A DNA stretch of 64,000 bases from Flavisolibacter longurius. GTDB lineage: Bacteria > Bacteroidota > Bacteroidia > Chitinophagales > Chitinophagaceae. Within the stretch, counting starts at the first letter, position 1. Each line of letters opens with the position of its first letter. The stretch lies in contig JACJGO010000002.1 in the NCBI GenBank assembly GCA_014163555.1, positions 62,001-126,000 of the forward strand, in the 5' to 3' direction. Positions 1 to 64,000 of the stretch are shown here, piece after piece. A program made the translations under genes and the position numbers. The notes under the pieces were generated by a model, which saw only the letters and a list, made by a program, of their open reading frames with translations, did not search any database and had not been told where the DNA came from.

Positions 1-2
1 AC

Positions 3-326
3 AGCAATGGGGATAGCCATTTTGCAGACTTTGAAATTGAACTGAAAGAAGCCGGTAGTATTGGAAAGCTTTCCGACACCTTGCCAGCAACGGGTGTGGT
101 GTTTCGTGAAGTGGCGCCAACATACGATTACCATTTCCACACCGCGCCACAAAAACAATACATCATCCTGTTGGACGGCGAAATTGAAATCCAAACGTCT
201 TTGGGGGAAAAACGAACCTTTAGCGCCGGTGATGTATTGCTGATGGAAGACACGACCGGCAAAGGCCACAAAACACGCAACCTGCAGCCTATTCAGCGAA
301 GATCCATCTTTATTACCCTACCCTGA
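3..326 (+). CDS. Cupin-domain protein (5' end outside window)
   Basis: The reading frame is open from the left edge of the window (frame 3) to a TGA at 324-326, so the true start lies upstream and only the last 107 codons are seen. The visible part has the pattern of a small single-domain cupin: YHFHTAPQKQYIILLDGEIEI carries the first cupin motif with two histidines, and FSAGDVLLMEDTTGKGH the second with a final histidine. These would form the metal-binding beta-barrel. No substrate can be named. It ends 76 bases before the rhodanese gene on the same strand and could be co-transcribed with it. Confidence 0.75.
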   Translation, partial: SNGDSHFADFEIELKEAGSIGKLSDTLPATGVVFREVAPTYDYHFHTAPQKQYIILLDGEIEIQTSLGEKRTFSAGDVLLMEDTTGKGHKTRNLQPIQRRSIFITLP

Positions 327-402
327 AAAGCCAATCCGGGAGTTATTGAAAAACTGTTTGTAGATTTAAAGAACCAACAGAAACCAACCAAACTCCCTTC
401 AT

Positions 403-786
403 ATGGCAGCTAAATCAGCAATGGACCTGGTAAAGGAAGCCAAGCAAAACGTTGAGAACCTTTCTCCCGAACAGGTGGAGCAGGAACTTTCCACCGGCAA
501 CGCAACATTAATCGACATTCGCGAAAGTGAGGAACTGGACCAGACCGGGAAGATACCCGGCTCGGTGCATGCACCACGAGGCATGCTGGAGTTTTATGCC
601 GACGATTCGCTTCCTTACCACAAGCCGGAGTTTGATAAAAATAAGCGCATCATCCTGCATTGCGCCTCCGGTGGCCGCTCAGCACTGGCTGCCTCCACAC
701 TCAAACAAATGGGGTATGAAAATGTAGCCCACCTCGATGGCGGCATCAAGGCCTGGAAAGAGGCGGGCAAACCGGTGAACGGGTAA
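403..786 (+). CDS. Rhodanese-like domain protein
   Basis: A 127-residue protein consisting of one rhodanese domain, which typically moves sulfane sulfur via a cysteine persulfide. The domain opens with the LIDIRESEEL strand-loop (about residues 36-45), then IPGSVHAPRG (51-60), and has the active-site loop CASGGRS with Cys87 as the persulfide-forming residue, followed by the closing HLDGGIKAWKEAGKP segment. No signal peptide is seen, so it should be cytoplasmic. Length matches single-domain GlpE/PspE-type proteins. The ATG at 403 is the first in-frame start. Physiological acceptor unknown. Confidence 0.9.
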   Translation: MAAKSAMDLVKEAKQNVENLSPEQVEQELSTGNATLIDIRESEELDQTGKIPGSVHAPRGMLEFYADDSLPYHKPEFDKNKRIILHCASGGRSALAASTLKQMGYENVAHLDGGIKAWKEAGKPVNG

Positions 787-1388
787 GCACTCCTTTTCGC
801 CAATCCTGATTATTCTTCACCCTTACGCAGGGAGATGGGCTTTTGTTTTGAGGAAAATAAAAGCCCCTCCAAGGAGGGGCCAGTTATGTCAAGGCGCTTG
901 TTTTAATTTTAATTTTTTCAAGGGACAAGTCGGACGCCTTTTGTCTTTACAAAGGATGATGGATTTGGTTCTTTACAGGACGCTGGTTTGGTGGCGATTC
1001 AAAGGAAATGGAAAAAAGAAGTTGACTGATATTGGATTTTGGTTTTTTTCTTCGGATATCGGATTTCTTACAAAAACTTACTGAACGGTTTTCAAGGATT
1101 TTGGTTGCTGATTTTTCAGTTGGTATTGGATTGGATTGATAGTGTCTATCAATCAACTTCTGACACAAAAGTAGTACGGCAGAGGGCGCTGTACAAGAGC
1201 AGTTCTGCCCTTTTTTAATGCGTAGTTTGGTCACAATTTTTTCGCAAACACCACCCCCGTTTTTCGTAAATGTACGAGCTGAAAATGCAGCTTTCACGAA
1301 GCGTAAACTGTTCGACTATTCTAAGGAAAACACTTAGCAAACGGTTTGTGCAACGAGGCAAAATGCAGGCAGGCACCTGTATTTCCCT
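787..1388. other. Intergenic region without a convincing gene
   Basis: About 600 bases. Apart from the hairpin at 863-880 it is AT-rich and low in complexity (repeated ATTGGATTTTGG / GATATCGGATTT-like words around 1028-1130). The only longer frame, on the minus strand at 947-1297, gives a basic, Cys/Ser-rich peptide with no recognisable domain and is not accepted as a gene. Confidence 0.5.
863..880 (-). terminator. Hairpin, likely intrinsic terminator (minus direction)
   Basis: GCCCCTCC-AA-GGAGGGGC forms an 8-bp stem. Read on the minus strand it is followed by TTTTATTTTCC, which fits rho-independent termination of leftward transcripts from the small membrane ORFs further right. On the plus strand no T-run follows the stem. 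Confidence 0.5.
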
Positions 1389-1517
1389 CTATGAGAAGAG
1401 AATATGGATCATTAAGGTCAGGATAGCAGATATTACACCAATCAATAGGGAAATCCCGATAACGGAACCGACCACCGCGTAGGTTTTTCCTTTTCGTACC
1501 CGCAGCCGCGCCGAAAT
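1389..1517 (-). other. In-frame continuation of small membrane ORF after a TAA
   Basis: Directly after the stop of the 1518-1715 ORF the same frame stays open for 42 codons to a TAG at 1389-1391. It encodes a basic patch (RVRKGK) followed by a strongly hydrophobic helix (YAVVGSVIGISLLIGVIS...) ending HILFS. It has no ATG; a GTG at the start of VVGSV is the only standard alternative start. It could be the tail of a gene interrupted by a nonsense mutation, or a separate tiny membrane peptide. Confidence 0.3.
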
Positions 1518-1715
1518 TTATCGTTGTGCCAGGTACATCAACAAACCTGTAAAAGCGCCGATAAACAAACCGTAGAAGATACCATCCGAAAATGCGGTAT
1601 GAATTACATGGCTCCAACACATCCCGGTAATGGCGCCGGCTATCCCGGCCAGAAAAATTGTACGCATAACATTCACCTTGGTTGAATGAGTATTTACCGG
1701 AATAAACTTTTTCAT
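1518..1715 (-). CDS. Small membrane protein (hypothetical)
   Basis: A 65-residue reading starting MKKFIPVN, with two hydrophobic segments: TIFLAGIAGAITGM (about 19-33) and IFYGLFIGAFTGLLMYLA (about 45-62), ending AQR. It looks like a two-helix inner-membrane peptide. An upstream ATG at 1808 would add 31 residues with no membrane or signal character, so the internal ATG is preferred. I do not recognise the family. It lies upstream of nothing obvious on its strand and downstream of the propeller gene, ending in a stop after which the frame continues with another hydrophobic helix. Confidence 0.4.
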   Translation of the reverse strand: MKKFIPVNTHSTKVNVMRTIFLAGIAGAITGMCWSHVIHTAFSDGIFYGLFIGAFTGLLMYLAQR

Positions 1716-1804
1716 TCCCAAGCCTTCGTCACTCTCGCTTTCAAAAGGTAGGGGTAACCTCCTATGCAAATAAGGAACTAAAATCAAGGCAGCAGACCCG
1801 TCCG

Positions 1805-2758
1805 TCATTGCAACGGCACCACTAAAATTAAAGGTTTTTTTAATTTATTCTCGATGCCTTTCACAGAAGTTTGGTTGGCATTGTACGCATCAAGATGGCT
1901 GTTGGCCAACACGTAAAGTTTGTTTTTATAGAGGGCTGCCGTGGTAGGGTCTTCCATGGCCGGGTGCCCTTTGGAAAGCAGGGTTTCGCTCTGTACCCCG
2001 GTGCCGTCTTCCGTCAGGTGGTAACGTATAACACAATCATCTGCTCTTTCCTTTCCAATATTGTATACGCCATAAAGCGAACCGTCGCGGTACACCAACC
2101 CATCTAGGCCATGCGAAATAACCGTGTCTTTTATGCCGCTCATCTTCTCCAGTTTTTTGGTGGCCGTATCCAGTCGTACCAAGCCGTTGCGGTAAGTGGC
2201 AATATAGAGTTGCCCTTTGCCGAAAACCAGCCCGTTGGGATAACGCAGCCCGGGACTTTGCAGGAAAAGTGAAAGCGCTTTTCGTTCCGGCTCCAGTTTG
2301 TACACAGCGCTGAAATAAGTATCAGTCAGAAAGATGTTTCCGTTGTTATCGATGGCCAGATCATTGAAAAGGTGTGGCACCGTATCCTGGATGCCGTATT
2401 GCTGTACCGTTTTCGCAGTGGCCAGGTCAAAGGCATGAATCCTGGAGGAGAACTGCTTTCCTTCCCGCAACACCGAAAGGGCCCAGAGCCAGCCGCGCTT
2501 TTCGTCCACTTTCAGGCCAAGGCCTTCCAAAAAGCCATCCTGGCCAGCGGGGATAAAATCCCTAGCGGCCCCCTGCTGGTCAACGGCGATAATCTTATGC
2601 CGGTTGATGCTGGTGATGTAGATCGTCCCGGTGCGGTTGTCGATGGCAATGCCTTCGGGAATAAGATCCGTTTCGGCTTCTGCCTGAATAACGGCCGTTT
2701 GTTGTGCATTTAAAAAAGGAGAGAAAAAAACAGCCAGCAGGAAAAACATCGGTTTCAT
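1805..2758 (-). CDS. SMP-30/NHL-type beta-propeller protein, secreted
   Basis: A 317-residue protein beginning MKPMFFLLAVFFSPFLNAQQ, a Sec signal peptide with predicted cleavage after NA. The rest is built of repeated propeller blades with the pattern ...EGIAIDNRTGTIYITS, FNDLAIDNNGNIFLTD, YPNGLVFGKGQLYIAT and LDGLVYRDGSLYGV, as in SMP-30/gluconolactonase/LRE-like six-bladed propellers. Such proteins are often annotated as lactonases, but the catalytic metal-binding residues cannot be assigned with confidence here, so an enzymatic role is not claimed. The start at 2758 is chosen because it begins the signal peptide; the longer frame to 2854 runs into the palindromic repeat at 2815-2836. Confidence 0.75.
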   Translation of the reverse strand: MKPMFFLLAVFFSPFLNAQQTAVIQAEAETDLIPEGIAIDNRTGTIYITSINRHKIIAVDQQGAARDFIPAGQDGFLEGLGLKVDEKRGWLWALSVLREGKQFSSRIHAFDLATAKTVQQYGIQDTVPHLFNDLAIDNNGNIFLTDTYFSAVYKLEPERKALSLFLQSPGLRYPNGLVFGKGQLYIATYRNGLVRLDTATKKLEKMSGIKDTVISHGLDGLVYRDGSLYGVYNIGKERADDCVIRYHLTEDGTGVQSETLLSKGHPAMEDPTTAALYKNKLYVLANSHLDAYNANQTSVKGIENKLKKPLILVVPLQ

Positions 2759-2814
2759 ATACGTTGGTTGAGTTGATGAATGTTGGTAATCGATTCCGAA
2801 AGTCCAGGCGAATA

Positions 2815-2951
2815 GCCCCGCCGCTTTAGCGCGGGGGTTTGAAAGCGCAAACACGATTTTCTGATACAGTCTTTAGGCGAAGCATCTTCAGCTAAAGCCG
2901 ATACAATAAAGAGCACTGCCTGATTCTATCCCCGCGCTAAAGCGGCGGGGC
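2815..2951. repeat. REP/MITE-like element A with 22-bp perfect inverted ends
   Basis: GCCCCGCCGCTTTAGCGCGG(GG) at 2815-2836 is exactly the reverse complement of 2930-2951; the arms are 93 bases apart. Each arm can also fold on itself imperfectly (CGCTTTAGCG core). Between them is a smaller AGCTAAAGCCGAT word shared with the element at 34947-35059. It sits between the start of the propeller gene and the end of the TonB-type receptor and accounts for most of the 343-base gap 2759-3101. Confidence 0.85.
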
Positions 2952-3101
2952 AATTAAATTTCTGCAACCCTTTAGTGTAACTCCATTGTACATCTTCTGC
3001 AAGCTCTTGCAAATCCCACGGCTCTTTATCTGTAAACAGAGCTCTTGTTCCCTATTTCTATCCCTCATTGCATATTGCCAATTGCTTTTTGCCGATTGCC
3101 C

Positions 3102-5522
3102 TCACCCGTTTCCTACCCGCTTGATCTCATCCCCGGCAGCGCCATCCGAACGCCTGCTGGCTTTAAAGGTTTTGCCAAAGCGATAAGAGAAAGACACCTG
3201 CACCACTCTTGTATCGCGGGTCAGTTTGAAATATTCCGTTGCATTGGGAAAATAGGTATTCCCTTTCATCCATTGCGTGTAAAAAATATCACGAACACCC
3301 AGCTTGATCGTGCCTTTGTTCTGCAGCACGGTTTTGGCAATGCCCAACGACAACTGCCCGGCCGGATCCACGATCTCCTGGATATCGTTTTGGCTGCGGG
3401 AGGTATAAAACCCGCTAATCTCACCCGACCAGCCTTTTTGCAACCGGAACTGGTTGTTCAGGTTCAACTCAAACTGGTTGATGCTGGCATGCAGCTTTCT
3501 GTCGATCACCCCTTCCATTTCCTTGTGTACACCGGCCACCTGGGCGGAGAAAGACCACCACGATGCCGGTGCCAGTTGGGCACTTACCGAAAGAGTGTAC
3601 TGCTGCAGTTTGCCCAGGTTGCCTTCGGTATAAATCACCAGGCCGTTGTTGGATACCGGGAAGATCTGTGAGAAATAATCGGTAGTGACACTATACCCAA
3701 AGCTGGTAATGATTCGGCCCTTGTACACATGGCTCAACTCTGTATTCCAGGTGTATTGCGGACGATAGTATGGATTGCCCTGCTGGTAGGTGTATTTATT
3801 AATGATAAAAATAAAGGGGTTGAGTTTTTGAAAACCCGGCCGGTCGATGCGCCGCCCGGCACTGATTGAAATCGTATGGTTACTGTCGGCTTCAAAAGTT
3901 GTTTGCACTGACGGAAACAGGCTGGTGTAGCTGCGGGAAAACGAAGAATCTTTTTGCCTGCTGTTACCCAACTGGCGGGCGTCGTACGAGGTGGACTCCA
4001 AACGCAAACCGCCCTGCAGTATCCAAAGCCCGGTTTTGGTTTCAGCATTGGCATAAGCAGCCTGTATGCGTTCGGTGTACAGAAAATGGTTGCTCTTGCC
4101 GTCGTCCTGCTGCCAGCCGCTGCCATCATTCATTTCGTATTGCGCCAGGTTATCGGTGTTGATGTGTGAAGCTTTTAGGCCGGTTTGCAGGCGGATGCTT
4201 TTCCACTGGCTGCTATAATCAGTTTTGGCCGAAACAATGCGCAGATCAGAAGGAAGGTGGGCCCGGGATGATTCCACATAACTACCGGGAAAGGCTAACC
4301 GGTTTTCAAAGACTTGATCACCGCGGATGCGGTAGCCGATCACATCCACATCGGCTGTCAGTTCGCGGGTGGCGGAAAAGCTATGGCGGAAGTTCAGGTT
4401 ACCACCCATATTTTTCCAGTCGGTATTGTTTTGCCCCGTGGTCAGGATCATCGAATCCTGCACCTTCTGTGCATTCATCCAGATGGCCCTGTTGGTAGTG
4501 GTACTGCCGCGACCCAGCAACATCCCATTGAGGGTAAGTCCCACCGATGTTTTGCTGGAAAGCGAATAATCGGCTCCTGCCCGGATGTTGTGCGTATTGC
4601 CATCGCCCTTAAAATAACTGGGCTGCTCCAGCATCGATTCCACACTACCATCCGCGTTATAATAGGTTCGCAATGCATAGATCCGGGAAAAGCTCTGGTT
4701 GATATTAACGGAGTAGCTGCCGAAAACATTCCACTTGTCGCTGCGGTAATTCAGTTGCAGGTTATTGTTGGTTTTGGGGTAGGCACCCTGCGCATAACCA
4801 AGAGTAACCGCACTGTTAAAACCCCGCTGGCGGGACTTTTTCAGCCGGATGTTAATGACACCTGCATTGCCTGCCGCATCGTAGCCGGCCGGCGGTTGGG
4901 TCATGATCTCCACCTGCTCTATTTGCGTAGCACTCATCCCATTAAGCATGGTGGCCATTTGCGAGGGATCGAGATAGGTTTGTTTGCCGTCGATCATTAC
5001 CAGCACGCCGGCTTTTCCTTTCAGTGAAAGGTTGCCATCCTTATCCACCGTAATGCCCGGCATTTTTTCCAGTGCCTCCATGGCCGTTACACCGGCATTG
5101 GTGATGCCCGCTTCTACGTTCACCACGGTCTTTCCCGGTTTCAGTTCAATAAAAGGTTTGCGGGCTGTAACAGTGATGCCTGTCATAGCACTGCTGGCCG
5201 GCTCCAGTACAATGGAGGTGTGCCGGCCTTCTGCCAAGGATAAAACAGAAGAGGTGTAGGGTGCAAAGCTGGTGTGACTGACACGAAAAAAATAAGGTTG
5301 GCCTGTGCGGAGATTTTCAAAGGCCAGGGTGCCACTGCCATCAGTCATTTGCACTTTTACCAATGCGGAATCCGGCAGCCTGCTCAATTCCACGGTAGCT
5401 CCTGAAACAGGTTCCTGTTGCGGGTTGGTAACGGTTAACCGAAATGAAGCCGTATCCTGTGCCGAAACGCCTGCTGCTGCCAAACAAAAAATGAATAGCC
5501 AGAAAATTTTGTGCATGCCCAT
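3102..5522 (-). CDS. TonB-dependent receptor-like outer-membrane beta-barrel protein
   Basis: An 806-residue outer-membrane protein. Residues 1-21 form a signal peptide (IFWLFIFCLAAAGVSAQD). Residues about 24-105 form a carboxypeptidase-regulatory-like Ig fold (VTNPQQEPVSGATVEL). About 110-230 match the TonB receptor plug (GVTAMEALEKMPGITVDKDG, VLVMIDGKQTYL, PPAGYDAAGNAGVINIRLKK), and the remainder is a long beta-barrel with many alternating-hydrophobicity strands (OMP_b-brl family). The protein ends with charged residues (RRSDGAAGDEIKRVGNG) rather than the usual terminal aromatic. No SusD partner lies next to it, so a glycan-uptake role is not supported. Substrate unknown. A second ATG six bases downstream (MHK) is an equally possible start. 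Confidence 0.88.
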   Translation of the reverse strand: MGMHKIFWLFIFCLAAAGVSAQDTASFRLTVTNPQQEPVSGATVELSRLPDSALVKVQMTDGSGTLAFENLRTGQPYFFRVSHTSFAPYTSSVLSLAEGRHTSIVLEPASSAMTGITVTARKPFIELKPGKTVVNVEAGITNAGVTAMEALEKMPGITVDKDGNLSLKGKAGVLVMIDGKQTYLDPSQMATMLNGMSATQIEQVEIMTQPPAGYDAAGNAGVINIRLKKSRQRGFNSAVTLGYAQGAYPKTNNNLQLNYRSDKWNVFGSYSVNINQSFSRIYALRTYYNADGSVESMLEQPSYFKGDGNTHNIRAGADYSLSSKTSVGLTLNGMLLGRGSTTTNRAIWMNAQKVQDSMILTTGQNNTDWKNMGGNLNFRHSFSATRELTADVDVIGYRIRGDQVFENRLAFPGSYVESSRAHLPSDLRIVSAKTDYSSQWKSIRLQTGLKASHINTDNLAQYEMNDGSGWQQDDGKSNHFLYTERIQAAYANAETKTGLWILQGGLRLESTSYDARQLGNSRQKDSSFSRSYTSLFPSVQTTFEADSNHTISISAGRRIDRPGFQKLNPFIFIINKYTYQQGNPYYRPQYTWNTELSHVYKGRIITSFGYSVTTDYFSQIFPVSNNGLVIYTEGNLGKLQQYTLSVSAQLAPASWWSFSAQVAGVHKEMEGVIDRKLHASINQFELNLNNQFRLQKGWSGEISGFYTSRSQNDIQEIVDPAGQLSLGIAKTVLQNKGTIKLGVRDIFYTQWMKGNTYFPNATEYFKLTRDTRVVQVSFSYRFGKTFKASRRSDGAAGDEIKRVGNG

Positions 5523-5880
5523 AAACGCTGCATATTAAGGGCAAAGTGTGAACAATAAAGAAGGATTTATGCCAGCGGTTGTATTAAAAGGATAAACAGG
5601 CCAAAAAAGACAATGCACTCAACTGTACAAAGCAATACAACCATTGTGCTACCTTAATTTTTTTCCTGTTCTCCAAATTTCCTGTTAGAGAAACGGGCCT
5701 TTGTAGACAAACGGTGCTTTTTCGTCTGCAAACGCTCTTTGCTGCATTTTGGGTTTTTAGTCGCCGGCTTGCTGTTGTCTGCTGGCCGCTGTCCCGTTTT
5801 CATCCATTCTTCTGATTTACGGCTTTGCGGGGTTGTAGTTTTATCCGGAACGAATGATTCTTACACTTCAACCTTCGAAC
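5523..5880. other. Divergent intergenic region
   Basis: About 360 bases between the divergent receptor gene and a small secreted protein. It is AT-rich at 5590-5720 with several T-runs. No open frame with coding character, palindrome or recognisable RNA motif was found. It probably carries the promoters of both flanking genes, but I could not fix a -33/-7 pair. Confidence 0.4.
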
Positions 5881-6222
5881 ATGAAACCGAAACTTTTATC
5901 CATCATCTTCACCGGCGTTTTTTTCTTTCTTATCTTTCCTGCAAGCGCCCAAGACGAAACCACCTCCCGCCAACCGCCATCCTGGACATCGAATGCAGGC
6001 TACTGGGTAGTGGAAAGTAACCGGCAGCGACCCAAAGAAGCTATTGTATATTATTATACCAATGCGCATGTTTTGGTGTACAAAGAAGAAATCAAAAACA
6101 AAAAACTGAAACTGAACCCGGCTACGCTGCAGCGCCTGAAGCAGTCGCTGGAAGTGGCTGTGGCCAGTTTTGCAAATGGTCAAAAGACTGCAGGCGATGT
6201 TGGATTAAACCGGCAGCGCTGA
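5881..6222 (+). CDS. Small secreted protein, hypothetical
   Basis: A 113-residue protein starting MKPKLLSIIFTGVFFFLIFPASAQDE, a clear signal peptide with cleavage after SAQ or SA. The mature part (WTSNAGYWVVESN..., EAIVYYYTNAHVLVYKEEI, LKLNPATLQRLKQSLEVAVAS) is mixed beta/alpha, ends in a basic tail and has no recognised domain. The ATG at 5881 is preferred over a frame extension to 5854 because it begins the signal peptide. It lies 148 bases upstream of the LytS-type kinase gene on the same strand. Function unknown; a periplasmic or outer-membrane-associated location is inferred from the signal only. Confidence 0.65.
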   Translation: MKPKLLSIIFTGVFFFLIFPASAQDETTSRQPPSWTSNAGYWVVESNRQRPKEAIVYYYTNAHVLVYKEEIKNKKLKLNPATLQRLKQSLEVAVASFANGQKTAGDVGLNRQR

Positions 6223-6370
6223 AAACGTTTTTATTCTCAGACATAAAAGTAAACGCCCTGCTTTTTTTAAGGCGGGGCTCTTTTGTCGACAAAACCGTGC
6301 TTTCTGACGACAACAGCTTTCCGGCTGCACCCCGCTGCCAAGGCTTGTCTTACCTTAGCCTGACCGTGTT

Positions 6371-7516
6371 ATGGAACGCTACCCCTTTATATTTTCCAAC
6401 CAGTTTCGCTACCGTCTGCAACGGCACCTCCTTTTCTGGATCACCTGGTGGGTTTTTCATAGTACGCTGTACTCATTTTCGGCTGGCATTCTGAAAATAA
6501 GTTATTTCCAGCGCCTCCCGGTTTCGGCCGTTGAGTCGCTTATCTACATGGTGCCGCACATGTTTCTTTCTTATTCGCTGATGTATTTTGCCATTCCGTA
6601 TTTTTTGCTGAAAGGAAAATATGTTCAGACAGCCCTGGTGGTCATCGGGCTTTTTTTGGTCACCGCAGCATTATCTGCTCTGATCAGCATTTACCTGCTT
6701 AGCTATTTCCGCTCCCTTATTTTGGACAATGTTTATGTGCCTCCACACATTAACGAAGTGAATTTTTTCCTGGGATTGCTTTCGGGCCTGCGTGGTGGAC
6801 TTACCATCGGCGGACTTGCTGCGGCTATCAAGCTAATGAAATTCTGGCACCAGAAAGAACAGCGCAATCTGCAGTTGCAAAAAGAAGCCATCTCCTCGCA
6901 ACTGCAACTGCTGAAAGCGCAGGTGCATCCGCATTTTTTGTTCAATACGCTCAACAATATTTATGCGGGCACGCAACTGACCTCACCGGCTGCTGCCAAA
7001 ATGATCATCGGCCTTTCGCAGTTGCTGCGGTATATGTTGTATGAATGCAACCAGCCCCTGGTGCCGCTCGACCGGGAGTTGTCGATGCTGAAACAATACA
7101 TCCTGCTGGAGCAAAGCCGCTATGGCAATAAGCTGGATATTAATATAGACCTTCCATCTGAAGCAACAGGCCATGCCATTGCGCCCCTGCTCATGCTGCC
7201 CTTTATTGAAAACTGTTTTAAACACGGCACCAGCCAGATGCTGGAACAGCCCTGGATCAGCCTGCGCATTTCCATAGATGTCGACTGGCTCAGGATGAAA
7301 CTTGTGAACGGGAAAATAGATTCCGACACCGCTTCTGCCAGCGGCATTGGGCTTGCCAATGTTGAAAAGCGCCTGGCCCTGCTTTATCCCGACCGGCATG
7401 AGCTGGTGGTAAACAACGAAGCCGAAGTGTTTATTGTAAACCTGAAGCTTTTGCTGGATAAAACGACTGTACCCGTTGCTCCTGCCAACCTTTTTACCAC
7501 CGAACACTATGCATAA
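6371..7516 (+). CDS. LytS-type sensor histidine kinase
   Basis: A 381-residue membrane kinase. Four hydrophobic segments occupy the first ~155 residues (including WITWWVFHSTLYSF, ALVVIGLFLVTAALSALI and LTIGGLAAAI), followed by a short coiled coil (HQKEQRNLQLQKEAISSQLQLL). The His_kinase signature HPHFLFNTLNN is at 186-196 and the ATPase part has PFIENCFKHG and GIGLANVEKRL. This is the architecture of LytS/YehU-type kinases, which phosphorylate a LytTR regulator. The partner gene follows with an 8-base overlap (ATGCATAA), so the two form a translationally coupled two-component system. The signal sensed is not evident; there is no large extracytoplasmic domain. Confidence 0.92.
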   Translation: MERYPFIFSNQFRYRLQRHLLFWITWWVFHSTLYSFSAGILKISYFQRLPVSAVESLIYMVPHMFLSYSLMYFAIPYFLLKGKYVQTALVVIGLFLVTAALSALISIYLLSYFRSLILDNVYVPPHINEVNFFLGLLSGLRGGLTIGGLAAAIKLMKFWHQKEQRNLQLQKEAISSQLQLLKAQVHPHFLFNTLNNIYAGTQLTSPAAAKMIIGLSQLLRYMLYECNQPLVPLDRELSMLKQYILLEQSRYGNKLDINIDLPSEATGHAIAPLLMLPFIENCFKHGTSQMLEQPWISLRISIDVDWLRMKLVNGKIDSDTASASGIGLANVEKRLALLYPDRHELVVNNEAEVFIVNLKLLLDKTTVPVAPANLFTTEHYA

Positions 7517-8237
7517 CCCGTCTGCCATACGCTGCTTGATTGTAGATGACGAGCCACCGGCCCGCGATGTGCTTCGCCGGTATATTGAAACCGTGCCCAC
7601 CTTGCAGCTTAGTGGCGAATGTGCCAATGCTATTGAAGCCATGAGCTTTTTGCAACAGCAATCGGTGGACCTGTTGTTCCTGGATATACACATGCCGCAG
7701 CTAAAAGGCATAGACCTGCTGAAGATCCTGCCCGATCGGCCCAAGGTGATCCTGACAACGGCATACAGTTCCTATGCGGTGGAAGGGTACGATCTTGATA
7801 TTGTAGATTACCTCCTGAAACCCATCCAGTTTGAACGTTTTTTAAAAGCCGTGGGCAGAGCGTTTCAGCAGGCAAAGTTCGTAACGCCATCTAGCGGTGT
7901 GGCGCCGGTTGCCGAAGAACCGCGGAAAGAAGGGTATATCTACCTGCGGGCCGACCGGCGCATGGTGAAGGTGCTGCTGCAGGATATCCTTTATATTGAA
8001 AGCATGAAGGATTATATTAAAGTGGTCACGACCGGCGGACCCATTGTAACCAAACAATCCATCACCGCCATGGAAGCTATGCTGCCCGAGCAACATTTTA
8101 TCCGCACCCATCGCTCCTTTATTGCTTCATTGGAAAAAATCAAATCGTTTACTACGGAAGTGGTGCAGATCGATAAAACCGAGATTCCCATCGGCAAGCT
8201 TTATCGCCAAAGTGTATTGAAAACCTTGGGCGGATAA
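7509..8237 (+). CDS. LytTR-family response regulator
   Basis: A 242-residue regulator. The receiver domain covers about residues 6-125, with acidic pair Asp13-Asp14, phosphoacceptor Asp59 in LFLDIHMP and Lys in YLLKP. The LytTR DNA-binding domain covers about 145-240, with the typical YIYLRADRRMVKVLLQDILYIESMKDYIKVV and FIRTHRSFIASLEKI segments. It binds DNA as a beta-sheet-type domain and should act on promoters under control of the upstream LytS-like kinase. The ATG at 7509 overlaps the kinase stop and begins a normal receiver; the earlier in-frame start at 7476 lies inside the kinase and is rejected. Target genes are not visible in the sequence. Confidence 0.93.
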   Translation: MHNPSAIRCLIVDDEPPARDVLRRYIETVPTLQLSGECANAIEAMSFLQQQSVDLLFLDIHMPQLKGIDLLKILPDRPKVILTTAYSSYAVEGYDLDIVDYLLKPIQFERFLKAVGRAFQQAKFVTPSSGVAPVAEEPRKEGYIYLRADRRMVKVLLQDILYIESMKDYIKVVTTGGPIVTKQSITAMEAMLPEQHFIRTHRSFIASLEKIKSFTTEVVQIDKTEIPIGKLYRQSVLKTLGG

Positions 8238-8453
8238 GGGATGAATTAATGCATGACGAATACTCTTCCTGCCTACTCGCTACTGGCTACTTACTTTTAT
8301 CTATTCAACATAGGGCACGGTTTTTTCAGCCCTCTCGAAACACCGTTGACAGGACAGGATCAGTGCCGGCGCTTTTAACCTTCTTTTAAGGCAGCAGTTT
8401 TCGGGTTTGATCTGTCTTGTGAATATCGCTTAACCAATAAAAACTCGAAACAG

Positions 8454-8663
8454 ATGCTTACGTACCGTTTACCCCTTTTTCTCGACTATCTCTCCAGCCA
8501 TTACGCCAATCTTTATTCTAAATACATTGGACGACTGATTGAATTGTTTCCTTCCTCGCAGGACAGTGATGATAACCTGGTGATTGTTCATGATGCCGCA
8601 GACGCTCCGGCGGAAGATGAACAGATCATGCAACTGTGGAAAAAATTCAAAGCGCAGTGGTAG
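8454..8663 (+). CDS. Small hypothetical protein
   Basis: A 69-residue frame beginning MLTYRLPLFLDYLSSHYANLYS and ending in an acidic, then basic tail (EDEQIMQLWKKFKAQW). It is amphipathic rather than truly transmembrane, and I do not recognise a family. Support is limited to an ATG placed in a gap with an A-rich leader, sensible amino-acid composition and no better frame. It could be a small structural or regulatory peptide, or not a gene. Confidence 0.4.
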   Translation: MLTYRLPLFLDYLSSHYANLYSKYIGRLIELFPSSQDSDDNLVIVHDAADAPAEDEQIMQLWKKFKAQW

Positions 8664-8968
8664 GCTGAGTGCCTGCTTTGCAGGTCCAATTCATTTTTTG
8701 TTTTTCACCAACTTGATTACCGGCAACAGATATTCGGCAGGCCATATTCTATCCAGACAGATAAGAGTATGGCTCGCCTTTTTGTGCCTGCATTCTCCTA
8801 TGTTTACCCTGAGCAAAAAGCTTATTGTCATCCTTACAAAACTTCTCCATTCTTTGCCCGCCGGTACAAACGCTGTTTCATCCGGCCGTCTGCACAGTTC
8901 ATACAGCTTTGGCTTAGTGGCCCCCGGCTGCAGTGGTAGTTTTAGCGCTCAAACCCAAAACCATTGGT
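8664..8968. other. Intergenic region without recognised feature
   Basis: About 305 bases upstream of the OmpA-family gene. A plus frame running through here (8584-9060) has no domain and overlaps the start of the OmpA gene in another frame. No palindrome or clear promoter pair was found. Confidence 0.4.
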
Positions 8969-10273
8969 ATGAACAAATACATTGTTGCCGCCCTGGTCCT
9001 GCTCCTACCAGCCTTAAGCCAGGCACAACTGGGAGGCCTAATGAAGAAAGTAAAGAATAAAGCAGAACAGCGCCTCGAGCAGAAAGTTGACAGGGGCATC
9101 GACCGTTCGCTGGACCAACTGGAAGGCAAACCAACAATAGCACCCGCACAAAATACGCCTGCGGCTCAAACGGCAGCGACACCTGCCGCCGCACAACCCG
9201 AGGCAGCCAAACCCGAAAAAGAGACCATTAAGAGTTATTCCAAATTTGACTTTGTTCCCGGCGAACGAATCATCTACGCCGAAGACTTTGCGCAGGACGC
9301 CGTTGGCGAATTGCCTCTCACCTGGAATGCCAGCGGCAAGGGCGAAGTGCAGACCATTGAAGGCAAGCAGGGGAAATGGCTGCGTGGTTTTGAAAACTCG
9401 TTTTACCTCACCGGTAACCGAAAAAGCTTTGGTGAAAATTATACCGTGGAGTTTGATGCCATCTTTTATTTTCAGCCCAAGGTGAAAGGCTACGTTTTAC
9501 CTTACTGGAAAGCCGGTTTATTAAGCAGCGGCGGAAAAGATCCGGCTGATAACGAATTTCTGCGTGAGCAAAGTCAACACAACAATACATTTATCACGTT
9601 TAACCCGGGTAGCAATGGAAGTGCTTTTGTAGAAAGCAGCGCCAAAAGAGCGCAAACCTTTCGCAGCGACCGCATGTCGCTGGGTGACATGACCCAGGTC
9701 TTCAACAAAGTGGTTCACTATTCCATCCAGGTGCAGAAAACAAGGTTCCGGATGTGGATCGATGATAAAAAAGTTTTTGATATTCCCCGCGCCATGAACA
9801 TGGCAGATACCATGAACCAGCTTTGGTTTTACCTAGAAAGCTCCAACTACCAGGAAGATGAGATCGGGCTTTTTATCTCCAATTTAAAAGTGGCCACCGG
9901 TGTTCCGGATACCCGTCACAAGTTGATTGATGAAGGAAAGTTCTCTACTACCGGCATCTTGTTCGATGTGGCTGCTGCTACCATTAAACCCGAGAGCAAT
10001 GGAGTATTGAAAGAGTTGGGTACATTACTGAATGAGCACAAAGACGTCAAAATAAAAATCGTCGGGCATACCGACTCCGATGGTTCCGATGCAACGAATC
10101 TTGAATTGTCGAAAAAGCGGGCCGAAGCTGTAAAAGCGGCACTGGCGAAGGATTTTGGTGTTGACGATAGCCGTTTGCAGACCGATGGTAAAGGCGAAAC
10201 GGCACCTGTGGGTGATAACAAAACCAAAGAAGGCAAAGCACAAAACCGCAGGGTAGAATTCATTAAACTATAA
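8969..10273 (+). CDS. OmpA-family protein with LamG-like middle domain
   Basis: A 434-residue envelope protein. It begins with a signal peptide (KYIVAALVLLLPALSQAQ), then a basic, Lys/Glu-rich segment (about 20-60) and an Ala/Pro/Gln-rich linker (AAQTAATPAAAQPEAAKP). A beta-sandwich-like region covers about 85-310 (FVPGERIIYAEDFAQDAVGELP, YTVEFDAIFYFQP). The C-terminal ~100 residues form the OmpA peptidoglycan-binding domain, with GHTDSDG, NLELSKKRAEAVKAAL and terminal NRRVEFIKL. It should sit in the outer membrane or periplasm and clamp non-covalently to peptidoglycan. The start at 8969 begins the signal peptide; the longer frame from 8933 is not preferred. Confidence 0.88.
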   Translation: MNKYIVAALVLLLPALSQAQLGGLMKKVKNKAEQRLEQKVDRGIDRSLDQLEGKPTIAPAQNTPAAQTAATPAAAQPEAAKPEKETIKSYSKFDFVPGERIIYAEDFAQDAVGELPLTWNASGKGEVQTIEGKQGKWLRGFENSFYLTGNRKSFGENYTVEFDAIFYFQPKVKGYVLPYWKAGLLSSGGKDPADNEFLREQSQHNNTFITFNPGSNGSAFVESSAKRAQTFRSDRMSLGDMTQVFNKVVHYSIQVQKTRFRMWIDDKKVFDIPRAMNMADTMNQLWFYLESSNYQEDEIGLFISNLKVATGVPDTRHKLIDEGKFSTTGILFDVAAATIKPESNGVLKELGTLLNEHKDVKIKIVGHTDSDGSDATNLELSKKRAEAVKAALAKDFGVDDSRLQTDGKGETAPVGDNKTKEGKAQNRRVEFIKL

Positions 10274-10289
10274 ACACAAGCAGTCCCTT

Positions 10290-10333
10290 CAACCGGTGTA
10301 TTGGCCAGCGGCTACATGCACCGGTTTTTTTTA
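10290..10333 (+). terminator. Probable intrinsic terminator after OmpA-family gene
   Basis: AACCGGTG at about 10291 pairs with CACCGGTT at about 10320-10327, enclosing a loop that can itself fold through GGCC/GGCT, and is followed by a run of T. It lies 17 bases after the OmpA-family stop. Confidence 0.5.
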
Positions 10334-10376
10334 TGCTCTTTCCTGAAAGACGCAAGTGCGGGCTACCTTGCAGGGA

Positions 10377-11120
10377 ATGAAAGACAACTTTTCTGCCGCT
10401 TCGGATAGGTATGCCCGTTACCGGCCAGCTTATCCCGATGAATTATTTGCCTATCTGCAAACGCTGGTAAAGGGCACTGAAACTGCCTGGGATTGTGCAA
10501 CCGGCAACGGGCAGGCCGCACAAAAGCTTGCCTCCGTTTTTAAAACGGTATATGCTACCGATATCAGTGCATCACAACTGGAACAGGCGGTACAGCTGCC
10601 CAATATTCGGTACAGTGTGCAGCCTGCAGAAAAGACAGATTTTCCTGATGCGTTCTTTGACCTGGTGATGGTAGCGCAGGCCGTGCACTGGTTTCGCTTT
10701 GCAGATTTTTACAAGGAGGTAAAAAGAACGGCGAAGCAGGATGCACTGCTGGTAATTACCGGTTATGGGAGAATCGCCATTACCCCAGAAGTGGACAGGA
10801 TAATTGATCATTTTTATACAGACATCGTTGGGCCGTATTGGGATAAAGAACGGCGCTATATTGATGAAGGCTATCAAACCATTCCGTTTCCGTTTACAGA
10901 AATCGCGGCGCCACCGTTCAGCATTACCTACCAATGGACGCTGGAGCATCTTTTGGGTTACCTGCAAACCTGGTCGGCAGTAAAACATTACCAAAACAAA
11001 AACGGTAGCAACCCGGTGGAGTTAATTCAACAACAATTACAAATAGCTTGGGGTAAGGAAGAAACAAAAACAGTCCGGTTCCCGCTCCTGTTGCGGATTG
11101 GAAAGATCCATAAGCCATAG
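10377..11120 (+). CDS. Class I SAM-dependent methyltransferase
   Basis: A 247-residue protein of the Methyltransf_11/25 type. The SAM-binding glycine motif is seen as WDCATGNGQAAQKL (about 43-56), followed by the acidic strand end VYATDIS (motif II), FFDLVMVAQAVHWF (motif IV) and ALLVITGYG. Similar proteins appear as UbiE/COQ5-like or trans-aconitate-type methyltransferases, but the substrate cannot be read from the sequence. It stands alone between the OmpA-family gene and a convergent porin gene. The ATG at 10377 gives the usual start KDNFSAASDRYARYRPAYP. Confidence 0.88.
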   Translation: MKDNFSAASDRYARYRPAYPDELFAYLQTLVKGTETAWDCATGNGQAAQKLASVFKTVYATDISASQLEQAVQLPNIRYSVQPAEKTDFPDAFFDLVMVAQAVHWFRFADFYKEVKRTAKQDALLVITGYGRIAITPEVDRIIDHFYTDIVGPYWDKERRYIDEGYQTIPFPFTEIAAPPFSITYQWTLEHLLGYLQTWSAVKHYQNKNGSNPVELIQQQLQIAWGKEETKTVRFPLLLRIGKIHKP

Positions 11121-11290
11121 AAAAGATTGATCACTGCTTTTTCTCACCAAACAAAAAGCCCTCTAAGAATAGAAGGCCGTCCTGTCTTGGTTAGATAACT
11201 GCTACGGCCATAAAACTAATTTTAGTTTCCCGCCTGCCTGTTTCCGGTGTATGAAAAAATCGTTAGCGAATTGTTACCTGTATACTACAC

Positions 11291-12604
11291 TTAAAATCGC
11301 ATTTGCATCCGTAGCGTAAACACGTCATCGTCCAGGTCGTTACGATAATCCGGCAGGGCGGTTTCTTCGTTGCGTACAAAACTGTAATAGGCAAGTATCT
11401 TCAGGTGCTCCGAAAAATAACGGGTAAGGCCCACACCCCATGTATCATAGCGTACATCGGCCGCGGTAAGGTTAGCACCCATATTGCCAATGTCTGAAGC
11501 CGATGCCATACGGTTAGGATCATACCAGTCATATTTAACCATCAGTTCCCAATCTGGATTGATGATGTTTTGCAAAAAGTAAAAAAAGGCGCCATCAAAC
11601 GGGCGGATATACGTCGGGCCTTCGGGTTGTACGCCGGGATTCTCTGTTGTAGAAGCCGTGCCGGGTTGTGTTCCCCACCAGTATTCAGCCCGCCACTCGG
11701 TTTTGCCCCAGCCGTGCTTTAGCTCCAGTTGCGCATCGGCACCGTAGTAGCGGCGCGGGGCTTTGTTGCCAACATTTGAAAGGCTTGAGTCCACAGAAAA
11801 TATTGTTTTGCCACCTTGTTTCCGCGTTTCATAACGGTAACGGGTATCCTGTCGCCAGCCGCCATTGAGCAGCGAAAGCCCGCCGCTCAGTCTTACCGTA
11901 CGCGAAAGGGAAAAAGGCGAAACCGTTAACCGGGAAATAAGGTCCTTGTAGCTGTCAAATTCGGCCGGCCCCGACTTTCCCTGCCCGTTAAACAAACCAG
12001 CATCCAGCTTTAGCCTGAGTTTTTTCAGTACCGGCTTTTTGGCTTCGTAACTTACCATGGCACCCAGGTCCCGTTCAGAGGGCATCAGGGTTTGTGACAT
12101 ACGGCCCCGTTCCGGCGTTTCGCGGTACGACGAAGAAAGATTGACCTCGTAGCCGAAGGGGCGGGCAAATAAACCTGCTGTCAGTGACAGCTTTTGCTTT
12201 TTGGGCTCAAAAATGCGAACAAATACATCCCGCACATTTACGTCCCGTTCGGTGGCCTCAAACTGAAATGTAAACAGGGCTGCCGGGCCGTAACCTTCTT
12301 TGGAGGGTAGACGGTAGTCCATTTTTACCCTTGCCCTTCGCAGCATAAAGCGGCTGGAAGCATTTTTTCGGAAATCACCGCCGTCGAAAGATTCAATTCC
12401 CTTGCTCTGGGCTACCTGGAATTGCGGCTGCATGTACCCACTGAAATGCAGGTTCTCAAAACGGCGGATGGTGTTCACCATCGTATCCTTAAGAAAGAGG
12501 GTCGAATCGTATTCGGATAAAAAACGCTGTGCCTGTACACCCAGCGGTGTACCAAAAAACACTGCCATCGTCCCCAGCAGCAAACCTATTTTTTTACTTG
12601 GCAT
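11291..12604 (-). CDS. OprO/OprP-type porin (phosphate-selective porin family)
   Basis: A 437-residue outer-membrane porin. A signal peptide (KKIGLLLGTMAVFFGTPLGVQAQ) is followed by FENLHFSGYMQPQFQVAQSKG, the conserved entry of the porin O/P family, then FMLRRARVKMDYRL and many barrel strands; it ends in FTLRMQMRF with the C-terminal Phe expected of barrels recognised by the BAM machinery. In this family the trimeric channel passes anions, classically phosphate. It is divergent from the DUF47 and PiT genes, so a role in bringing phosphate across the outer membrane before PiT uptake is a reasonable inference, not proven by residues. Confidence 0.85.
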   Translation of the reverse strand: MPSKKIGLLLGTMAVFFGTPLGVQAQRFLSEYDSTLFLKDTMVNTIRRFENLHFSGYMQPQFQVAQSKGIESFDGGDFRKNASSRFMLRRARVKMDYRLPSKEGYGPAALFTFQFEATERDVNVRDVFVRIFEPKKQKLSLTAGLFARPFGYEVNLSSSYRETPERGRMSQTLMPSERDLGAMVSYEAKKPVLKKLRLKLDAGLFNGQGKSGPAEFDSYKDLISRLTVSPFSLSRTVRLSGGLSLLNGGWRQDTRYRYETRKQGGKTIFSVDSSLSNVGNKAPRRYYGADAQLELKHGWGKTEWRAEYWWGTQPGTASTTENPGVQPEGPTYIRPFDGAFFYFLQNIINPDWELMVKYDWYDPNRMASASDIGNMGANLTAADVRYDTWGVGLTRYFSEHLKILAYYSFVRNEETALPDYRNDLDDDVFTLRMQMRF

Positions 12605-12739
12605 ATAATATGAAGCAATTGAGTGTGCAAAGCAAGGGATAAAATTGAAAGCAGTATTAAGTTATCATTAATTTTCTGTTACCAACCCTGCTCTGCCGAA
12701 ATGGCTATAATTTCGCCCAACATTTTTAAAGACATCAGT

Positions 12740-13381
12740 ATGAACATCTTTGCTAAGTTTCTGGCCCCTAAAAACAAGATCTTTTATGAGCTGTTTGAAA
12801 AGAGTGCCGATAATGTAAAAAATATGGGAGTCTTGCTACAGCAGGTTGTACAGGAACCGGATTTTGATAAACGCCAGAGCCTGATCTCAAAGATGGAAGA
12901 TGTGGAACACGCCAACGACGAGCTTACCCACAGCCTGTTTACCGAGTTGGGCCGCAATTTTATCACGCCTTTCGACCGCGAAGACATTCACTACCTGGCC
13001 TCGGCGCTGGATGATGTGGCGGATTTTGTATTTGCCTCTGCAAAAAAAATCAACTTTTACCGCGTAAACCCCAATGATATCGGTTTGCACAAGCTGGCCG
13101 AGATTGTACTGCAAAGTACCAACGAAGTGCGCAAAGCCGTAGGCGAACTGCGCAACATGAAAAATATGCGGGTGATCACCGATTCGCTTGTCAAGATCAA
13201 CAGCCTGGAGAACGAAGCGGATGACATTTTTGACATGAGCATCGAACGCCTGTTTGCCACTGAACCCGATGCGAAAGAAGTGATCAAAAAGCGGGAAATC
13301 TACCAGGTGCTGGAAACCGCTACCGACAAGTGCGAAGACGCTGCCAACGTGATTGAATCCATTATTGTAAAATACGCTTAA
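12740..13381 (+). CDS. DUF47/PhoU-like Pit accessory protein
   Basis: A 213-residue all-helical protein of the DUF47 family (PhoU-like, TIGR00153-type). Diagnostic segments are FFELFEKSADNV-like (YELFEKSADNVKNMGVLLQQV), MEDVEHANDELTHSLFTELGRNFITPFDREDIHYLASALDDVADFV and KCEDAANVIESIIVKYA. These proteins sit beside PiT permeases and are thought to modulate uptake, binding metals through E/D-rich motifs like those of PhoU. The PiT gene follows after 214 bases on the same strand, which supports the pairing. The ATG at 12740 (MNIFAKFLAP) matches the normal family N-terminus; the longer frame from 12623 adds residues without character. Confidence 0.9.
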   Translation: MNIFAKFLAPKNKIFYELFEKSADNVKNMGVLLQQVVQEPDFDKRQSLISKMEDVEHANDELTHSLFTELGRNFITPFDREDIHYLASALDDVADFVFASAKKINFYRVNPNDIGLHKLAEIVLQSTNEVRKAVGELRNMKNMRVITDSLVKINSLENEADDIFDMSIERLFATEPDAKEVIKKREIYQVLETATDKCEDAANVIESIIVKYA

Positions 13382-13385
13382 TCAA

Positions 13386-13590
13386 TGTGCCAATTCGATA
13401 ATGTGACAATTTGATAATGAAGAACATTAAACCGTTTACGAAGCTGTACCACCACGATGAGGGTGTAAAGGTTTACGTATATAATCACCTGTTCTTCAGC
13501 AAGCCTGACTTTCTGCCTCATGCAATCAGCAGGCGATTGCTTTTTTTCTCAAATTATCGTATTATCAAATTATCTCATTATCACATTCCT
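13386..13590. repeat. AATTATC/ATAATG low-complexity inverted repeats
   Basis: Between the DUF47 and PiT genes, 13395-13420 (AATTCGATAATGTGACAATTTGATAATG) is imperfectly inverted relative to 13551-13586 (CAAATTATCGTATTATCAAATTATCTCATTATCAC). The ~130 bases between contain no convincing gene: a 62-codon frame at 13411-13599 is discarded because it ends in the repeat. Mixed short repeats of this type occur in other gaps of this window. Confidence 0.55.
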
Positions 13591-13595
13591 CTTCT

Positions 13596-15035
13596 ATGAC
13601 CTTTATTATCGTTATCATCGCTCTGGCCCTGATCTTCGATTATATCAACGGCTTTCATGATGCCGCCAACTCCATTGCCACCATTGTATCCACCAAAGTA
13701 CTGACGCCTTTCCAGGCCGTGGTATGGGCAGCCATCTTCAACTTTGCTGCCTTTTTTATTTTTAAAGATCATGGTGTGGCTGATACCGTTGCCAAAACAG
13801 TGCACTCCGACCAGGTAGACGGCAAGGTGATGTTGATCGTAGTCTTTTCAGGATTAATTGCCGCCATTTGCTGGAACCTCCTGACCTGGTGGTTTGGTAT
13901 TCCTTCCTCCTCTTCCCATACGCTGATTGGTGGCTTTGCCGGTGCTGGTATTGCCGCCGGTGGTCTTGGCGCCGTCAACTCCGATGTCATCCTGCGGACG
14001 GCTTCATTTATTTTCCTGGCGCCGCTGGTGGGGATGTTTTTTGCCTTTGTTATTTCACTTTGGTTTCTCTTTTCTTTCCGCAAAGACATTATGCCCCGGC
14101 TTATCTCGATCCTGTTTGTGGCAGGAATACTTTTCTTTCTTTTCTCCACCATCAAGATCAACCGCGCAGAAATTGCAGGTTTGAAAACCCAGACCACCAA
14201 CGGGGTGACTATGCTCACCGATGTACCCAACGGCTCCACGGGGCAGCGAATGGGTTTTAAAAAAGGCGACACGTTGCTGAGCATCAACAACGTGGTATCT
14301 CCAGGCAAAGAAGAATTGGACGATGAATGGAAAAAAACAGGCTCCGGCAACAATTTTACGTATACCGTCATCCGCAAAGGAGATACACTGACGGCCACCT
14401 CTCCCTATCTTACCAACTACGACACGAGGATTAGCCAGATTGTTTTCTTTGGCGAAAACTTCAAATGGCTTCTCTTGGGTTTTATTCTATTGGTGATGGC
14501 AGTGTTTACCTTTTGGCTGAACACGCTGAATGCCTATCGCTCCAACGTTTGGTTTAAGCGCCTGCAACTGGTGTCATCGGCTGCTTTTAGTATTGGTCAC
14601 GGTGGCAACGATGCGCAAAAGGTAATGGGAATCATTACGGCAGCCCTGATTGCCAATGGCTCTATTACTTCCTTTGAACAAATGCCTGCCTGGGTGCCGC
14701 TGGCCTGTTATACCGCCATTGGCCTGGGTACCATGAGCGGTGGCTGGAAGATCGTTAAAACCATGGGTACACGCATTACCAAGGTCACTCCGTTTGAAGG
14801 GGTAGCGGCTGAAACAGCCGGAGCGGTTACCTTGTTTGTAACCGAAGCCCTGAAGATACCGGTGAGCACAACACATACCATCACTGGTGCTATCATGGGG
14901 GTAGGGGCTACCAAGCGCCTTTCAGCTGTACGCTGGGGTGTTACCATCAACCTGCTCTGGGCCTGGATCCTTACTATTCCCATCAGTGCCCTGCTGGCCA
15001 TGGGTGTGTTTTATGTAGCACGACTCTTCATCTGA
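13596..15035 (+). CDS. PiT-family inorganic phosphate transporter with internal PDZ-like domain
   Basis: A 479-residue inner-membrane permease that moves phosphate (as metal-phosphate) with protons or sodium. The two inverted PiT signatures are clear: DYINGFHDAANSIAT (about 15-28) and SIGHGGNDAQKVMGI (332-346), with PSSSSHTLIGG (103-113) and VSTTHTITGAIMGVG near the C-terminus. Between the two transmembrane halves, about residues 188-280 form a soluble insertion resembling a PDZ fold: GQRMGFKKGDTLLSINN followed by FTYTVIRKGDTLTA. Bacterial PiT loops usually lack such a domain, so this is unusual. The upstream DUF47 protein is its likely regulator. Confidence 0.92.
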   Translation: MTFIIVIIALALIFDYINGFHDAANSIATIVSTKVLTPFQAVVWAAIFNFAAFFIFKDHGVADTVAKTVHSDQVDGKVMLIVVFSGLIAAICWNLLTWWFGIPSSSSHTLIGGFAGAGIAAGGLGAVNSDVILRTASFIFLAPLVGMFFAFVISLWFLFSFRKDIMPRLISILFVAGILFFLFSTIKINRAEIAGLKTQTTNGVTMLTDVPNGSTGQRMGFKKGDTLLSINNVVSPGKEELDDEWKKTGSGNNFTYTVIRKGDTLTATSPYLTNYDTRISQIVFFGENFKWLLLGFILLVMAVFTFWLNTLNAYRSNVWFKRLQLVSSAAFSIGHGGNDAQKVMGIITAALIANGSITSFEQMPAWVPLACYTAIGLGTMSGGWKIVKTMGTRITKVTPFEGVAAETAGAVTLFVTEALKIPVSTTHTITGAIMGVGATKRLSAVRWGVTINLLWAWILTIPISALLAMGVFYVARLFI

Positions 15036-15052
15036 TAAACAATATTTTTTGC

Positions 15053-15095
15053 AAAAGGCAGCAGCGAAGAATTCTCTTTCTGCTGCCTTTTTTCT
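15053..15095 (+). terminator. Intrinsic terminator after PiT gene
   Basis: AAAAGGCAGCAG (15053-15064) pairs with CTGCTGCCTTTT (15080-15091), a 12-bp stem with a 15-base loop followed by TTTTTCTTTCT. It closes the DUF47-PiT transcript before galE. Confidence 0.8.
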
Positions 15096-15175
15096 TTCTG
15101 TCAACACCTGTATTCTGTCTCCTTCATTCTTCTATTAAAATTTATTTTCCCATTTTTGCCCTTCAATTTTTACGC

Positions 15176-16231
15176 ATGCCAAAAATTCTGGTGACGGGTG
15201 GATGTGGCTACATTGGCTCCCATACCCTTGTTGATCTGATTGAAAACGGATACGATGTTATTTCTGTTGACAACAACAGCCGCTCCAATGCGGCCATTTT
15301 AAAAGGAGTGGAAAAAATCACGGGAAAAGCCGTGAAGAACTATAAGGTTGACCTTTGCAATTTTGACGATACGGCCGCCATTTTCCAGGAAAACGAAGAC
15401 ATCAAAGGCATTATTCATTTTGCTGCTTACAAAGCCGTTGGCGAATCAGTGGAAAAACCACTGATGTATTTTGAGAACAACCTGGTGTCGCTGATCAACC
15501 TGTTAAAATGTGTGCAGGAGTTTCGCACCCCCTGGTTTGTATTTTCATCGTCCTGCACGGTGTACGGCAACCCCGATCATACCATTGTTACCGAAGAAAC
15601 CCCGCCCAAGCCGGCCGAGTCGCCTTATGGCTATACCAAGCAAATGGGTGAGCAAATTATTGGGGAGTTTCAGAAAGCGGCCGGAACGCATACCATCCTG
15701 CTGCGCTATTTTAATCCTGTGGGAGCACACCCATCCATTAAGATTGGTGAAATGCCACTGGGGCGTCCGCAGAACCTGGTGCCGGCCATTACCCAAACTG
15801 CTATTGGTAAACTGCCCAAGATGACGGTATTTGGCGATGATTACAATACCCGCGACGGCAGTTGCGTCCGTGATTTTATTCATGTGAGCGATATTGCTCA
15901 TGCGCATACGCTGGCCATTAAATACCTGGAGGAAGGCCGCAACATGGGTGGCTGCGAAGTGTTTAACCTGGGTACGGGCAATGGTGTTACCGTGCTGGAA
16001 GCTATCAAGGCCTTTGAAAAAGTAAGCGGAGTTTCCCTGAATTATGAAATTGGTCCGCGCCGCCCTGGCGATGTAATCGCCATTTATGCCAACAATGACA
16101 AAGCCAAAAGCCGCCTGCAGTGGGACCCTTCAATGACCATTGAAGACATGATGGACACGGCCTGGAAGTGGGAATTAAAGCTGAAAGAAGACGAATCGTT
16201 TTTTGCAGCACCGAATTCGGAGCTGAATTAG
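15176..16231 (+). CDS. galE: UDP-glucose 4-epimerase
   Basis: A 351-residue extended SDR enzyme that interconverts UDP-glucose and UDP-galactose using bound NAD, supplying sugars for surface polysaccharide and the Leloir pathway. The NAD-binding GGCGYIGSH lies at residues 8-16, the catalytic Ser region SSSCTVYG at 124-131, and the YxxxK pair Tyr151/Lys155 in SPYGYTK. The GalE-specific segments DNNSRSN, YFENNLVSLINLL, LLRYFNPVGAHPSIKIGE, RDGSCVRDFIHVSDIA and RRPGDV are all present. Length is normal for GalE. It appears monocistronic, followed by terminator-like hairpins and a palindrome-rich gap. Confidence 0.95.
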   Translation: MPKILVTGGCGYIGSHTLVDLIENGYDVISVDNNSRSNAAILKGVEKITGKAVKNYKVDLCNFDDTAAIFQENEDIKGIIHFAAYKAVGESVEKPLMYFENNLVSLINLLKCVQEFRTPWFVFSSSCTVYGNPDHTIVTEETPPKPAESPYGYTKQMGEQIIGEFQKAAGTHTILLRYFNPVGAHPSIKIGEMPLGRPQNLVPAITQTAIGKLPKMTVFGDDYNTRDGSCVRDFIHVSDIAHAHTLAIKYLEEGRNMGGCEVFNLGTGNGVTVLEAIKAFEKVSGVSLNYEIGPRRPGDVIAIYANNDKAKSRLQWDPSMTIEDMMDTAWKWELKLKEDESFFAAPNSELN

Positions 16232-16313
16232 AAGCTCTACCAAGCCCCCACCTAACCTCTCCGCCTAAGGTGGAAGGAACAGCCACCGCACAGCGCCCTG
16301 AGGCCTCCCCAAA

Positions 16314-16335
16314 CCCCTCCGGTGGAGGGGCTTTC
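16314..16335 (+). terminator. Hairpin after galE, possible terminator
   Basis: CCCCTCC-GGT-GGAGGGG (16314-16330) followed by CTTTCT. The T-run is short, so termination efficiency is uncertain. Confidence 0.45.
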
Positions 16336-16374
16336 TACCGCACGGTGCCTAGCTTTTGCATGATACATTTTTAG

Positions 16375-16409
16375 CCTCTGCCAGTTTTTAGGCGGAGGCT
16401 TTTGTTTTG
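16375..16409 (+). terminator. Hairpin with T-rich tail downstream of galE
   Basis: GCCTCTGCC pairs with GGCGGAGGC (one G-T wobble) around an AGTTTTTA loop, followed by TTTTGTTTTGGG. This is a better rho-independent terminator candidate for galE than the preceding hairpin. Confidence 0.6.
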
Positions 16410-17074
16410 GGTAAAGACAAAGAATTTTATGCTGGGAATATGACTTTTTATTTCCCTCGTATGACCTGCCACCGGCGGTGTCCGCACCGCTGGAAAATGA
16501 CCTTAGCAATGGCTGCGCATCAAAAGGTAATTAATGTGATATGCGTAATGGTGTAACGGCTTCAAGATGAAATGGCAAACTTTTAGGTGGATGTTCGACC
16601 CCTAACGGGGTCGGGGTGTGTTTCTCTGCGCCCTTTACCAACAGCTGCACCGGTGGCTACCAAGACGTGCCCCCTCCGGGGCCGGACGTAAAACCCAGGT
16701 TTTCGAGCATTGAAATAGAGAAAAACAAGTGGTTAACCTCATCGTATATAATAAAGAGTTCTACTAAATTATAGTTTAGTAATGCAAGTAGCCATTATCA
16801 AAAGGCTCTTACCCGAAGCCTGAAGGGCTTTCCTGTATATAGCGCCGGGTGTAAACCCGGCGAAAGAATACACGATTAGGAGACCAGAACCCTGAAGGGG
16901 TTCAAAGTTTACCATTGATATCTCAAATTACCGGCGACAAAACTCCATTTCGTTTTACCAACTGCCTTCACATATCTGCCGGAAACATTACCTGTTTCCT
17001 GAAAAAATAAACCTTGCCTCATCATCCTTTCCAACATATTATTTTTTACTCCCTCCCTTTTCAACATTGCCATT

Positions 17075-17101
17075 TTGGTTTGAAGGCGAACCTTATCTTT
17101 G
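17075..17101 (+). promoter_or_regulatory. Bacteroidota-type promoter of the transketolase-half gene
   Basis: TTG at 17075-17077, a 16-base spacer, then TATCTTTG at 17094-17101, an exact match to the -7 consensus TAnnTTTG recognised by the Bacteroidota primary sigma factor. The ATG begins only seven bases after the motif (17108), so the transcript is likely to have almost no leader. Confidence 0.6.
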
Positions 17102-17107
17102 CGCCCT

Positions 17108-18067
17108 ATGCTCAAAGACATCCAACCAACAGGCAAAAAAGATACGCGTAGTGGCTTTGGCGATGCCATGACCGAACTCGGTCGCACCAACCCAAATGTT
17201 GTGGCGTTAACCGCAGACCTGGCCGGCTCCTTGAAGCTGCAGGGTTTTATGAAGGAAAACCCGGAACGTTTTATCCAGGTAGGTATTGCAGAAGCCAATA
17301 TGATGGGCATTGCCGCTGGCCTTACCATTGGCGGTAAAATTCCGTTTACCACAACGTTTGCGAATTTCTCTACCGGCCGTGTGTACGACCAAATCCGTCA
17401 GAGCATAGCCTACAGCGACAAAAACGTTAAGATCTGTGCTTCGCATGCCGGTGTAACGCTGGGTGAAGATGGTGCCACGCACCAGATCCTCGAAGATATT
17501 GGCATGATGAAAATGCTGCCGGGCATGACAGTGATCGTTCCCTGCGATTACAACCAAACAAAAGCTGCCACACTGGCCATTGCCGAATATGAAGGACCGG
17601 TGTACCTGCGCTTTGGTCGTCCAAGCTGGCCGATCTTCACGCCGGAAGAGCCCTTCCAGATTGGTAAGGCACAAAAGTTTTCCGAAGGCACCGATGTTTC
17701 CATTTTTGCCTGCGGCCATCTCGTATGGCTGGCTATCCAGGCCGGCGTGCAACTGGAAGAAAAAGGCATCAGCGTAGAAGTGATCAACCTGCACACCATC
17801 AAGCCGCTGGATGAAGAAGCTGTATTGGCCTCTATCCAAAAAACCGGCTGCGCCGTTACTGCCGAAGAGCACAATGTGTTCGGTGGAATGGGAGATGCGG
17901 TAGCACAAGTGGCGTCGCGCCATTTCCCTATTCCCATCGAATACGTAGGCACCAACGATACGTTTGGTGAAAGCGGAACTCCCGATCAGTTGCTGGAAAA
18001 GTATGGCCTCAGCGTTCAGCACATTGTGGCATCGGCAGAAAAAGCCATGGCACGAAAGAAAAAATAG
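17108..18067 (+). CDS. Transketolase C-terminal half (pyrimidine-binding plus C-terminal domains)
   Basis: A 319-residue protein equal to the second half of transketolase. Residues about 10-170 form the pyrimidine-binding domain, with VVALTADLAGS, the catalytic-glutamate motif GIAEANMMGIAAG (Glu62), TTFANF and HAGVTLGEDGATHQ. Residues about 190-305 form the transketolase C-domain (VSIFACGHLVWLAIQAGVQLEEKGISVEVINLHTIKPLD, EEHNVFGGMGDAVA). In organisms with split transketolase the N-terminal, thiamine-diphosphate phosphate-binding half is a separate gene, commonly adjacent. Here it is not: the upstream 870 bases are non-coding and the downstream gene is unrelated. It must act with a partner encoded elsewhere. 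Confidence 0.9.
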   Translation: MLKDIQPTGKKDTRSGFGDAMTELGRTNPNVVALTADLAGSLKLQGFMKENPERFIQVGIAEANMMGIAAGLTIGGKIPFTTTFANFSTGRVYDQIRQSIAYSDKNVKICASHAGVTLGEDGATHQILEDIGMMKMLPGMTVIVPCDYNQTKAATLAIAEYEGPVYLRFGRPSWPIFTPEEPFQIGKAQKFSEGTDVSIFACGHLVWLAIQAGVQLEEKGISVEVINLHTIKPLDEEAVLASIQKTGCAVTAEEHNVFGGMGDAVAQVASRHFPIPIEYVGTNDTFGESGTPDQLLEKYGLSVQHIVASAEKAMARKKK

Positions 18068-18085
18068 GTTCCCTTATAAATGAAT

Positions 18086-18110
18086 AAAGCTCCTTCGGGA
18101 GCTTTTTTTA
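18086..18110 (+). terminator. Intrinsic terminator after transketolase half
   Basis: AAGCTCC (18087-18093), a TTCG tetraloop and GGAGCTT (18098-18104), followed by a T-run. A classic strong rho-independent terminator starting 19 bases after the stop. Confidence 0.85.
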
Positions 18111-18237
18111 TGCCCTTTCAACAATATAGCAGTGCCCGGTTAACAGGATTAGAATCACATTATTTTTTCCACAAAACCCCAAGCCCTGCGTTTGCAAGGA
18201 AACAATTTTGTAATTTTTCGTATCCCAACCAAACCAT

Positions 18238-18693
18238 ATGTCTATGAAATGGGTTCTTTCACACGCAACAGATGGCCTTCATCACTGGCTACTGCAACAG
18301 GAAGAAAACACCCGTTCGCTGATCATTAACCTGCAGCGACTTTCGTTGCGGCTGATCGGCATTACCAAGCGCCTCTTTTTTTTACAGGTTCAAGGGTTGT
18401 TAAACAAAAAGATCCTGTTGCGCAGTGAGTACGGTGTTATTATCGGCGAAGCACCCTTTGCCAGCAAACCTTCACCGGGGCAACTGACCATCAACGGACA
18501 GAAACTGTTTCACCGGATCGAGGACCAAAAACTCGTTTTGCTAAACAGCGAAAAAGCAGTGGTTGGCACCAGCGACCTGACACAAAATGCTCTCAACAAC
18601 AGGTTTGAATTTTACAGCCTGCTGTTTGGCTTTGCCTGGTTTTTAACTGCGGATGTCTCGGAAAAAGACAGCCTTCTTCCGGCAACCGCCTGA
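18238..18693 (+). CDS. Hypothetical protein
   Basis: A 151-residue protein with no domain I recognise. It starts MSMKWVLSHATDGLHHWLLQQEENTRSL; ATGs at 18238 and 18244 are both possible. It contains the beta-rich stretches LLRSEYGVIIGEAPFASKP and LTINGQKLFHRIEDQKLVLLNSEKAV and a weakly hydrophobic FEFYSLLFGFAWFLTADV near the C-terminus. No signal peptide. The pattern (short repeated strands, R-S-E-Y-G-V-I-I-G) suggests a small cytoplasmic beta-domain, but no function is proposed. It lies between a strong terminator and the convergent mla operon, so it has its own promoter. Confidence 0.65.
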   Translation: MSMKWVLSHATDGLHHWLLQQEENTRSLIINLQRLSLRLIGITKRLFFLQVQGLLNKKILLRSEYGVIIGEAPFASKPSPGQLTINGQKLFHRIEDQKLVLLNSEKAVVGTSDLTQNALNNRFEFYSLLFGFAWFLTADVSEKDSLLPATA

Positions 18694-18743
18694 CAACTCG
18701 TCGAACCAGTCTTTCCTGTTCGTCTTTGCTTTCGCATAAAAAA

Positions 18744-18760
18744 AGCGGGATAAATCCCGC
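18744..18760 (-). terminator. Intrinsic terminator of the mla operon
   Basis: GCGGGAT-AA-ATCCCGC (18745-18760). On the minus strand the stem is followed by TTTTTTTATGCG, placing a terminator about 40 bases after the mlaD stop. Confidence 0.75.
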
Positions 18761-18799
18761 TCTCTTGCTTATTGCTTATTGTCGATTGCCAATTAAATC

Positions 18800-19771
18800 C
18801 TATTGGCTGTTTCTTTTCCGGAAAAAACCGCGCAGCAGAAAGTTGTGCTGCAGGGCTTCCATGTTTTCATCCAATTTTTGCGTACTGGTCTGCAGGTTTT
18901 TGAGGGTGGCCCTAATGTTGGCTGCCGCTTCCTTGTCGTTCAGCAGCAGGCCTGCCGGTGACGAAGGATCCGCCAGTTTTTGGTTGATATCCTGGCTGGT
19001 GGCGTTGAGGTTGCCCACGATCTGGCCGGCCGTTGCGGTCAGTGCATCAATCTCTCTAACGGTACTGCGCAAACGCGAAAAGAGTACCGTATCGGTCACA
19101 AGGTCATTGGCCAGCGAACCTTTTGCCGTCAGCTTTTCCGTATAATCGGTAACGTTAGCAGCAAGCGTTTGTGCATTGGCCGCCGCAAGCCGCAGCGAAG
19201 CCATGCTGGTTTGCAGGTCGCGGTAAAGCTGCTCGTCGTTCAACAGCTTTCCTACCGAACCTTCGCCATTGATCATTTTGTTGCTAAGGGTTTTAAAATT
19301 GTCGGTGATAGTCAGGATATTCCGATTGTTTTCCTGCAGCGTAGCCATGATCTCGTCTGTGCTCAGGGCAGCTTCTGTTTGAATAGTGCTGCCATCTTTT
19401 ACCACCGGTGCTGATGTGCTGCCACCCGACAAAATAATAATCTTGTTGCCGATAAAACCATCGGCACCCACTTTGGCTTTTGTATCCTGTTTAATGATGG
19501 GCATCGAACTTTCGTTGATATTCATCTCCACATCCACCTTGCCTTGGTTGTTAAACGAAATGGCTTGTACGGTACCCACTTTAACACCGGCAAACCATAC
19601 ATTGCCGCCCGGCTGCAAACCATTCACTTCGCTAAAAACGGCATGGATGGTGGCGCCTTTGTTGAACAGGTTTTTCTGGCCGCCCAGTGTCATTACACCC
19701 AAGACAAATATCACCAAGGCTGCAAAAACAAAGATGCCTACGATAACCGTCCGTTTATTTTGTTTTTCCAT
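18800..19771 (-). CDS. mlaD: MlaD-type MCE-domain lipid-transport protein
   Basis: A 323-residue protein with a single N-terminal membrane helix (VIVGIFVFAALVIFVLGVMTL, about 9-29). The MCE domain follows at about 37-117 (GATIHAVFSEVNGLQPGGNVWFAGVKVGTVQAISF, GFIGNKIIILSGG). A long helical, coiled-coil-like tail ends in a basic patch (FFRKRNSQ). MlaD hexamers bind phospholipid and form the periplasmic part of the MlaFED complex that moves lipids between inner and outer membranes. It starts on the base immediately after the ATPase stop (TAAATG), so translation is coupled. It is longer than E. coli MlaD because of the C-terminal tail, common for MCE proteins in Bacteroidota. Confidence 0.9.
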   Translation of the reverse strand: MEKQNKRTVIVGIFVFAALVIFVLGVMTLGGQKNLFNKGATIHAVFSEVNGLQPGGNVWFAGVKVGTVQAISFNNQGKVDVEMNINESSMPIIKQDTKAKVGADGFIGNKIIILSGGSTSAPVVKDGSTIQTEAALSTDEIMATLQENNRNILTITDNFKTLSNKMINGEGSVGKLLNDEQLYRDLQTSMASLRLAAANAQTLAANVTDYTEKLTAKGSLANDLVTDTVLFSRLRSTVREIDALTATAGQIVGNLNATSQDINQKLADPSSPAGLLLNDKEAAANIRATLKNLQTSTQKLDENMEALQHNFLLRGFFRKRNSQ

Positions 19772-20542
19772 TTATTGGGTAAAATTATAATTATAAAAAC
19801 TTTTGATCCGTTCGTCCTCCGAACTGAATACTTCGTCAAAGGTTCCTTCTTTGGCAAAGTTGCCATCGAGTAAGATGGCCACCCGGTCGGCCGTATCCCT
19901 GGCACAGGTAAGGTCGTGGGTGATAATGATAGAACTGGTATGATACCGCTCCTGAACTTCGTTGATCAGGTCATTGATCTCGGTACTGGTGATGGGATCC
20001 AATCCTGCCGTCGGTTCATCGTACAGCATGATCTTGGGTTGCAGGATCAGTGTACGGGCAATACCAATACGCTTTTTTTGTCCGCCCGAAAGCTCCGAAG
20101 GCATCTGGTTTTTTGCCTGCAGCAGGCCAACAGCATCCAACACTGATTCTACGGCGTTTGTTGCCTCTCCGGCTGTGAGTTGTTTGCGGTGATGACTCAA
20201 CGGGAACAATAAATTTTCTCTTACGCTCATGCTGTCGTACAGCGCACTGTTTTGAAACGAAAAACCAAGCTGCAGGCGCAGGGCGTTCAGCTCTTTTTCT
20301 TTCAGCAGGGGCACTTCTTTTCCCAAAACATTTACCGTGCCGCTATCGGGTTTTAGCAAACCGGCAATAATCTTAATGAGCACCGATTTACCGGTACCCG
20401 ACCGGCCCAGCACCACCAGGTTTTCACCGTGGTGCAGGTCAAGGTCCACCCCTTTCAGCACCTCGTTGCTGCCAAAGGCTTTGTGCAGGTTACGGATGTT
20501 GATGTCCGTTTCTTTTTGCTGTGGTCTGACAATATGCCGCAT
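19772..20542 (-). CDS. mlaF: ABC transporter ATPase, MlaF type
   Basis: A 256-residue ATP-binding subunit. Walker A GRSGTGKS is at residues 46-53, the ABC signature is ELSGGQKKRIGIART, Walker B IMLYDEPTAGLD, and the switch histidine lies in IIITHDL. The N-terminus NIRNLHKAFGSNEVLKGVDLDL is typical of MlaF. It provides the energy for the MlaE permease and MlaD. The upstream mlaE stop (20544) and this ATG (20542) are separated by one base, and its own stop abuts mlaD, giving a compact E-F-D operon. MlaC and MlaB genes are not adjacent. Confidence 0.93.
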   Translation of the reverse strand: MRHIVRPQQKETDINIRNLHKAFGSNEVLKGVDLDLHHGENLVVLGRSGTGKSVLIKIIAGLLKPDSGTVNVLGKEVPLLKEKELNALRLQLGFSFQNSALYDSMSVRENLLFPLSHHRKQLTAGEATNAVESVLDAVGLLQAKNQMPSELSGGQKKRIGIARTLILQPKIMLYDEPTAGLDPITSTEINDLINEVQERYHTSSIIITHDLTCARDTADRVAILLDGNFAKEGTFDEVFSSEDERIKSFYNYNFTQ

Positions 20543-20543
20543 A

Positions 20544-21401
20544 TTACCGGAAGGTGTTTATGATTTGGAGAATCAGCATTTCCTCGATAAAAATCAAAAA
20601 CATCGACACCACCACCGCTGCATTGGCGGCGCGGCCCACACCCTGTGTGCCGCCCGATGCATGAAAGCCTTTATAACAGCCCACGGCTGCAATGGTAAAG
20701 CCAAAGACCAGGGAACGAAAGATAGACGATGCATAATCCAGGAAAGTGATCTTGGAAAAAGCCTGTTGCAAAAACGTGGTAAAGCTGGTTTGCTCGTTCA
20801 GGTAAATGTCCATGAAAGAACCCATCATGGAAACAAAGGCCGAAAACAACATCAGGGCCGGCATCATAAGCGTGGTGGCCGCGATGCGGGTGTTCACCAG
20901 GAATTTAAAAGGGTTCGTGGCCGATACTTCCATGGCATCAATCTGCTCGGTTACCCGCATCGATCCCAGTTCCGCCCCAATGCCGGAGCCCACTTTACCG
21001 GCACAGATCAGCGCTGTTACCAGCGGCGCCAGTGACTTGATCACTGCAATGGCCACCAGCGAAGGCAGCCAGGACTGCGCCCCAAATTCGGCTAAGGAAG
21101 GTCGTGACTGTTTGGTAAAAACCACCCCGGTAATGAAGGCGGTCATGGTGATCAGCGAAAGGGAACGGTAACCAATTTCGTAACACTGTTTGATAAATTC
21201 GTTCCACTCCAGGGGGCGGCGAAACAGTTCTTTAAAAAAGCGGCCGATAAAATAAAGGACGTCGGAAAAAATGGTAAAAAAACCATCCACCCGTCTTGAA
21301 ACCAGATACCGCCTTTTTCTGTCGCCGTCCATTGGTTGCTGTTTATTTGGTTCGAATCCAATAGCGTTTGTTCTATTGAAAAAGCGTGCATAGTTAGGCA
21401 T
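20544..21401 (-). CDS. mlaE: ABC transporter permease, MlaE type
   Basis: A 285-residue integral membrane permease. Family hallmarks are YEIGYRSLSLITMTAFITGVVFTKQSR, KSLAPLVTALICAGKVGSGIGAELGSMRVTEQIDAMEVSATNPFKFLVNTRIAATTLMMPAL and the C-terminal GFTIAAVGCYKGFHASGGTQGVGRAANAAVV. These include the conserved elbow helix and the coupling sequence to MlaF. It should sit in the inner membrane as a dimer. The start at 21401 gives an N-terminal extension of about 25 residues; a second ATG at 21332 (MDGDRKRR) is equally plausible. First gene of the three-gene lipid-transport operon. Confidence 0.92.
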   Translation of the reverse strand: MPNYARFFNRTNAIGFEPNKQQPMDGDRKRRYLVSRRVDGFFTIFSDVLYFIGRFFKELFRRPLEWNEFIKQCYEIGYRSLSLITMTAFITGVVFTKQSRPSLAEFGAQSWLPSLVAIAVIKSLAPLVTALICAGKVGSGIGAELGSMRVTEQIDAMEVSATNPFKFLVNTRIAATTLMMPALMLFSAFVSMMGSFMDIYLNEQTSFTTFLQQAFSKITFLDYASSIFRSLVFGFTIAAVGCYKGFHASGGTQGVGRAANAAVVVSMFLIFIEEMLILQIINTFR

Positions 21402-21601
21402 TTTCTTTCAATTAGCCCCTCTACAGAAAGCAGGTATTTGGTTAAAAATTCCTTTTCACTGCCGCCTGGTTCCGCAAGGCATGCAGAAGTCATTATCTGA
21501 ACAGGATATCTTATCGCTACGGGTAAAGATCGGTGTTAGTTGACAAGGTTTTCTCATATATCCTTTAACATTCTGTAACAGGAAATAAATCCAATCCGGC
21601 T

Positions 21602-21631
21602 TTGTTATCATTTCTTCTACCCGGAAATTTG
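21602..21631 (+). promoter_or_regulatory. Probable promoter of the peroxiredoxin pair
   Basis: TTG at 21602-21604, a 19-base spacer and GAAATTTG at 21624-21631, matching TAnnTTTG in seven of eight positions counting the free ones. It lies 26 bases upstream of the peroxiredoxin ATG. No OxyR-like operator was recognised. Confidence 0.45.
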
Positions 21632-21657
21632 CGCCGTCAAAAAGAATAAGAATAAAA

Positions 21658-22212
21658 ATGAGAAACACAACATTGTCCCTGGGATCGAAATTTCCCGAGT
21701 TTAAGAAGAAAGCCGTCGTATCCATTGAGAAAGGCACCGAGTTTTATGATCTGTCCTATGAAGAAATTAAAAATGCAGGCAAATGGATGGTGATGTTCTG
21801 GTGGCCAAAGGATTTTACGTTTGTATGCCCTACCGAGATTGCCGAATTCAACAAGCATTACCAGGATTTTGCTGACCGCGATGCCGTACTGGTTGGCGCT
21901 TCTACCGACAGCGAGTTTGTACACCTGGCCTGGCGCAAAGACCACGAAGACCTGCGTGACCTGCAATTCCCTATGCTGGCCGATACGTCAAAATCACTGG
22001 CGGAAGAACTGGGCATTCTGCAGTCCGATGAAAAAATTGCCTACCGTGCTACGTTCATTGTTGACCCCCAGGGTGATGTTCGCTGGGTTTCGTTGTACGA
22101 CCTGAATGTAGGCCGCAATGTAAAAGAAGTACTGCGTGTACTGGACGCCCTGCAAACCGATGAACTTTGCCCCTGCAACTGGCAGAAAGGCGAAGCCACA
22201 CTGACCGCATAA
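21658..22212 (+). CDS. ahpC: AhpC-type 2-Cys peroxiredoxin
   Basis: A 184-residue thiol peroxidase that reduces hydrogen peroxide and organic hydroperoxides. The peroxidatic Cys57 is in FTFVCPTEI and the catalytic Arg lies in AYRATFIVDPQG. The C-terminal part has CPC (Cys171 and Cys173) in DELCPCNWQKG, resembling the multi-Cys C-terminus of AhpC proteins reduced by AhpD rather than AhpF. FWWPKDFTF and LGASTDS-like (LVGASTDSEFVHLAW) are family typical. The AhpD-type gene follows 32 bases downstream, as in the mycobacterial ahpC-ahpD arrangement. No signal peptide; cytoplasmic. Confidence 0.92.
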   Translation: MRNTTLSLGSKFPEFKKKAVVSIEKGTEFYDLSYEEIKNAGKWMVMFWWPKDFTFVCPTEIAEFNKHYQDFADRDAVLVGASTDSEFVHLAWRKDHEDLRDLQFPMLADTSKSLAEELGILQSDEKIAYRATFIVDPQGDVRWVSLYDLNVGRNVKEVLRVLDALQTDELCPCNWQKGEATLTA

Positions 22213-22244
22213 CCTGCGTATTAACCCGCATAAAAAAAGAAATA

Positions 22245-22844
22245 ATGTTATTTGGAACCGCAGCCGCTACTCAGGATGATGCACTGGCTCTTTTAAAAGA
22301 CCTGCAGGTAAGCGAAGAAAAGATCACTCCGCAGCTTACGGCACTGAAAGAAGCCAAAAGCCGCTACCTGAAAGACCTGAAGCTGAACCTGTCCACAGCC
22401 CTGAATGCCGAAAGCCTTGGCAAAAAAGATGCGCACCTGATTGCCCTTGCCGTGGCTGTGAATGAAAAGAATACCGTGCTGCAGCAAAGCTTTGAAACCC
22501 GTGCCTTGGAGCAGGGTGCCACGGCCGCTGAAGTGGCTGAAGTAATTGCCTGCACAAGTCTGATGAATGCAAACAATGTGTACTACCGCTTTCGTCACTT
22601 TATGCACGATGAGTTTTACGACAAAGCGCAGGCAGGCATTCGCATGAGCATTATGGCCAACCCCGTTTTGGGCAAAGAATTGTTTGAGCTGATCAGTCTT
22701 GTGGTGAGTGCCGTTAACGGTTGCTCCCTTTGCGTTACCTCGCATGAGGCCACGCTGCTCAAGCATGGCAGCGACAAACAACGCATCCACGATGCCGTTC
22801 GGGTAGGCGCCGTTATCAGGAGCCTAGGTGTGGTATTGAACTAA
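22245..22844 (+). CDS. ahpD: AhpD-like alkylhydroperoxidase (carboxymuconolactone decarboxylase fold)
   Basis: A 199-residue all-helical protein. The redox motif CSLCVTSH gives Cys160, Cys163 and His167, matching the CxxC...H relay of AhpD. The surrounding LISLVVSAVNGC and GSDKQRIHDAVRVGAVIRSLGVVL are conserved family segments. AhpD accepts electrons from a lipoyl-bearing dehydrogenase complex and re-reduces AhpC. Its position 32 bases after the peroxiredoxin, with an overlapping transcription unit and a shared terminator, fits that job. The ATG at 22245 is preferred; the longer frame from 22167 lies inside ahpC. Confidence 0.88.
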   Translation: MLFGTAAATQDDALALLKDLQVSEEKITPQLTALKEAKSRYLKDLKLNLSTALNAESLGKKDAHLIALAVAVNEKNTVLQQSFETRALEQGATAAEVAEVIACTSLMNANNVYYRFRHFMHDEFYDKAQAGIRMSIMANPVLGKELFELISLVVSAVNGCSLCVTSHEATLLKHGSDKQRIHDAVRVGAVIRSLGVVLN

Positions 22845-22865
22845 AATCCCTGATTTTTTATACAG

Positions 22866-22895
22866 AAGAGACGCTTTAAGGCGTCTCTTTTATTT
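22866..22895 (+). terminator. Intrinsic terminator after ahpD
   Basis: GAGACGC-TTTAAG-GCGTCTC followed by TTTTATTTTT, about 25 bases after the stop. Confidence 0.85.
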
Positions 22896-23048
22896 TTCGA
22901 CTCACACGCGGAGGAAACTGGGGAGAACCGTAAACAGAGGGAATTCCTGAAGGCGCCGGCTTGTAACCTGCTGACCTCTTTGCCCTTCCTGCTTTCAAAG
23001 GAACAATTATCTTTACGCCGGTAGCATATATTTTGATAATTGTATTGA

Positions 23049-23603
23049 ATGGCACTTACCGATCGATCAGACGCAGAATTGTTGCAGCAGTTCCGGAATC
23101 CAACGACCAAAGAACCGGCGTTTACCGCCATTATTAAAAAATACCAGGAACGGCTCTACTGGCACATTCGCCGTATGGTGGTTGACCACGACGATGCCAA
23201 TGATGTGCTGCAGAACGTTTTTATCCGCGTTTGGAACGGTCTGGAAAACTTTAAAGAAGAATCGCAGCTTTACACCTGGCTCTATCGCATCGCTACCAAC
23301 GAAAGCCTCACCTTTCTGGAGGCGCAGAAAAAACGGTCAGCCGTCAGCCTCAGCGATGTAGAAACCGGCCTTAGCAATAAAATTAAGGCAGATAAGCATT
23401 TTGATCCAAACCGGCTGGAGTGGAAACTGCAGCTAGCCATACAACAGTTGCCTGAAAAACAACGCATTGTTTTCACACTGCGCTATTACGACGAGATGCC
23501 TTACGAAGAGATGAGCCGGGTGCTGGAAACCAGCGAAGGCGCCCTAAAAGCCAGTTATCACCATGCGGTGAAAAAAATCGAGGACTTCATTAAAAATCAT
23601 TAA
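23049..23603 (+). CDS. ECF-family RNA polymerase sigma factor
   Basis: A 184-residue sigma-70 family factor of the ECF type. Region 2 covers about residues 22-93 (FTAIIKKYQERLYWHIRRMVVDHDDANDVLQNVFIRVWNGLENF, LYTWLYRIATNESLTFLEAQ). Region 4 covers about 120-180 (LQLAIQQLPEKQRIVFTLRYYDEMPYEEMSRVLETSEGALKASYHHAVKKIEDFI). It would redirect RNA polymerase to a small regulon. Two genes follow on the same strand: a single-pass membrane protein in the position of an anti-sigma factor and a CpxP-like periplasmic protein, suggesting an envelope-stress circuit. Confidence 0.95.
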   Translation: MALTDRSDAELLQQFRNPTTKEPAFTAIIKKYQERLYWHIRRMVVDHDDANDVLQNVFIRVWNGLENFKEESQLYTWLYRIATNESLTFLEAQKKRSAVSLSDVETGLSNKIKADKHFDPNRLEWKLQLAIQQLPEKQRIVFTLRYYDEMPYEEMSRVLETSEGALKASYHHAVKKIEDFIKNH

Positions 23604-23639
23604 ACCTTAGGTACCGGAAAAGGTCATAAGCCCCGTAAA

Positions 23640-24425
23640 ATGGATAACGAGAATAACATACAGGATGAACTGAGGAACCTGGACAGTGGTTTGCCTGCGT
23701 CGAATAACCCACAGCCCTTTTCTGTGCCTGAGGGCTATTTCGATGGGTTGGCAGCTTCTATCCTGGCCAAAGTCAAACAGCAGGAATCTTCTGTAACCAG
23801 CGAGTTGCAGGAGCTTTCTCCGCTTTTGGCTGGGCTTTCCCGGCAGATGCCGTATGCTGTTCCGCAGGGTTATTTCGAACAAAACCTGTCCGGCCTTTCT
23901 GCACTGACAGGTGATGAAAGCTCTGCCGTACTGCATGTCATCGGTAAGGAACTTCCCTACTCGGTTCCCGACAGTTATTTTGAACGGTTGCCAGAGCAAA
24001 TCATGGCAAACGTAGTGCGTCCAAAAGCGAAAGTGGTCCCGTTTTTTTCCCGTACCTGGGCAAGAGCTGCAGCGGCAGCCGCTATTATCGGTGCTGTTCT
24101 CATTGGTGGTTTCCAATTGCTGAACGGTCCGGATGGCGAGCCGTCTATAGCCACAACTTATCCTACCCCGGACACCTCCGACAGGCTGGTGGCCCGGAAC
24201 GAAAACACATCCGTAACACAGGTCATCAAAAATGCCAGCACGGAAGAAATTGATGCCTTTATTCAAAATGTTCCCTATAACCCGGCCAAACTGCAGGAGG
24301 AACCCATCCCTCCTGCAGCAGAAACGGAAGTGGCGGAATTATTAAAAGATGTTTCAGCCTCGGAAATTGATTCTTTTCTGGACCAATTGCCAAGCGCTGA
24401 TGACGAACTAATGGTAATTGACTAA
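23640..24425 (+). CDS. Membrane protein with VPxGYF repeats, candidate anti-sigma factor
   Basis: A 261-residue protein with one predicted membrane helix (about 139-161, WARAAAAAAIIGAVLIGGFQLL). The cytoplasmic N-terminal part carries three copies of a short motif: PFSVPEGYFDGL (26-37), PYAVPQGYFEQNL (71-83) and PYSVPDSYFERL (106-117). The C-terminal part has two copies of another, TEEIDAFIQNVP and ASEIDSFLDQLP (about 200-212 and 239-251). No zinc-finger or other named anti-sigma domain is seen. Position directly after the ECF sigma gene (36 bases) and topology suggest sigma control, but this is inference. Confidence 0.75.
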   Translation: MDNENNIQDELRNLDSGLPASNNPQPFSVPEGYFDGLAASILAKVKQQESSVTSELQELSPLLAGLSRQMPYAVPQGYFEQNLSGLSALTGDESSAVLHVIGKELPYSVPDSYFERLPEQIMANVVRPKAKVVPFFSRTWARAAAAAAIIGAVLIGGFQLLNGPDGEPSIATTYPTPDTSDRLVARNENTSVTQVIKNASTEEIDAFIQNVPYNPAKLQEEPIPPAAETEVAELLKDVSASEIDSFLDQLPSADDELMVID

Positions 24426-24429
24426 ACCT

Positions 24430-24843
24430 ATGAAAAAGATTTTTTACACGCTGATTTTCTGCTTTACCCTCCAAACTTCCTTTGCCCAGGATGACGGGCC
24501 GGGTGCCGCCCGCCTGAAGGAAAAAATGGTGGAGTACATTCAGACCAAATTGGGACTGAATAAAACCGAAGCAGAACGGTTTCAGCCCCTGTTTATGGAT
24601 TACCTGCGCCAGTTGCGGGATGTAAAGCAGGAGCACAAAGACGACAAGCTGGTGCTGCAGCAAAAAATCATCGAAGTGCGGCTGAAATTCCGCGACCAGA
24701 TTAAACCCGTTGTAGGCGAAAAACGCAGCAACGAGGTATTTACCCACGAAAGAGAATTCGTAGAAAAAGTACAGGATGTACGCAAAGAACGACTGCAAGA
24801 GAACAAAGGCCGTGGCCGAGGCAACAAAAGAAATTTGCCTTAG
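24430..24843 (+). CDS. CpxP/Spy-like periplasmic helical protein
   Basis: A 137-residue protein with a signal peptide (KKIFYTLIFCFTLQTSFAQ). The mature part is all helical and highly charged (LKEKMVEYIQTKLGLNKTEAERFQPLFMDYLRQLRDVKQEHKDDK, EVRLKFRDQIKPVVGEKRSNEVFTHEREFVEKVQDVRKER), with a basic GRGRGNKRN tail. This resembles the LTxxQ/Spy-CpxP group and sensor-type periplasmic proteins linked to ECF regulators. Its gene starts four bases after the membrane-protein stop, so it is the third gene of the sigma operon and may sense or buffer misfolded envelope proteins. Family assignment is by shape more than by a strict motif. Confidence 0.7.
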   Translation: MKKIFYTLIFCFTLQTSFAQDDGPGAARLKEKMVEYIQTKLGLNKTEAERFQPLFMDYLRQLRDVKQEHKDDKLVLQQKIIEVRLKFRDQIKPVVGEKRSNEVFTHEREFVEKVQDVRKERLQENKGRGRGNKRNLP

Positions 24844-24874
24844 TTGTTATCAAATAATATTTGCCCTATATTTG
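24844..24874 (+). promoter_or_regulatory. Consensus Bacteroidota promoter in an intergenic gap
   Basis: TTG at 24844-24846, a 20-base spacer and TATATTTG at 24867-24874: an exact TAnnTTTG -7 box. No protein gene follows on the plus strand; only a ~50-base segment ending in a terminator does. Confidence 0.6.
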
Positions 24875-24879
24875 AGCTT

Positions 24880-24933
24880 GGTGTTTTTCATAGGTTAGCA
24901 ACGGCCGGCTCTTTTTAGGGCGGGCCTTTTTTA
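24880..24933 (+). ncRNA. Candidate very short RNA (promoter plus terminator unit)
   Basis: The segment between the promoter at 24844-24874 and a terminator would give a transcript of about 50 nucleotides, starting near 24880. The terminator is GGCCGGCTC (24903-24911), a six-base loop and GGGCGGGCC (24918-24926) with one mismatch and one wobble, followed by six T. The 5' part (CTTGGTGTTTTTCATAGG) has no start codon with a plausible frame. I do not recognise an RNA family. It might instead be an attenuated leader whose downstream gene has been lost. Confidence 0.35.
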
Positions 24934-24970
24934 TTTACCGGAGAAAACAGAAAATACTAATCAACATAAA

Positions 24971-25002
24971 AAAAGAGTCGTTCTGCACAGAACGACTCTT
25001 TT
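24971..25002. terminator. Bidirectional intrinsic terminator
   Basis: AAAAGAGTCGTTCT (24971-24984), loop GCAC and AGAACGACTCTTTT (24989-25002): a perfect 14-bp stem with A-run before and T-run after. It serves the convergent DUF5723 gene on the minus strand and any plus-strand transcript. Confidence 0.88.
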
Positions 25003-25033
25003 TGCTTTATAGAATCCTGTTGGTTTGCTGTAC

Positions 25034-26452
25034 TTATTTGCTTTTGTGCAGCGATCCGAAATGGATGCCGATAAACAGGTCGGCGGCTTTTGATCCGCCA
25101 AGAGCAGCCGATAAAATACTGCCTGACCCCACAAAGAAATTACCCAGGCGCAGTGACGCACCGGCGGTAACGTTAGTCAGCGAGTTATATGACAGGGGCA
25201 GGTAAAAACCAAAGCCCCTACTTTCAATCCGGGGTGTCAGTACCACCGAGCTGAAATACTGGCTGCTGTTCCATTTGGTGCGGCTGTTGAGTAAACTAAC
25301 CTGCGACGCCAGGTTGAGGTAAAAACCTTTGTGTATCTGGTAGTCGGCATTCACTTGCAGCGTTGCCGGCGTACTGACGGAATAGTTACCGGTTGACATG
25401 CCAGCCACCGGTGCATAAAACTGTGGGTACTTGTTAAGCGTATCCTTGAATTCATCGATGCCGGCATCGGCCAGTGCACGCAGGTAAAACCGCTGCGTGG
25501 GGCCAATCTGCATGTTATACCCGCCGCTGCGATCAAGATCTCTTTCGTAAGAAATACTACCCGCATCCAGCAAAGCAATTCCCAATCTGAATTTATATGA
25601 GTTCAGATCACGGCGCAATTCTCCGGCTCCGTTGCGCATAGCAGCCGAAGTATCCGGGCGGTATTCATAGACAAAACCAATGTCCACACCAAAGCCGGTG
25701 CTTTTAAATTTCAGCAGGTCCGAGGTTTCAAGGGTGGATATGGCCACGCCGCCAAAGTCAAGGCCAATGGTGCCGCTGCTATTGGTAAGATAGGCATCGT
25801 CTTCCACCACATCATGATCGATGGTAGCATTGAGCCGGTTTACCTGGAGGGAAGAATTGGCAACGCCGGCCAGGTATTTCAGGCTGATGCCGCCTTTGAG
25901 GTAATGAGGTCCTTTGTTCATGATCTCCCGTGCATAGCTGGCACCGAATTCTTTCCAGCCGTTTGCATTTACAATCATGTTGTTGGCAGAGGCGATGGTG
26001 TAAGGAAACTCAGGATTGCTGGCACCATCCATGATTTCGGTGGCCAGTTTGCCATCAATGTCAAAAATGTTGGCCATCACCCGGGCACGGCTGGTAAAAG
26101 CAATAGCGGACTTTTTATTCAGATTGAAAAAAAACGAAGGACCATAAACCGCCGCAGACACAAAACCATTGGAGCTGCCGGCATCACTTGAAAAAACTTT
26201 ATCCTTCAGGCTATCAAGATTCAGGGTTTTGCCAAGGTCACTGAGTTTGAAACTGGCCTTGTTGTTACCGATAGTGGCACCGGCACTTACCAGATTAAAA
26301 TCCCAGCGGTGGCGGCTGTCGGCGATGTTGGCCGGGTTGTAAAATACGCTGCTTACACCGCTGTAGTTACTGGTGCGGATGCCCAGGAAATCCTGTGCGT
26401 TAGCAATAGCTGTACAGGAAAGACAAAACGAAAGCGCAAGAAGTTTTCTCAT
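25034..26452 (-). CDS. DUF5723-type outer-membrane protein
   Basis: A 472-residue protein. A signal peptide (KLLALSFCLSCTAIANAQ) is followed by the hallmark opening DFLGIRTSNYSGVSSVFYNPANIADSRHRWDFNL, which places it in the DUF5723 family of Bacteroidota beta-barrel proteins. Many amphipathic strands follow. Further conserved-looking segments are GPSFFFNLNKKSAIAFTSRARV and PLSYNSLTNVTAGASLRLGNFFVGSGSILS. The end (FIGIHFGSLHKSK) lacks the classic terminal Phe. It is predicted to be an outer-membrane barrel related to FadL/PorV-type folds; cargo is unknown. The family often occurs as a single gene, as here. Confidence 0.82.
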   Translation of the reverse strand: MRKLLALSFCLSCTAIANAQDFLGIRTSNYSGVSSVFYNPANIADSRHRWDFNLVSAGATIGNNKASFKLSDLGKTLNLDSLKDKVFSSDAGSSNGFVSAAVYGPSFFFNLNKKSAIAFTSRARVMANIFDIDGKLATEIMDGASNPEFPYTIASANNMIVNANGWKEFGASYAREIMNKGPHYLKGGISLKYLAGVANSSLQVNRLNATIDHDVVEDDAYLTNSSGTIGLDFGGVAISTLETSDLLKFKSTGFGVDIGFVYEYRPDTSAAMRNGAGELRRDLNSYKFRLGIALLDAGSISYERDLDRSGGYNMQIGPTQRFYLRALADAGIDEFKDTLNKYPQFYAPVAGMSTGNYSVSTPATLQVNADYQIHKGFYLNLASQVSLLNSRTKWNSSQYFSSVVLTPRIESRGFGFYLPLSYNSLTNVTAGASLRLGNFFVGSGSILSAALGGSKAADLFIGIHFGSLHKSK

Positions 26453-26615
26453 AAACAGTAGTTACGTTGGTTTGTTTTAAAAAATTAAAGAGGGCAAATA
26501 TATCCTTCCGGTTTGAAAAATGAAAGAGGGGCAATTCCTGATAACCTTGCCGGCAGATCCTGTTTAAAAATCATAATTTACAGGCCGTTGCGCCAAAACG
26601 TAACGCTTTGTTTTT

Positions 26616-27578
26616 GTGAACCGCATTGACCGATTATCTGCCATCCTGATTCAACTGCAATCCCGGCCACTGGTAAAGGCGCAGGATATTGCCGAGCGGT
26701 TTTCTATTAGCCTGCGCACGGTGTACCGCGATGTAAAAGCGCTGGAACAGGCAGGCGTACCTGTTATTGGCGAAGCCGGTACCGGCTACCGGCTGATGGA
26801 TGGCTACAAGCTGCCGCCGATCCATTTTAACCAGGAAGAAGCGTCGGCCCTTCTTACAGGCGCAAAGCTGATGCAATCGTTGAGCGATGCGCCGACTTCG
26901 CGTTATTACCAGTCGGCGCTGGATAAAATAAAGGCCGTGCTGCGGCGCACCGAAAAACACCAGATCGCCAGCCTGGATGATCACATCGCCGTGGTAGCGC
27001 ATCCTACAGTTGTGCATACAAAACCTACAGAGCTCCATCTCTCCAAAATATTACAGGCCATTGCCAGCGCCACTCTTATCGAATTTGGCTACACGTCTTT
27101 AAAAGAGGAAAGCCTGCGCCGCAAAGCAGAACCGATTGGTATCTACTACCAGGGAAGTTATTGGTACCTGGTGGCCTTTTGTCTCTTGCGAAAAGATTAC
27201 CGGAACTTTCGCACGGACCGGATCAATGGACTTCAACTCTTAGAAGAAAAAATAACGCAAAGTCATCCGCCGCTGCAGAACTTTCTGTTACGGGTAACCG
27301 AAAAAAAGGACCTGCAAAAAGTGGTCATCGATGTCAATGCCGGTATCGTCAAATTTTTAGGCGAACAGAAATACTACAACGGTTTTGTGCGGGAAGAAAA
27401 ACGAGGCAACAAAGTGCGAATGACCTTTCTTACCTGTTCGCTCAGCGGTTTTGCCCGCTGGTTTCTGCTTTTTGGTGATGAAGCTACCATCGTGGAGCCG
27501 CTCCAGTTGCAGGACACAGTGTCGGTGCTGGCCGAAAAAATTCTGCAAAAAGTGGAAGCGAACCGCATGCTGACATAG
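26616..27578 (+). CDS. WYL-domain transcriptional regulator (YafY type)
   Basis: A 320-residue DNA-binding protein. The N-terminal winged helix-turn-helix (about 1-60) reads RLSAILIQLQSRPLVKAQDIAERFSISLRTVYRDVKALEQAGVPVIGEAGTGYRL, typical of DeoR-like HTH_11. The WYL sensor domain (about 140-225) has SATLIEFGYTSL and GSYWYLVAFCLLRKDYRNFRTDRI, followed by a WCX-type C-terminus. Such proteins sense small ligands or nucleic acids; the ligand is not known. The start is a GTG at 26616, the first start giving the canonical MNRIDRL N-terminus. The DinB gene follows 48 bases later on the same strand and is a probable target. Confidence 0.9.
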   Translation: MNRIDRLSAILIQLQSRPLVKAQDIAERFSISLRTVYRDVKALEQAGVPVIGEAGTGYRLMDGYKLPPIHFNQEEASALLTGAKLMQSLSDAPTSRYYQSALDKIKAVLRRTEKHQIASLDDHIAVVAHPTVVHTKPTELHLSKILQAIASATLIEFGYTSLKEESLRRKAEPIGIYYQGSYWYLVAFCLLRKDYRNFRTDRINGLQLLEEKITQSHPPLQNFLLRVTEKKDLQKVVIDVNAGIVKFLGEQKYYNGFVREEKRGNKVRMTFLTCSLSGFARWFLLFGDEATIVEPLQLQDTVSVLAEKILQKVEANRMLT

Positions 27579-27625
27579 GGCTGTCACTGTGTGGGTGTTA
27601 TTTTGTTTGTACAAATCAACCAACT

Positions 27626-28123
27626 ATGACACGGATCGAATTTTTCAAACAACAGTTTATGGAAGAAGGAGAAACGACCCGCAAAATGCTTTCCCGCGTT
27701 CCGGAAGATAAGTGGGAGTATGCGCCGCATCCCAAAAGCATGAAGATGAAAGCCCTCACCACGCACATTGCAGACCTGCCCGGGTGGATTCATCTGGTCT
27801 TTACGACTGATTTCCTGGATTTTGCCGATCCGTACGAGCAGCCACAAATCCATTCCACCGCTGATTTGATGGCTTATTTTGAAAAACGGTATGCCGATGG
27901 TCTTTCGACACTGGTGCCCGAAAATGAAGCGCTGTTGGACAAACCCTGGACCCTGCGAAACGGCGAAACGGTTTACAGCCGCGATCCAAAAGTAGATGTG
28001 GTTCGCATGGCGCTGAGCCAGCAGATCCATCACCGGGCGCAGTTGGGTGTGTACCTGCGGCTTCTTGATATTCCCATACCCGGTAGTTATGGGCCCAGTG
28101 CGGACGAGAATGCATTTGTCTGA
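27626..28123 (+). CDS. DinB-superfamily protein
   Basis: A 165-residue four-helix-bundle protein of the DinB/DfsB metal-binding group. Indicative segments are FKQQFMEEGETTRKMLSRVPEDKWEYAPHPKSMKMKALTTHIADLPGW (His47 as the first metal ligand) and MALSQQIHHRAQLGVYLRLLDIPIPGSYGPSADE near the C-terminus (His135/His136 region). Members include bacillithiol- or mycothiol-linked transferases and proteins of unknown role; no thiol substrate can be assigned. Adjacent to the WYL regulator on the same strand, which may control it. Confidence 0.85.
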   Translation: MTRIEFFKQQFMEEGETTRKMLSRVPEDKWEYAPHPKSMKMKALTTHIADLPGWIHLVFTTDFLDFADPYEQPQIHSTADLMAYFEKRYADGLSTLVPENEALLDKPWTLRNGETVYSRDPKVDVVRMALSQQIHHRAQLGVYLRLLDIPIPGSYGPSADENAFV

Positions 28124-28207
28124 ACCGGGATTTTGGAGATGGCTGGGATAAAGAGGATAATGACGATGCGATTGAAATGAAGGCAATGCAGTGGAAAAAT
28201 TCAGCGT

Positions 28208-28251
28208 CCCTGCTGCTAACCCCAGCCTGAAGGCTGGGGTTAGCAGCAGGG
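28208..28251. repeat. Perfect 44-base palindrome (20-bp stem, 4-base loop)
   Basis: CCCTGCTGCTAACCCCAGCC (28208-28227), loop TGAA, and its exact reverse complement at 28232-28251. No T-run follows, so it is not a simple terminator. The CCAGCC-TGAA-GGCTGG core resembles REP-type palindromes elsewhere in the window (for example 16887-16903). Confidence 0.85.
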
Positions 28252-28334
28252 ATTTCTTTACCCCATTTTATTTTCCAACTCCATACAGTTGCAGTTTTTT
28301 TATGGCATCTTTTCACTTGCCTTGCTTCAAAATA

Positions 28335-28364
28335 AAGAGCCGCGCCAAAGGCGCGGCTCTTCTT
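28335..28364. terminator. Bidirectional intrinsic terminator
   Basis: AAGAGCCGCGCC (28335-28346), loop AAA and GGCGCGGCTCTT (28350-28361): a perfect 12-bp stem with A-rich and T-rich flanks. It separates the DinB gene from the convergent M16 operon. Confidence 0.85.
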
Positions 28365-28411
28365 ATCATGGTCATCCCAAACATCCAAAAATCCTGGTTC
28401 AGACAACTGGT

Positions 28412-29701
28412 TCAGACAACCACCAGCTCATAAAAACTATCAGGTTGCAAATAGGTATTTGCCAGTTGCTGTAATTCTTCTGCCGACACGGTACGAATGG
28501 TTTCCAACTGTCGCTCAAAAAAATCTTCATCGAGCCCGTTGAGAATAATATTCTTCCAGCGGTTAATGATCTGGAACGGCCCATCCAGGTCGCCCAAAAT
28601 GGAACCCATCATGTAATTGCGTACGAGCAACAGTTCTTCTTCGCCTACCGGTTCACCGCGCAGCCGCTCCATCTCTTTGTACACTTCCGTGATGGTAGCT
28701 TCGCATACATCCCGCCCCGCTTCGGTGCTGATGATCCAGGCGCTTTGCTGGATGTGATTTTCGAGGTAGCTGTAGATACCGTATGTATAACCTTTTTCCT
28801 CCCGGATATTGCTCATCAACCGTGAGCCAAAAAACCCTCCGAAAAGATTGTTGAGCACCTGCGCTTTAATAAAGTCAGGATGATGACGGTTTGGAAACTG
28901 TGCACCCATGCGAATGGCACCCTGTACGCCCTGCGCATCGTTTACCACGCGGTATTTTTTTTCAGCAGCAGGTTGTGGCGGCAGATCAGCCAGTTGAATG
29001 GCATTCATGGGCAGATCGCCAAAGTATTTATCAAGCAGGGCACCGATGTCTGCCGGCAGTTTACCGGCCGTAAACACAACAAATTTGCCGGACTGGTAAT
29101 ACTGTTTGTAGAAGTTGACGATTTCATCTTTTGTCAACGCCTCAAAATCCTCAAAACGGGTGTAGCGGCCATAGGGATGGTCTTCGCCATAGAGGTAGGC
29201 ATCGATCAGCCGGCCCGCCACAAAATCCGATTTGCGCAGGTTCACCCGCAGTCGCTGCTGCATGTTTTGTTTATAGATGGCCAATTCGTCTTCGGGAAAA
29301 ACAGATTCCAGGATCATTTCCCTTACCACCGGCAGCAGGGCTTCAAGGTGCTTGCTCAGGCAGTGCAGGGTGATGGTGGCTGTTTCGTTATAACAATTGC
29401 GGTTGAGATAAGAACCGTAATATTCAAAATGCTCATTCAGCTGAAAAGCCGTTTTGTTGACGGTGCCATTCTTCAGCATAAAGTTGGTAGTAGCCGCCAC
29501 CAGGTTTTTCTTTTCAAACCAGTTGCCGGCGTAGTACACCCATTCCACTAGCAGCACGTCTTCGGCGCCGGCATTTACGGCGTACACATCGGCACCATTG
29601 CCCAGGGTATATTTTTCAAAAGGTTTTAGTTTGAGCTCCAGTTCAACAGCATTCTTTATAAGCGGGGGTTGCGTTCGATCGAGTGTTTGCGTTTGTATCA
29701 T
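28412..29701 (-). CDS. M16-family peptidase-like protein, catalytically inactive partner
   Basis: A 429-residue protein with the M16 fold (Pitrilysin-like) but without the zinc-binding HxxEH. The place where it should occur reads NLVAATTNFMLKNGTVNKT. It retains the substrate-contacting Arg/Tyr region of the C-terminal half (FGSRLMSNIREEKGYTYGIYSYLE). This is the pattern of the non-catalytic subunit in heterodimeric M16 peptidases such as bacterial M16B pairs and mitochondrial MPP-alpha. The active partner is encoded just upstream at 30884-32122. It overlaps the AAA ATPase gene by four bases (ATGA). No signal peptide, so a cytoplasmic location is inferred. Confidence 0.88.
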   Translation of the reverse strand: MIQTQTLDRTQPPLIKNAVELELKLKPFEKYTLGNGADVYAVNAGAEDVLLVEWVYYAGNWFEKKNLVAATTNFMLKNGTVNKTAFQLNEHFEYYGSYLNRNCYNETATITLHCLSKHLEALLPVVREMILESVFPEDELAIYKQNMQQRLRVNLRKSDFVAGRLIDAYLYGEDHPYGRYTRFEDFEALTKDEIVNFYKQYYQSGKFVVFTAGKLPADIGALLDKYFGDLPMNAIQLADLPPQPAAEKKYRVVNDAQGVQGAIRMGAQFPNRHHPDFIKAQVLNNLFGGFFGSRLMSNIREEKGYTYGIYSYLENHIQQSAWIISTEAGRDVCEATITEVYKEMERLRGEPVGEEELLLVRNYMMGSILGDLDGPFQIINRWKNIILNGLDEDFFERQLETIRTVSAEELQQLANTYLQPDSFYELVVV

Positions 29702-30777
29702 CGTTTAAATCCTATTTCATTTTTCAGAGGCTGGTAGGCCTCTTCTTGACTGTTATAGATTTCGGCCAGCGTGGCCGGGCCGCTAAAGGTAGGGTGGAGT
29801 GCCAGTTTCTGCGCCAGCCGGTTGGCCACATGGGCCTGCAGCGGCTTAAACTCGTACATGCCCAACAGCCGCCCTTTGCGCAGCAGGGCCGTATCCAACT
29901 CGGTTTGCTGGATGTTGAATGTGCAAATCACGGGTATGTGCAGGCATTGGCCCAACAGGCCGTCGGAGAGATTCAGAAGGTTGGAGATAGCACTGTTCTC
30001 CGAACCCATTCGCCGGCTGATAACGTTGTCGGCATCTTCCAGCACCAAGATGCTTTCTTCCTGGTCCATTAAAAAATTGATCAACTCTGGCGAAGAAATA
30101 TGCGAGGCCATATAAGGCGGAAAATAGATCATGCGTTTGCTGATCTGTCCCGCCAGGTAACGGATGTAGGTTGTTTTGCCTGTGCCGGGCCGGCCGTGCA
30201 ACAGTACCAGGCCATGGCTTTTGGGCTTTTGCAGCTTTTCAATCACCCGTTCGCTAAAGGGATAAAAATCTTCATTGTAATGATCTTCAATATCAACTTT
30301 ATCGCCAATATGCCGGAATTCTTTCAGGTGAAAATGCCCGTGAATGGTGGTGATAAAACTGAACGCCCCTTTGTGGTCTTCTTCTTTTTCTTTCACCAGG
30401 TTTTGTAAAAGCCCTTCGGCGGCCTGCAGTGAACCGGGATTGGCCGATGGCAGGTAGTACAGGGTAGCCGCCTTGCTTTCATAATCGTTGCGGTAGCGTA
30501 TCCAGATGTCTTTTTGCAAAAACCAGATCTTGTGTTTTTGCCGGTATCGCTCCTCCCGCTTTACAAATTCTTCCTCGGTATAATCGTCTTTCCAGCGTTT
30601 CGGAAACAAGGCCGCCAGTTCTTTTTCCAGCGGAAGAAAGTCTACGCGGTAAAACAATTTTTTGTTGGGTGCGGCAGCATTGCTGTGGAAAAAATACGCT
30701 GCCACCTTGATGTCGTCATCGGTGTCGTACACACTGGAAAGGTGGCTGGCCAGGTCATCGTCGTCATTATAGAACAT
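29698..30777 (-). CDS. AAA-family ATPase
   Basis: A 359-residue protein. The first ~180 residues are charged and of unknown fold (IWFLQKDIWIRYRNDYES). The AAA module follows: Walker A GRPGTGKT (195-202), Walker B ESILVLEDAD (241-250), sensor-1 Asn in VICTFN (288) and the arginine-finger region TALLRKGRLLG (297-306). The domain is closest in look to Bcs1/AAA-type single-ring ATPases. It lies between the active and inactive M16 subunits, overlapping the latter by four bases, so an unfoldase or assembly role for this peptidase pair is suggested by context only. Confidence 0.85.
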   Translation of the reverse strand: MFYNDDDDLASHLSSVYDTDDDIKVAAYFFHSNAAAPNKKLFYRVDFLPLEKELAALFPKRWKDDYTEEEFVKREERYRQKHKIWFLQKDIWIRYRNDYESKAATLYYLPSANPGSLQAAEGLLQNLVKEKEEDHKGAFSFITTIHGHFHLKEFRHIGDKVDIEDHYNEDFYPFSERVIEKLQKPKSHGLVLLHGRPGTGKTTYIRYLAGQISKRMIYFPPYMASHISSPELINFLMDQEESILVLEDADNVISRRMGSENSAISNLLNLSDGLLGQCLHIPVICTFNIQQTELDTALLRKGRLLGMYEFKPLQAHVANRLAQKLALHPTFSGPATLAEIYNSQEEAYQPLKNEIGFKR

Positions 30778-30883
30778 AGCGGAAATGAATTTATGTTGGT
30801 TTCACGCCGGCTCAACGGCCGTTCTCCATAATAGAGAAAATGCTCTCCAAAGCAATACAGGCAAAGCCCCTTCAAGGTACAAT

Positions 30884-32122
30884 TTAATTGCCTGCGTAGT
30901 AGTACAGCGTACTGCTGTTCTCCTCCCTGAAAATCTCGTTGCTCAGCGACCGAATATCTTCCGCCGTTACCTGGTTGTATTTATCCAGCTCACGGTTGAT
31001 CAGCGAAGCATCGCCCAGCAGTTCGTAAAACGCCAGGCTGTTGGCCCGGTTCATCAGGCTCATGTCTTCAAAGGCCATCTGGCTTTCGGTTTTGTTCTTT
31101 ACTTTTTGCAGTTCCGACTCCGATATTATTTCGCTTTTCACCTTTGCCAGCTCTTCTTCCACGGCCTTTTCTGCCTCTTCCATTTTTACGCCTTTTACCA
31201 GCTTGCCTTCGATGGTCAAAAGGCCGGCATCCACAGTGCCAAAATGGTAGCACTCGATATTGCTGAACAGCTTTTTTTCTTTTACCAGCGCCTGGAAAAG
31301 CCGCGAGGAACCGCCTCCGCTCAGTATCTCGGTGATAAGATCCGATACATAATAACGCTGGTCCATGCGGGGATAAATATGCCAGGTTTTGTAAAAGGCA
31401 TCCAATGGCACAGTGGCGTGCACTTCCAGTTTTTTACCTGCTTTTTGCGCCGGTTCTTCGGGAAGAATACGGTTGTATTTTTCACCGCTTTCAATCGGAC
31501 CAAACCATTTTTCGGCCAGCGTTCTTACCTGTTCCGTAGTGACGTTTCCGGCAACTACCAAAATAGCGTTGACAGGACGGTAATGCTTAAAAAAGAAATC
31601 CTTTACATCCTGCAAGCTGGCCGTTTCAATGTGCGAAAGCTCCTTGCCGATGGTCATCCAGCGGTAAGGATGCACTTCGTAGGCCAGGTTGCGCAGCTTC
31701 AGCCATACATCGCCATAAGGCTTGTTGAGGTAATGTTCTTTGAATTCTTCCATCACCACTTTTCGCTGTACTTCCAGGCTGTTTTCGCTAAAGGCCAGCG
31801 ACAGCATGCGATCGCTTTCGAGCCAGAATGCCGTTTCCAGGTTCTCGGCCGGCAATTGTATATAATAGTTGGTAAGATCGTTGGTCGTGTAAGCATTGTT
31901 CTCGCCGCCGGCCATTTGCAGGGGCTCATCGTACACCGGAATGTTGACGGAGCCGCCAAACATCAGGTGCTCAAAAAGATGGGCAAAACCGGTGCGGGAC
32001 GGGTTTTCGTCTTTGGCACCCACATCGTACAGCACATTCACAACGGCCATAGGGGTTGAGGTATCTTGGTGCACCAGCACCCGCAATCCGTTGGTTAACG
32101 TAAATCGTTCGTAATTGACCAC
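30884..32122 (-). CDS. M16-family zinc peptidase, active subunit
   Basis: A 412-residue metallopeptidase. The inverted zinc motif HLFEH (48-52) sits in RTGFAHLFEHLMFGGSVN, with the downstream acidic ligand region (NLETAFWLESDRM) and the later SRLFQALVKEKKLFSN segment of the C-terminal half. M16B enzymes of this size work as dimers with a second M16 protein, here probably the inactive product of 28412-29701. The start MVNYERFTLTNGLRVLVHQD is the usual M16 opening without signal peptide. First gene of the M16-AAA-M16 group; 106 bases separate it from the AAA gene. Confidence 0.92.
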   Translation of the reverse strand: MVNYERFTLTNGLRVLVHQDTSTPMAVVNVLYDVGAKDENPSRTGFAHLFEHLMFGGSVNIPVYDEPLQMAGGENNAYTTNDLTNYYIQLPAENLETAFWLESDRMLSLAFSENSLEVQRKVVMEEFKEHYLNKPYGDVWLKLRNLAYEVHPYRWMTIGKELSHIETASLQDVKDFFFKHYRPVNAILVVAGNVTTEQVRTLAEKWFGPIESGEKYNRILPEEPAQKAGKKLEVHATVPLDAFYKTWHIYPRMDQRYYVSDLITEILSGGGSSRLFQALVKEKKLFSNIECYHFGTVDAGLLTIEGKLVKGVKMEEAEKAVEEELAKVKSEIISESELQKVKNKTESQMAFEDMSLMNRANSLAFYELLGDASLINRELDKYNQVTAEDIRSLSNEIFREENSSTLYYYAGN

Positions 32123-32224
32123 AGTTTATCTCCTTTTCGTTTTAATTCCAATTCAGAATTGGCCTGCAAAAATATTTAAAAGCCGGGAAAGGACGTGGGA
32201 AAGCTGCAAAAGAGGCAGTAAATG

Positions 32225-32305
32225 AGCAGGCAGTATGCCGTTGGCAATTCGCAGTTATGGTTGCCTAGCCTTGCTAATTGCCTATTGTCTATTGCTCCAT
32301 TGTCT
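32225..32305. repeat. ATTGCC/TATTG low-complexity intergenic repeat
   Basis: A run of degenerate words (GGCAATTCGCAG, TAATTGCCTATTGTCTATTGC, TCCATTGTCTCC) in the gap between the aspartyl-protease and M16 genes. Related stretches are at 3058-3100, 18766-18796 and 37311-37336, always between genes. Confidence 0.5.
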
Positions 32306-32307
32306 CC

Positions 32308-33495
32308 TTACTTGTTCTTCAAAATATTTTTCACCTTGAATTTTATTTCCAGCAGTTCTTCCCCGCGAACAATAACCAGGTTTGCCGTGCTGGCGTTTTG
32401 CAGAATGTTTTTATAGGCGCTGATGTTGTTGGAAAAATTCTTGTTGATGGTCAGCACCACATCTCCTTCTTTCAGGCCTGCGTGCTCGGCCGGCGACCCA
32501 GTGGCCACATCACCAATGATAACATGGCCATCCACCAGGTAAAGTTCAATACCGGTATAGGCATAATCAAAGGCATCGTAATAATGCGAGTTGGGCAGAA
32601 GATGGATTTCTTTCTGCCCGTAATTAATGATTACATTAAACCTGCGCAGCAGGTCATTGCCAATCAACCCGCCCAGGTGCGGGTACGAAGTCACGTTATA
32701 ATCATCATCAAACACGTTGATGGGCACATTGCGGAATTTATACGGCCCCAGTTTAAATTCTTTCATTACCGTCAGGTGCATGTCCACTTTTCCACCCAAT
32801 CCTTCCGCCTCTTTTACATACAGCTTGCGGTTTTTGCGTAGCAGGCTGCTGTCTTCAATAAAATCGCGGCTGAACAAAACATTTAGCCCCGCCCCGAGGT
32901 CAATCAAAAACCGTGTTTCAATCAGGTTCTCGTCTTTTGCCCTGGCCGAATGCACCGGAAGCGACGCAATAGCAGGCCGCAACAGGTGGCCACCACGAGG
33001 GTATTTGATAGGCCCCTTGGTCCAGAACTCCACCTGTGTACTGTCGTAATTGACCTTTACAATGTAGCGACTGAACACCGAGTACCCGATAATGCCGTCG
33101 ATGCGTTCGCCATAAACAGCGGTAAGAATATCGTAGTTGCTGACGTGAAAATTCAGGCTGTCGATGGTTAGCCCGGGCAGGTGAAGTTTTCGGTTGTTCA
33201 GAAAGCTGACCTTGCGAACACCGGCAATGCCGCGAATCAACCGGTCAGTGGCCTCCGGCTTTACCCCGAAATAAACAGCGGTGGTAGAGTCCAGCGAAAT
33301 ACCGCCGCTGCCGGTGTCCAGCACAAAATTGAGCGTGTCTTTAAATGTATCAAACTGGCCCTGCAAGAGGATAACCCCGCCGGTGAGCTGGATAAACCTG
33401 AATTTGGTGAGCATTCGGGAGGGTGTTACAAATTCTTCCTGTGCAGACGCAGCCTGCAGGAAAAAGCAAAAAAGTATCGTGGAAAACACCCGCAT
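32308..33495 (-). CDS. Retropepsin-like aspartyl protease with C-terminal PDZ domain, exported
   Basis: A 395-residue protein with a signal peptide (VFSTILFCFFLQAASAQ). Two aspartyl-protease half-domains follow. The first has the catalytic FVLDTGSGGISL (Asp60). The second has FLIDLGAGLNVLFS (Asp199), where the usual Thr/Ser after the Asp is Leu; flap-like GIIGYSVFSRYIVKVNYD and GLIGNDLLRRFNVIINY follow each. A PDZ domain ends the protein (about 318-390: GSPAEHAGLKEGDVVLTINKN). It probably acts in the periplasm or at the outer membrane. It is upstream of the M16 operon on the same strand with a 185-base gap, so co-transcription is uncertain. Confidence 0.85.
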   Translation of the reverse strand: MRVFSTILFCFFLQAASAQEEFVTPSRMLTKFRFIQLTGGVILLQGQFDTFKDTLNFVLDTGSGGISLDSTTAVYFGVKPEATDRLIRGIAGVRKVSFLNNRKLHLPGLTIDSLNFHVSNYDILTAVYGERIDGIIGYSVFSRYIVKVNYDSTQVEFWTKGPIKYPRGGHLLRPAIASLPVHSARAKDENLIETRFLIDLGAGLNVLFSRDFIEDSSLLRKNRKLYVKEAEGLGGKVDMHLTVMKEFKLGPYKFRNVPINVFDDDYNVTSYPHLGGLIGNDLLRRFNVIINYGQKEIHLLPNSHYYDAFDYAYTGIELYLVDGHVIIGDVATGSPAEHAGLKEGDVVLTINKNFSNNISAYKNILQNASTANLVIVRGEELLEIKFKVKNILKNK

Positions 33496-33628
33496 TATAT
33501 ATAGCAGCTATTCGTTAGACAACCGTTTGGCAAAGGGGGTTGCCTTTGTTTTAAAAATAGGAAGAGCCGGCCACATCAAAAAACCGTTTATCCAGTCTGC
33601 CCCAATCCCGCTGTACCTTTACCCCGTT

Positions 33629-34753
33629 ATGAACCTCTCTCCTCTCTATGACAAAGCGCTTCGCTCAGAATTTTTAAGCATCGAAGAAGGCATGCATCTT
33701 TTTGAAGCGGCGCCCCTCTCCGAGCTGATGCTGGTAGCCGATACCCTGCGCAAAGAAAAAGTGCCGCACGGAAAAGTAACCTGGCAGATCGACCGGAACG
33801 TCAACACCACCAACGTGTGCATTGCCAATTGCAAGTTTTGCAATTTCTACCGCATACCCGGCCACCCCGAAGCCTATATCACCGATATGCCTTCGTACCG
33901 GAAAAAAATTGAAGAAACGGTCCGCTACGGCGGCGACCAGTTGCTGCTGCAGGGCGGTCACCACCCGGAGCTGGGGCTGGATTTTTACACCGCTACCTTC
34001 CGGCAGATAAAGCAGGAATACCCTGCTATCAAGCTGCATGCGCTGGGGCCACCCGAGGTGGCGCACATCTGTAAGCTGGAAAAGGCGAGTCATCACGACG
34101 TGCTGAAAGCGCTGAAAGAAGCCGGCTTGGATTCATTGCCTGGTGCCGGCGCCGAAATTCTTGTTGACCGTGTTCGCCGCCTTATTTCCAAGGGAAAATG
34201 TGGTGCCGATGAATGGCTGGCCATTATGCACGAAGCGCACAAGCTGGATATCACCACGTCCGCTACAATGATGTTTGGCCATGTGGAAACAGTACGGGAA
34301 CGGTTTGAACACCTGGCGAGGATCCGCGACGTGCAGGCCAAAAAGCCCGAAAGCGCCAAAGGCTTCCTGGCTTTTATTCCCTGGACCTTCCAGGACGTTG
34401 ATACCCTGCTTACCCGTATCCGCGGCGTGCATAACCTTACCACGCCGGAAGAATACATCCGTATGATCGCTATCAGCCGCATTATGCTGCCAAACGTCAA
34501 GAACATTCAGGCTTCATGGCTTACTGTGGGCAAACAAACCGCCCAACTTTGCCTGCATGCCGGCGCCAATGATTTTGGCTCGATCATGATAGAAGAAAAC
34601 GTGGTAAGCGCCGCCGGCGCACCGCACCGCTTTACCTCCCGCACCATTCAGGAGGCCATTCGCGAAGCGGGATTTGAGCCGCAGTTGCGCAACCAGCAAT
34701 ACGAATGGCGGGAACTGCCACAGGCCATAGAAGAGCAGGTTGTGAATTATTAG
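33629..34753 (+). CDS. mqnC: Cyclic dehypoxanthinyl futalosine synthase (radical SAM)
   Basis: A 374-residue radical-SAM enzyme of the futalosine route to menaquinone; it cyclises dehypoxanthine futalosine. The [4Fe-4S] motif is NVCIANCKFCNFYR with Cys64, Cys68 and Cys71, preceded by VTWQIDRNVNTTN. MqnC/MqnE-type segments follow: LLLQGGHHPELGLDFY, LHALGPPEVAHI, LPGAGAEILVDRVRRLISKGKC and SWLTVGKQTAQLCLHAGANDFGSIMIEENVVSAAGA. The pattern GKCGADEWL and the C-terminus favour MqnC over MqnE. The ATG at 33629 is chosen from a longer open frame because it gives the family N-terminus. No other menaquinone gene is nearby. Confidence 0.92.
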   Translation: MNLSPLYDKALRSEFLSIEEGMHLFEAAPLSELMLVADTLRKEKVPHGKVTWQIDRNVNTTNVCIANCKFCNFYRIPGHPEAYITDMPSYRKKIEETVRYGGDQLLLQGGHHPELGLDFYTATFRQIKQEYPAIKLHALGPPEVAHICKLEKASHHDVLKALKEAGLDSLPGAGAEILVDRVRRLISKGKCGADEWLAIMHEAHKLDITTSATMMFGHVETVRERFEHLARIRDVQAKKPESAKGFLAFIPWTFQDVDTLLTRIRGVHNLTTPEEYIRMIAISRIMLPNVKNIQASWLTVGKQTAQLCLHAGANDFGSIMIEENVVSAAGAPHRFTSRTIQEAIREAGFEPQLRNQQYEWRELPQAIEEQVVNY

Positions 34754-34864
34754 TGGTGAGTAGTCAGTAGTGAGCAGGAAGCATCTTTTCATTATGCATC
34801 TCCCGTCACGCAGGAGCGGGAAAACGGTTAGGCGATACTGTTGCTTTTTCCTGATTAAAATATA

Positions 34865-34912
34865 AAACGCCTTGCCGGGAAGATGTCTTCCTCGCAAGGT
34901 GTTTTTATTACA
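34865..34912 (+). terminator. Probable terminator downstream of mqnC
   Basis: ACGCCTTGC pairs with GCAAGGTGT (one wobble) around an inner hairpin GGAAGA-TG-TCTTCC, followed by TTTTTATT. Confidence 0.65.
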
Positions 34913-34944
34913 GGGTCAAACTACAGATTCCTTTTGCAAACCAA

Positions 34945-35062
34945 TTGCCCCGGCATTTATGCCGGGTTAAAAAGCAGTAAGCTTTTTCCTTGTATCGGCT
35001 AAAGCCGATGTGGGAAATCATGTATTAAACCATCATTCCCCGGGCTAAAGCCGAGGGGCAAT
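34945..35062. repeat. REP/MITE-like element B
   Basis: Left end AATTGCCCCGGCATTTATGC (34943-34962) folding on itself, an internal hairpin ATCGGCT-AA-AGCCGAT (34994-35009) and right end CCCCGGGCTAAAGCCGAGGG (35038-35057) followed by GCAATTTT. The outer AATTGCCCC...GGGGCAATT ends are inverted. Organisation matches element A (2815-2951), and the left end is shared with element C (37359-37387). Confidence 0.75.
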
Positions 35063-35295
35063 TTTACCAGGCGTTTGCGGAGAAAGTGAAAGGAAGTAAA
35101 GAACAAAGTTTATCGTAGAACAAACGGAACAACCATAGCAAACGCTTTTCCTGATTGATAATATCCACCCTGCCCCCTGGACAAAGTGCGAAAATTTTAA
35201 ATGACCATATTAGCGCTTCTTTTTATCCGATTGCAAACATTGCCGTATTTTTAAGGGTAAGCCTCGCTGCTGATTGAAAAAATGGCGATACCGGC

Positions 35296-36948
35296 ATGAA
35301 GTCTTCCCTTGTTTTGCTTTTTTTACTCCTGACTGTGATCGCACAGGCGCAACCCGTATGCCCACCCAACATTGGTTTTGAAAACGGCACCTTCGGCAAC
35401 TGGCAACGGATGACCGGCACGGTAGCGTCTGACGGCACACCCAATTTGCTTCTGGCAGATGGCGAGCACTATATCTATCGCGAAAACGGCCGGCAGCCGG
35501 AACTTGATCCCTATGGAAAGTTCCCGGTAACAGCACCCAACGGCAGCCAGTATTCCGTACGACTTGGAATTGATAAACCGGGGAGAAAAGCAGAACAACT
35601 GGCCTATGTATTTTCAGTCCCAGCCAGCGCCGACGCCTTCAGCATTATTTTCAATTACGCCATCGTATTGCAAAACCCCAGTCACCAGGCGCATGAGCAG
35701 CCACGCTTCACCGTAAAGGTTTTTAATGAAACACGGGCAGAGTATATCGAGTGCAGCTCGTTTGATTTTGTGGCGGGATACAACCAGCCCGGCTTCCTGG
35801 TATCTGACATGGCTGACAGTGTTCTGTATAAACCTTGGTCGTCTGTCTCCATTAACCTAAGTACGTTTAAGGGCGAACGGGTGCGGCTGGAGTTTACCGT
35901 GAATGACTGTACACGGGGCGCCCATTTCGGATATGCCTATTTTGACGTGGTGGAAAAATGCACCAACACCATCAAGGGAAATATTTTCTGCCCGCCGGGC
36001 AGTGAACTAACCCTAAGTGCCCCCACAGGTTTTGCCGACTACCAGTGGTACACCGGGGATTTCAGCCAGAAGTTGGGAACCGGCAGCAATTACACCATTC
36101 AACAGCCCAAGGTGGGCGACAGTTTTGCCGTGGAGCTCTTACCCTTTGCTTACCTGGGTTGTCGTGATACATTTTACACCAAAATTTCTTCGAGTTCGGA
36201 GCCAATGGATCTTGTTTTACCCGACAGTCTGGTCGGTTGCGCCTCCGGGCTGGATCTTACCGCCCCCAGTATTACCCGGGGAAGTTCGCCTTTCCTGGAA
36301 CTGGAATATTTCAGCGATGCATCCGCTTCGCTTTTAGTTCCTTATCCAAAACAAATCACCCAATCGGGAGATTATTACATCCGGGGCACCAACCGATCCG
36401 GATGTCTGCAAACCAAAAAAATATCCGTTTCCATATTGCCGCCCTCCTTGTTTGGCGTTTCGGAGCCGCCTGTTGTGGCTTTTCCCGACGGGGTGAACCT
36501 GACCCTTCTACCCGACAACCGGCAACTTGACTACTCGTACTGGGCCAACAGCGACCTGACGGTTCCTATTCCAAACCCGGCCTTTATCTCGCAAAGCGGT
36601 GTCTATTACATCAAGGGAACCGATGTTTCGGATTGTTTTTCCGTGCAGGAGGTTACGGTGAAGGTGCAACCCAAGTTTTTTGTACCTACGGCCTTTACCC
36701 CCAACAGGGATGGCCGCAACGACCGCTTTTTGTACCAGGTGCAGGGTGGACTGAAAACCATCCGCTATTTCAAAGTCTTCAATCGCTGGGGGGTAGAAGT
36801 GTTCAGCAGCACCCGGGTGGGCGAAGGCTGGGATGGCACCTACAATGGCAAAGACGCCGAAACCGGGGCGTATGTGTGGTTGTTAAAAGGTGAAACCTGG
36901 TTGAATAATTCTGTTGAAGCCAAAGGAACTGTGGTTCTCATCCGGTAA
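35296..36948 (+). CDS. T9SS-exported protein with gliding-motility-associated C-terminal domain
   Basis: A 550-residue secreted protein. A signal peptide (SSLVLLFLLLTVIAQAQ) is followed by PVCPPNIGFENGTFGNW, the common opening of Bacteroidota cell-surface proteins, and Ig-like/beta-sandwich regions. The last ~85 residues are the CHU_C/type-B T9SS sorting domain: FFVPTAFTPNRDGRNDRFLY, IRYFKVFNRWGVEVFSS, GWDGTYNGKDAETGAYVWLLKG. Such domains direct export through the type IX secretion system and attachment to the surface. The function of the body is not clear; two modules of similar length (ending DYYIRGTNRSGC and VYYIKGTDVSDC) look like internal repeats. Confidence 0.88.
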   Translation: MKSSLVLLFLLLTVIAQAQPVCPPNIGFENGTFGNWQRMTGTVASDGTPNLLLADGEHYIYRENGRQPELDPYGKFPVTAPNGSQYSVRLGIDKPGRKAEQLAYVFSVPASADAFSIIFNYAIVLQNPSHQAHEQPRFTVKVFNETRAEYIECSSFDFVAGYNQPGFLVSDMADSVLYKPWSSVSINLSTFKGERVRLEFTVNDCTRGAHFGYAYFDVVEKCTNTIKGNIFCPPGSELTLSAPTGFADYQWYTGDFSQKLGTGSNYTIQQPKVGDSFAVELLPFAYLGCRDTFYTKISSSSEPMDLVLPDSLVGCASGLDLTAPSITRGSSPFLELEYFSDASASLLVPYPKQITQSGDYYIRGTNRSGCLQTKKISVSILPPSLFGVSEPPVVAFPDGVNLTLLPDNRQLDYSYWANSDLTVPIPNPAFISQSGVYYIKGTDVSDCFSVQEVTVKVQPKFFVPTAFTPNRDGRNDRFLYQVQGGLKTIRYFKVFNRWGVEVFSSTRVGEGWDGTYNGKDAETGAYVWLLKGETWLNNSVEAKGTVVLIR

Positions 36949-36995
36949 TTTGCGCCCCAATCGCAATATCACACGGTGATGAAAAACAGGTTAAC

Positions 36996-37310
36996 ATGAA
37001 AACAAAAAACACAACACTGAATTTTTTCAGACGCGTTGCCCTTGCTGAAGGCATTTCCTTTCTGGTTCTTCTCCTGATTGCCATGCCGCTGAAATACTTG
37101 GCGGGTCTGCCACAACTGGTAACGGTAGTGGGCTGGGCACATGGGGTTTTGTTTGTGGCTTTTCTTGCCCTGGCTGTAGAAGTAAAGGGTATTCTCAATA
37201 AAAGCTTTCCGTGGCTGGTGAAAGCCTTTGCCGCTTCAGTGGTTCCAGCCGGAACGTTCGTGCTGGAGCGTAACATGCAAAAAGCCGGTGATTTTGACCG
37301 GGCAGGGTGA
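36996..37310 (+). CDS. DUF3817 integral membrane protein
   Basis: A 104-residue inner-membrane protein with three hydrophobic segments. It carries the DUF3817 pattern FFRRVALAEGISFLVLLLIAMPLKYLAGLPQLVTVVGWAHGVLFVAFLALAV, and a final helix WLVKAFAASVVPAGTFVLERNM. The family is widespread and often described as YdzA-like, with no established activity. It starts 47 bases after the T9SS cargo gene on the same strand; the pairing is probably incidental. The ATG at 36996 yields the normal N-terminus. Confidence 0.88.
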   Translation: MKTKNTTLNFFRRVALAEGISFLVLLLIAMPLKYLAGLPQLVTVVGWAHGVLFVAFLALAVEVKGILNKSFPWLVKAFAASVVPAGTFVLERNMQKAGDFDRAG

Positions 37311-37358
37311 GAGCAATAGACAATTGGCAAATTCCGGTTTAAGGCCAGCGTTTCTTTT

Positions 37359-37387
37359 CAATTGCCCGGCATTTATGCCGGGGTTAT
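37359..37387. repeat. REP-like element C (left end only)
   Basis: CAATTGCCCGGCATTTATGC followed by CGGGGTTATAA is nearly identical to the left end of element B at 34942-34970. A GGTTTAAGCC...GGCC-type segment follows at about 37414-37445, but no clear right end was found; it may be a decayed copy. Confidence 0.6.
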
Positions 37388-37565
37388 AAATGATAAGAGG
37401 TTATTAGTACAATGGTTTAAGCCAAAATCTCTTTGGCCAAAGCCTTTGTTGTAAAAACTATTCTTCAACCTTTCCTTCCCAACTCCCAAACAACTGCAAA
37501 CGGTAGACGGTAAACTTCTTTTCAACTTATGGCGCAGCACTTGTTCTAAAGTAGAAAACAGTATT

Positions 37566-37766
37566 ATGGCCAGAAAAGAAAATAAAGGTGGAGCGCTAAC
37601 CAATGAGCAGGTGGAGCAGGACCTGAAAGCAAAAGGAAGAAATCCTGAAGGTAATCAGGCGTATACCGGTGCACAGGATACCGGGGAAAAAACCGTTCGT
37701 CATTTGGGCACTGATGTGCAGGGGGCCGACGGAAGACCACTGGACGAGGAAAATGAGAAACAATAA
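37566..37766 (+). CDS. Small hydrophilic hypothetical protein
   Basis: A 66-residue, highly charged, low-hydrophobicity protein (MARKENKGGALTNEQ..., GNQAYTGAQDTGEKTVRHLGTDVQG, ending DEENEKQ). The composition (Gly, Glu, Lys, Gln, Asp) is that of a disordered or stress-associated small protein. I know of no named family. It is a likely gene because the frame is clean, begins with ATG after an A-rich stretch and stands alone between repeat element C and the next small gene. Confidence 0.6.
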   Translation: MARKENKGGALTNEQVEQDLKAKGRNPEGNQAYTGAQDTGEKTVRHLGTDVQGADGRPLDEENEKQ

Positions 37767-37841
37767 TTGCTGCTCAATTTCCACATTTACAAGGACTTAA
37801 TAGGCACCATCTTTGGATAGATATAACAAAACTGAACAACA

Positions 37842-38117
37842 ATGGAAATAACAGCAGCGGTGTTGTACGGTGGATCCCTGGCACATTACGATGTGCGGGT
37901 AGAAAGTGGGAGAGAGTGTTTTGCTCGACTTTCCAGCTTTAATGGTAACCCAGCCCAACAACCACCACACACCATAAAATTAAGAAAAGAAGGAAGGCAT
38001 TGGGTCAGCGATGGCGTTGACAACAGCTTATCCGACGACTTGGGTTACGCAGTAGAATTAAAAGCAAAACCAATTTTGGAAGGCCGGCGCCGCGATGGCG
38101 GACACCCGGCGGCATAA
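37842..38117 (+). CDS. Small hypothetical protein
   Basis: A 91-residue protein (MEITAAVLYGGSLAHYDVRVES...). It contains HTIKLRKEGRHWVSDGVDNSLSDDLGYAVELK, a beta-rich segment that looks like a small conserved domain seen in Bacteroidota; the name and function are unknown to me. The last ~14 residues (EGRRRDGGHPAA) are GC-rich and may not be conserved. No signal peptide or membrane helix. A terminator follows at 38147-38178. Confidence 0.55.
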   Translation: MEITAAVLYGGSLAHYDVRVESGRECFARLSSFNGNPAQQPPHTIKLRKEGRHWVSDGVDNSLSDDLGYAVELKAKPILEGRRRDGGHPAA

Positions 38118-38146
38118 GAACGCAAGATTCAACTGCAAAAATTATA

Positions 38147-38183
38147 AAGGGGTGGCTTTCCATAAAGCCTCCCTTTTTATTTT
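38147..38183 (+). terminator. Intrinsic terminator
   Basis: AGGGGTGGCTTT-CCAT-AAAGCCTCCCT with a bulged T on each side, followed by TTTTATTTTTG. The tail also contains TATTTTTG (38178-38185), a TAnnTTTG match upstream of pncA, though no TTG lies at the expected distance. Confidence 0.7.
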
Positions 38184-38209
38184 TGAGAGTCTTCCCCAGT
38201 TTTACAACC

Positions 38210-38830
38210 ATGAATGCCCTGCTCCTGATCGATATTCAGAATGATTTTCTTCCCGGTGGCTCACTGGCAGTTACAGACGGCGATGCCATCATCCCTGTTG
38301 TAAATGCAGTGCAGAAAAGATTTGAGCTGGTCGTAGCCACACAGGACTGGCATCCTGTTCAGCACAAAAGTTTTGCATCGAACCACAAGGGCAAAAAAGT
38401 TTTTGAACAGATAGACCTGGACGGCCTCCCGCAGGTGTTATGGCCCGACCACTGTGTGCAGGGTTCTCCCGGCGCCGACCTTTCTGCCGCCGTCGACTGG
38501 AAGAAAACAGAGGCTATTTTTCGCAAGGGTACCAACCCGGAAATTGACAGCTACAGCGGGTTTTACGACAATGGACACCGCAAGGCGACAGGGCTTTCGG
38601 CTTACCTGAAAGGCCGCGGCGTAACAACCATTTACCTGGCCGGCCTTGCCGCTGATTACTGTGTTTATTTTACCGCCAAAGATGCTTTAGCTGAAGGCTT
38701 TCAGGTTGTTGTTATAGAAGACGCCACAAGGGCTATTGATGAAGAAGGATATCAAAAGGCCCGGAAAGATATTTTAGAGCGAGGCGGCCGCCTGGTGCAA
38801 AGCCGTGAACTACCCCAATTTCTTCTCTAA
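38210..38830 (+). CDS. pncA: Nicotinamidase
   Basis: A 206-residue cysteine hydrolase that converts nicotinamide to nicotinate for NAD salvage. The catalytic triad is visible as Asp8 in LLIDIQNDF, Lys106 in FRKGTNP and Cys151 in GLAADYCVYFTAKDA. Metal ligands appear as Asp46 and His48 (TQDWHP) and His81 (WPDHCVQGSPGA). The length and the segment SYSGFYDNGHRKATGL are typical of PncA rather than of other isochorismatase-fold enzymes. The ATG at 38210 gives the family N-terminus; the longer frame from 38183 lacks homology. Monocistronic. Confidence 0.95.
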   Translation: MNALLLIDIQNDFLPGGSLAVTDGDAIIPVVNAVQKRFELVVATQDWHPVQHKSFASNHKGKKVFEQIDLDGLPQVLWPDHCVQGSPGADLSAAVDWKKTEAIFRKGTNPEIDSYSGFYDNGHRKATGLSAYLKGRGVTTIYLAGLAADYCVYFTAKDALAEGFQVVVIEDATRAIDEEGYQKARKDILERGGRLVQSRELPQFLL

Positions 38831-38905
38831 AATTCAAGCTCACTTTTCGCTATTCCGGTTATCTTTAAGCAGAAAGGAAACCCAATCTTTCCTTCCCTTC
38901 TTGCT

Positions 38906-40243
38906 ATGTCTACACGCCGTCGTTTTTTACACCAATCCACCCGGCTCGTGGGTGGAGCCGCCCTTCTTTCCGCCGTTAATACACCGGCATTTGCTATTTT
39001 GAAGAACCGCTTCTCGCCTGCCGATCAAATCAACATCGGTGCTATCGGTATCAAAGGCATGGGCTGGGCCAATGTATCCGCTGCCCTCAAGCAACCCGGT
39101 GTCAACCTTGTAGCCCTCTGTGATGTGGATCAGAATGTACTGAATGAGCGGATGGCGGAACTGCCCAAGCTGAACGTAAATGCGGGCAGCATAAAAACGT
39201 ACACAGATTACCGTAAGCTGCTCGATCAGAAGGATATTGACGCTGTTATCATCGGCACGCCGGATCACTGGCATGCCCTGATGATGATTCATGCCTGCGA
39301 AGCCGGAAAAGATGTGTACGTGGAAAAACCGGTAGGCAATTCCATTGCCGAATCCCGGGCCATGGTAGCCGCGCAACAGCGGTACAATCGCATGGTGCAG
39401 GTAGGACAATGGCAGCGCAGCCAGCAACATTTTCGCGATGCGGTGGACTTTATCGGCACCGGCCAGTTGGGCAATATCCGCACGGTAAAAGTGTGGTGCT
39501 ACCAGGGCTGGATGAAACCCGGTCCAACCGTGCCCGATACGGCCCCGCCAACCGGTGTGGATTATGCTGCCTGGATTGGTCCGGCCAAAATGCGACCATT
39601 TAATCCGAGCCGCTTCCACTTTAACTTCCGCTGGTTCTGGGATTATGCCGGTGGGCTGATGACTGACTGGGGTGTGCACCTCCTGGATTATGCCTTGCTG
39701 GGCATGAAAGCACCGGTGCCCAAAACCGTGGTTTCACTGGGTGGAAAGTTTGCCTATCCCGAGCTGCTGCAGGAAACACCGGATACCCTGACGGCCCTCT
39801 ATGAATTTGACGATTTCAACCTGGTGTGGGACCATGCGATGGGCATCGACAATGGTTCTTACGGGAGAGATCATGGCATTGCCTACATTGGCAATAACGG
39901 CACCCTGATCCTGAACCGCGGTGGCTGGGAAGTGATCGAGGAAAAGAACAGCAAAGCAAAGGTGAGCAAGCCGCTGGCCAAACCTTCTGACAATGGTCTC
40001 AACAAACACTGGGAAAACTTTATTTCGGTTGTGCGTTCCCGTAAAGCCGCAGACCTGAACTGCCCGGTAGATGCCGGCGCCCATGTGGCCACGGTAGCAC
40101 AGATGGGAAACATCAGCTATCAAAGCGGTCAACGGGTGGTGTGGGACAAAGCAAAGCAGAAGTTTACAGATGAAAAATTGAATAAGGAGTACCTGATGAA
40201 GGCGTATCACAACGGGTATAAACTGCCCATAGTAAAAGCCTGA
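38906..40243 (+). CDS. Tat-exported Gfo/Idh/MocA-family oxidoreductase
   Basis: A 445-residue NAD(P)-dependent oxidoreductase with a twin-arginine signal (STRRRFLHQSTRLVGGAALLSAVNTPAFA, residues 2-30). The Rossmann motif lies in INIGAIGIKGMGWANVSAA (42-60), the IIGTPDHWHALMMIHACEAGKDVYVEKPVGNS segment holds the EKP motif (Glu140-Pro142), and the C-terminal GFO_IDH domain has AGGLMTDWGVHLLDYALLGMKAP. Such Tat-exported members are abundant in Bacteroidota and Planctomycetota and act on sugars or glycosides in the periplasm with tightly bound cofactor. Substrate not known; no sugar-utilisation genes flank it. Confidence 0.92.
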   Translation: MSTRRRFLHQSTRLVGGAALLSAVNTPAFAILKNRFSPADQINIGAIGIKGMGWANVSAALKQPGVNLVALCDVDQNVLNERMAELPKLNVNAGSIKTYTDYRKLLDQKDIDAVIIGTPDHWHALMMIHACEAGKDVYVEKPVGNSIAESRAMVAAQQRYNRMVQVGQWQRSQQHFRDAVDFIGTGQLGNIRTVKVWCYQGWMKPGPTVPDTAPPTGVDYAAWIGPAKMRPFNPSRFHFNFRWFWDYAGGLMTDWGVHLLDYALLGMKAPVPKTVVSLGGKFAYPELLQETPDTLTALYEFDDFNLVWDHAMGIDNGSYGRDHGIAYIGNNGTLILNRGGWEVIEEKNSKAKVSKPLAKPSDNGLNKHWENFISVVRSRKAADLNCPVDAGAHVATVAQMGNISYQSGQRVVWDKAKQKFTDEKLNKEYLMKAYHNGYKLPIVKA

Positions 40244-40360
40244 TGAAGGGCCTGCACACAAATCTCTTTCGTGAATGGTTAGTGGTCAGTGGTGAGTTGA
40301 AAGGAAATGCACTTCTCCTTGCTACTCGCTACTTGCCACTTACTACTGGCTTCTCACTAC

Positions 40361-41923
40361 TCACCCTTCCGGCAATAATACCCGGAAGGTAGCGCCTTCA
40401 CCCGGACTGCTTTCGGCGCTGATATAACCGCCGTGATTGTCCACTACCTTCTTGGCAATGGCAAGACCTACGCCGGTTCCCTGGTATTCGCTGTTGCCAT
40501 GCAAACGGGTAAACACCTGGAAAATGCGGTCGGCATACTGCTGTTCAAAGCCAACACCGTTGTCCGTTACGCTAATCTGATAGAATTCCTTTTCGCTGTC
40601 TTCCGGCTGCACCTCCAGGCCCGATTCGGCTCCCGTCATCTTTTTCGAACGGATCTGAACAACCGGTTTAACCCCGGGCTGGTTGTATTTTATGGCATTG
40701 CTCACCAGGTTTTGAAACAACTGCTGCAATTGCCGGCGATAGCCTTTTACAATAGGCAGTGGTTCCACTTCCACTACCGCTTCTTTTTCTGCTATCATCA
40801 GCTCCAGGTCCGAAAGAATGGTTTTGATCTTTTGGTTCAGGTCTACTTCTTCCTGCAGCAGGCTGCCGCTGCTCAGCTGCGCATAGGCCAGCAGGTCATC
40901 CACAAGGAGGTTCATACGGGCACTGGCAATCTCTATGCGATGCAAGAGGTTTGCTTCCGCTTCCGGTAGTTTGTCACTGAGGGCTGTTTTCAGGCGTTCG
41001 GTAAAAAAATGAATTTTGCGGATCGGCTCTTTCAGGTCGTGTGAAGCCGCACGGGTAAATTCTTCCAGGTTGCCGTTGGAGCGTCGCAATTCTTCCACCG
41101 TTTGTTCCAGCTTTAGTTCGGCTTCGCGGATAGGCGTTACGTCGGTAAAAATCTGGATCAGGTGGTCGTAATCGAGTTTTGAAACCGTAAGCTCCAGCCA
41201 ATTGCCGGTGGACTGCATTTGATAGCGCATTACAAATGGCTCACCGGTTTCCAGGGTATGAATGCAGGCCTGGTAATAGGGCGAACCCATTACGGCCGGT
41301 TCAATTTCGGTGGCCCGTTTGGACAAATAAATCTCTCTTGGCAGGCCAATGTATTTTACGGCGGCGTCGTTTGCCATAATCGTCAGGGCATCCACCACCT
41401 TGCCGGTTTCATCCCGGAAAACCTGGCTCACGGAAATGCCATTGGAAGAATTTTTCAGGATGTTGTCGAGCAGCGATTTTTGTTCTTCCAGTTGCCGGGA
41501 TTTTTCTTCCAATTCACGGATCATCCGGTTTTCTTCAGTGCGTTCCTGCACCACCGACAGAACGCCGTCCCGCAACCTTGTACGCAGCACCCGGGCATAT
41601 TTGTTTAGCGCCGGGTTGTACACATTTGTTTTGGAAACAACACCCTGCATATACACCTGGGTCATTTCCTCCATAAACCTTTTCCGCAGATCATCGGTCA
41701 GGGTTGGCGAATTGGAAACCCGCAAGCCTTCGTGTTGTGCGGGAGTAAGATTCAGGTAATTCAGCCCTTGCTGGTTGCTGTACGCATATTCAAAATCGAC
41801 AATCGCTGTTCTCTCCTCGTTCCAGATGGGCCGAAGCCAGGTAATGGCCTGGGGTTGCACGCCATACAGTTCGTCAAACAGTTGACGGTCAAGGGTAATG
41901 TCAGGGTGGTACGTAGTTGTCAT
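40361..41923 (-). CDS. PAS-domain sensor histidine kinase (soluble)
   Basis: A 520-residue kinase without membrane helices. Two PAS-like sensors come first: about 20-125 (ITWLRPIWNEERTAIVDFEYAYSNQQGLNYL) and about 150-265 (LLDNILKNSSNGISVSQVFRDETGKVVDALTIMANDAAVKYIG). A coiled coil (EAELKLEQTVEELRRSNGNLEEF) leads to the HisKA box FTRAASHDLKEPIRKIHFF with His295. The ATPase has QLFQNLVSNAIKYN, DNGVGFE and GTGVGLAIAKKVV. This HisKA/HATPase type resembles the kinase encoded at 47294-48940, but no response regulator lies next to this one, so it is an orphan and its partner is elsewhere. Confidence 0.92.
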   Translation of the reverse strand: MTTTYHPDITLDRQLFDELYGVQPQAITWLRPIWNEERTAIVDFEYAYSNQQGLNYLNLTPAQHEGLRVSNSPTLTDDLRKRFMEEMTQVYMQGVVSKTNVYNPALNKYARVLRTRLRDGVLSVVQERTEENRMIRELEEKSRQLEEQKSLLDNILKNSSNGISVSQVFRDETGKVVDALTIMANDAAVKYIGLPREIYLSKRATEIEPAVMGSPYYQACIHTLETGEPFVMRYQMQSTGNWLELTVSKLDYDHLIQIFTDVTPIREAELKLEQTVEELRRSNGNLEEFTRAASHDLKEPIRKIHFFTERLKTALSDKLPEAEANLLHRIEIASARMNLLVDDLLAYAQLSSGSLLQEEVDLNQKIKTILSDLELMIAEKEAVVEVEPLPIVKGYRRQLQQLFQNLVSNAIKYNQPGVKPVVQIRSKKMTGAESGLEVQPEDSEKEFYQISVTDNGVGFEQQYADRIFQVFTRLHGNSEYQGTGVGLAIAKKVVDNHGGYISAESSPGEGATFRVLLPEG

Positions 41924-42103
41924 GTGTTCCCTGCAAAATACATGGTTTTACCCAGTTTCAGCCTTTCCCGGGCGAACAGGGGAACAACCTAGATGCCGGC
42001 CTGTGTGACGTTTCATTGCTTAGTTCAGGCGGTTCATTCCAAAGGACTACCAGCGCTGCTTTGCTTTCCTTACTTTGTGCCCGGCGATTTAAATTCTTCC
42101 GGC

Positions 42104-42682
42104 ATGATACAAGACATCAAAATTGTAGACACAAGCGTTTTGTCCGATAACTGGTACGTTCTCAGAAAGATTACCTACGAATACCGAAAGAAGGACGGCA
42201 GCCTGCATACCCAGAGCCGCGAAGCCTACGACAGGGGCAATGGAGCGGCCATTCTTCTTTACAACCCGGATCAGAAAACGGTGATCCTTACCCGCCAGTT
42301 TCGGCTGCCCACCTATGTGAACGGCAATGCCTCGGGCATGCTGATTGAGGCCTGTGCCGGCCTGCTTGACCAGGACAACCCGGAGGAGTGCATCCGGCGG
42401 GAAACCGAAGAAGAAACCGGGTACCGGGTGCACAATGTGCAAAAGGTGTTTGAGGCGTATATGTCACCGGGCTCTGTTACCGAGATCCTTCACTTTTTTA
42501 TTGCGGCGTATTCGCACCACATGAAAGTGGCCAGCGGTGGCGGTGTGGCGGATGAAGAAGAAAACATTGAAGTGCTGGAACTGCCTATCGACAAAGCCAT
42601 GGCGATGATGGATAGCGGAGAGATCCGCGACGGTAAAACCATCATGCTTCTGCAGTACATCAGGCTTAAAAAAATACTCTAA
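42104..42682 (+). CDS. nudK: GDP-mannose pyrophosphatase NudK-type Nudix hydrolase
   Basis: A 192-residue Nudix hydrolase. The Nudix box reads [22 protein letters not shown], matching the variant found in NudK, with the acidic metal-binding cluster in RRETEEETG. Further NudK features are [38 protein letters not shown] and [18 protein letters not shown]. The enzyme should split GDP-mannose into GMP and mannose-1-phosphate, or related sugar nucleotides. The ATG at 42104 is chosen from a longer frame because it starts the family sequence ([20 protein letters not shown]). Divergent from the kinase to its left. Confidence 0.88.
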
Positions 42683-42763
42683 GCCTGAAATAACATCTTT
42701 CACTATTCGTAAAAAAGCTTTTTGGCGAAGCCGTGGACCTGTTCCTTTGTATAATCCGGCAAA

Positions 42764-42796
42764 CAAAAAGCGCTGGTAATAGCAGCGCTTTTTGTC
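42764..42796. terminator. Bidirectional intrinsic terminator
   Basis: CAAAAAGCGCTG (42764-42775), loop GTAATAG, CAGCGCTTTTTG (42783-42794). It separates convergent nudK and the His-rich outer-membrane protein gene. Confidence 0.85.
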
Positions 42797-42813
42797 ATGT
42801 ATTTTTTTACCGC

Positions 42814-44277
42814 TCAATAGGGAAGATAGAGTCGGCCCGCTTTTGTTCCCATGGCTCTCGGGTAGATGCGCAGGTAAACCTGTCCTGCTACCGGCGTATC
42901 GCCATACAGGGAGGTAAGCTTGCTATCGGGCAGAAAGAAGGTCAGGTGCCCACCCAGCGCCACCTTGGTATGACCAATGGAAAACAGGTCATAGCTGGCC
43001 CCACTGGTCAGGGCATGGGTGGGGAAAAGCGTATGGTGACCAAACACCGCTTCATCCAGCGACAGTTCTTCCACCGATTTCTGCACGAATTCATAACGGC
43101 CATAGACAGCCGTTTTTCGCTTTTGGTGCGAAGCTTCCAGCAATGCACCGTGTTCTCCCGCATGGCCTGCCGTTTTGTTCATGCCCCAGAGCGCTGTCAG
43201 GTTGGTGAAGGTTTCGCCATATCCCCGATTGCTGTATTGTACCGAAGCCGTGGTGCGGGCCACATCTTCACCGGGATGCAACACTTCCGGCTCTTTGATC
43301 AATCCATGCGAAACCTGCAGAGCCCATTTCTCCGAAGGGTTGAACGAAAGCCGGCCACTCCAGGAGTCAAAGCGGGGCTTGTCGAAATTGTACCGGTTCT
43401 CGTCTGGCTCCCGCCCGGTAAACGCCGAGGCTTCGAGCTTGAACCGGCCGTACCGGTAGCCCAGGGTGGCCACACCAAACGTAATGTGCGTGGCATCCAC
43501 CCAGTGGTGGGTCAGTGGCGCATCCGGGTTCATAAATCCCGAAGGGCGGTGCACAAAGGCCGAGGGACCCAGCGCAGGTTCGCCGGGATAACCGAGGTAA
43601 AGAAAAAGATCGGATTTTGGAGAGAAGGCATGCGCATAACTCACCGACAATTCGGAAATAAGATCATGCGGATGCTGCCGGTCGATCAGGGGTTTGCCTT
43701 TGTAGGTTTCCCCGGTTTGAAACAACAAGGGATAGCCTTCTTCGCCCACGGTTAACGGGTCCAGCGAAAGCATGGCGCTAAAGTGAAACAAGCCTCTTTT
43801 GCCCACGTTGCGTTGGCCCATAAACATTCCCATGTTGGGTGCGTCAAATTTTGCATCGCCACGGCTTCCGCGGTCAAATAGGTCCTGCTTGTTGTAGCGA
43901 AGAAACAGGTTGCCATGCAGCATATACATCCAGTTTTTGGAATGGAACATATAGCCGTACATCGGTGCATTATCGGGCTGCCAGGACGTTCCGGAACCGT
44001 TACGTGTCATAGGCAGATTGCGCGAAAAGGCATGGCTCATGTTATGTGTTTCATGACTGCCCCCGGCTCCATGCGCATGACTCGTTGCCGATGGCAGGCC
44101 AGCTTTGGGTTTTGCCGTGTCGCTGCCGGCCGTGTGATCATGTGTACTGCGATCGTGTGCAGCCGCTTCCCGCTGAGGCGCCGGCCTTTTGGTTGTATCG
44201 GGCTTGTGCTGGTGTTGTTGCGCCTGAATAGAAAGGGTAAAAAGAGCGGCTAAAAAGAGGAAAATTGTTTGTTTCAT
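42814..44277 (-). CDS. Outer-membrane protein with histidine-rich N-terminus
   Basis: A 487-residue exported protein. The signal peptide is KQTIFLFLAALFTLSIQAQ. A strongly His-rich linker follows (QHQHKPD..., AAAHDRSTHDHTAG, SHAHGAGGSHETHNMSHA), and then a beta-barrel-like region rich in short strands (FLRYNKQDLFDRGSRGDAKFDAPNMGMFMGQRN, HHWVDATHITFGVATLGYRYGRFKLEASAFTGREPDENRY). Proteins of this layout are often found beside copper or heavy-metal efflux genes in Bacteroidota, and the His/Met content suggests metal binding. No efflux genes are adjacent here, so the metal link is inference from composition. Confidence 0.75.
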   Translation of the reverse strand: MKQTIFLFLAALFTLSIQAQQHQHKPDTTKRPAPQREAAAHDRSTHDHTAGSDTAKPKAGLPSATSHAHGAGGSHETHNMSHAFSRNLPMTRNGSGTSWQPDNAPMYGYMFHSKNWMYMLHGNLFLRYNKQDLFDRGSRGDAKFDAPNMGMFMGQRNVGKRGLFHFSAMLSLDPLTVGEEGYPLLFQTGETYKGKPLIDRQHPHDLISELSVSYAHAFSPKSDLFLYLGYPGEPALGPSAFVHRPSGFMNPDAPLTHHWVDATHITFGVATLGYRYGRFKLEASAFTGREPDENRYNFDKPRFDSWSGRLSFNPSEKWALQVSHGLIKEPEVLHPGEDVARTTASVQYSNRGYGETFTNLTALWGMNKTAGHAGEHGALLEASHQKRKTAVYGRYEFVQKSVEELSLDEAVFGHHTLFPTHALTSGASYDLFSIGHTKVALGGHLTFFLPDSKLTSLYGDTPVAGQVYLRIYPRAMGTKAGRLYLPY

Positions 44278-44586
44278 ACCGAATGTTTTAAATCGCGGGC
44301 AGGATTGCTTTTTTCAATGTCCACACGTTTGAAGACAGGGGTTCAAATGATTTGCCACAGTAGTACTGGGCGTATTTGATTCCCGCATTGACTGTTGTCT
44401 TTTGTTCGCACAAAACTCCGGTACGCGGCCTGCCGGATCGTTACACGATTTTGGAAAAGATGTACATCTTTTTGTGGTTGTAGGGATGAAACGCTTTGCA
44501 GGGCTTTCTTTCTGCCGGGCTTCAATAAAGGGCGGAAAAAACATTGGTTTGATTTTTTAGCCCTCTTGGTTCTTAATTCAACACAT
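44278..44586. other. Divergent intergenic region
   Basis: About 310 bases between the His-rich outer-membrane protein and the SDR gene. A plus frame extends the SDR upstream to 44395 but the added residues are cysteine- and arginine-rich and not typical. No palindrome, RNA motif or consensus promoter was recognised. Confidence 0.4.
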
Positions 44587-45480
44587 ATGAACAAGAAGGA
44601 TAACAAGCAGGTGCAAAACCCGGTTGACCAGCATCCCAAGCCACCGTTCCCCGAACAGCAGCAGGAAGTGCCCGGCACGGAGAAAGAGTTGAAACCGCAG
44701 GCGGATCATGGCGAAGAGTCTTACAAAGGTTCGGGCCGGCTTACCGGCCGCAAGGCAGTCATCACCGGTGGCGACTCCGGCATTGGGCGGGCCGTGGCCA
44801 TTGCTTTTGCCCGTGAGGGAGCCGACGTGCTGATTTCTTACCTAAGCGAACACGAGGATGCAAAAGAAACGGCGAAGTGGGTAGAAAAGGCGGGCCGTAA
44901 AGCCGTAGTGGTAGCTGGCGACATTCAGGACGAAACCCATTGCAAAACAATTATTGACCGGGCCGTAAAAGAACTGGGCGGCCTCGATATCCTGGTGAAC
45001 AATGCCGCTTACCAGGATACTTACGAATCCATCCAGGAAATTACGGAGGAGGAGCTGGACCGCACCTTCCGCACCAATATCTACGCCATGTATTACCTGT
45101 GCAAGGCAGCGGAGCCGCACCTGAAACCCGGCAGCTCAGTGATCAATACCACCTCGGTACAGGCGTACAAGCCCTCACCTAACCTCCTGGCCTATGCCCC
45201 GACAAAGGGCGCCATTCAGAACTTTACCGTGGCGCTGGCGCAGCTTTGGGGTGAAAAAGGCATCCGGGTGAACTGCGTGGCACCAGGCCCGATTTGGACC
45301 CCGCTGATTCCGTCAACCATGCCTGAAGACAAGGTGAAAAATTTCGGCAAGGATGTTCCGCTGGGCCGGGCCGGTCAGCCGGCCGAACTGGCAGGGGCCT
45401 ATGTGCTCCTGGCTTCGCAGGACGGCAGCTATATGACCTCGTCCACCATCCAGGTGACCGGCGGTACGCCAACTATTTAG
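44587..45480 (+). CDS. SDR-family oxidoreductase (glucose/ribitol dehydrogenase type)
   Basis: A 297-residue NAD(P)-dependent short-chain dehydrogenase. The Rossmann motif TGGDSGIGRAVA is at 60-71, the NNAG-equivalent NNAA at 138-141, and the catalytic Ser190, Tyr203 and Lys207 in INTTSVQAYKPSPNLLAYAPTKGA. The ~50-residue N-terminal extension rich in Lys, Gln and Pro (NPVDQHPKPPFPEQQQEVPG) is typical of the YghA/general-stress-protein-39-like subgroup. These are often induced by stress; the substrate is not known. The ATG at 44587 starts this extension. Confidence 0.92.
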   Translation: MNKKDNKQVQNPVDQHPKPPFPEQQQEVPGTEKELKPQADHGEESYKGSGRLTGRKAVITGGDSGIGRAVAIAFAREGADVLISYLSEHEDAKETAKWVEKAGRKAVVVAGDIQDETHCKTIIDRAVKELGGLDILVNNAAYQDTYESIQEITEEELDRTFRTNIYAMYYLCKAAEPHLKPGSSVINTTSVQAYKPSPNLLAYAPTKGAIQNFTVALAQLWGEKGIRVNCVAPGPIWTPLIPSTMPEDKVKNFGKDVPLGRAGQPAELAGAYVLLASQDGSYMTSSTIQVTGGTPTI

Positions 45481-45501
45481 GTTAAAAAGTAGTAATGATC
45501 A

Positions 45502-45519
45502 AGCCCTTTCTTGGGCTTA
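45502..45519 (+). terminator. Short hairpin after SDR gene
   Basis: AAGCCC-TTTCTT-GGGCTT with an A-rich right flank. A weaker terminator than the next hairpin. Confidence 0.4.
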
Positions 45520-45524
45520 TAATA

Positions 45525-45580
45525 AAACGGGTTTGTACCAATGGAGGCCATCTCGATTAGTACAAACCCGTTTCTTTTTC
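45525..45580. terminator. Long-stem terminator between convergent genes
   Basis: AAACGGGTTTGTAC (45525-45538) pairs perfectly with GTACAAACCCGTTT (45560-45573), loop 21 bases, followed by CTTTTTC. It closes the SDR transcript and may act on the convergent membrane-protein gene. Confidence 0.75.
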
Positions 45581-45585
45581 CTTTC

Positions 45586-46179
45586 TTAAAAAGCAGGCTC
45601 TCCCAGGGAAAATACCGGCGCTGCCTTTTTTTCTTCTGTACCGGAATGATGCTTCAGGATAGCCACAGCCATAAATGACCAGGCAAGGGCCGAATAAAGA
45701 TTGATCAGCAACAGCACGGTTGGGGTGCGGGAAAACAGGCCCCAAAGCAACAGGCCAAAGGGAAGCCAGCAGCCCACCAGGAGCGGTGTATACCGCCGCC
45801 AGCCCTTGAGCACACCTTTCACAGCAATGGTGATCCCGGAAACCAGCATGCATAAATTGCTGAGCGGCCAGAAAAGATCCAGGATGGTATAAAGCGTTGT
45901 GCCGGCCTGCGGCGATATAAATTCATAAATATTCCAACAATTGGCAAGGGTGAGAAACGTTAGTTGCACGCCAAACAAAATGCTTCCAAATCTTCCGACG
46001 CCAAAAGCACGTAGGCGTTTCAGGGCAAACAGGGAGCAGATCCAGGCCGAAATGTACACAAGGTTCAACAGTCCCGAAACAGGGCTCGATTGAAACGGGT
46101 TCAGGCCGTTGTTCATGGAATCGATCAGCAAAAAGGGGGCGCCGAAAAGGCCGATAGCAGCAAGCGTTCGTGTGTTCAT
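45586..46179 (-). CDS. Six-helix integral membrane protein, hypothetical
   Basis: A 197-residue membrane protein with about six hydrophobic helices (TLAAIGLFGAPFLLID, GLLNLVYISAWICSLFAL, FGSILFGVQLTFLTLA, LSNLCMLVSGITIAV, LLVGCWLPFGLLLWGLF and LLINLYSALAWSFMAVAIL) and a short charged tail. It has no motif of a known transporter or enzyme. The ATG at 46179 (MNTRTL) is preferred; a start at 46236 would add 19 Pro/Thr-rich residues before the first helix. No operon partner. Confidence 0.7.
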   Translation of the reverse strand: MNTRTLAAIGLFGAPFLLIDSMNNGLNPFQSSPVSGLLNLVYISAWICSLFALKRLRAFGVGRFGSILFGVQLTFLTLANCWNIYEFISPQAGTTLYTILDLFWPLSNLCMLVSGITIAVKGVLKGWRRYTPLLVGCWLPFGLLLWGLFSRTPTVLLLINLYSALAWSFMAVAILKHHSGTEEKKAAPVFSLGEPAF

Positions 46180-46394
46180 GGTTGTTGGTTTGGTTGGTTT
46201 GGTATCAAACTTCGGGTGTGCCGGCACGGAGGACAAGGGTAGCCTGCCTGAATTGCGCAGAAATCCGCTTTAATCGTATGAAAAACTGTGGCAACAGAAA
46301 TAGACCCGGGCTTGTAGCATAAACAACAGCAGTTGAATAATGGAAGTAACAGCCGTCTTTCCCTTCACACTTGAACACCTCATTGAAAACGCCA

Positions 46395-46736
46395 CTATCT
46401 TGAAATTGCCGTGATCACAAAGTTCTCTACGCAGCAGGGAGTCGATCCTATTTGAGGCGTATCCTTTACTTCGCCGCTGATCGTTACTGTCAGGTCATGT
46501 TGGTAATACGCCATCGGAAGGTTGCAAGGTAGCAGCCTAGTATCGATAGCACCTTCTTCAACAAGGTAAACCGGCTCTGAAATGGTAGCCGTTAGTTTCA
46601 CGGTAGCTCTTTTGTTGCTAACCTGTCTTGTGGTTGCCAGGTTGGCAAAGCAGGGAGTTGCTTTGTTTTCTTTTTTGCAGGAGGCAGACACACCGGATAA
46701 GGCAAACAGTGCCATCCACATTGCGCCAAATCGCAT
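46395..46736 (-). CDS. Putative lipoprotein, hypothetical
   Basis: A reading of 113 residues beginning MRFGAMWMALFALSGVSASCKKENK. The hydrophobic stretch followed by SASCKKE is the common Bacteroidota lipoprotein pattern, with the Cys as lipidated +1 residue, though the lipobox is not strict. The mature part has LATTRQVSNKRATVKLTATISEPVYLVEEGA and DLTVTISGEVKD, beta-rich, and two cysteines in a TPCC motif near the end. A longer frame starts at 46814. Function unknown. It sits 130 bases downstream of the stressosome operon's last gene and may not be co-transcribed. Confidence 0.55.
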   Translation of the reverse strand: MRFGAMWMALFALSGVSASCKKENKATPCFANLATTRQVSNKRATVKLTATISEPVYLVEEGAIDTRLLPCNLPMAYYQHDLTVTISGEVKDTPQIGSTPCCVENFVITAISR

Positions 46737-46865
46737 AAGAAGTTTTTTGATTGACAACGGCCCGCTACCAAACGTTGCACCGATTACCCCACCAATTTGA
46801 TTGGTGTTTGCCATTTAAACAACGCATAGTGGCCGAAACGGCCCTTTCGCTGTATGGAAAGAAAG

Positions 46866-47297
46866 CTATTTTTTATTGCCATTGACGCCAATGACGTTGC
46901 AGAGGGCATAAAAACTGTTTGCCGTTTCGATAGAGTCTTTGTACGAAGCCGGTTTGATCACATAGGAATGTGCTCCCAGGGCAAGGCACTCTTCTTTTTC
47001 CCTTGGATTGAGCGAGGTGGAAAAAATAATCACCGGGATGTTTTGCAGCGCCTCTACTCCCTTTATGTGCCGTAAAGTTTGTTTGCCATTGAGTTTCGGC
47101 ATGTTCAGGTCCAGCACAATCATGCTGGGCAGGCTGTTTTCGGCCAGACACTGGTCCAGATAACGGATCGCTTCTTCGCCGTTTTCTTCGTAATGGATGC
47201 AGGAACCGTAACCCAATTCATCAAAGGCATCGCTCAACAGCATGCAGTCCTCTTCATCATCGTCTACCATCAGTATGGATACGCAACTCATTTTCAT
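46866..47297 (-). CDS. Single-domain response regulator of the stressosome operon
   Basis: A 143-residue CheY-like receiver with no output domain. The acidic pocket is Asp12-Asp14 in LMVDDDEED, the phosphoacceptor Asp63 in IVLDLNMPKLNG, the switch Thr/Ser94 in IIFSTS and Lys115 in YVIKPAS. This is the receiver type often paired with PAS-HisKA kinases, acting as a phosphate shuttle or by protein contact. Its ATG overlaps the stop of the preceding kinase (ATGA), so it is the last gene of the rsbR-S-T-X-kinase operon and the probable first acceptor of that kinase. Confidence 0.92.
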   Translation of the reverse strand: MKMSCVSILMVDDDEEDCMLLSDAFDELGYGSCIHYEENGEEAIRYLDQCLAENSLPSMIVLDLNMPKLNGKQTLRHIKGVEALQNIPVIIFSTSLNPREKEECLALGAHSYVIKPASYKDSIETANSFYALCNVIGVNGNKK

Positions 47298-48940
47298 TCC
47301 CCTTTCGCTTGAGTAATCGGCAAGGTAATCACAAAGGTAGAACCCTCTCCCACCCGGCTACGGGCCGTGATGCTGCCGTGGTGCAATGCTACAATTTTCT
47401 GGCAAATGGCAAGTCCTAGCCCGGTGCCGCTATACTTTTCGGATGAATGCAGTCGCTGGAAAAGCGTAAACATTTGCGGCAGGTATTTTTCATCGAAGCC
47501 GATCCCGTTGTCCTGGATCTGGATCTGCAGGGCATTGTCTTCCTGTTCTGCCCATACGTTCACCACCGGTTTTACCCCTTCCTGCGAATACTTAATGGCA
47601 TTGCTCAGCAGGTTTTCAAACAACTGGTGCAGCATGTTTTCGTCGGCTTCAATCAGGGGCATGGGTTCTATGTTCACGGTGGCCCCTCTTTCCTCGATGG
47701 CTATCTCCAGGTCCTGCAGTACTTCATGGGTAACCTGGTTCAGGTTGATCGGTTTCAGTTTCAGTCCCCGTTGCTCTACCTGGGCAAAGGCAAGCAGGTC
47801 GTTGATCAGGCTGCGCATGCGCCGGGATGCCGATTGCATGTTCAGGAGGTAGTCCATTCCTTTTTCATCCAGAACGGATTCATATTTCGATACCAGGTAA
47901 TCGCTGTAAAAGCTCAGCTTGCGGGCCGGCTCCTGCAGGTCGTGCGAGGCTACGTAGGCAAACTCCTGCAACTCGCGGTTGCTGCGGGCCAGCTCCGAAA
48001 TATTTTTCTCCAGCGCCACCTGGTGCTGTTTTAAACGGTGCTGGGTCTCTTTGAGTTCTTTGTTGTCGAGCAGGGTTTCTTCCACCAGCTTTTGTGCGTT
48101 GATGTCCACAATATAGCCGATCCAGTAAAGCAGCTTTCCGCCTTCGTCGTACAGGGGAGAAACAGAAGCCAGGTGCCAATAGTAGTCTTCCTCACCCCTG
48201 TGGCGTATGCGGCACTGGGTTTTCACCACAGAGGCACCCTGCGGCAGGTGTGGGTTCATAAGAATGGCAAACGCATCATAATCTTCAGGATGCACCACCG
48301 TCCTCCACCCCTTGTGATTGAGCTGGTCGATGCTATAACCGGTAAACCGCTTGAGCCATTCGTTGGCGTAAATCAGCTTGCTCTCATGATCCAAAGAAAA
48401 AATGATCAGGGGCAGCGCATTGGTGAGCGTCTGGTACTGGTGTTCAATTTCTTTCAGGCGCTGGGTCAGGTCCTGCAACTGTTCGTTCTTGCGCTTGATC
48501 TCCTCGTAGGGTGACAAGGCCGGTTCGTTGCGAAAAAGAGCCCGCCATTCGTCCAGCACCTGTACATCCAGTTTTACCAGCGTTGGAATGCTGTAATAAA
48601 GCTCGATGGAGACTTCTTCCCCCGAAACGGAAATGTTGTATTTATTCACCAGGCGTTTGGCGTTTTCCAAGCCTTCGTTGGTTTTTTTCCGCTGATCATC
48701 TTCGGTGATGCGGGCCACAATGTATTTTTCCCGCAACCCGTTGGCCACATTCAATATAAGGCAACCATCCCTCCCGTGTTCGATGGTGCTCCTGGCTACT
48801 TCGGAAACCGCTGTGGCAAACGTGGTTTGCGCCGACAAGGAAAGCCCCGCCAGCTCGGCCAGGCGCATGCTGCGCCGGTGGGCCAGGATCAGGTCCATCT
48901 CGTTTTGTAATGTTACCCTTACCAATTCCTGCATCTTCAT
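47294..48940 (-). CDS. Hybrid: degenerate RsbT-like domain plus PAS plus histidine kinase
   Basis: A 548-residue soluble protein. Residues 1-119 look like an RsbT-type anti-sigma ATPase domain that has lost its ATP site: the N-box is TAVSEVARSTIEHG (Ser51 where Asn is expected) and the DxGxG and glycine-lid boxes are missing (ITEDDQRKKTNEGLENAKRLVNKYNIS). A PAS domain follows (about 172-285, NALPLIIFSLDHESKLIYANEWLKRFTGYSIDQL...), then a coiled coil and the HisKA motif EFAYVASHDLQEPARK with His333. A complete HATPase_c follows (LFENLLSNAIKYS, DNGIGFDEKY, GTGLGLAICQKIV). It overlaps the neighbours on both sides by four bases. The layout suggests stressosome-controlled kinase activity. Confidence 0.9.
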   Translation of the reverse strand: MKMQELVRVTLQNEMDLILAHRRSMRLAELAGLSLSAQTTFATAVSEVARSTIEHGRDGCLILNVANGLREKYIVARITEDDQRKKTNEGLENAKRLVNKYNISVSGEEVSIELYYSIPTLVKLDVQVLDEWRALFRNEPALSPYEEIKRKNEQLQDLTQRLKEIEHQYQTLTNALPLIIFSLDHESKLIYANEWLKRFTGYSIDQLNHKGWRTVVHPEDYDAFAILMNPHLPQGASVVKTQCRIRHRGEEDYYWHLASVSPLYDEGGKLLYWIGYIVDINAQKLVEETLLDNKELKETQHRLKQHQVALEKNISELARSNRELQEFAYVASHDLQEPARKLSFYSDYLVSKYESVLDEKGMDYLLNMQSASRRMRSLINDLLAFAQVEQRGLKLKPINLNQVTHEVLQDLEIAIEERGATVNIEPMPLIEADENMLHQLFENLLSNAIKYSQEGVKPVVNVWAEQEDNALQIQIQDNGIGFDEKYLPQMFTLFQRLHSSEKYSGTGLGLAICQKIVALHHGSITARSRVGEGSTFVITLPITQAKGE

Positions 48941-49953
48941 ACATTCAGTTTACAGCTTGCGATCGACATATCGTCGGTATTGCGTGCATACTCTTTGAAA
49001 AGTACTGCATTCAGCAATGAAAGGTCGTTTCGTAAAATGCCCGGAAACTTCAGGACATCCCATTTCGATTTCAGGCCATCGCTGCAAAGAATAATGCACT
49101 GGCCCTTTTCGTACGGAATCTCCTGGTCGTTCATGGAGTTGGGCATGTTAAGTCCAACAATCCCGTTGTAGGGGTTGTGGTTTTTTATAAGGGTAGGACC
49201 GAAAAAGCGGGTGCTGATATTGCCAACACCGCAAATCTTCCAGCTTTTTTCCTTGATATGAAAAACAGCGACCGTGGCTACCAGGCCACGGGTTCGTTTC
49301 ACATGCTGGTTGATGTACCGCAGAATTTCCACGGCACTGTCTTCCGGGCAAAGCTTAAAGGCTTCGATGGCTTTTTGTACAGCGAGGGCGGCGTCCTTGC
49401 CGTGGCCCAGGCCATCGCCCAAAAACAGCTTGATATGTTCTTTTGTTTGTTTGTAATAAAAGCCGTCGCCACACTCCTCCTCTCCCGGCTTGGGCACAAC
49501 AAACGACCGGATCTCTACGGGATCAAGCCTTTTTTCCGGGGAAATTTCTTTTGTAAAAATGCGGCAGAGTAAAATGGTGCCCCAGCCTTTTTGCGTGAAC
49601 ACCTGGAACTGGTGCGAAAGCCGCCGGATGGCGCCCAGGCCCTGTCCCAGTGAATTTTTGGTGCTGGCCCCGTCCTGCATCATGGCCCGCAGGTCGGTTA
49701 TGCCCGGGCCGCTGTCGATGGCAATGATCTCGATGCCCTGGAGGCCTTTTTCCTCTACGAGCTTTACGAACACTTCTCCTCCGCCGGCATGACGGGCCAG
49801 GTTGGAAACAATTTCGGCTACGATGATGTCAATCTCACCAATCCGCCGGGCACTGAACTTTGCTTCCACCGCCAGTGCATGCACGCTTTTTTTCAGGATG
49901 GCGAAATAACTGCGGTCGGCCGCATTTAACCGAAAATGCACTGCGTTAACCAT
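48937..49953 (-). CDS. RsbT-like ATPase fused to SpoIIE/RsbX-type phosphatase
   Basis: A 338-residue protein with two domains. Residues about 1-135 are an anti-sigma-type HATPase with an intact ATP site: IDIIVAEIVSNLARHAGGGE (Asn51), IDSGPGITD (Asp80-Gly84) and STKNSLGQGLGAIRRLS (lid). Residues about 145-338 form a PP2C/SpoIIE phosphatase of the RsbX type: KLFLGDGLGHGKDAALA (Asp180), CIILCSDGLKSKWD and the C-terminal RNTDDMSIAS. RsbX dephosphorylates stressosome STAS proteins and resets them. The fused ATPase may add its own serine kinase activity or docking. It overlaps the downstream kinase gene by four bases (ATGA) and the RsbT gene upstream by eight. Confidence 0.9.
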   Translation of the reverse strand: MVNAVHFRLNAADRSYFAILKKSVHALAVEAKFSARRIGEIDIIVAEIVSNLARHAGGGEVFVKLVEEKGLQGIEIIAIDSGPGITDLRAMMQDGASTKNSLGQGLGAIRRLSHQFQVFTQKGWGTILLCRIFTKEISPEKRLDPVEIRSFVVPKPGEEECGDGFYYKQTKEHIKLFLGDGLGHGKDAALAVQKAIEAFKLCPEDSAVEILRYINQHVKRTRGLVATVAVFHIKEKSWKICGVGNISTRFFGPTLIKNHNPYNGIVGLNMPNSMNDQEIPYEKGQCIILCSDGLKSKWDVLKFPGILRNDLSLLNAVLFKEYARNTDDMSIASCKLNV

Positions 49954-50359
49954 TCTTCCACTTTATAACAGTCACCGTTGTTCCTTTACCGACTACGCTC
50001 TGGATGTCAAATTCACTGACAAGGCGTTTGGCCCCGGGAAGCCCGAGCCCCAGGCTTTTGCCGGTGGAGTAGCCATCTTTCATGGCCAGCGGAATGTCTT
50101 TAATGCCCGGGCCCTTGTCCTGAAAGGTCAGCCGGATGCCGTTTTCGCGGCCCTTGCTCACCACTTCAATCAGCGTAGTGCCGCCGCCGGCGTATTTCAG
50201 CATGTTCCGCACCAGTTCGGAAGCGGCCGTAATTAGTTTGGTCTGGTTCACCAGGCTCATCCCGATCTTGACGGCGTATTCTTTTACACGGTTTCGAAAC
50301 GGCACAACATCCTGTTCACGCTGGATGGGTAAACTGTCTTTATTCAGTACCACTATCAT
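49946..50359 (-). CDS. rsbT: RsbT-type serine kinase (stressosome switch)
   Basis: A 137-residue GHKL-type protein kinase. The ATP site is intact: N-box AASELVRNMLKYAGGG (Asn52), G1 box FQDKGPGIKD (Asp81-Gly85), and lid YSTGKSLGLGLPGAKRLV (98-113). In stressosomes RsbT phosphorylates RsbS and RsbR and is then released to act on a downstream partner. The canonical partner RsbU is not in this window. The start is taken at 50359 (MIVVLNKD), the usual RsbT opening; another ATG at 50386 would add nine residues and a longer overlap with rsbS. Confidence 0.9.
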   Translation of the reverse strand: MIVVLNKDSLPIQREQDVVPFRNRVKEYAVKIGMSLVNQTKLITAASELVRNMLKYAGGGTTLIEVVSKGRENGIRLTFQDKGPGIKDIPLAMKDGYSTGKSLGLGLPGAKRLVSEFDIQSVVGKGTTVTVIKWKNG

Positions 50360-50744
50360 CGCGTTCTTCCTCCCCCAAGTTTTCAAAAGAACCGATTTTA
50401 TGATGCAACAAAGCCATGCCTTTTTCTACGTTGAGTGCTGTGCTGACGCCCCGCAATTCGAGCCCCAGTTCAATGAGCGTAATGGCCACTGCGGGCTGCA
50501 TGCCCACCACTACGGTTTCGGCATCCATAATCTTGCTCATGTTGCCGATGTTGCCAATGATGCGGCCCATAAACGAATCGACAATCGACAAGGCGGAGAT
50601 GTCAATTAAAACGCCTCTTGCCCCCGTCTTGCTCACCATCTGTACCAGGTCACTTTCCAGGTTCAATGCAAGACGGTCATACAGATCTACCTGAATGGTT
50701 ACAAGTAGAAATTTGCCCATCTGCAGAATTGGTATTCTATCCAT
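50340..50744 (-). CDS. rsbS: RsbS-type STAS stressosome scaffold protein
   Basis: A 134-residue single STAS domain. It starts MDRIPILQMGKFLLVTIQVDLYDR, the hallmark of RsbS, and holds GVLIDISALSIVDSFMGRIIGNI with Ser57 in the place of the RsbS phosphorylation site. The next segment is ETVVVGMQPAVAITLIELGL. RsbS forms the core of the stressosome with RsbR and holds RsbT until stress. The ~15-residue acidic tail (GEEERDDSGTE) is longer than in Bacillus RsbS. Its end overlaps the rsbT start, and it begins six bases after the rsbR stop. Confidence 0.93.
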   Translation of the reverse strand: MDRIPILQMGKFLLVTIQVDLYDRLALNLESDLVQMVSKTGARGVLIDISALSIVDSFMGRIIGNIGNMSKIMDAETVVVGMQPAVAITLIELGLELRGVSTALNVEKGMALLHHKIGSFENLGEEERDDSGTE

Positions 50745-50750
50745 AAGAGG

Positions 50751-51617
50751 CTATAAGATTGATTTTTCTTTGGTGGTTTTTCTCACTTCCAGGTGGGTCA
50801 TGGTAAAGGCATATTTCAATGCACTGGCCAGGGTCGCCTTTGTGATGATGTTGGAAAGATCGATACCCAGGTGAACAACGGTTTGTGCAATCTCCGGACG
50901 AATGCCACTAATGATACATTCGGCACCCATCAGGCGGGTGGCACTAACGGTCTTGATCAGGTGTTGTGCTACCAGCGAATCCACGGCCGGCACACCGGAA
51001 ATATCCAAAATGGCAATGCTGCTGCCGGTTTCTACAATCTGCTGCAGCAGGTTCTCCATCACCACCTGTGTACGGGCACTGTCCAGCGTACCAATGATGG
51101 GCAAGGCCAGGATACCTTCCCATACTCGGATCACCGGTGTAGAGATCTCCGCAATTTCGTCGGTCTGGCGAAGGATCACTTCTTCCCGACCTTTGATAAA
51201 GGTTTCAAACGTGGCAATACCAAAGGAGTCAATCAGCTTACTCATTTTAATGGTAAGCGTGTACAGGGTAGCCGGATCGTTCTTGATCTCGTTCTGCAGC
51301 GCCTGCAGCAGGGAATCTTTCAGGCTGAACACATAAGCGCCGGTTTCGCGGGGCGAAAATCCCTGGCGTGCCCGGGAAATGGAAACCCCGGAAAGAATCT
51401 CCAGAACGGGATCAAAATCGCTGGCCAGTGTATCAGAAATGTTTCTGTCGTTGACGGTTTTGACCAATTCGTTCACCAACTCTTCCGACTGGCTGCGCAA
51501 ATCTTCATTGCTCATCAGGTCATCCCGCAGGCTTTCATCGGCCAACTGATTCTTCATCCACTGTTCTAAGATCTGCTTTTTGTTTTTCTGAAGCAGTTTG
51601 GAGATATCTACTTTCAT
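50751..51617 (-). CDS. rsbR: RsbR-type stressosome sensor (RsbRD N-terminal domain plus STAS)
   Basis: A 288-residue protein. Residues about 5-150 form an all-helical RsbRD-type sensor (LLQKNKKQILEQWMKNQLAD..., FSPRETGAYVFSLKDSLLQALQNEI) rather than the heme-free globin of Bacillus RsbRA. A linker helix (EEVILRQTDEIAEISTPVIRVWEGILALPIIGTLDSART) joins a C-terminal STAS domain with AILDISGVPAVDSLVAQHLIKTV and ECIISGIRPEIAQTVVHLGIDL. The two positions phosphorylated by RsbT on Thr in Bacillus appear as Ser214 (VDS) and Ser237 (ISG). First gene of the operon; the ATG at 51617 is preferred to an earlier in-frame one at 51752. Confidence 0.93.
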   Translation of the reverse strand: MKVDISKLLQKNKKQILEQWMKNQLADESLRDDLMSNEDLRSQSEELVNELVKTVNDRNISDTLASDFDPVLEILSGVSISRARQGFSPRETGAYVFSLKDSLLQALQNEIKNDPATLYTLTIKMSKLIDSFGIATFETFIKGREEVILRQTDEIAEISTPVIRVWEGILALPIIGTLDSARTQVVMENLLQQIVETGSSIAILDISGVPAVDSLVAQHLIKTVSATRLMGAECIISGIRPEIAQTVVHLGIDLSNIITKATLASALKYAFTMTHLEVRKTTKEKSIL

Positions 51618-52046
51618 ATTGTATAAAGGGGTCTTGTTTTTTGAAGACGGGCAAAGGGTAAATGTAGGAAAAAGCCGATGAACGGGAGATGATTCCTGCC
51701 GGTGAAAAAAAATTAAATCGGTGCGGCCGGTGGTTTGCTGTTCTTTACACAACTTCCTGCCTCTTATGGATTAACGGTGGGAACAATGATCAGATACCCG
51801 GCAATTTTGGGGCAACGCATTGTTTTGAACAAGAGCCGGAAAGATGTTTTTTCTGTATGCCGATAAACGTGTAACAAAAAAGGTTCCTGTCAGCAACTAT
51901 CTTTTGGTGAAGAAATCTTGCCGGTAAAATCAGCCTCTCTCCGCCAGTGGGTGGCGGTGAAATAAGTTTGGCCAGGTTCATTATTTTCTTTTTCTTCCTC
52001 TACCGGGAAAGCGTATTCGAAACTCTCACTTCTTAAAACAGACTGC
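51618..52046. other. Divergent control region of the stressosome operon and patatin gene
   Basis: About 430 bases between the divergent rsbR and cyclic-nucleotide/patatin genes. On the minus strand it contains TACCCTTTGCCC (51648-51659), which resembles a -7 box with one extra base; no firm -33/-7 pair was identified. No palindrome longer than seven bases, RNA motif or open frame with coding character was found. Confidence 0.4.
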
Positions 52047-53849
52047 TTGGAAAAGAATGCAACAGCCAACGCTCACTACCTCCATATATTAGAACACCTG
52101 TTTGAGGGCCTGGCAACCGATGCCCTGCAAACCATCTTGGATGCGGGGCAGAAGCACCGGCTGGAACCCGGCGATTACCTTTTTCAACAAGGCGACCGGA
52201 ACACGGCGCTTTATGTTGTGCTTTCCGGGCGGCTGCGGGCTGTGGTGCAGGATGGCAGCGGCATGCACATCCTGGGTGATATTGCCGAAGGAGAGCCCAC
52301 TGGCGAGTTTGCCCTTTTTACCAACGAGCCGCGCATGGCCTCCGTACTGGCCATCCGCAAAACAACGGTACTGGAAATCACAAAGGAAGAATACCTGGCC
52401 CTGGTGGCGCAAAACCCCGCCTTTGCCAGCACTCTCACTTCTTTCCTGATCAAACGGATGAAGCGAAACATCTTGGAGCAACACCTGAGTGCCACCCCCC
52501 GGAATATTGCCCTCATCAACCTGCAGGCCAGCCACGATATCAGCCCCTGGACAGATGATATCCAACGCACCCTTGCCGACAGCGGCATCCCGATCCGGAT
52601 CATTGACCACAACTCGCAGCCGGAAGCGCCACATGCCACCGTTTTCGATTCGCTGGAACAGCATAGTGGGCTCAATATCCTCGTATGCTCCGAAGAGCGT
52701 GCCGAGTGGTCAAGGCAAAGCCTGCTTTATGCCGACCTGGTGATTGTGGCCACGGATTTTAGGGCCGATCCCGGCCTCTACCCGATTGAAAAAGCCCTGG
52801 ACCTTTATACCCAAAGCATTTTAAACCGCAAGATCTACATTGTTTTTTTGCATGAAAACGTCAGTGAGTTGCCGCAGAAAACAGACCGCTGGCTGACACC
52901 CCGCAAGGTAAACCTGCACATTCATGTGCGCCGTAACCACCCCTCGGATATCCGCCGGTTTTGCCGCATTATTTCCAATCAGGCCGTAGGCGTTGTGCTG
53001 GGCGGCGGCGGGGCCAAGGGATATGCGCATGTAGGCGCCCTGCGGGCCCTGCTGGAAGCCGGCGTTGAGATCGACTTCCTGGGCGGCACCAGCGCCGGAG
53101 CCCTGTATGGCATTGCCATGAGCCATTGCGATTTTGATTTTGAAAAAATTGATGCGCTGTGTGCCGATTCGGCCCGCCGCCGGCTGACCACCAACGATTA
53201 TTCCTGGCCCCTTGTGTCGATTATGAGCGGACGGAAAATGACGCGTTTTATGCGGGATATGTTTGGCGATGCCGAACTGGAAGACATCTGGGTGAACTCC
53301 TACTGCGTGTCCACCAACTTTTCGGGCTCCGGCTCCCGGGTGCACGACCGGGGCCCCATCACCAAAATGGTGCAGGCCAGCATTGCCATCCCGGGGGTGT
53401 TCCCGCCGGTGGTGATTGAGCAGCAGTTGCATGTGGACGGCTGCGTGGTGGATAACCTGCCGGTGGAGCCAATGTACCGCTACCCGGTACGGCACATCAT
53501 TGCCATTTCGCTTTCTACCCTGTCGGCGCGGCGGGTGGATTATGCCGAAACGCCGACCGTGGGCATGCTGCTCTGGGACAGGATCACGGGCAGAAGGCGG
53601 TACCGGGTTCCGGGCATTGCCTCGCTGATCATTAATTCGCTGACACTGAACAGCCGGCAGCGGCAGGAAGCCACCAGGGCCAAGGTGTCGCTGTACATTG
53701 AAATGGACCTGAAAGGGATTGGCCTGCTGGATGATAAAAAATGGAGTTATACCCTGAAAAAAGGCCACGACCTAGTAAAGGCTTACCTGGAGACGCTGCC
53801 GGAAGAGGAAAAGTTTTGGTTGAAAAAAGATTGGGGGAGGAATAGATGA
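52047..53849 (+). CDS. Cyclic-nucleotide-binding patatin-like phospholipase (NTE type)
   Basis: A 600-residue protein. Residues about 15-130 form a cNMP-binding domain (LEPGDYLFQQGDRNTALYVVLSGRLRAVV, GEPTGEFALFTNEPRMASVLAIRKTTVLEITKEEY). A middle Rossmann-like region (about 150-305) follows. Residues about 312-500 form a patatin domain with the oxyanion-hole GGGGAKG (319-325), nucleophile Ser349 in GTSAG and catalytic Asp464 in VDGCVVDNLPV. The architecture matches bacterial neuropathy-target-esterase homologues that hydrolyse lysophospholipids. No membrane helix. The start is a TTG at 52047; no ATG exists upstream in frame before a stop at 51963. Divergent from the stressosome operon. Confidence 0.9.
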   Translation: MEKNATANAHYLHILEHLFEGLATDALQTILDAGQKHRLEPGDYLFQQGDRNTALYVVLSGRLRAVVQDGSGMHILGDIAEGEPTGEFALFTNEPRMASVLAIRKTTVLEITKEEYLALVAQNPAFASTLTSFLIKRMKRNILEQHLSATPRNIALINLQASHDISPWTDDIQRTLADSGIPIRIIDHNSQPEAPHATVFDSLEQHSGLNILVCSEERAEWSRQSLLYADLVIVATDFRADPGLYPIEKALDLYTQSILNRKIYIVFLHENVSELPQKTDRWLTPRKVNLHIHVRRNHPSDIRRFCRIISNQAVGVVLGGGGAKGYAHVGALRALLEAGVEIDFLGGTSAGALYGIAMSHCDFDFEKIDALCADSARRRLTTNDYSWPLVSIMSGRKMTRFMRDMFGDAELEDIWVNSYCVSTNFSGSGSRVHDRGPITKMVQASIAIPGVFPPVVIEQQLHVDGCVVDNLPVEPMYRYPVRHIIAISLSTLSARRVDYAETPTVGMLLWDRITGRRRYRVPGIASLIINSLTLNSRQRQEATRAKVSLYIEMDLKGIGLLDDKKWSYTLKKGHDLVKAYLETLPEEEKFWLKKDWGRNR

Positions 53850-54660
53850 AGTAATAGTAGCGCTGCTTGCTTGTCATCCCGAGGAACGAGGGATTTTTGG
53901 ATTGTAGTATAAGCGGCCTTTGATGGCAGGCAGGTTTTTCTTTGGTTTGTTTTCCACCTTTTGTCTTCGACACAAAAGGTGGAGCCAAAAAGTCAAGAAA
54001 AAGGCAAATGCTCCGCTGCCTTTTCCGGGCCGGCGCACAACAGGCATGCATTACAGGTTGCTTGTATTCTTATGTACGCAGTCTTTCTATTTAGCCACAT
54101 TGGTTACTACAGGTTACATGAGGCTATTTTACTTTACTGCTAATATAGCAAGCTACTGCAGGCGCTGTATTGCGCTACTCTTTTCCTACAGCAAAAAGAA
54201 GCGTTAGCCCATGCGCAATAAGGCGCTGAACCCGTGGGATATGAGCGATGTAAACATGCTATGTACTCTCCATTGAAAATTGAATATTGCGTGTTGATCA
54301 TTGAACATTTGTATCTGAAGTTTGAGATTGAGAAGTTCATAAGCGAAATGGAGTTTTGTTTTTATCCTAAACCCATTGGTTTTGCTTCAGCAGCCATCCC
54401 CTCCCGGATGAGCGACCTTAGGTTTGTTTGTGCTGTAAAGAATCGGGGCGGGTTTGCTGAAAAGGCAACATGCCACCTAGAACAGGCGCCTGGCATCGCC
54501 TTCCTTTGAGGATAAAATCTACAGTTGCCTTGCCAATGTTTTTGATCGGGGCATGAATCTTCGCATAAGAAAGGACAAACGGCAGGCATTGCTAGGCGGG
54601 AAAGAACCGGCAGAACCATCCGGCAAGTTGAAAACAAGGCCAGGTGCGGTTATCCCTACA
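53850..54660. other. Intergenic region with repeat remnants
   Basis: About 810 bases without a convincing gene. It starts with a CTTGTCATCCCGAGGAACGAGG-type stretch (53871-53893), a dispersed-repeat-like sequence, then the hairpin at 53953-53983. After that come weak frames such as 53920-54207 and 54362-54637 whose products have no domain and lie over the repeats. The segment 54180-54360 is AT-rich. Confidence 0.45.
53953..53983. repeat. 12-bp inverted repeat hairpin
   Basis: TCCACCTTTTGT (53953-53964), loop CTTCGAC, ACAAAAGGTGGA (53972-53983), followed by GCCAAAAAGTCAAG. The full motif has the look of a dispersed repeat rather than a terminator, because no T-run follows on the plus strand. 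Confidence 0.6.
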
Positions 54661-55128
54661 CTAATTCAGCAGCGATAACCCAAGGCTGCTCAAATAAGCA
54701 CCAATGGCCATGATCACACAGGAAATAAGGGTACCCAGGGTAATGGCCAGGAAAGCTTTCTTTCGCTCGATCTTAAAAAGAGCGGCCGCAATGGTACCTG
54801 TATACGCACCGGTGCCCGGCAGCGGAACCATCACAAATACCATCAGACCCCAAAAGCCGTATTTCTGAATATTGCCGCCGGCGCTCCTTTTGGCAATGCG
54901 GGAAAAGCGGATCATGCCCTTTTTATAGAGGGTGTAGGGCCAAAGCTTTTGGTGGAACCGATCGATAAGCCACATAAACAGGGGATATACCAGGAGGTTG
55001 CCCCCCAGCCCCACGGCAAAGGCCAGGAGAAAATGCACATCGTTAAATACAGCATAGGGAATTCCCAGGCGGGCTTCGCCAAAGGGTGAAAGGCTAAAAA
55101 GGAAAGTATAAAAAAGAATTTTCAGCAT
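54661..55128 (-). CDS. Small multidrug-export-family membrane protein
   Basis: A 155-residue inner-membrane protein. It carries the pattern of the putative small multi-drug export family: SPFGEARLGIPYAVF (about 13-27), LLAFAVGLGGNLLVYPLFMWLID, YGFWGLMVFVMVPLPGTGAYTGTIAAALF and a final helix LGTLISCVIMAIGAYLSSLGLSLL. The PLPGTGAYTG loop is diagnostic. The family name rests on weak evidence for drug export, so transport of a specific compound is not claimed. The ATG at 55128 (MLKILFYTF) is preferred to 55209, which adds a segment without family match. Confidence 0.85.
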   Translation of the reverse strand: MLKILFYTFLFSLSPFGEARLGIPYAVFNDVHFLLAFAVGLGGNLLVYPLFMWLIDRFHQKLWPYTLYKKGMIRFSRIAKRSAGGNIQKYGFWGLMVFVMVPLPGTGAYTGTIAAALFKIERKKAFLAITLGTLISCVIMAIGAYLSSLGLSLLN

Positions 55129-55247
55129 AATGGTTTCGTGGCTGCAAGGTAGCCCCTGTATAGCGTAAAGCAAAGGTGAAGCTGCCGTTTTAACGATTAG
55201 AAAAGACAATACAGGCAGGCGTACCGGCCCTGACCTTTAGTAAAAAG

Positions 55248-55940
55248 CTATAGCTCATCGAGACAATTTCTATAGCCCCTGCCAATGGGAATGGTTATCC
55301 CGTTCACCTCTACTTCTTCGGCTGTATAGGCATCTACCCTGCTGACTGAAATAATGAACGACCGATGGATGCGCTTGAAAAGGGAGGGCGGCAAAAGCGA
55401 CTCGATTTCGTGGGTACTCATTTTTGGCAGGTACGCTCCTTTTACCGTCACCAGCTTGATATACTCCCGCTGGCTTTCAATATAGATAATGTCGGAGAAC
55501 AGGATCTTTACTTTTTTTTTCTGTACGGTTATAAAGAGGTGGTCTTTGGGCTCACTGCTTTCGCCCTGCAACAGCTTGTCGCCAAGGCCTTTTTTTACCT
55601 TGTTCACGGCAATTAAAAAACGTTCAAACTCGATGGGCTTTAAGAGATAGTCCGTCACGTTCAGGCTATAGCCTTCCACCGCGTACTGGTGGTAGGCCGT
55701 GGTGATGATAACGGCTGGCGGCTGCGTAAGAGTTTTCAAAAATGCCATACCCTTTAGTTTGGGCAGGTGGATGTCCAGGAAAAGGAGATCAACCGGATGA
55801 TCCCGCAGGTAATCGGTGGCCAGCAGGGCGTCTTTGAACGTAGCCAGCAGTTCCAGAAAGGGTACCTGGGCTATGTAGTCGGTCAATACTTTTACAGCCA
55901 GAGGCTCATCTTCGATAACGATGCAGGTTAGTTTAGACAT
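55248..55940 (-). CDS. LytTR-family response regulator
   Basis: A 230-residue regulator. The receiver domain has the acidic pair Glu10-Asp11, phosphoacceptor Asp56 in LLFLDIHLPKLKG and Lys in YLLKPIEF. The LytTR DNA-binding domain covers about 130-230 (DHLFITVQKKKVKILFSDIIYIESQREYIKLVTV, LFKRIHRSFIISVSRVDAYTAEEVEVNGITIPIGRGYR). It is the partner of the LytS-type kinase just upstream, overlapping its stop by eight bases (ATGTCTAA). This repeats the arrangement of the pair at 6371-8237. The first in-frame ATG (55970) lies inside the kinase gene and is rejected. Confidence 0.93.
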   Translation of the reverse strand: MSKLTCIVIEDEPLAVKVLTDYIAQVPFLELLATFKDALLATDYLRDHPVDLLFLDIHLPKLKGMAFLKTLTQPPAVIITTAYHQYAVEGYSLNVTDYLLKPIEFERFLIAVNKVKKGLGDKLLQGESSEPKDHLFITVQKKKVKILFSDIIYIESQREYIKLVTVKGAYLPKMSTHEIESLLPPSLFKRIHRSFIISVSRVDAYTAEEVEVNGITIPIGRGYRNCLDEL

Positions 55941-56976
55941 GGCTGGCCAGGTTGATGTGTAAGGTAGCAATAAAGCGGTCCTTTTCCTGCTGCACCGACA
56001 AGGCGTAATCGGTGTACAGCAACTCTAGTTGTCGCCTGAGGTTGGAAAGTCCGATGTTTTCCCTTACCTCTTTTTCTGCGGCCTCCTCTCCGGTGGAATT
56101 CTTCACGACAAAGGTGAGCCGGCGCTGTTTTACCGAAAGATGGATGTCGACAAAGGGCTGTCCCCGTGTTTCGGATGCACCGTGCTTAAAGGCATTCTCC
56201 ACCAGCGGCATGAGCAGCAAGGGCGGCAAGGCCTGGCGCATTTCCTCTACGTCCTGCGTGAAGGCTAGCCGCAGCGATTCATCATAACGGAGACGCTCAA
56301 GGGCAATGTAATCGTCTATGATTTTCAACTCCTGCTCAATGCTGCTATAAGCGCTGCCTGCTTCGTAGAGCATGAACCGCAAGATTTTGGAAAGACGCAG
56401 AATGGCTTCCGGCGCCAGGTCTGATTTGTCCCTTGCCAGCGCATAAATATTGTTCAGGGTATTGAACAAAAAATGCGGGTTGGTTTGCGATTTCAGGTAA
56501 TTCAGTTCGGCTTCCTGCTTTTCGATACGCAGTTGCTGCGCCATCCTTTTCAGCTTGCGGTGGTCGTAGGTGTAGCGGATCACACCAAAAAAGAAAACTG
56601 AAAAAAAGCTATACGGCGCATGGTATTGCACACCGACCATAACCGAAGGATGGTTGCGGAGTGCCGTGTAAATACTTAGGTGAATGCCGGTCGATCGCCA
56701 TGCATACAGCCCAAAGGAGTACAGCATCAGGAGAGCCCAGATAAGAAAACTGCCAACGAGCAGCCGTTTCCAGGTGAATTTGATGAACGGCAAGGTGTAT
56801 TCGTAAAGAATAAAATTGAGGATAACCAAATAGCTGATCAGCCAAAGGTTGTTGACAACTCTTTTGAAAAAGCTTTCCGGCGTATTCAACGCATCGATCA
56901 GGAGCCACAGGGCTAGGTACGCGGCCCCGATGCCAAGGTACAAGCGAATGCGTTTTTTATCCAGGGAAAGGTTCAT
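55933..56976 (-). CDS. LytS-type sensor histidine kinase
   Basis: A 347-residue membrane kinase. Four predicted helices lie in the first ~135 residues (RLYLGIGAAYLALWLLIDAL, LWLISYLVILNFILYEY, LLVGSFLIWALLMLYSFGLYAW, YSFFSVFFFGVIRYTY). A short coiled coil follows, then the kinase signature SQTNPHFLFNTLNNIYAL with His168. The ATPase shows PLVENAFKHG and NIGLSNLRRQLELLY. This is the LytS/YehU group, which controls a LytTR partner, here the next gene with an eight-base overlap. No sensor domain beyond the membrane part is visible, so the signal is unknown. Confidence 0.92.
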   Translation of the reverse strand: MNLSLDKKRIRLYLGIGAAYLALWLLIDALNTPESFFKRVVNNLWLISYLVILNFILYEYTLPFIKFTWKRLLVGSFLIWALLMLYSFGLYAWRSTGIHLSIYTALRNHPSVMVGVQYHAPYSFFSVFFFGVIRYTYDHRKLKRMAQQLRIEKQEAELNYLKSQTNPHFLFNTLNNIYALARDKSDLAPEAILRLSKILRFMLYEAGSAYSSIEQELKIIDDYIALERLRYDESLRLAFTQDVEEMRQALPPLLLMPLVENAFKHGASETRGQPFVDIHLSVKQRRLTFVVKNSTGEEAAEKEVRENIGLSNLRRQLELLYTDYALSVQQEKDRFIATLHINLASHV

Positions 56977-57304
56977 GCTGCTTTTTCTGTCAACTAAATA
57001 TCGGGAAATCTCTTTCGGCGGCGGGCCCCGTCTACAGATGCCAGCTTAAGGTAAACCAATGGCCTTACAATGTCAACAGGATGCAGAGAATAAGAGCGGT
57101 AACCGCCCCATCATGCGGTCCCGTTGCTTGGGCTTTGTGAGCCCGGTTGCCGTCAACTTACCGTTTGTAGACGATGATCCGTTGTTTGTTGACAGGCGCG
57201 TTTTCACCGACCCGGATTCGGTTATTCTTGTAGCGGACAGGCCAAATCGTCCGAAAAAACACCTGTCCGCTCTACACACATCCCTTCATCTCAAAGCAAA
57301 ATGT
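56977..57304. other. Divergent intergenic region
   Basis: About 330 bases between the LytS-type kinase and the haloperoxidase-like gene. A plus frame extends the latter upstream from 57059, but the added residues show no signal peptide or domain. No clear promoter pair, RNA motif or strong palindrome was found. Confidence 0.4.
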
Positions 57305-58636
57305 ATGAAAAAAGTTTTCCTTTCACTCCTGTTGCCCCTGGCGGCAACCATGGCATGGAGCCAGACAAGTCAACCGTCGCTTCGCCTGCAACACGAAGCT
57401 GCCCAATGGAAAACAATGTTGCTCGAAAAAGAAGCCAGCACCGGCCTGCCGGCACCGCCATCACCGGCAAAAACCAGGGAAGAATTGCAGGCCGTGCGAA
57501 AGGCCATGAACGCCGCAGATGAAAAAAAGCGCAGTGCCATCCGGTACTGGAATGCCGGGGCGCCCAGTTACCGGTGGAACCAGATTGCTCCCAAACTGGC
57601 CTCCTGGAACAAACCCGATGTGGTGCTGCGAACACCTTCGGCCTGGATGAATGCAGCTATTTACAATGCAACTGTGATTGCCTGGAAAGAAAAAGGGAAG
57701 CACAAACGGCCGCGGCCCCATCAAACCGACCCTTCCCTGTTGCCGTTGATAGCTTCGCCGGGCACCTCTTCCTATCCCTGCGAGCATACGGTTACGGCTG
57801 CCGCCGCCGCTACAGTGCTGGCTTATTTCTACCCCGAAAAAGGAGATTCTATCCTAGCCCTGGCGCGGACCGCTTCGCAATCGAGGCTGGACGCCGGGCT
57901 GCAGTTCCCGAGCGACCTGGAAGCCGGTTGGGCCCTGGGCAGCCAAGTGGCCCTCCAGATCATTGAAAAAGCAAAGGCCGATGGCTCTGCCACGGCGTGG
58001 AAAGGTGAAATCAACAAAGACCCGAAGAAATGGACAGGACCCTACCCGCTTGGCATTGCCGCCAAAGACTGGTCGCCGATGGTTTTGCGTACGGCCAGCC
58101 AGTTCCGGCCACCGGCACCACCCGATTTTGAAAAGGAGATGAAGGAACTTAAGGAGTTTAAGCAAACACCCAAAACCACCTACCAGGCCCTTTATTGGGC
58201 CAATACCGGGGAGTTGTGGACAGAACTGGCCGGTCAGAAATTGTTTGAATACCGGATGATGGATGATGCCCCGATGGCAGCCCGTGTGTATGCGGTTTTG
58301 TCTTCGGCTTACCACGATGTTGCCATTGCCATCATGGATGCTAAATATGCCTACTGGGGCATTCGCCCGGTACAGTACGACAGCACCTTTAAACCGCTTG
58401 TTGCCACACCGCCCTTTCCCGGTTATCCATCGGGGCATGCTGCCGGTGCCGCCTCCGCCAGTGCCGTGCTGGAATATTTTTTCCCTGCCGATGCCAAACA
58501 GTTTCAGCAACTGGCGAAAGACTGTGCCGATTCACGGTTCTACGCGGGCATTCATTTTCGCACCGATAACGAAACCGGTCTTACCATGGGACGTGAACTG
58601 GGTAACTACATTGTGTCGGAATGGGCAAAAAAATAA
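57305..58636 (+). CDS. Vanadium-dependent haloperoxidase/PAP2-like protein, exported
   Basis: A 443-residue periplasmic protein with a signal peptide (KKVFLSLLLPLAATMAWSQ). It is built of two similar halves. The C-terminal half has the complete acid-phosphatase/haloperoxidase pocket: KYAYWGIRP (Lys347, Arg354), GYPSGHAAG (Ser376, His378) and RFYAGIHFRTD (Arg411, His417). In the N-terminal half the matching places are altered: KHKRPRP, SYPCEHTV (Cys-Glu in place of Ser-Gly) and SRLDAGLQF (Gln for the final His). So only the second half is predicted to be active. The start at 57305 begins the signal peptide. Phosphatase versus haloperoxidase activity cannot be decided here. Confidence 0.82.
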   Translation: MKKVFLSLLLPLAATMAWSQTSQPSLRLQHEAAQWKTMLLEKEASTGLPAPPSPAKTREELQAVRKAMNAADEKKRSAIRYWNAGAPSYRWNQIAPKLASWNKPDVVLRTPSAWMNAAIYNATVIAWKEKGKHKRPRPHQTDPSLLPLIASPGTSSYPCEHTVTAAAAATVLAYFYPEKGDSILALARTASQSRLDAGLQFPSDLEAGWALGSQVALQIIEKAKADGSATAWKGEINKDPKKWTGPYPLGIAAKDWSPMVLRTASQFRPPAPPDFEKEMKELKEFKQTPKTTYQALYWANTGELWTELAGQKLFEYRMMDDAPMAARVYAVLSSAYHDVAIAIMDAKYAYWGIRPVQYDSTFKPLVATPPFPGYPSGHAAGAASASAVLEYFFPADAKQFQQLAKDCADSRFYAGIHFRTDNETGLTMGRELGNYIVSEWAKK

Positions 58637-58808
58637 CAGCCGCTCTGAAGTAGGTGAATGCTGATGGATAGGAAGGCTCATTGCGTTTCGTTCTGTTCCC
58701 TTACAGGAACAACGTGGCCATAAAAGCTCAATCCTCTTTCTTCGGTGGTGTGCACAATTCTATGTACACAATGCTCTGGCGCCAACACTGGTTTTACTGA
58801 TAATAAAA

Positions 58809-58846
58809 AGACTGCTGCCGCGGTTGATCCGCAACAGCAGTCTTGT
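58809..58846. terminator. Bidirectional intrinsic terminator
   Basis: AAGACTGCTG (58809-58818) pairs with CAGCAGTCTT (58835-58844); the interior folds as GCGG-TTGAT-CCGC. A-rich and T-containing flanks. It lies between the convergent haloperoxidase-like and metalloprotease genes. Confidence 0.75.
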
Positions 58847-58866
58847 AAATCTTTTCGGTAAGGGCC

Positions 58867-61599
58867 TTATTTCAGGGGCAATTGATAACCGGCATTCAGT
58901 ATTTTATCTACCCGGCCCAGGTTGTATTCTAGGTGCGCCTTCAGGTCACGGTCAGGCGTACCCGCTTTTAGCGCCTTTTGCATCAGCGCAGCCAGTTCTG
59001 CCAGTTCCAGCCGGGCCAGCGAACGGACCTGTGCCGGCACCCGGGCCTCTGTCATGCGGCCATTGTCCCATACCATATAGCCGGGCATCTCGGTGAACAG
59101 CCGTACCAAGGTATTCACATAGCTGTTCTGCAGGTTTCTTCGCATTGCCGTCACTTTGAGTTGCGGGGCCTTTAGTTCACTCCAGATGCTGCCGGTCAGC
59201 GACTGCAACATTTCGGCAGGTAAATAAGTGGCCTCCCCGGCACCCACCCGGAGCTCGTTGTTCAGCATGCGCTGCAGCTTTACCGGGTGCAGCAGGTTGT
59301 CCAGCATATAGGTTTGTAGCTGGTTGGCATTTTCCAGCAGGGGATAATCTACCGGTGTACTGCCCCAGCCTACGCCCCAATGTGAATAGCGGTTAGGAGC
59401 CAGCTTATTCAGCAGGTCCGGCGGAGCGCTGAAGGCGTCTTCGGCAAACATGGTTTTTACAATCATGTCCATTGCTTCCCGTTGTTTTGCGGCCGGTACC
59501 GGGGTGAATGGCATTCGTTCTTCCGGATCACCTTTGTGGTTGCGGGAATAATGCAGCCCGCCGATGGTTTTTACCAGGGGCACTACCGCCTGGAATTTGA
59601 CAAAGCTGAGGGTTGTAAAGGCATTCCGGAGACGGTTGTAATCATCGCCGCTACGAATCAGGCGGTACTCCAGCAGTGGGGTAACGGTTTGGAGGATCTG
59701 CTGCCGGTCCCGGGCAAACTGGGCCAGGTCAGACCCCAATTCCCAGGCATTGGTGTTGGGATCCACGGCATAGGGCCCCAGCCAGTTGTCCTCGTCGGTA
59801 CCATAGGCATGGAGCGGCGCATTGCCCTGCGACGCAATCTTCTTTAAAAGCGACTGCTCTGTCACTTCTTCTTTCCCGGCATTGGCGGCCAGCACCACGG
59901 CCGAAGTTTTGGCCGGCACCGGCTCGTATGCATAGGCAATAGCCCACACATCGTATTCGCCCACTTCCGCATTCCAGTAATGCCCCTGCTTTTGCGGATC
60001 CGGTGATACGTTCACCGGCGCATAGTCCATCACCGAAAGTGTCAGGCCATGCTGCCGGGTAAAGACCGTGTCCTGCAGCTTTTCGTACGGAATGGCCGAT
60101 GAACCCTTGAAGTTGTGCCGCAGGCCGAGGGTATGGCCTACTTCGTGCATCACCAGGTCACGCAGCGCATCGCCAATGTATTTTTCCGGTGTCAGGCTGC
60201 CGGGACCGATCAGGCCTAAGGCTTCCAGCACAATGCCTTGGAATTTAAGCTGCTGCTCCAGCCCAACCTGGGCCATGCAGAGGCGCTGTGCCTGCGAGGG
60301 CGGCAAACGCTGCTGCGCTGTTTCTGCCCGCTCCATTTTGGCCAGCATGGAGTTGGGACCGCTGAAGCTTTGGTACTCCTGGTGGTACCAGTTGGTAATG
60401 CCGGAGGCGATCAGGATATCGGCATTGAGGATCTCACCGGTACGCGGGTCCACTTCGGAAGGGCCAATGGCCCAGCCGCCCGGGTCGGGTATCCAACGGA
60501 TGGTAGAGTAGCGCATGTCTTCGGCGCTCCAGGTGCTGTCATCCGGTTGTTCTTTGGCGATGATCGCATTGAGAAAGCCGGCTTTTAAAAACGCTTTGTT
60601 CCAGGCCTCGATGCCTTCCCTTACATAGCGCCGGTATTCCACCGGGATGGAGTTGTGCAGGTAAAAAACAATGGGCTTGACCGGTTCCGAGAGGGCCTCG
60701 GTGGGATCTTTTTTCTCCAGGCGCCAGCGGTTGACATAGCGCAGGTAAGGCACATCTTCCTTGTCCTTTGCATAATCCCTCAGGGCGGTCAGGAAATGCC
60801 CTACCCGGTCATCGGCCAGGCGAGGCTTCATGGGTTCTTTGGGCAGGGCAAAAAGGGAGTAGCGGACCCCGATGGAAAGAAAGCGTGAGTCGGCCATAAC
60901 GTCAATGGGATTGGAAGGATATTCTGCACTGCGGAAAGACACGGTAGCATCGATCTCGTTGTTCAGCTCAAAAGCCCGGGCCCTTTCCACAAAGCTTTTT
61001 TCCTTTTCGTATTGCAAAGGTTTGTTGTCGAAAAAGAATTTGAGGTTTTGCGCATCGTTTACATAATCCGAGGTAAAGAAAGGCGTCACATCCACCAAAA
61101 TGTGTTTGGTTTCTTTGTGCTCGCTTTCCACCTTAAACATGGCCAGGATGGAATGACCGATACCGGTTTCCAGCGTTGTTTTCATGGTGGAACCTTCGGC
61201 CGCGGTGTACCGCTCGTTGTAATGCACCAGCGCTACCTGGTCGCCGTACCGCCGGAAGCGGATAAGGCGGGTGTCCCAAACGGCGGGAATGCCGGTAGGC
61301 ACCATCTCGGACGGCCCTTTGCTGTAGTGCAGCGACATGCCCAAGTCTTTGTCGAGGTCCTTTGGATCGAGTTCAAAATACAGGGTGTTGTCGCGTTTGA
61401 GATGCATGGTGATGAGGCCTTTAATCTCGCGGGTGTCCTTCAACACATCTTTCCATTCCTTCAGCGGCCCGGCCTTCGCGGAGTCGGCTTTGGCCGTGGC
61501 GGCACTCTTTGTCTTTTTAGCGGCAGGCGCCGGTGATTGTTGTGCACAGAGGAGCAGGGCAAACAACTGTAGCAGCAGGAGCGATCCATACTTTTTCAT
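58867..61599 (-). CDS. Secreted zinc-dependent metalloprotease (DUF5117/DUF4953 type)
   Basis: A 910-residue exported protein. A signal peptide (KKYGSLLLLQLFALLLCAQ) and an Ala/Lys/Pro-rich linker (AAKKTKSAATAKADSAK) are followed by the DUF5118-like and DUF5117-like N-terminal domains (about 45-330, LKRDNTLYFELDPKDLDKDLGMSLHYSKG). The catalytic domain has the zinc motif HEVGHTLGLRH at 485-495, with the upstream EVDPRTGEILNADILIASG strand typical of this metzincin-like family. A long C-terminal region follows. The start at 61599 begins the signal peptide; the longer frame from 61686 is not preferred. Target proteins unknown. Confidence 0.9.
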   Translation of the reverse strand: MKKYGSLLLLQLFALLLCAQQSPAPAAKKTKSAATAKADSAKAGPLKEWKDVLKDTREIKGLITMHLKRDNTLYFELDPKDLDKDLGMSLHYSKGPSEMVPTGIPAVWDTRLIRFRRYGDQVALVHYNERYTAAEGSTMKTTLETGIGHSILAMFKVESEHKETKHILVDVTPFFTSDYVNDAQNLKFFFDNKPLQYEKEKSFVERARAFELNNEIDATVSFRSAEYPSNPIDVMADSRFLSIGVRYSLFALPKEPMKPRLADDRVGHFLTALRDYAKDKEDVPYLRYVNRWRLEKKDPTEALSEPVKPIVFYLHNSIPVEYRRYVREGIEAWNKAFLKAGFLNAIIAKEQPDDSTWSAEDMRYSTIRWIPDPGGWAIGPSEVDPRTGEILNADILIASGITNWYHQEYQSFSGPNSMLAKMERAETAQQRLPPSQAQRLCMAQVGLEQQLKFQGIVLEALGLIGPGSLTPEKYIGDALRDLVMHEVGHTLGLRHNFKGSSAIPYEKLQDTVFTRQHGLTLSVMDYAPVNVSPDPQKQGHYWNAEVGEYDVWAIAYAYEPVPAKTSAVVLAANAGKEEVTEQSLLKKIASQGNAPLHAYGTDEDNWLGPYAVDPNTNAWELGSDLAQFARDRQQILQTVTPLLEYRLIRSGDDYNRLRNAFTTLSFVKFQAVVPLVKTIGGLHYSRNHKGDPEERMPFTPVPAAKQREAMDMIVKTMFAEDAFSAPPDLLNKLAPNRYSHWGVGWGSTPVDYPLLENANQLQTYMLDNLLHPVKLQRMLNNELRVGAGEATYLPAEMLQSLTGSIWSELKAPQLKVTAMRRNLQNSYVNTLVRLFTEMPGYMVWDNGRMTEARVPAQVRSLARLELAELAALMQKALKAGTPDRDLKAHLEYNLGRVDKILNAGYQLPLK

Positions 61600-61962
61600 T
61601 ACATGGGGGTTTAATGGTTGGTAACAAAAAGCAATCGTGTTCACGGGAAGGAGAAGGTCTGCACCGGGATTGGACTGCGCCACCACGCTGCGTAAGCTGC
61701 GGCACCGCTACTTAAATGTAAACAATTTTACATATCAAAAGAAGCGGACAGTTCTGTTTTTCATGCCGTTTCCAACCAATATTTGTTGTAGCGGCTTCCG
61801 AAAGACCGAGGCCTTTGCTAACCGGATGATTCCTTGCAAAGGATAAACGGTGGTTGCAAAGGGTTTGCTCAAAATCAGGCATGACTCTTTCATATACCTA
61901 ACGCTGGGCGCCGTTGGGGACGAAACAAAAGCATAGCCGGCTGATGGCACAAAAAAGAAAGT
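61600..61962. other. Divergent intergenic region
   Basis: About 360 bases between the metalloprotease and EcsC-family genes. It contains an AT-rich core around 61712-61745 (ATGTAAACAATTTTACAT, an imperfect palindrome at 61718-61735) that could be an operator. No gene was accepted here. Confidence 0.4.
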
Positions 61963-62589
61963 ATGATTGGAAAATTAAATGAAAAGGTTGTTCTCCAAGT
62001 GCTGGAGTGGAGTTATGGAAAAGCGGTGAGCGGTGCCGGTGTGCTGGGCAGTGCCTACGACCTGGCGGAAGATTACCGCAAAAAAAGCGGCAGCAACCGC
62101 GAGGCGGTGGAGAGCCTTATCAACTGGCAGACGGCCAAGTGCGCCACCACCGGTTTTGTAACAGGCATGGGCGGTGTCATCACCCTGCCCTTTGCTATCC
62201 CGGCCAACATTGCTTCGGTGATCCTTATCCAGCTCCAGATGATTGCGGCCATTGCCATCCTCGGCGGTCACGATCCCAAGAGCGACCAGGTACGGTCGAT
62301 GGCCTTTATTTGCCTGACCGGCAGTGCGGCCACGGAGCTGCTGAAAAAGTTGGGGGTGAGGGTGGGAGAAAAAACAGCGCTGATTGCCCTGGAAGCCATC
62401 ACCACGCAGGTAACCGCGAAGGTAAACCAACTGGTAGGCCTGCGGCTGCTGACCCGGTTTGGGAAAAGAGGCGTGATCAATTTCAGCAAGGCGGTACCGG
62501 TTGTGGGTGGCATTGTTTGCGGCAGCGTGGATGCGGTAACAACAAGGATCATTGGCAGGACGGCGGCGAAGTATTTTGTGGGGGTGTAA
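61963..62589 (+). CDS. EcsC-family protein
   Basis: A 208-residue protein matching the EcsC family: SAYDLAEDYRKKSGSNREAVESLINWQTAKCATTGFVTGMGGVITLPFAIPANIASVILIQLQMIAAIAIL (about 28-99), then KTALIALEAITTQVTAKVN, GLRLLTRFGKRGVINFSKAVPVVGGIVCGSVDAVTTRIIGRTAAKYF. Two hydrophobic stretches occur in the middle (FVTGMGGVITLPFAIPANIASVILI). EcsC was first named from an ABC-transporter operon of Bacillus, but its molecular role is not established. The ATG at 61963 starts the family sequence. A decayed second copy of the C-terminal part lies at 63533-63690. Confidence 0.85.
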   Translation: MIGKLNEKVVLQVLEWSYGKAVSGAGVLGSAYDLAEDYRKKSGSNREAVESLINWQTAKCATTGFVTGMGGVITLPFAIPANIASVILIQLQMIAAIAILGGHDPKSDQVRSMAFICLTGSAATELLKKLGVRVGEKTALIALEAITTQVTAKVNQLVGLRLLTRFGKRGVINFSKAVPVVGGIVCGSVDAVTTRIIGRTAAKYFVGV

Positions 62590-62730
62590 AGAGGAAGTAT
62601 CCCTGGATCAATATTGTCAAAAAGACCCGGTATTGCCTTTTACAGGACAAGCCTGTACCCGAAGCTATATTTCCAATTTCACATCTTAGTTTTCAACCTG
62701 AAGGAACCTAACGATCCGTAATGCGCTTCT

Positions 62731-63510
62731 ATGTTCGAAAATGGATTACAATATTGGCCTACGCGGTTGCCTCAAACAAGGGCAGTTACCCTGGTAATCC
62801 CCGGTCTTAATGTACGCTCAGAAGCCATGTTACCCCTAATTGAGGTGGTCACTGGCCAGGGCTCGGATGTCTACTTGGTACTCCTCTGTGACCACCCGCA
62901 AAATAAAGTCGATGTAAACAAAATCACGGCGCCGGTGTGGCAGAAACAAATAGTGGATGCTTACGGCATTGCCCGGGAGGCCGCCAGCCACCGTTTCGTT
63001 CCGCTTTACTTCCTGGGCTATTCGCTGGGAGCCCTGCTGGGACAGTCAATGCTTCTTCCAAGCGGCGCATTTGCCCGTTTTGCGAAACAGGTATTGGTGG
63101 CACCGGCGACGGCCATCCGGCGGCGGTGTTATTTGATCAAAGCTTTCCTCTTTTGGGGTTTCCCGGCCAGGCTGCCCAGCTTTACGCCCAAGAACTACCG
63201 GGTGTACCCGTTTTTGCCCCTAAATTTTTACCAGATCCTGTTTGCAGAAGAACAAAAATTATTGTGTGCAGGTCCCCTCAACCAGCCTACGTTGGTCCTT
63301 ATTGATCCGGCAGATGAATTAATAAGCCTTCGCAAATTGGAGAAGCAGATTCAACGGTTTGGACTCAGCCGGTATAAAGTGGTGGTGTTGAACAAGAGCA
63401 GCAGAGGCCGCACAAAAACCTACCACCACCTTATTCTTGACGAAGCGACTATGGGAAAAGAAAACTGGGAAAAGGCGACAAAAGAGATAAGTACTTTTTT
63501 GTTTGAGTAG
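62731..63510 (+). CDS. Alpha/beta-hydrolase-fold protein
   Basis: A 259-residue protein of alpha/beta-hydrolase type without signal peptide. The oxyanion region is VTLVIPGLNVRS (20-30), the nucleophile elbow LGYSLGALLG gives Ser98, the acid is in LVLIDPADELIS (Asp192 or Asp195) and the histidine in KTYHHLILDE (His232 or His233). The distances fit a lipase/thioesterase-like core. Substrate unknown. It lies between the intact EcsC gene and a frameshifted EcsC fragment on the same strand. Confidence 0.8.
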   Translation: MFENGLQYWPTRLPQTRAVTLVIPGLNVRSEAMLPLIEVVTGQGSDVYLVLLCDHPQNKVDVNKITAPVWQKQIVDAYGIAREAASHRFVPLYFLGYSLGALLGQSMLLPSGAFARFAKQVLVAPATAIRRRCYLIKAFLFWGFPARLPSFTPKNYRVYPFLPLNFYQILFAEEQKLLCAGPLNQPTLVLIDPADELISLRKLEKQIQRFGLSRYKVVVLNKSSRGRTKTYHHLILDEATMGKENWEKATKEISTFLFE

Positions 63511-63532
63511 GGAAAAGCGATTGCTGAACCAT

Positions 63533-63690
63533 ATGCTGCGTTTCTCCCGGTTTGGAAAAAGAGGCGTGGTGAATTTCAGCAAGGCGGTGCCGGTACTGGG
63601 GGGATTGTTTGGAGTGTGATAACTGCAGCATTTACCGGGAGAACAAGAGTAGCGGAGGGTTTCGCAGCGAAGTCTTTGGCGCAAGTGCCC
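63533..63690 (+). pseudogene. Frameshifted fragment of a second EcsC-family copy
   Basis: From 63533 the frame reads MLRFSRFGKRGVVNFSKAVPVLGG, matching LRLLTRFGKRGVINFSKAVPVVGG of the intact EcsC gene 1.1 kb upstream, also nearly identical at the DNA level (CGGTTTGG.AAAAGAGGCGTG). It then stops after LFGV because of a shift in a run of six G (63598-63603). In the next frame the family-like sequence continues (IVWSVITAAFTGRTRVAEGFAAKSL). The 5' two-thirds of the gene are absent. It is a truncated, decayed copy. Confidence 0.65.
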
Positions 63691-64000
63691 CTCGTGCATG
63701 CTGTTTCTGTAAAAAACCTTTACTCCACCTTTACTATCTATTTAGTATCCCTTTACCATCTATTTACCATCCATGGGGAGGCTGCGGGTTTTCTTGTACC
63801 GTCTTGTACGGAAAAAACTACACTTTACGGCTGTTATTACAGTTATCGCCTGACAGTCGGAATCAGCCGGTTTGGGAATGGCCGGAAAGAGGGAGGCACA
63901 ACAGGGGTTTTTATTCACTCGCTTAGCTTGCGCTATCCGTCTGCAGCCTGCACCTGTTGCAGGATTCTCCGGCTATAGATGCACGTTAGCACCCTCGTCT
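63691..64000. other. Window end without recognised gene
   Basis: About 310 bases. Frames remain open on the plus strand (for example 63616-63978), but the product is Cys/Tyr/Ser-rich, without domain, and follows the pseudogene. TTACTATCTATTTAGTATCCCTTTACCATCTATTTACCATCC (around 63727-63770) is a low-complexity stretch. Confidence 0.4.

Follow-up and report, generated by a model that had tools for sequence, protein, structure and literature searches.

To what output is a stressosome coupled in a genome that yields no sigma-B branch? The question is raised by an operon of Flavisolibacter longurius within a window of 64,000 nucleotides (contig JACJGO010000002.1, positions 62,001 to 126,000). The preliminary description of six overlapping or nearly touching minus-strand genes was confirmed (Table 1), with a 6-nt gap between rsbR and rsbS, a 20-nt overlap between rsbS and rsbT, an 8-nt overlap between rsbT and rsbX, and overlaps of 4 nt at both the rsbX-kinase and kinase-receiver junctions. 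Pfam domain calls for all six proteins were above the curated cut-offs, and the motifs already named, including the STAS serines, the RsbT ATP site, DGLGHG, ASHDLQEP and the receiver Asp63, were present and conserved in relatives. Sequence comparison supported the operon as encoding a full stressosome set, consisting of an RsbR/RsbS core, an RsbT kinase and an RsbX phosphatase.

Table 1. Features of the stressosome operon, in positions of the window
Feature	Coordinates	Strand	Evidence
rsbR (RsbRD_N sensor domain + STAS)	50751..51617	-	Pfam RsbRD_N 95.3 bits, STAS 61.4
rsbS (single STAS core protein)	50340..50744	-	match to solved RsbS 6qcm
rsbT (switch Ser/Thr kinase)	49946..50359	-	Pfam HATPase_c 48.7 bits
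rsbX-type phosphatase, RsbT-like HATPase front	48937..49953	-	Pfam HATPase_c_2 + SpoIIE
output histidine kinase (candidate)	47294..48940	-	Pfam PAS+HisKA+HATPase_c
pseudo-RsbT domain of histidine kinase (first ~120 codons)	48581..48940	-	homology, predicted fold
stand-alone CheY-like receiver	46866..47297	-	Pfam Response_reg 63 bits

Residues 3-278 of RsbR matched the solved stressosome RsbR 7b0u (E 5.4e-36), and the match of RsbS to its solved counterpart had an E value of 3.3e-30. The RsbR phosphosite Ser214 was Ser in 94 of 97 distinct sequences and Thr in two more, while the phosphosite position Thr246 was Thr in 95/97 (these residues are numbered 259 and 291 on an alternative frame 45 codons longer). 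The RsbS phosphosite Ser57 was kept in all 97 distinct sequences. A globin domain in RsbR was not called, Protoglobin reaching only 14.5 bits against a Pfam cut-off of 25. RsbT was predicted from its motifs to be a GHKL Ser/Thr kinase with an intact ATP site, the N box, G1 and G2 being intact in 98/98 distinct relatives. A PDB search with the RsbT profile matched SpoIIAB and histidine kinases, but at E<=0.001 none of the matched chains carried the name RsbT.

The fourth gene had been described as an RsbT-like/SpoIIE fusion; the RsbT-like front and the SpoIIE domain were both found, but the phosphatase part proved to be RsbX-like. The solved structure nearest to its PP2C part was 3zt9 (E 1.4e-17), a Moorella protein, followed by RsbX 3w40 (3.4e-11), and on these matches an assignment of the HATPase+SpoIIE protein as RsbU was rejected. 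Asp180, Asp292, Asp327 and Asp328 of the PP2C part were conserved in 97/97 sequences and the ATP site of the HATPase front was intact in 97/98.

As in the window, for which their absence had been noted, no RsbU, RsbV, RsbW or sigma B was found in searches of the genome assembly (58 contigs, 99.82% complete), those for RsbV and RsbW covering the matches inspected. A partner-switching branch of the sigma-B kind encoded elsewhere and taking the RsbT signal would be the standard arrangement in Bacillales. The only SpoIIE domain of the genome was the one inside this operon, and RsbU_N had no match at E<=1, with a model that is weak (E<=1 in 7/14 control genomes and over the cut-off in one). Other STAS matches comprised a 130-aa protein, which by eye had no Ser at the VDS place, and a below-cut-off match in a 587-aa frame. 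Among the 12 matches to HATPase_c_2, two other short frames that were inspected were histidine kinases, and neither RsbW nor an RsbV with a Ser site was seen among the STAS and HATPase_c_2 matches, which were inspected in part. The three region-3 sigma factors were RpoD-like and none was of the SigB class (SigBFG 104-120 bits, cut-off 234). A hidden sigma-B branch was rejected on these searches as extremely improbable, with room only for the small gap that an assembly of 58 contigs leaves.

The kinase encoded downstream of rsbX offered another candidate for the output. As judged from homology and predicted fold, this histidine kinase also starts with an RsbT-derived domain, which had been overlooked in the preliminary description. 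Its N-terminal domain matched RsbT with a BLASTP E value of 3e-10, and the AF2 model of the first 150 residues (pLDDT 89.1) had a fold of the RsbW/SpoIIAB type. The layout was pseudo-RsbT (residues 1-~120), a helix, PAS (~179-279), a long helix, HisKA with His333, and HATPase_c; the full-length model (pLDDT 83.5) was used for domain order only because its pTM was low (0.42). His333 was present in 99/99 kinases, and the N and G boxes of the operon's kinase were intact. The pseudo-RsbT copy in the window was without the N-box Asn, the G1 box and the ATP lid, while helices alpha-1 and alpha-2 were conserved. A PDB sequence search with a profile of this domain returned nothing at E<=1. In the literature covered at the level of titles and abstracts (Pane-Farre 2005 and 2017 lying outside that scope), no RsbT-derived domain on a stressosome kinase was found.

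Across distinct kinase-fused RsbT domains, the G1 box was absent from 98/100 and the N-box Asn remained in 28/100, some worn domains included. The G1 box was intact in loci L063 and L131 and in 8/9 plasmid-borne kinases, and the term "catalytically dead" therefore does not apply in general; the proposal of a uniformly dead fused domain was abandoned. The plasmid-borne loci also led to rejection of the idea that the RsbT-kinase fusion is limited to Bacteroidota. A Caballeronia locus (L223) had lost the G1 box of its fused domain, its tree placement being treated with caution because of a long branch and odd composition. Two trees, on 138 and 134 columns, disagreed on L131, whose domain grouped with RsbT and apart from the other kinase domains in the smaller tree.

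The same gene order recurred among numerous relatives. R-S-T-X-kinase was uninterrupted in 21/22 family loci, in 7/7 loci of the same class outside the family and in 77/80 loci of a wider scan, and chance clustering of the operon genes was rejected on this recurrence. From 311 relatives, the wider scan retained the best 80; it favours the worn form, as it was queried with peptides of the pseudo-RsbT domain itself. The three locus sets overlap in species, and identical sequences were collapsed before residues were counted. Of the four exceptions to the order, L049, L166 and L178 were cut by contig ends; in L162, which has a kinase and receiver, the 6 kb upstream contained none of R, S, T and X. 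In two Variovorax loci, the kinase that follows the RsbX fusion had no RsbT domain.

The claim of a phosphorelay output was supported in part: the kinase was tightly linked to the stressosome genes, but only some relatives had the receiver. Receiver Asp63 was conserved in 60/60 and Lys115 in 59/60 relatives, and the protein stands alone without an output domain. A recognisable receiver followed within 1.5 kb of the kinase in 53/80 wider-scan loci (best 80 of 311 relatives), 14/22 family loci and 0/7 loci from other families, counts that may miss distant receivers since the calling profile was built from the family's own. Because the receiver follows in only part of the loci, the constant element of the putative output is the kinase and not the kinase/receiver pair.

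It is distinctly unlikely that the RsbT-derived domain serves dimerisation only or is a relic, with the kinase sensing through its PAS domain and the operon providing co-expression. PAS_3 was found in 21/29 kinases of the window's type, and the kinase of L162 stands apart from stressosome genes, as this reading would allow. Against it, the short kinase form (L059 and L063 tested) retained the RsbT domain with no PAS match, Asp16, Thr43 and Ala44 of the domain were each present in 98/98 sequences, and kinase and stressosome genes co-occurred in 21/21.

We favour, at only slightly under an even chance, a stressosome output through the histidine kinase of the same operon, coupled by its N-terminal RsbT-derived docking domain. 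The physical link to the stressosome is probably this domain itself. As it keeps two RsbT helices though the ATP site is lost, it would dock at the RsbT site on the STAS core of RsbS/RsbR, and without stress both RsbT and the kinase would be retained on the complex. Under stress, phosphorylation of RsbS Ser57 and RsbR Ser214/Thr246 by RsbT would remove the docking site and release the kinase. From the freed pseudo-RsbT part, the change could travel along the helical linker and then PAS to HisKA, with a sign of effect that we infer, and the phosphate would then move to the stand-alone receiver where one exists. RsbX, recruited to phosphorylated substrates by its own RsbT-like front, would reset the complex. 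Counting against docking, the pseudo-RsbT residues may have been kept for folding or for forming dimers. L162, the Variovorax loci, the intact G1 boxes and the placement of L131 were also counted against the docking model.

RsbT binds RsbU_N in Bacillus, and the pseudo-RsbT domain occupies the same slot as RsbU_N. Freed RsbT could accordingly be the messenger, activating or inhibiting the kinase through a mixed GHKL dimer with its pseudo-RsbT domain, which we consider rather unlikely. The first helix of RsbT had a distinct and strongly conserved signature in stressosomes of this type (N23 91/97, R24 93/97, K26 90/97, E27 92/97) that differed from RsbT of the RsbU_N group, with Arg at 22 and 26 (7/7 each); positions were mapped to B. 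subtilis numbering through what we take to be its RsbT sequence. Residues R19, R23 and N24 in the first helix of B. subtilis RsbT are implicated in RsbU binding (PMC12143880). The difference in the first helix fits RsbT-kinase binding as well, and in this respect speaks against docking, but the signature could also serve the RsbT-RsbS contact, and an RsbT messenger would be superfluous should the kinase domain make its own contact with RsbS. Heinz et al. (PMC9237108) suggested, for kinases lacking RsbU_N, that RsbT phosphorylates Ser/Thr residues of the kinase or the receiver, which is highly unlikely here; the proposal concerned kinases without a recognised docking domain, and the RsbT-derived domain is a simpler binding route.

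Bacteroidetes RSTX modules have been described before, as have phosphorelays linked to stressosomes, and most proteins downstream of stressosomes without sigma B had no detected RsbU_N docking domain (PMC9237108). The rsbRSTX modules with two-component outputs in Vibrio vulnificus (VvD1/VvD2) and elsewhere (PMC9237108, PMC10014275) resemble this operon in having R-S-T-X followed by a histidine kinase/receiver and in lacking a sigma-B branch. They differ in their single-domain RsbX and globin-coupled RsbR, where the present operon has a fused HATPase+SpoIIE protein and RsbRD_N, and in kinases with RsbU_N or no recognised docking domain in place of the RsbT-like front. RsbU_N-histidine kinases beside stressosome genes share the principle of a stressosome-linked N-terminal input domain, but theirs is the RsbT-binding four-helix RsbU_N (PMC9237108, PMC12143880), whereas here it is derived from RsbT. 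RsbU_N was found in 0/29 kinases of the window's type and in seven kinases of other Bacteroidota, one of them just below the cut-off. The Moorella thermoacetica stressosome also has a non-sigma output, an RsbU_N-type diguanylate cyclase (Quin 2012, as cited in PMC4976288 and PMC12143880), so that output enzyme and docking domain both differ. The Bacillus/Listeria stressosome-SigB pathway shares RsbR, RsbS, RsbT and RsbX homologues with conserved phosphosites, while its RsbU, RsbV, RsbW and SigB were not found in this genome. Unlike the anti-sigma GHKL kinases RsbW/SpoIIAB, the domain here is without ATP lid and G1 box and is fused to a histidine kinase.

A kinase with a degenerate RsbT is a concrete and testable link from a Ser/Thr partner-switching complex to His-Asp signalling and, if the docking reading is true, a switch kinase has been turned into a docking module. 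It is also possible, with the chances leaning somewhat against it, that an old stressosome branch shared across phyla uses RsbT three times, as switch kinase, phosphatase front and kinase front, with the fold serving to address each protein to the STAS core; the Bacteroidota kinase copy would be a docking-only pseudokinase, and the stressosome would sequester and release the kinase directly. The RsbT copies wear in a complementary manner, the RsbX front keeping the catalytic motifs and the histidine kinase keeping the helix face, which hints at the portion of RsbT that contacts the core.

The preliminary description of six minus-strand genes that overlap or nearly touch (46866..51617) was borne out by one gap of 6 nt, overlaps of 20, 8, 4 and 4 nt, and the Pfam domains listed in the table. 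RsbR matched the solved stressosome subunit 7b0u (E 5.4e-36, residues 3-278 of 288) and RsbS the subunit 6qcm (E 3.3e-30, residues 4-118 of 134), and the stressosome phosphosites and catalytic residues were conserved among relatives. Gene 4 had been described as an RsbT-like/SpoIIE fusion; the two-part make-up stood, while the phosphatase part proved RsbX-like, being closest to 3zt9 (E 1.4e-17) and matching also the RsbX structure 3w40 (E 3.4e-11), and the gene is therefore read as a putative feedback phosphatase RsbX carrying an RsbT-like front. The cyclic-nucleotide-binding and patatin phospholipase gene points away from rsbR across an interval of about 430 bases, and a 139-aa frame lies right behind the receiver.

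Features of the window operon, its neighbors and compared loci
Feature	Coordinates	Strand	Domains or content
Gene 1, RsbR		minus	RsbRD_N+STAS
Gene 2, RsbS		minus	STAS
Gene 3, RsbT		minus	HATPase_c
Gene 4, RsbX-like		minus	HATPase_c_2+SpoIIE
Gene 5, histidine kinase		minus	PAS+HisKA+HATPase_c
Gene 6, receiver		minus	Response_reg
Phospholipase gene	52047-53849	plus	cyclic-nucleotide-binding+patatin
139-aa frame	46395-46814	minus	no Pfam/NCBIfam match at E<=0.1
L044, window's genus	9981-11841		tandem pair of rsbR ahead of rsbS
L131, outside the class	5687-8579		receiver-receiver-kinase, then RsbT-histidine kinase with more receivers
L230, Phaeobacter plasmid	6216-7460		RsbT domain, HisKA_2/HWE
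L231, Salipiger plasmid	6289-7422		RsbT domain, HisKA_2/HWE
L223, Caballeronia plasmid	6178-8199		kinase-fused RsbT domain without G1 box

A sigma-B branch, earlier noted as missing from the window, was not found in the whole genome either (58 contigs, 99.82% complete): no RsbU_N was found at E<=1, a single SpoIIE match occurred, and the three region-3 sigma factors were RpoD-like, their scores of 104-120 bits for SigB/F/G lying below that model's cut-off of 234. Twelve HATPase_c_2 matches included two short frames outside the operon that were histidine kinases, the remainder being in frames of at least 456 aa. Two of the four STAS matches were RsbR and RsbS; the third protein lacked the phospho-Ser as judged by eye and is followed two positions later by a gene we take to be RNase Z-like, and the fourth match was below the cut-off inside a 587-aa frame.

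The kinase was linked to stressosome genes across genomes. Its first 160 residues had a match in 22 of 195 Chitinophagaceae genomes and rsbS was present in 21 of the same 195, all within those 22; in the 22nd, without an rsbS match, the contig ends inside rsbT. Within a phylum sample of 395 genomes, rsbS occurred in 14 and a strong kinase domain (E<=3.2e-40) in eight, each an rsbS genome and together the only rsbS genomes of the class Bacteroidia. A pattern scan of one genome per species (84,980 species) gave 311 relatives, the closest named ones being Chitinophagaceae such as Flavisolibacter and Cnuella; the best 80 were kept. The same gene order was sought in Bacteroidota genomes and recurs: rsbR, rsbS, rsbT, the rsbX-type gene and the kinase (R-S-T-X-kinase) were unbroken in 77 of these best 80, 21 of 22 family loci and 7 of 7 loci of other families in the class, the exceptions being three contig ends and the locus L162, where all four stressosome genes are missing. 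A recognisable receiver lay within 1.5 kb after the kinase in only 53/80, 14/22 and 0/7 loci respectively and is thus optional, so that of the output first proposed the kinase is the likely constant part and the receiver is not.

Several loci departed from the window arrangement. L162, on a Chitinophagaceae MAG contig, carries a pseudo-RsbT kinase and receiver, and the 6 kb upstream of them contain no R, S, T or X gene, possibly a relic, remote wiring or a binning error. The R-S-T genes are doubled in Sediminibacterium roseum (R-S-T-R-S-T-X-kinase-receiver), and the tandem rsbR of L044 suggests a second sensor subunit. A shorter version of the kinase, of about 400 aa, retains the RsbT domain and had no PAS match in the two examples tested, L059 and L063.

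Among distinct sequences from 110 loci, the G1 box was lost in 98 of 100 kinase domains and present in 98/98 RsbT and 97/98 RsbX fronts, and the N-box Asn was still there in 28 of the 100 kinase domains. The histidine-kinase part was intact (His 99/99; N and G boxes 97/99, the other two gapped). When conservation was compared with the intact kinase domains of L063 and L131 set aside, the kinase domain shared 10 of the 57 RsbT positions conserved at 90% or more with the same letter (E15, D17, Q39, T40, T44, A45, S47, E48, R51 and L113, RsbT numbering), nine of which would sit on helices 1-2 of the predicted model. RsbX fronts shared 17 of the 57, which belong mainly to the N-box, G1, lid, G2 and GT motifs. 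The two lists overlap at E48 and L113 alone. The motif kept in the kinase domain is largely a general RsbT feature, since seven RsbT from operons without this kinase share most positions (D17, T40, S47 and E48 7/7; T44 6/7; Q39, A45 and R51 5/7), E15 being present in 1/7 only, with Asp in 4/7.

The simplest account proposed is that the pseudo-RsbT domain would hold the kinase on the stressosome until phosphorylation of the core by RsbT lets it go or switches it, and RsbX would come back to the complex by the same kind of RsbT-like tag. In the chief alternative, freed RsbT would form a mixed dimer with the RsbT-derived domain of the kinase. The RsbT first helix has a conserved signature of its own in this group, which could serve either account. 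Passages of PMC12143880 implicate this helix in RsbU binding in B. subtilis.

Eight loci, L131-L138, came from outside the class, and in all but L131 the kinase downstream of rsbT begins with RsbU_N (7/8; six of seven above the curated cut-off), a domain found in 0/29 window-type kinases. A single N-terminal slot is therefore, by domain content, filled by either a known RsbT-binding domain or an RsbT-derived one. Complete R-S-T-X was present in 5/7 of the RsbU_N-kinase loci, where RsbX measures 210-263 aa and, in the two examples run against Pfam, consists of SpoIIE alone; no rsbS was seen nearby in L137 and L138. L131 has a fused RsbX and a kinase with an intact RsbT domain; its arrangement after R-S-T-X is possibly a two-kinase relay.

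Earlier publications, PMC9237108 (section 10) and PMC12143880, describe RSTX modules in Bacteroidetes, phosphorelays linked to stressosomes, and RsbU_N kinases. The Heinz survey dealt with globin-coupled RsbR and single-domain RsbX, and it detected no RsbU_N on most of the downstream proteins. No report of an RsbT-derived input domain on a stressosome kinase was found at title and abstract level, a scope outside which two Pane-Farre papers fall, and the domain is therefore rated as a new variation on described modules.

Plasmid records matched RsbT by tblastn in 108 cases and the front of a Sphingomonas kinase in 97, and 14 regions from 13 records were sampled. In nine of the records, which come from Sphingomonas, Phaeobacter, Salipiger, Paraburkholderia (two), Caballeronia and Deinococcus (three), one protein each has an RsbT domain with the phosphoacceptor domain of a histidine kinase behind it. 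No such protein was found in the two records from Variovorax or in those from Vibrio and Stenotrophomonas. The RsbT tag seems to have been swapped between kinase types in the Phaeobacter and Salipiger fusions, and in one Paraburkholderia the frame stops before the kinase ATPase domain, which sits in a second frame. In an 89-row tree all 26 kinase-fused domains lay together on the same side of one branch (98/96, recovered in 98% of 200 bootstrap trees), and so did all 27 RsbX fronts (100/97); an earlier tree without plasmid rows placed the L131 domain with RsbT instead. The intact L063 branches just ahead of the worn Bacteroidota group in both trees. The Caballeronia row is long and of odd composition, and its ATP-site loss is perhaps independent of that in Bacteroidota. 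The gene after the RsbT-histidine kinase varies; in the Deinococcus psychrotolerans plasmid (L232) it encodes a receiver protein with a diguanylate cyclase annotation.
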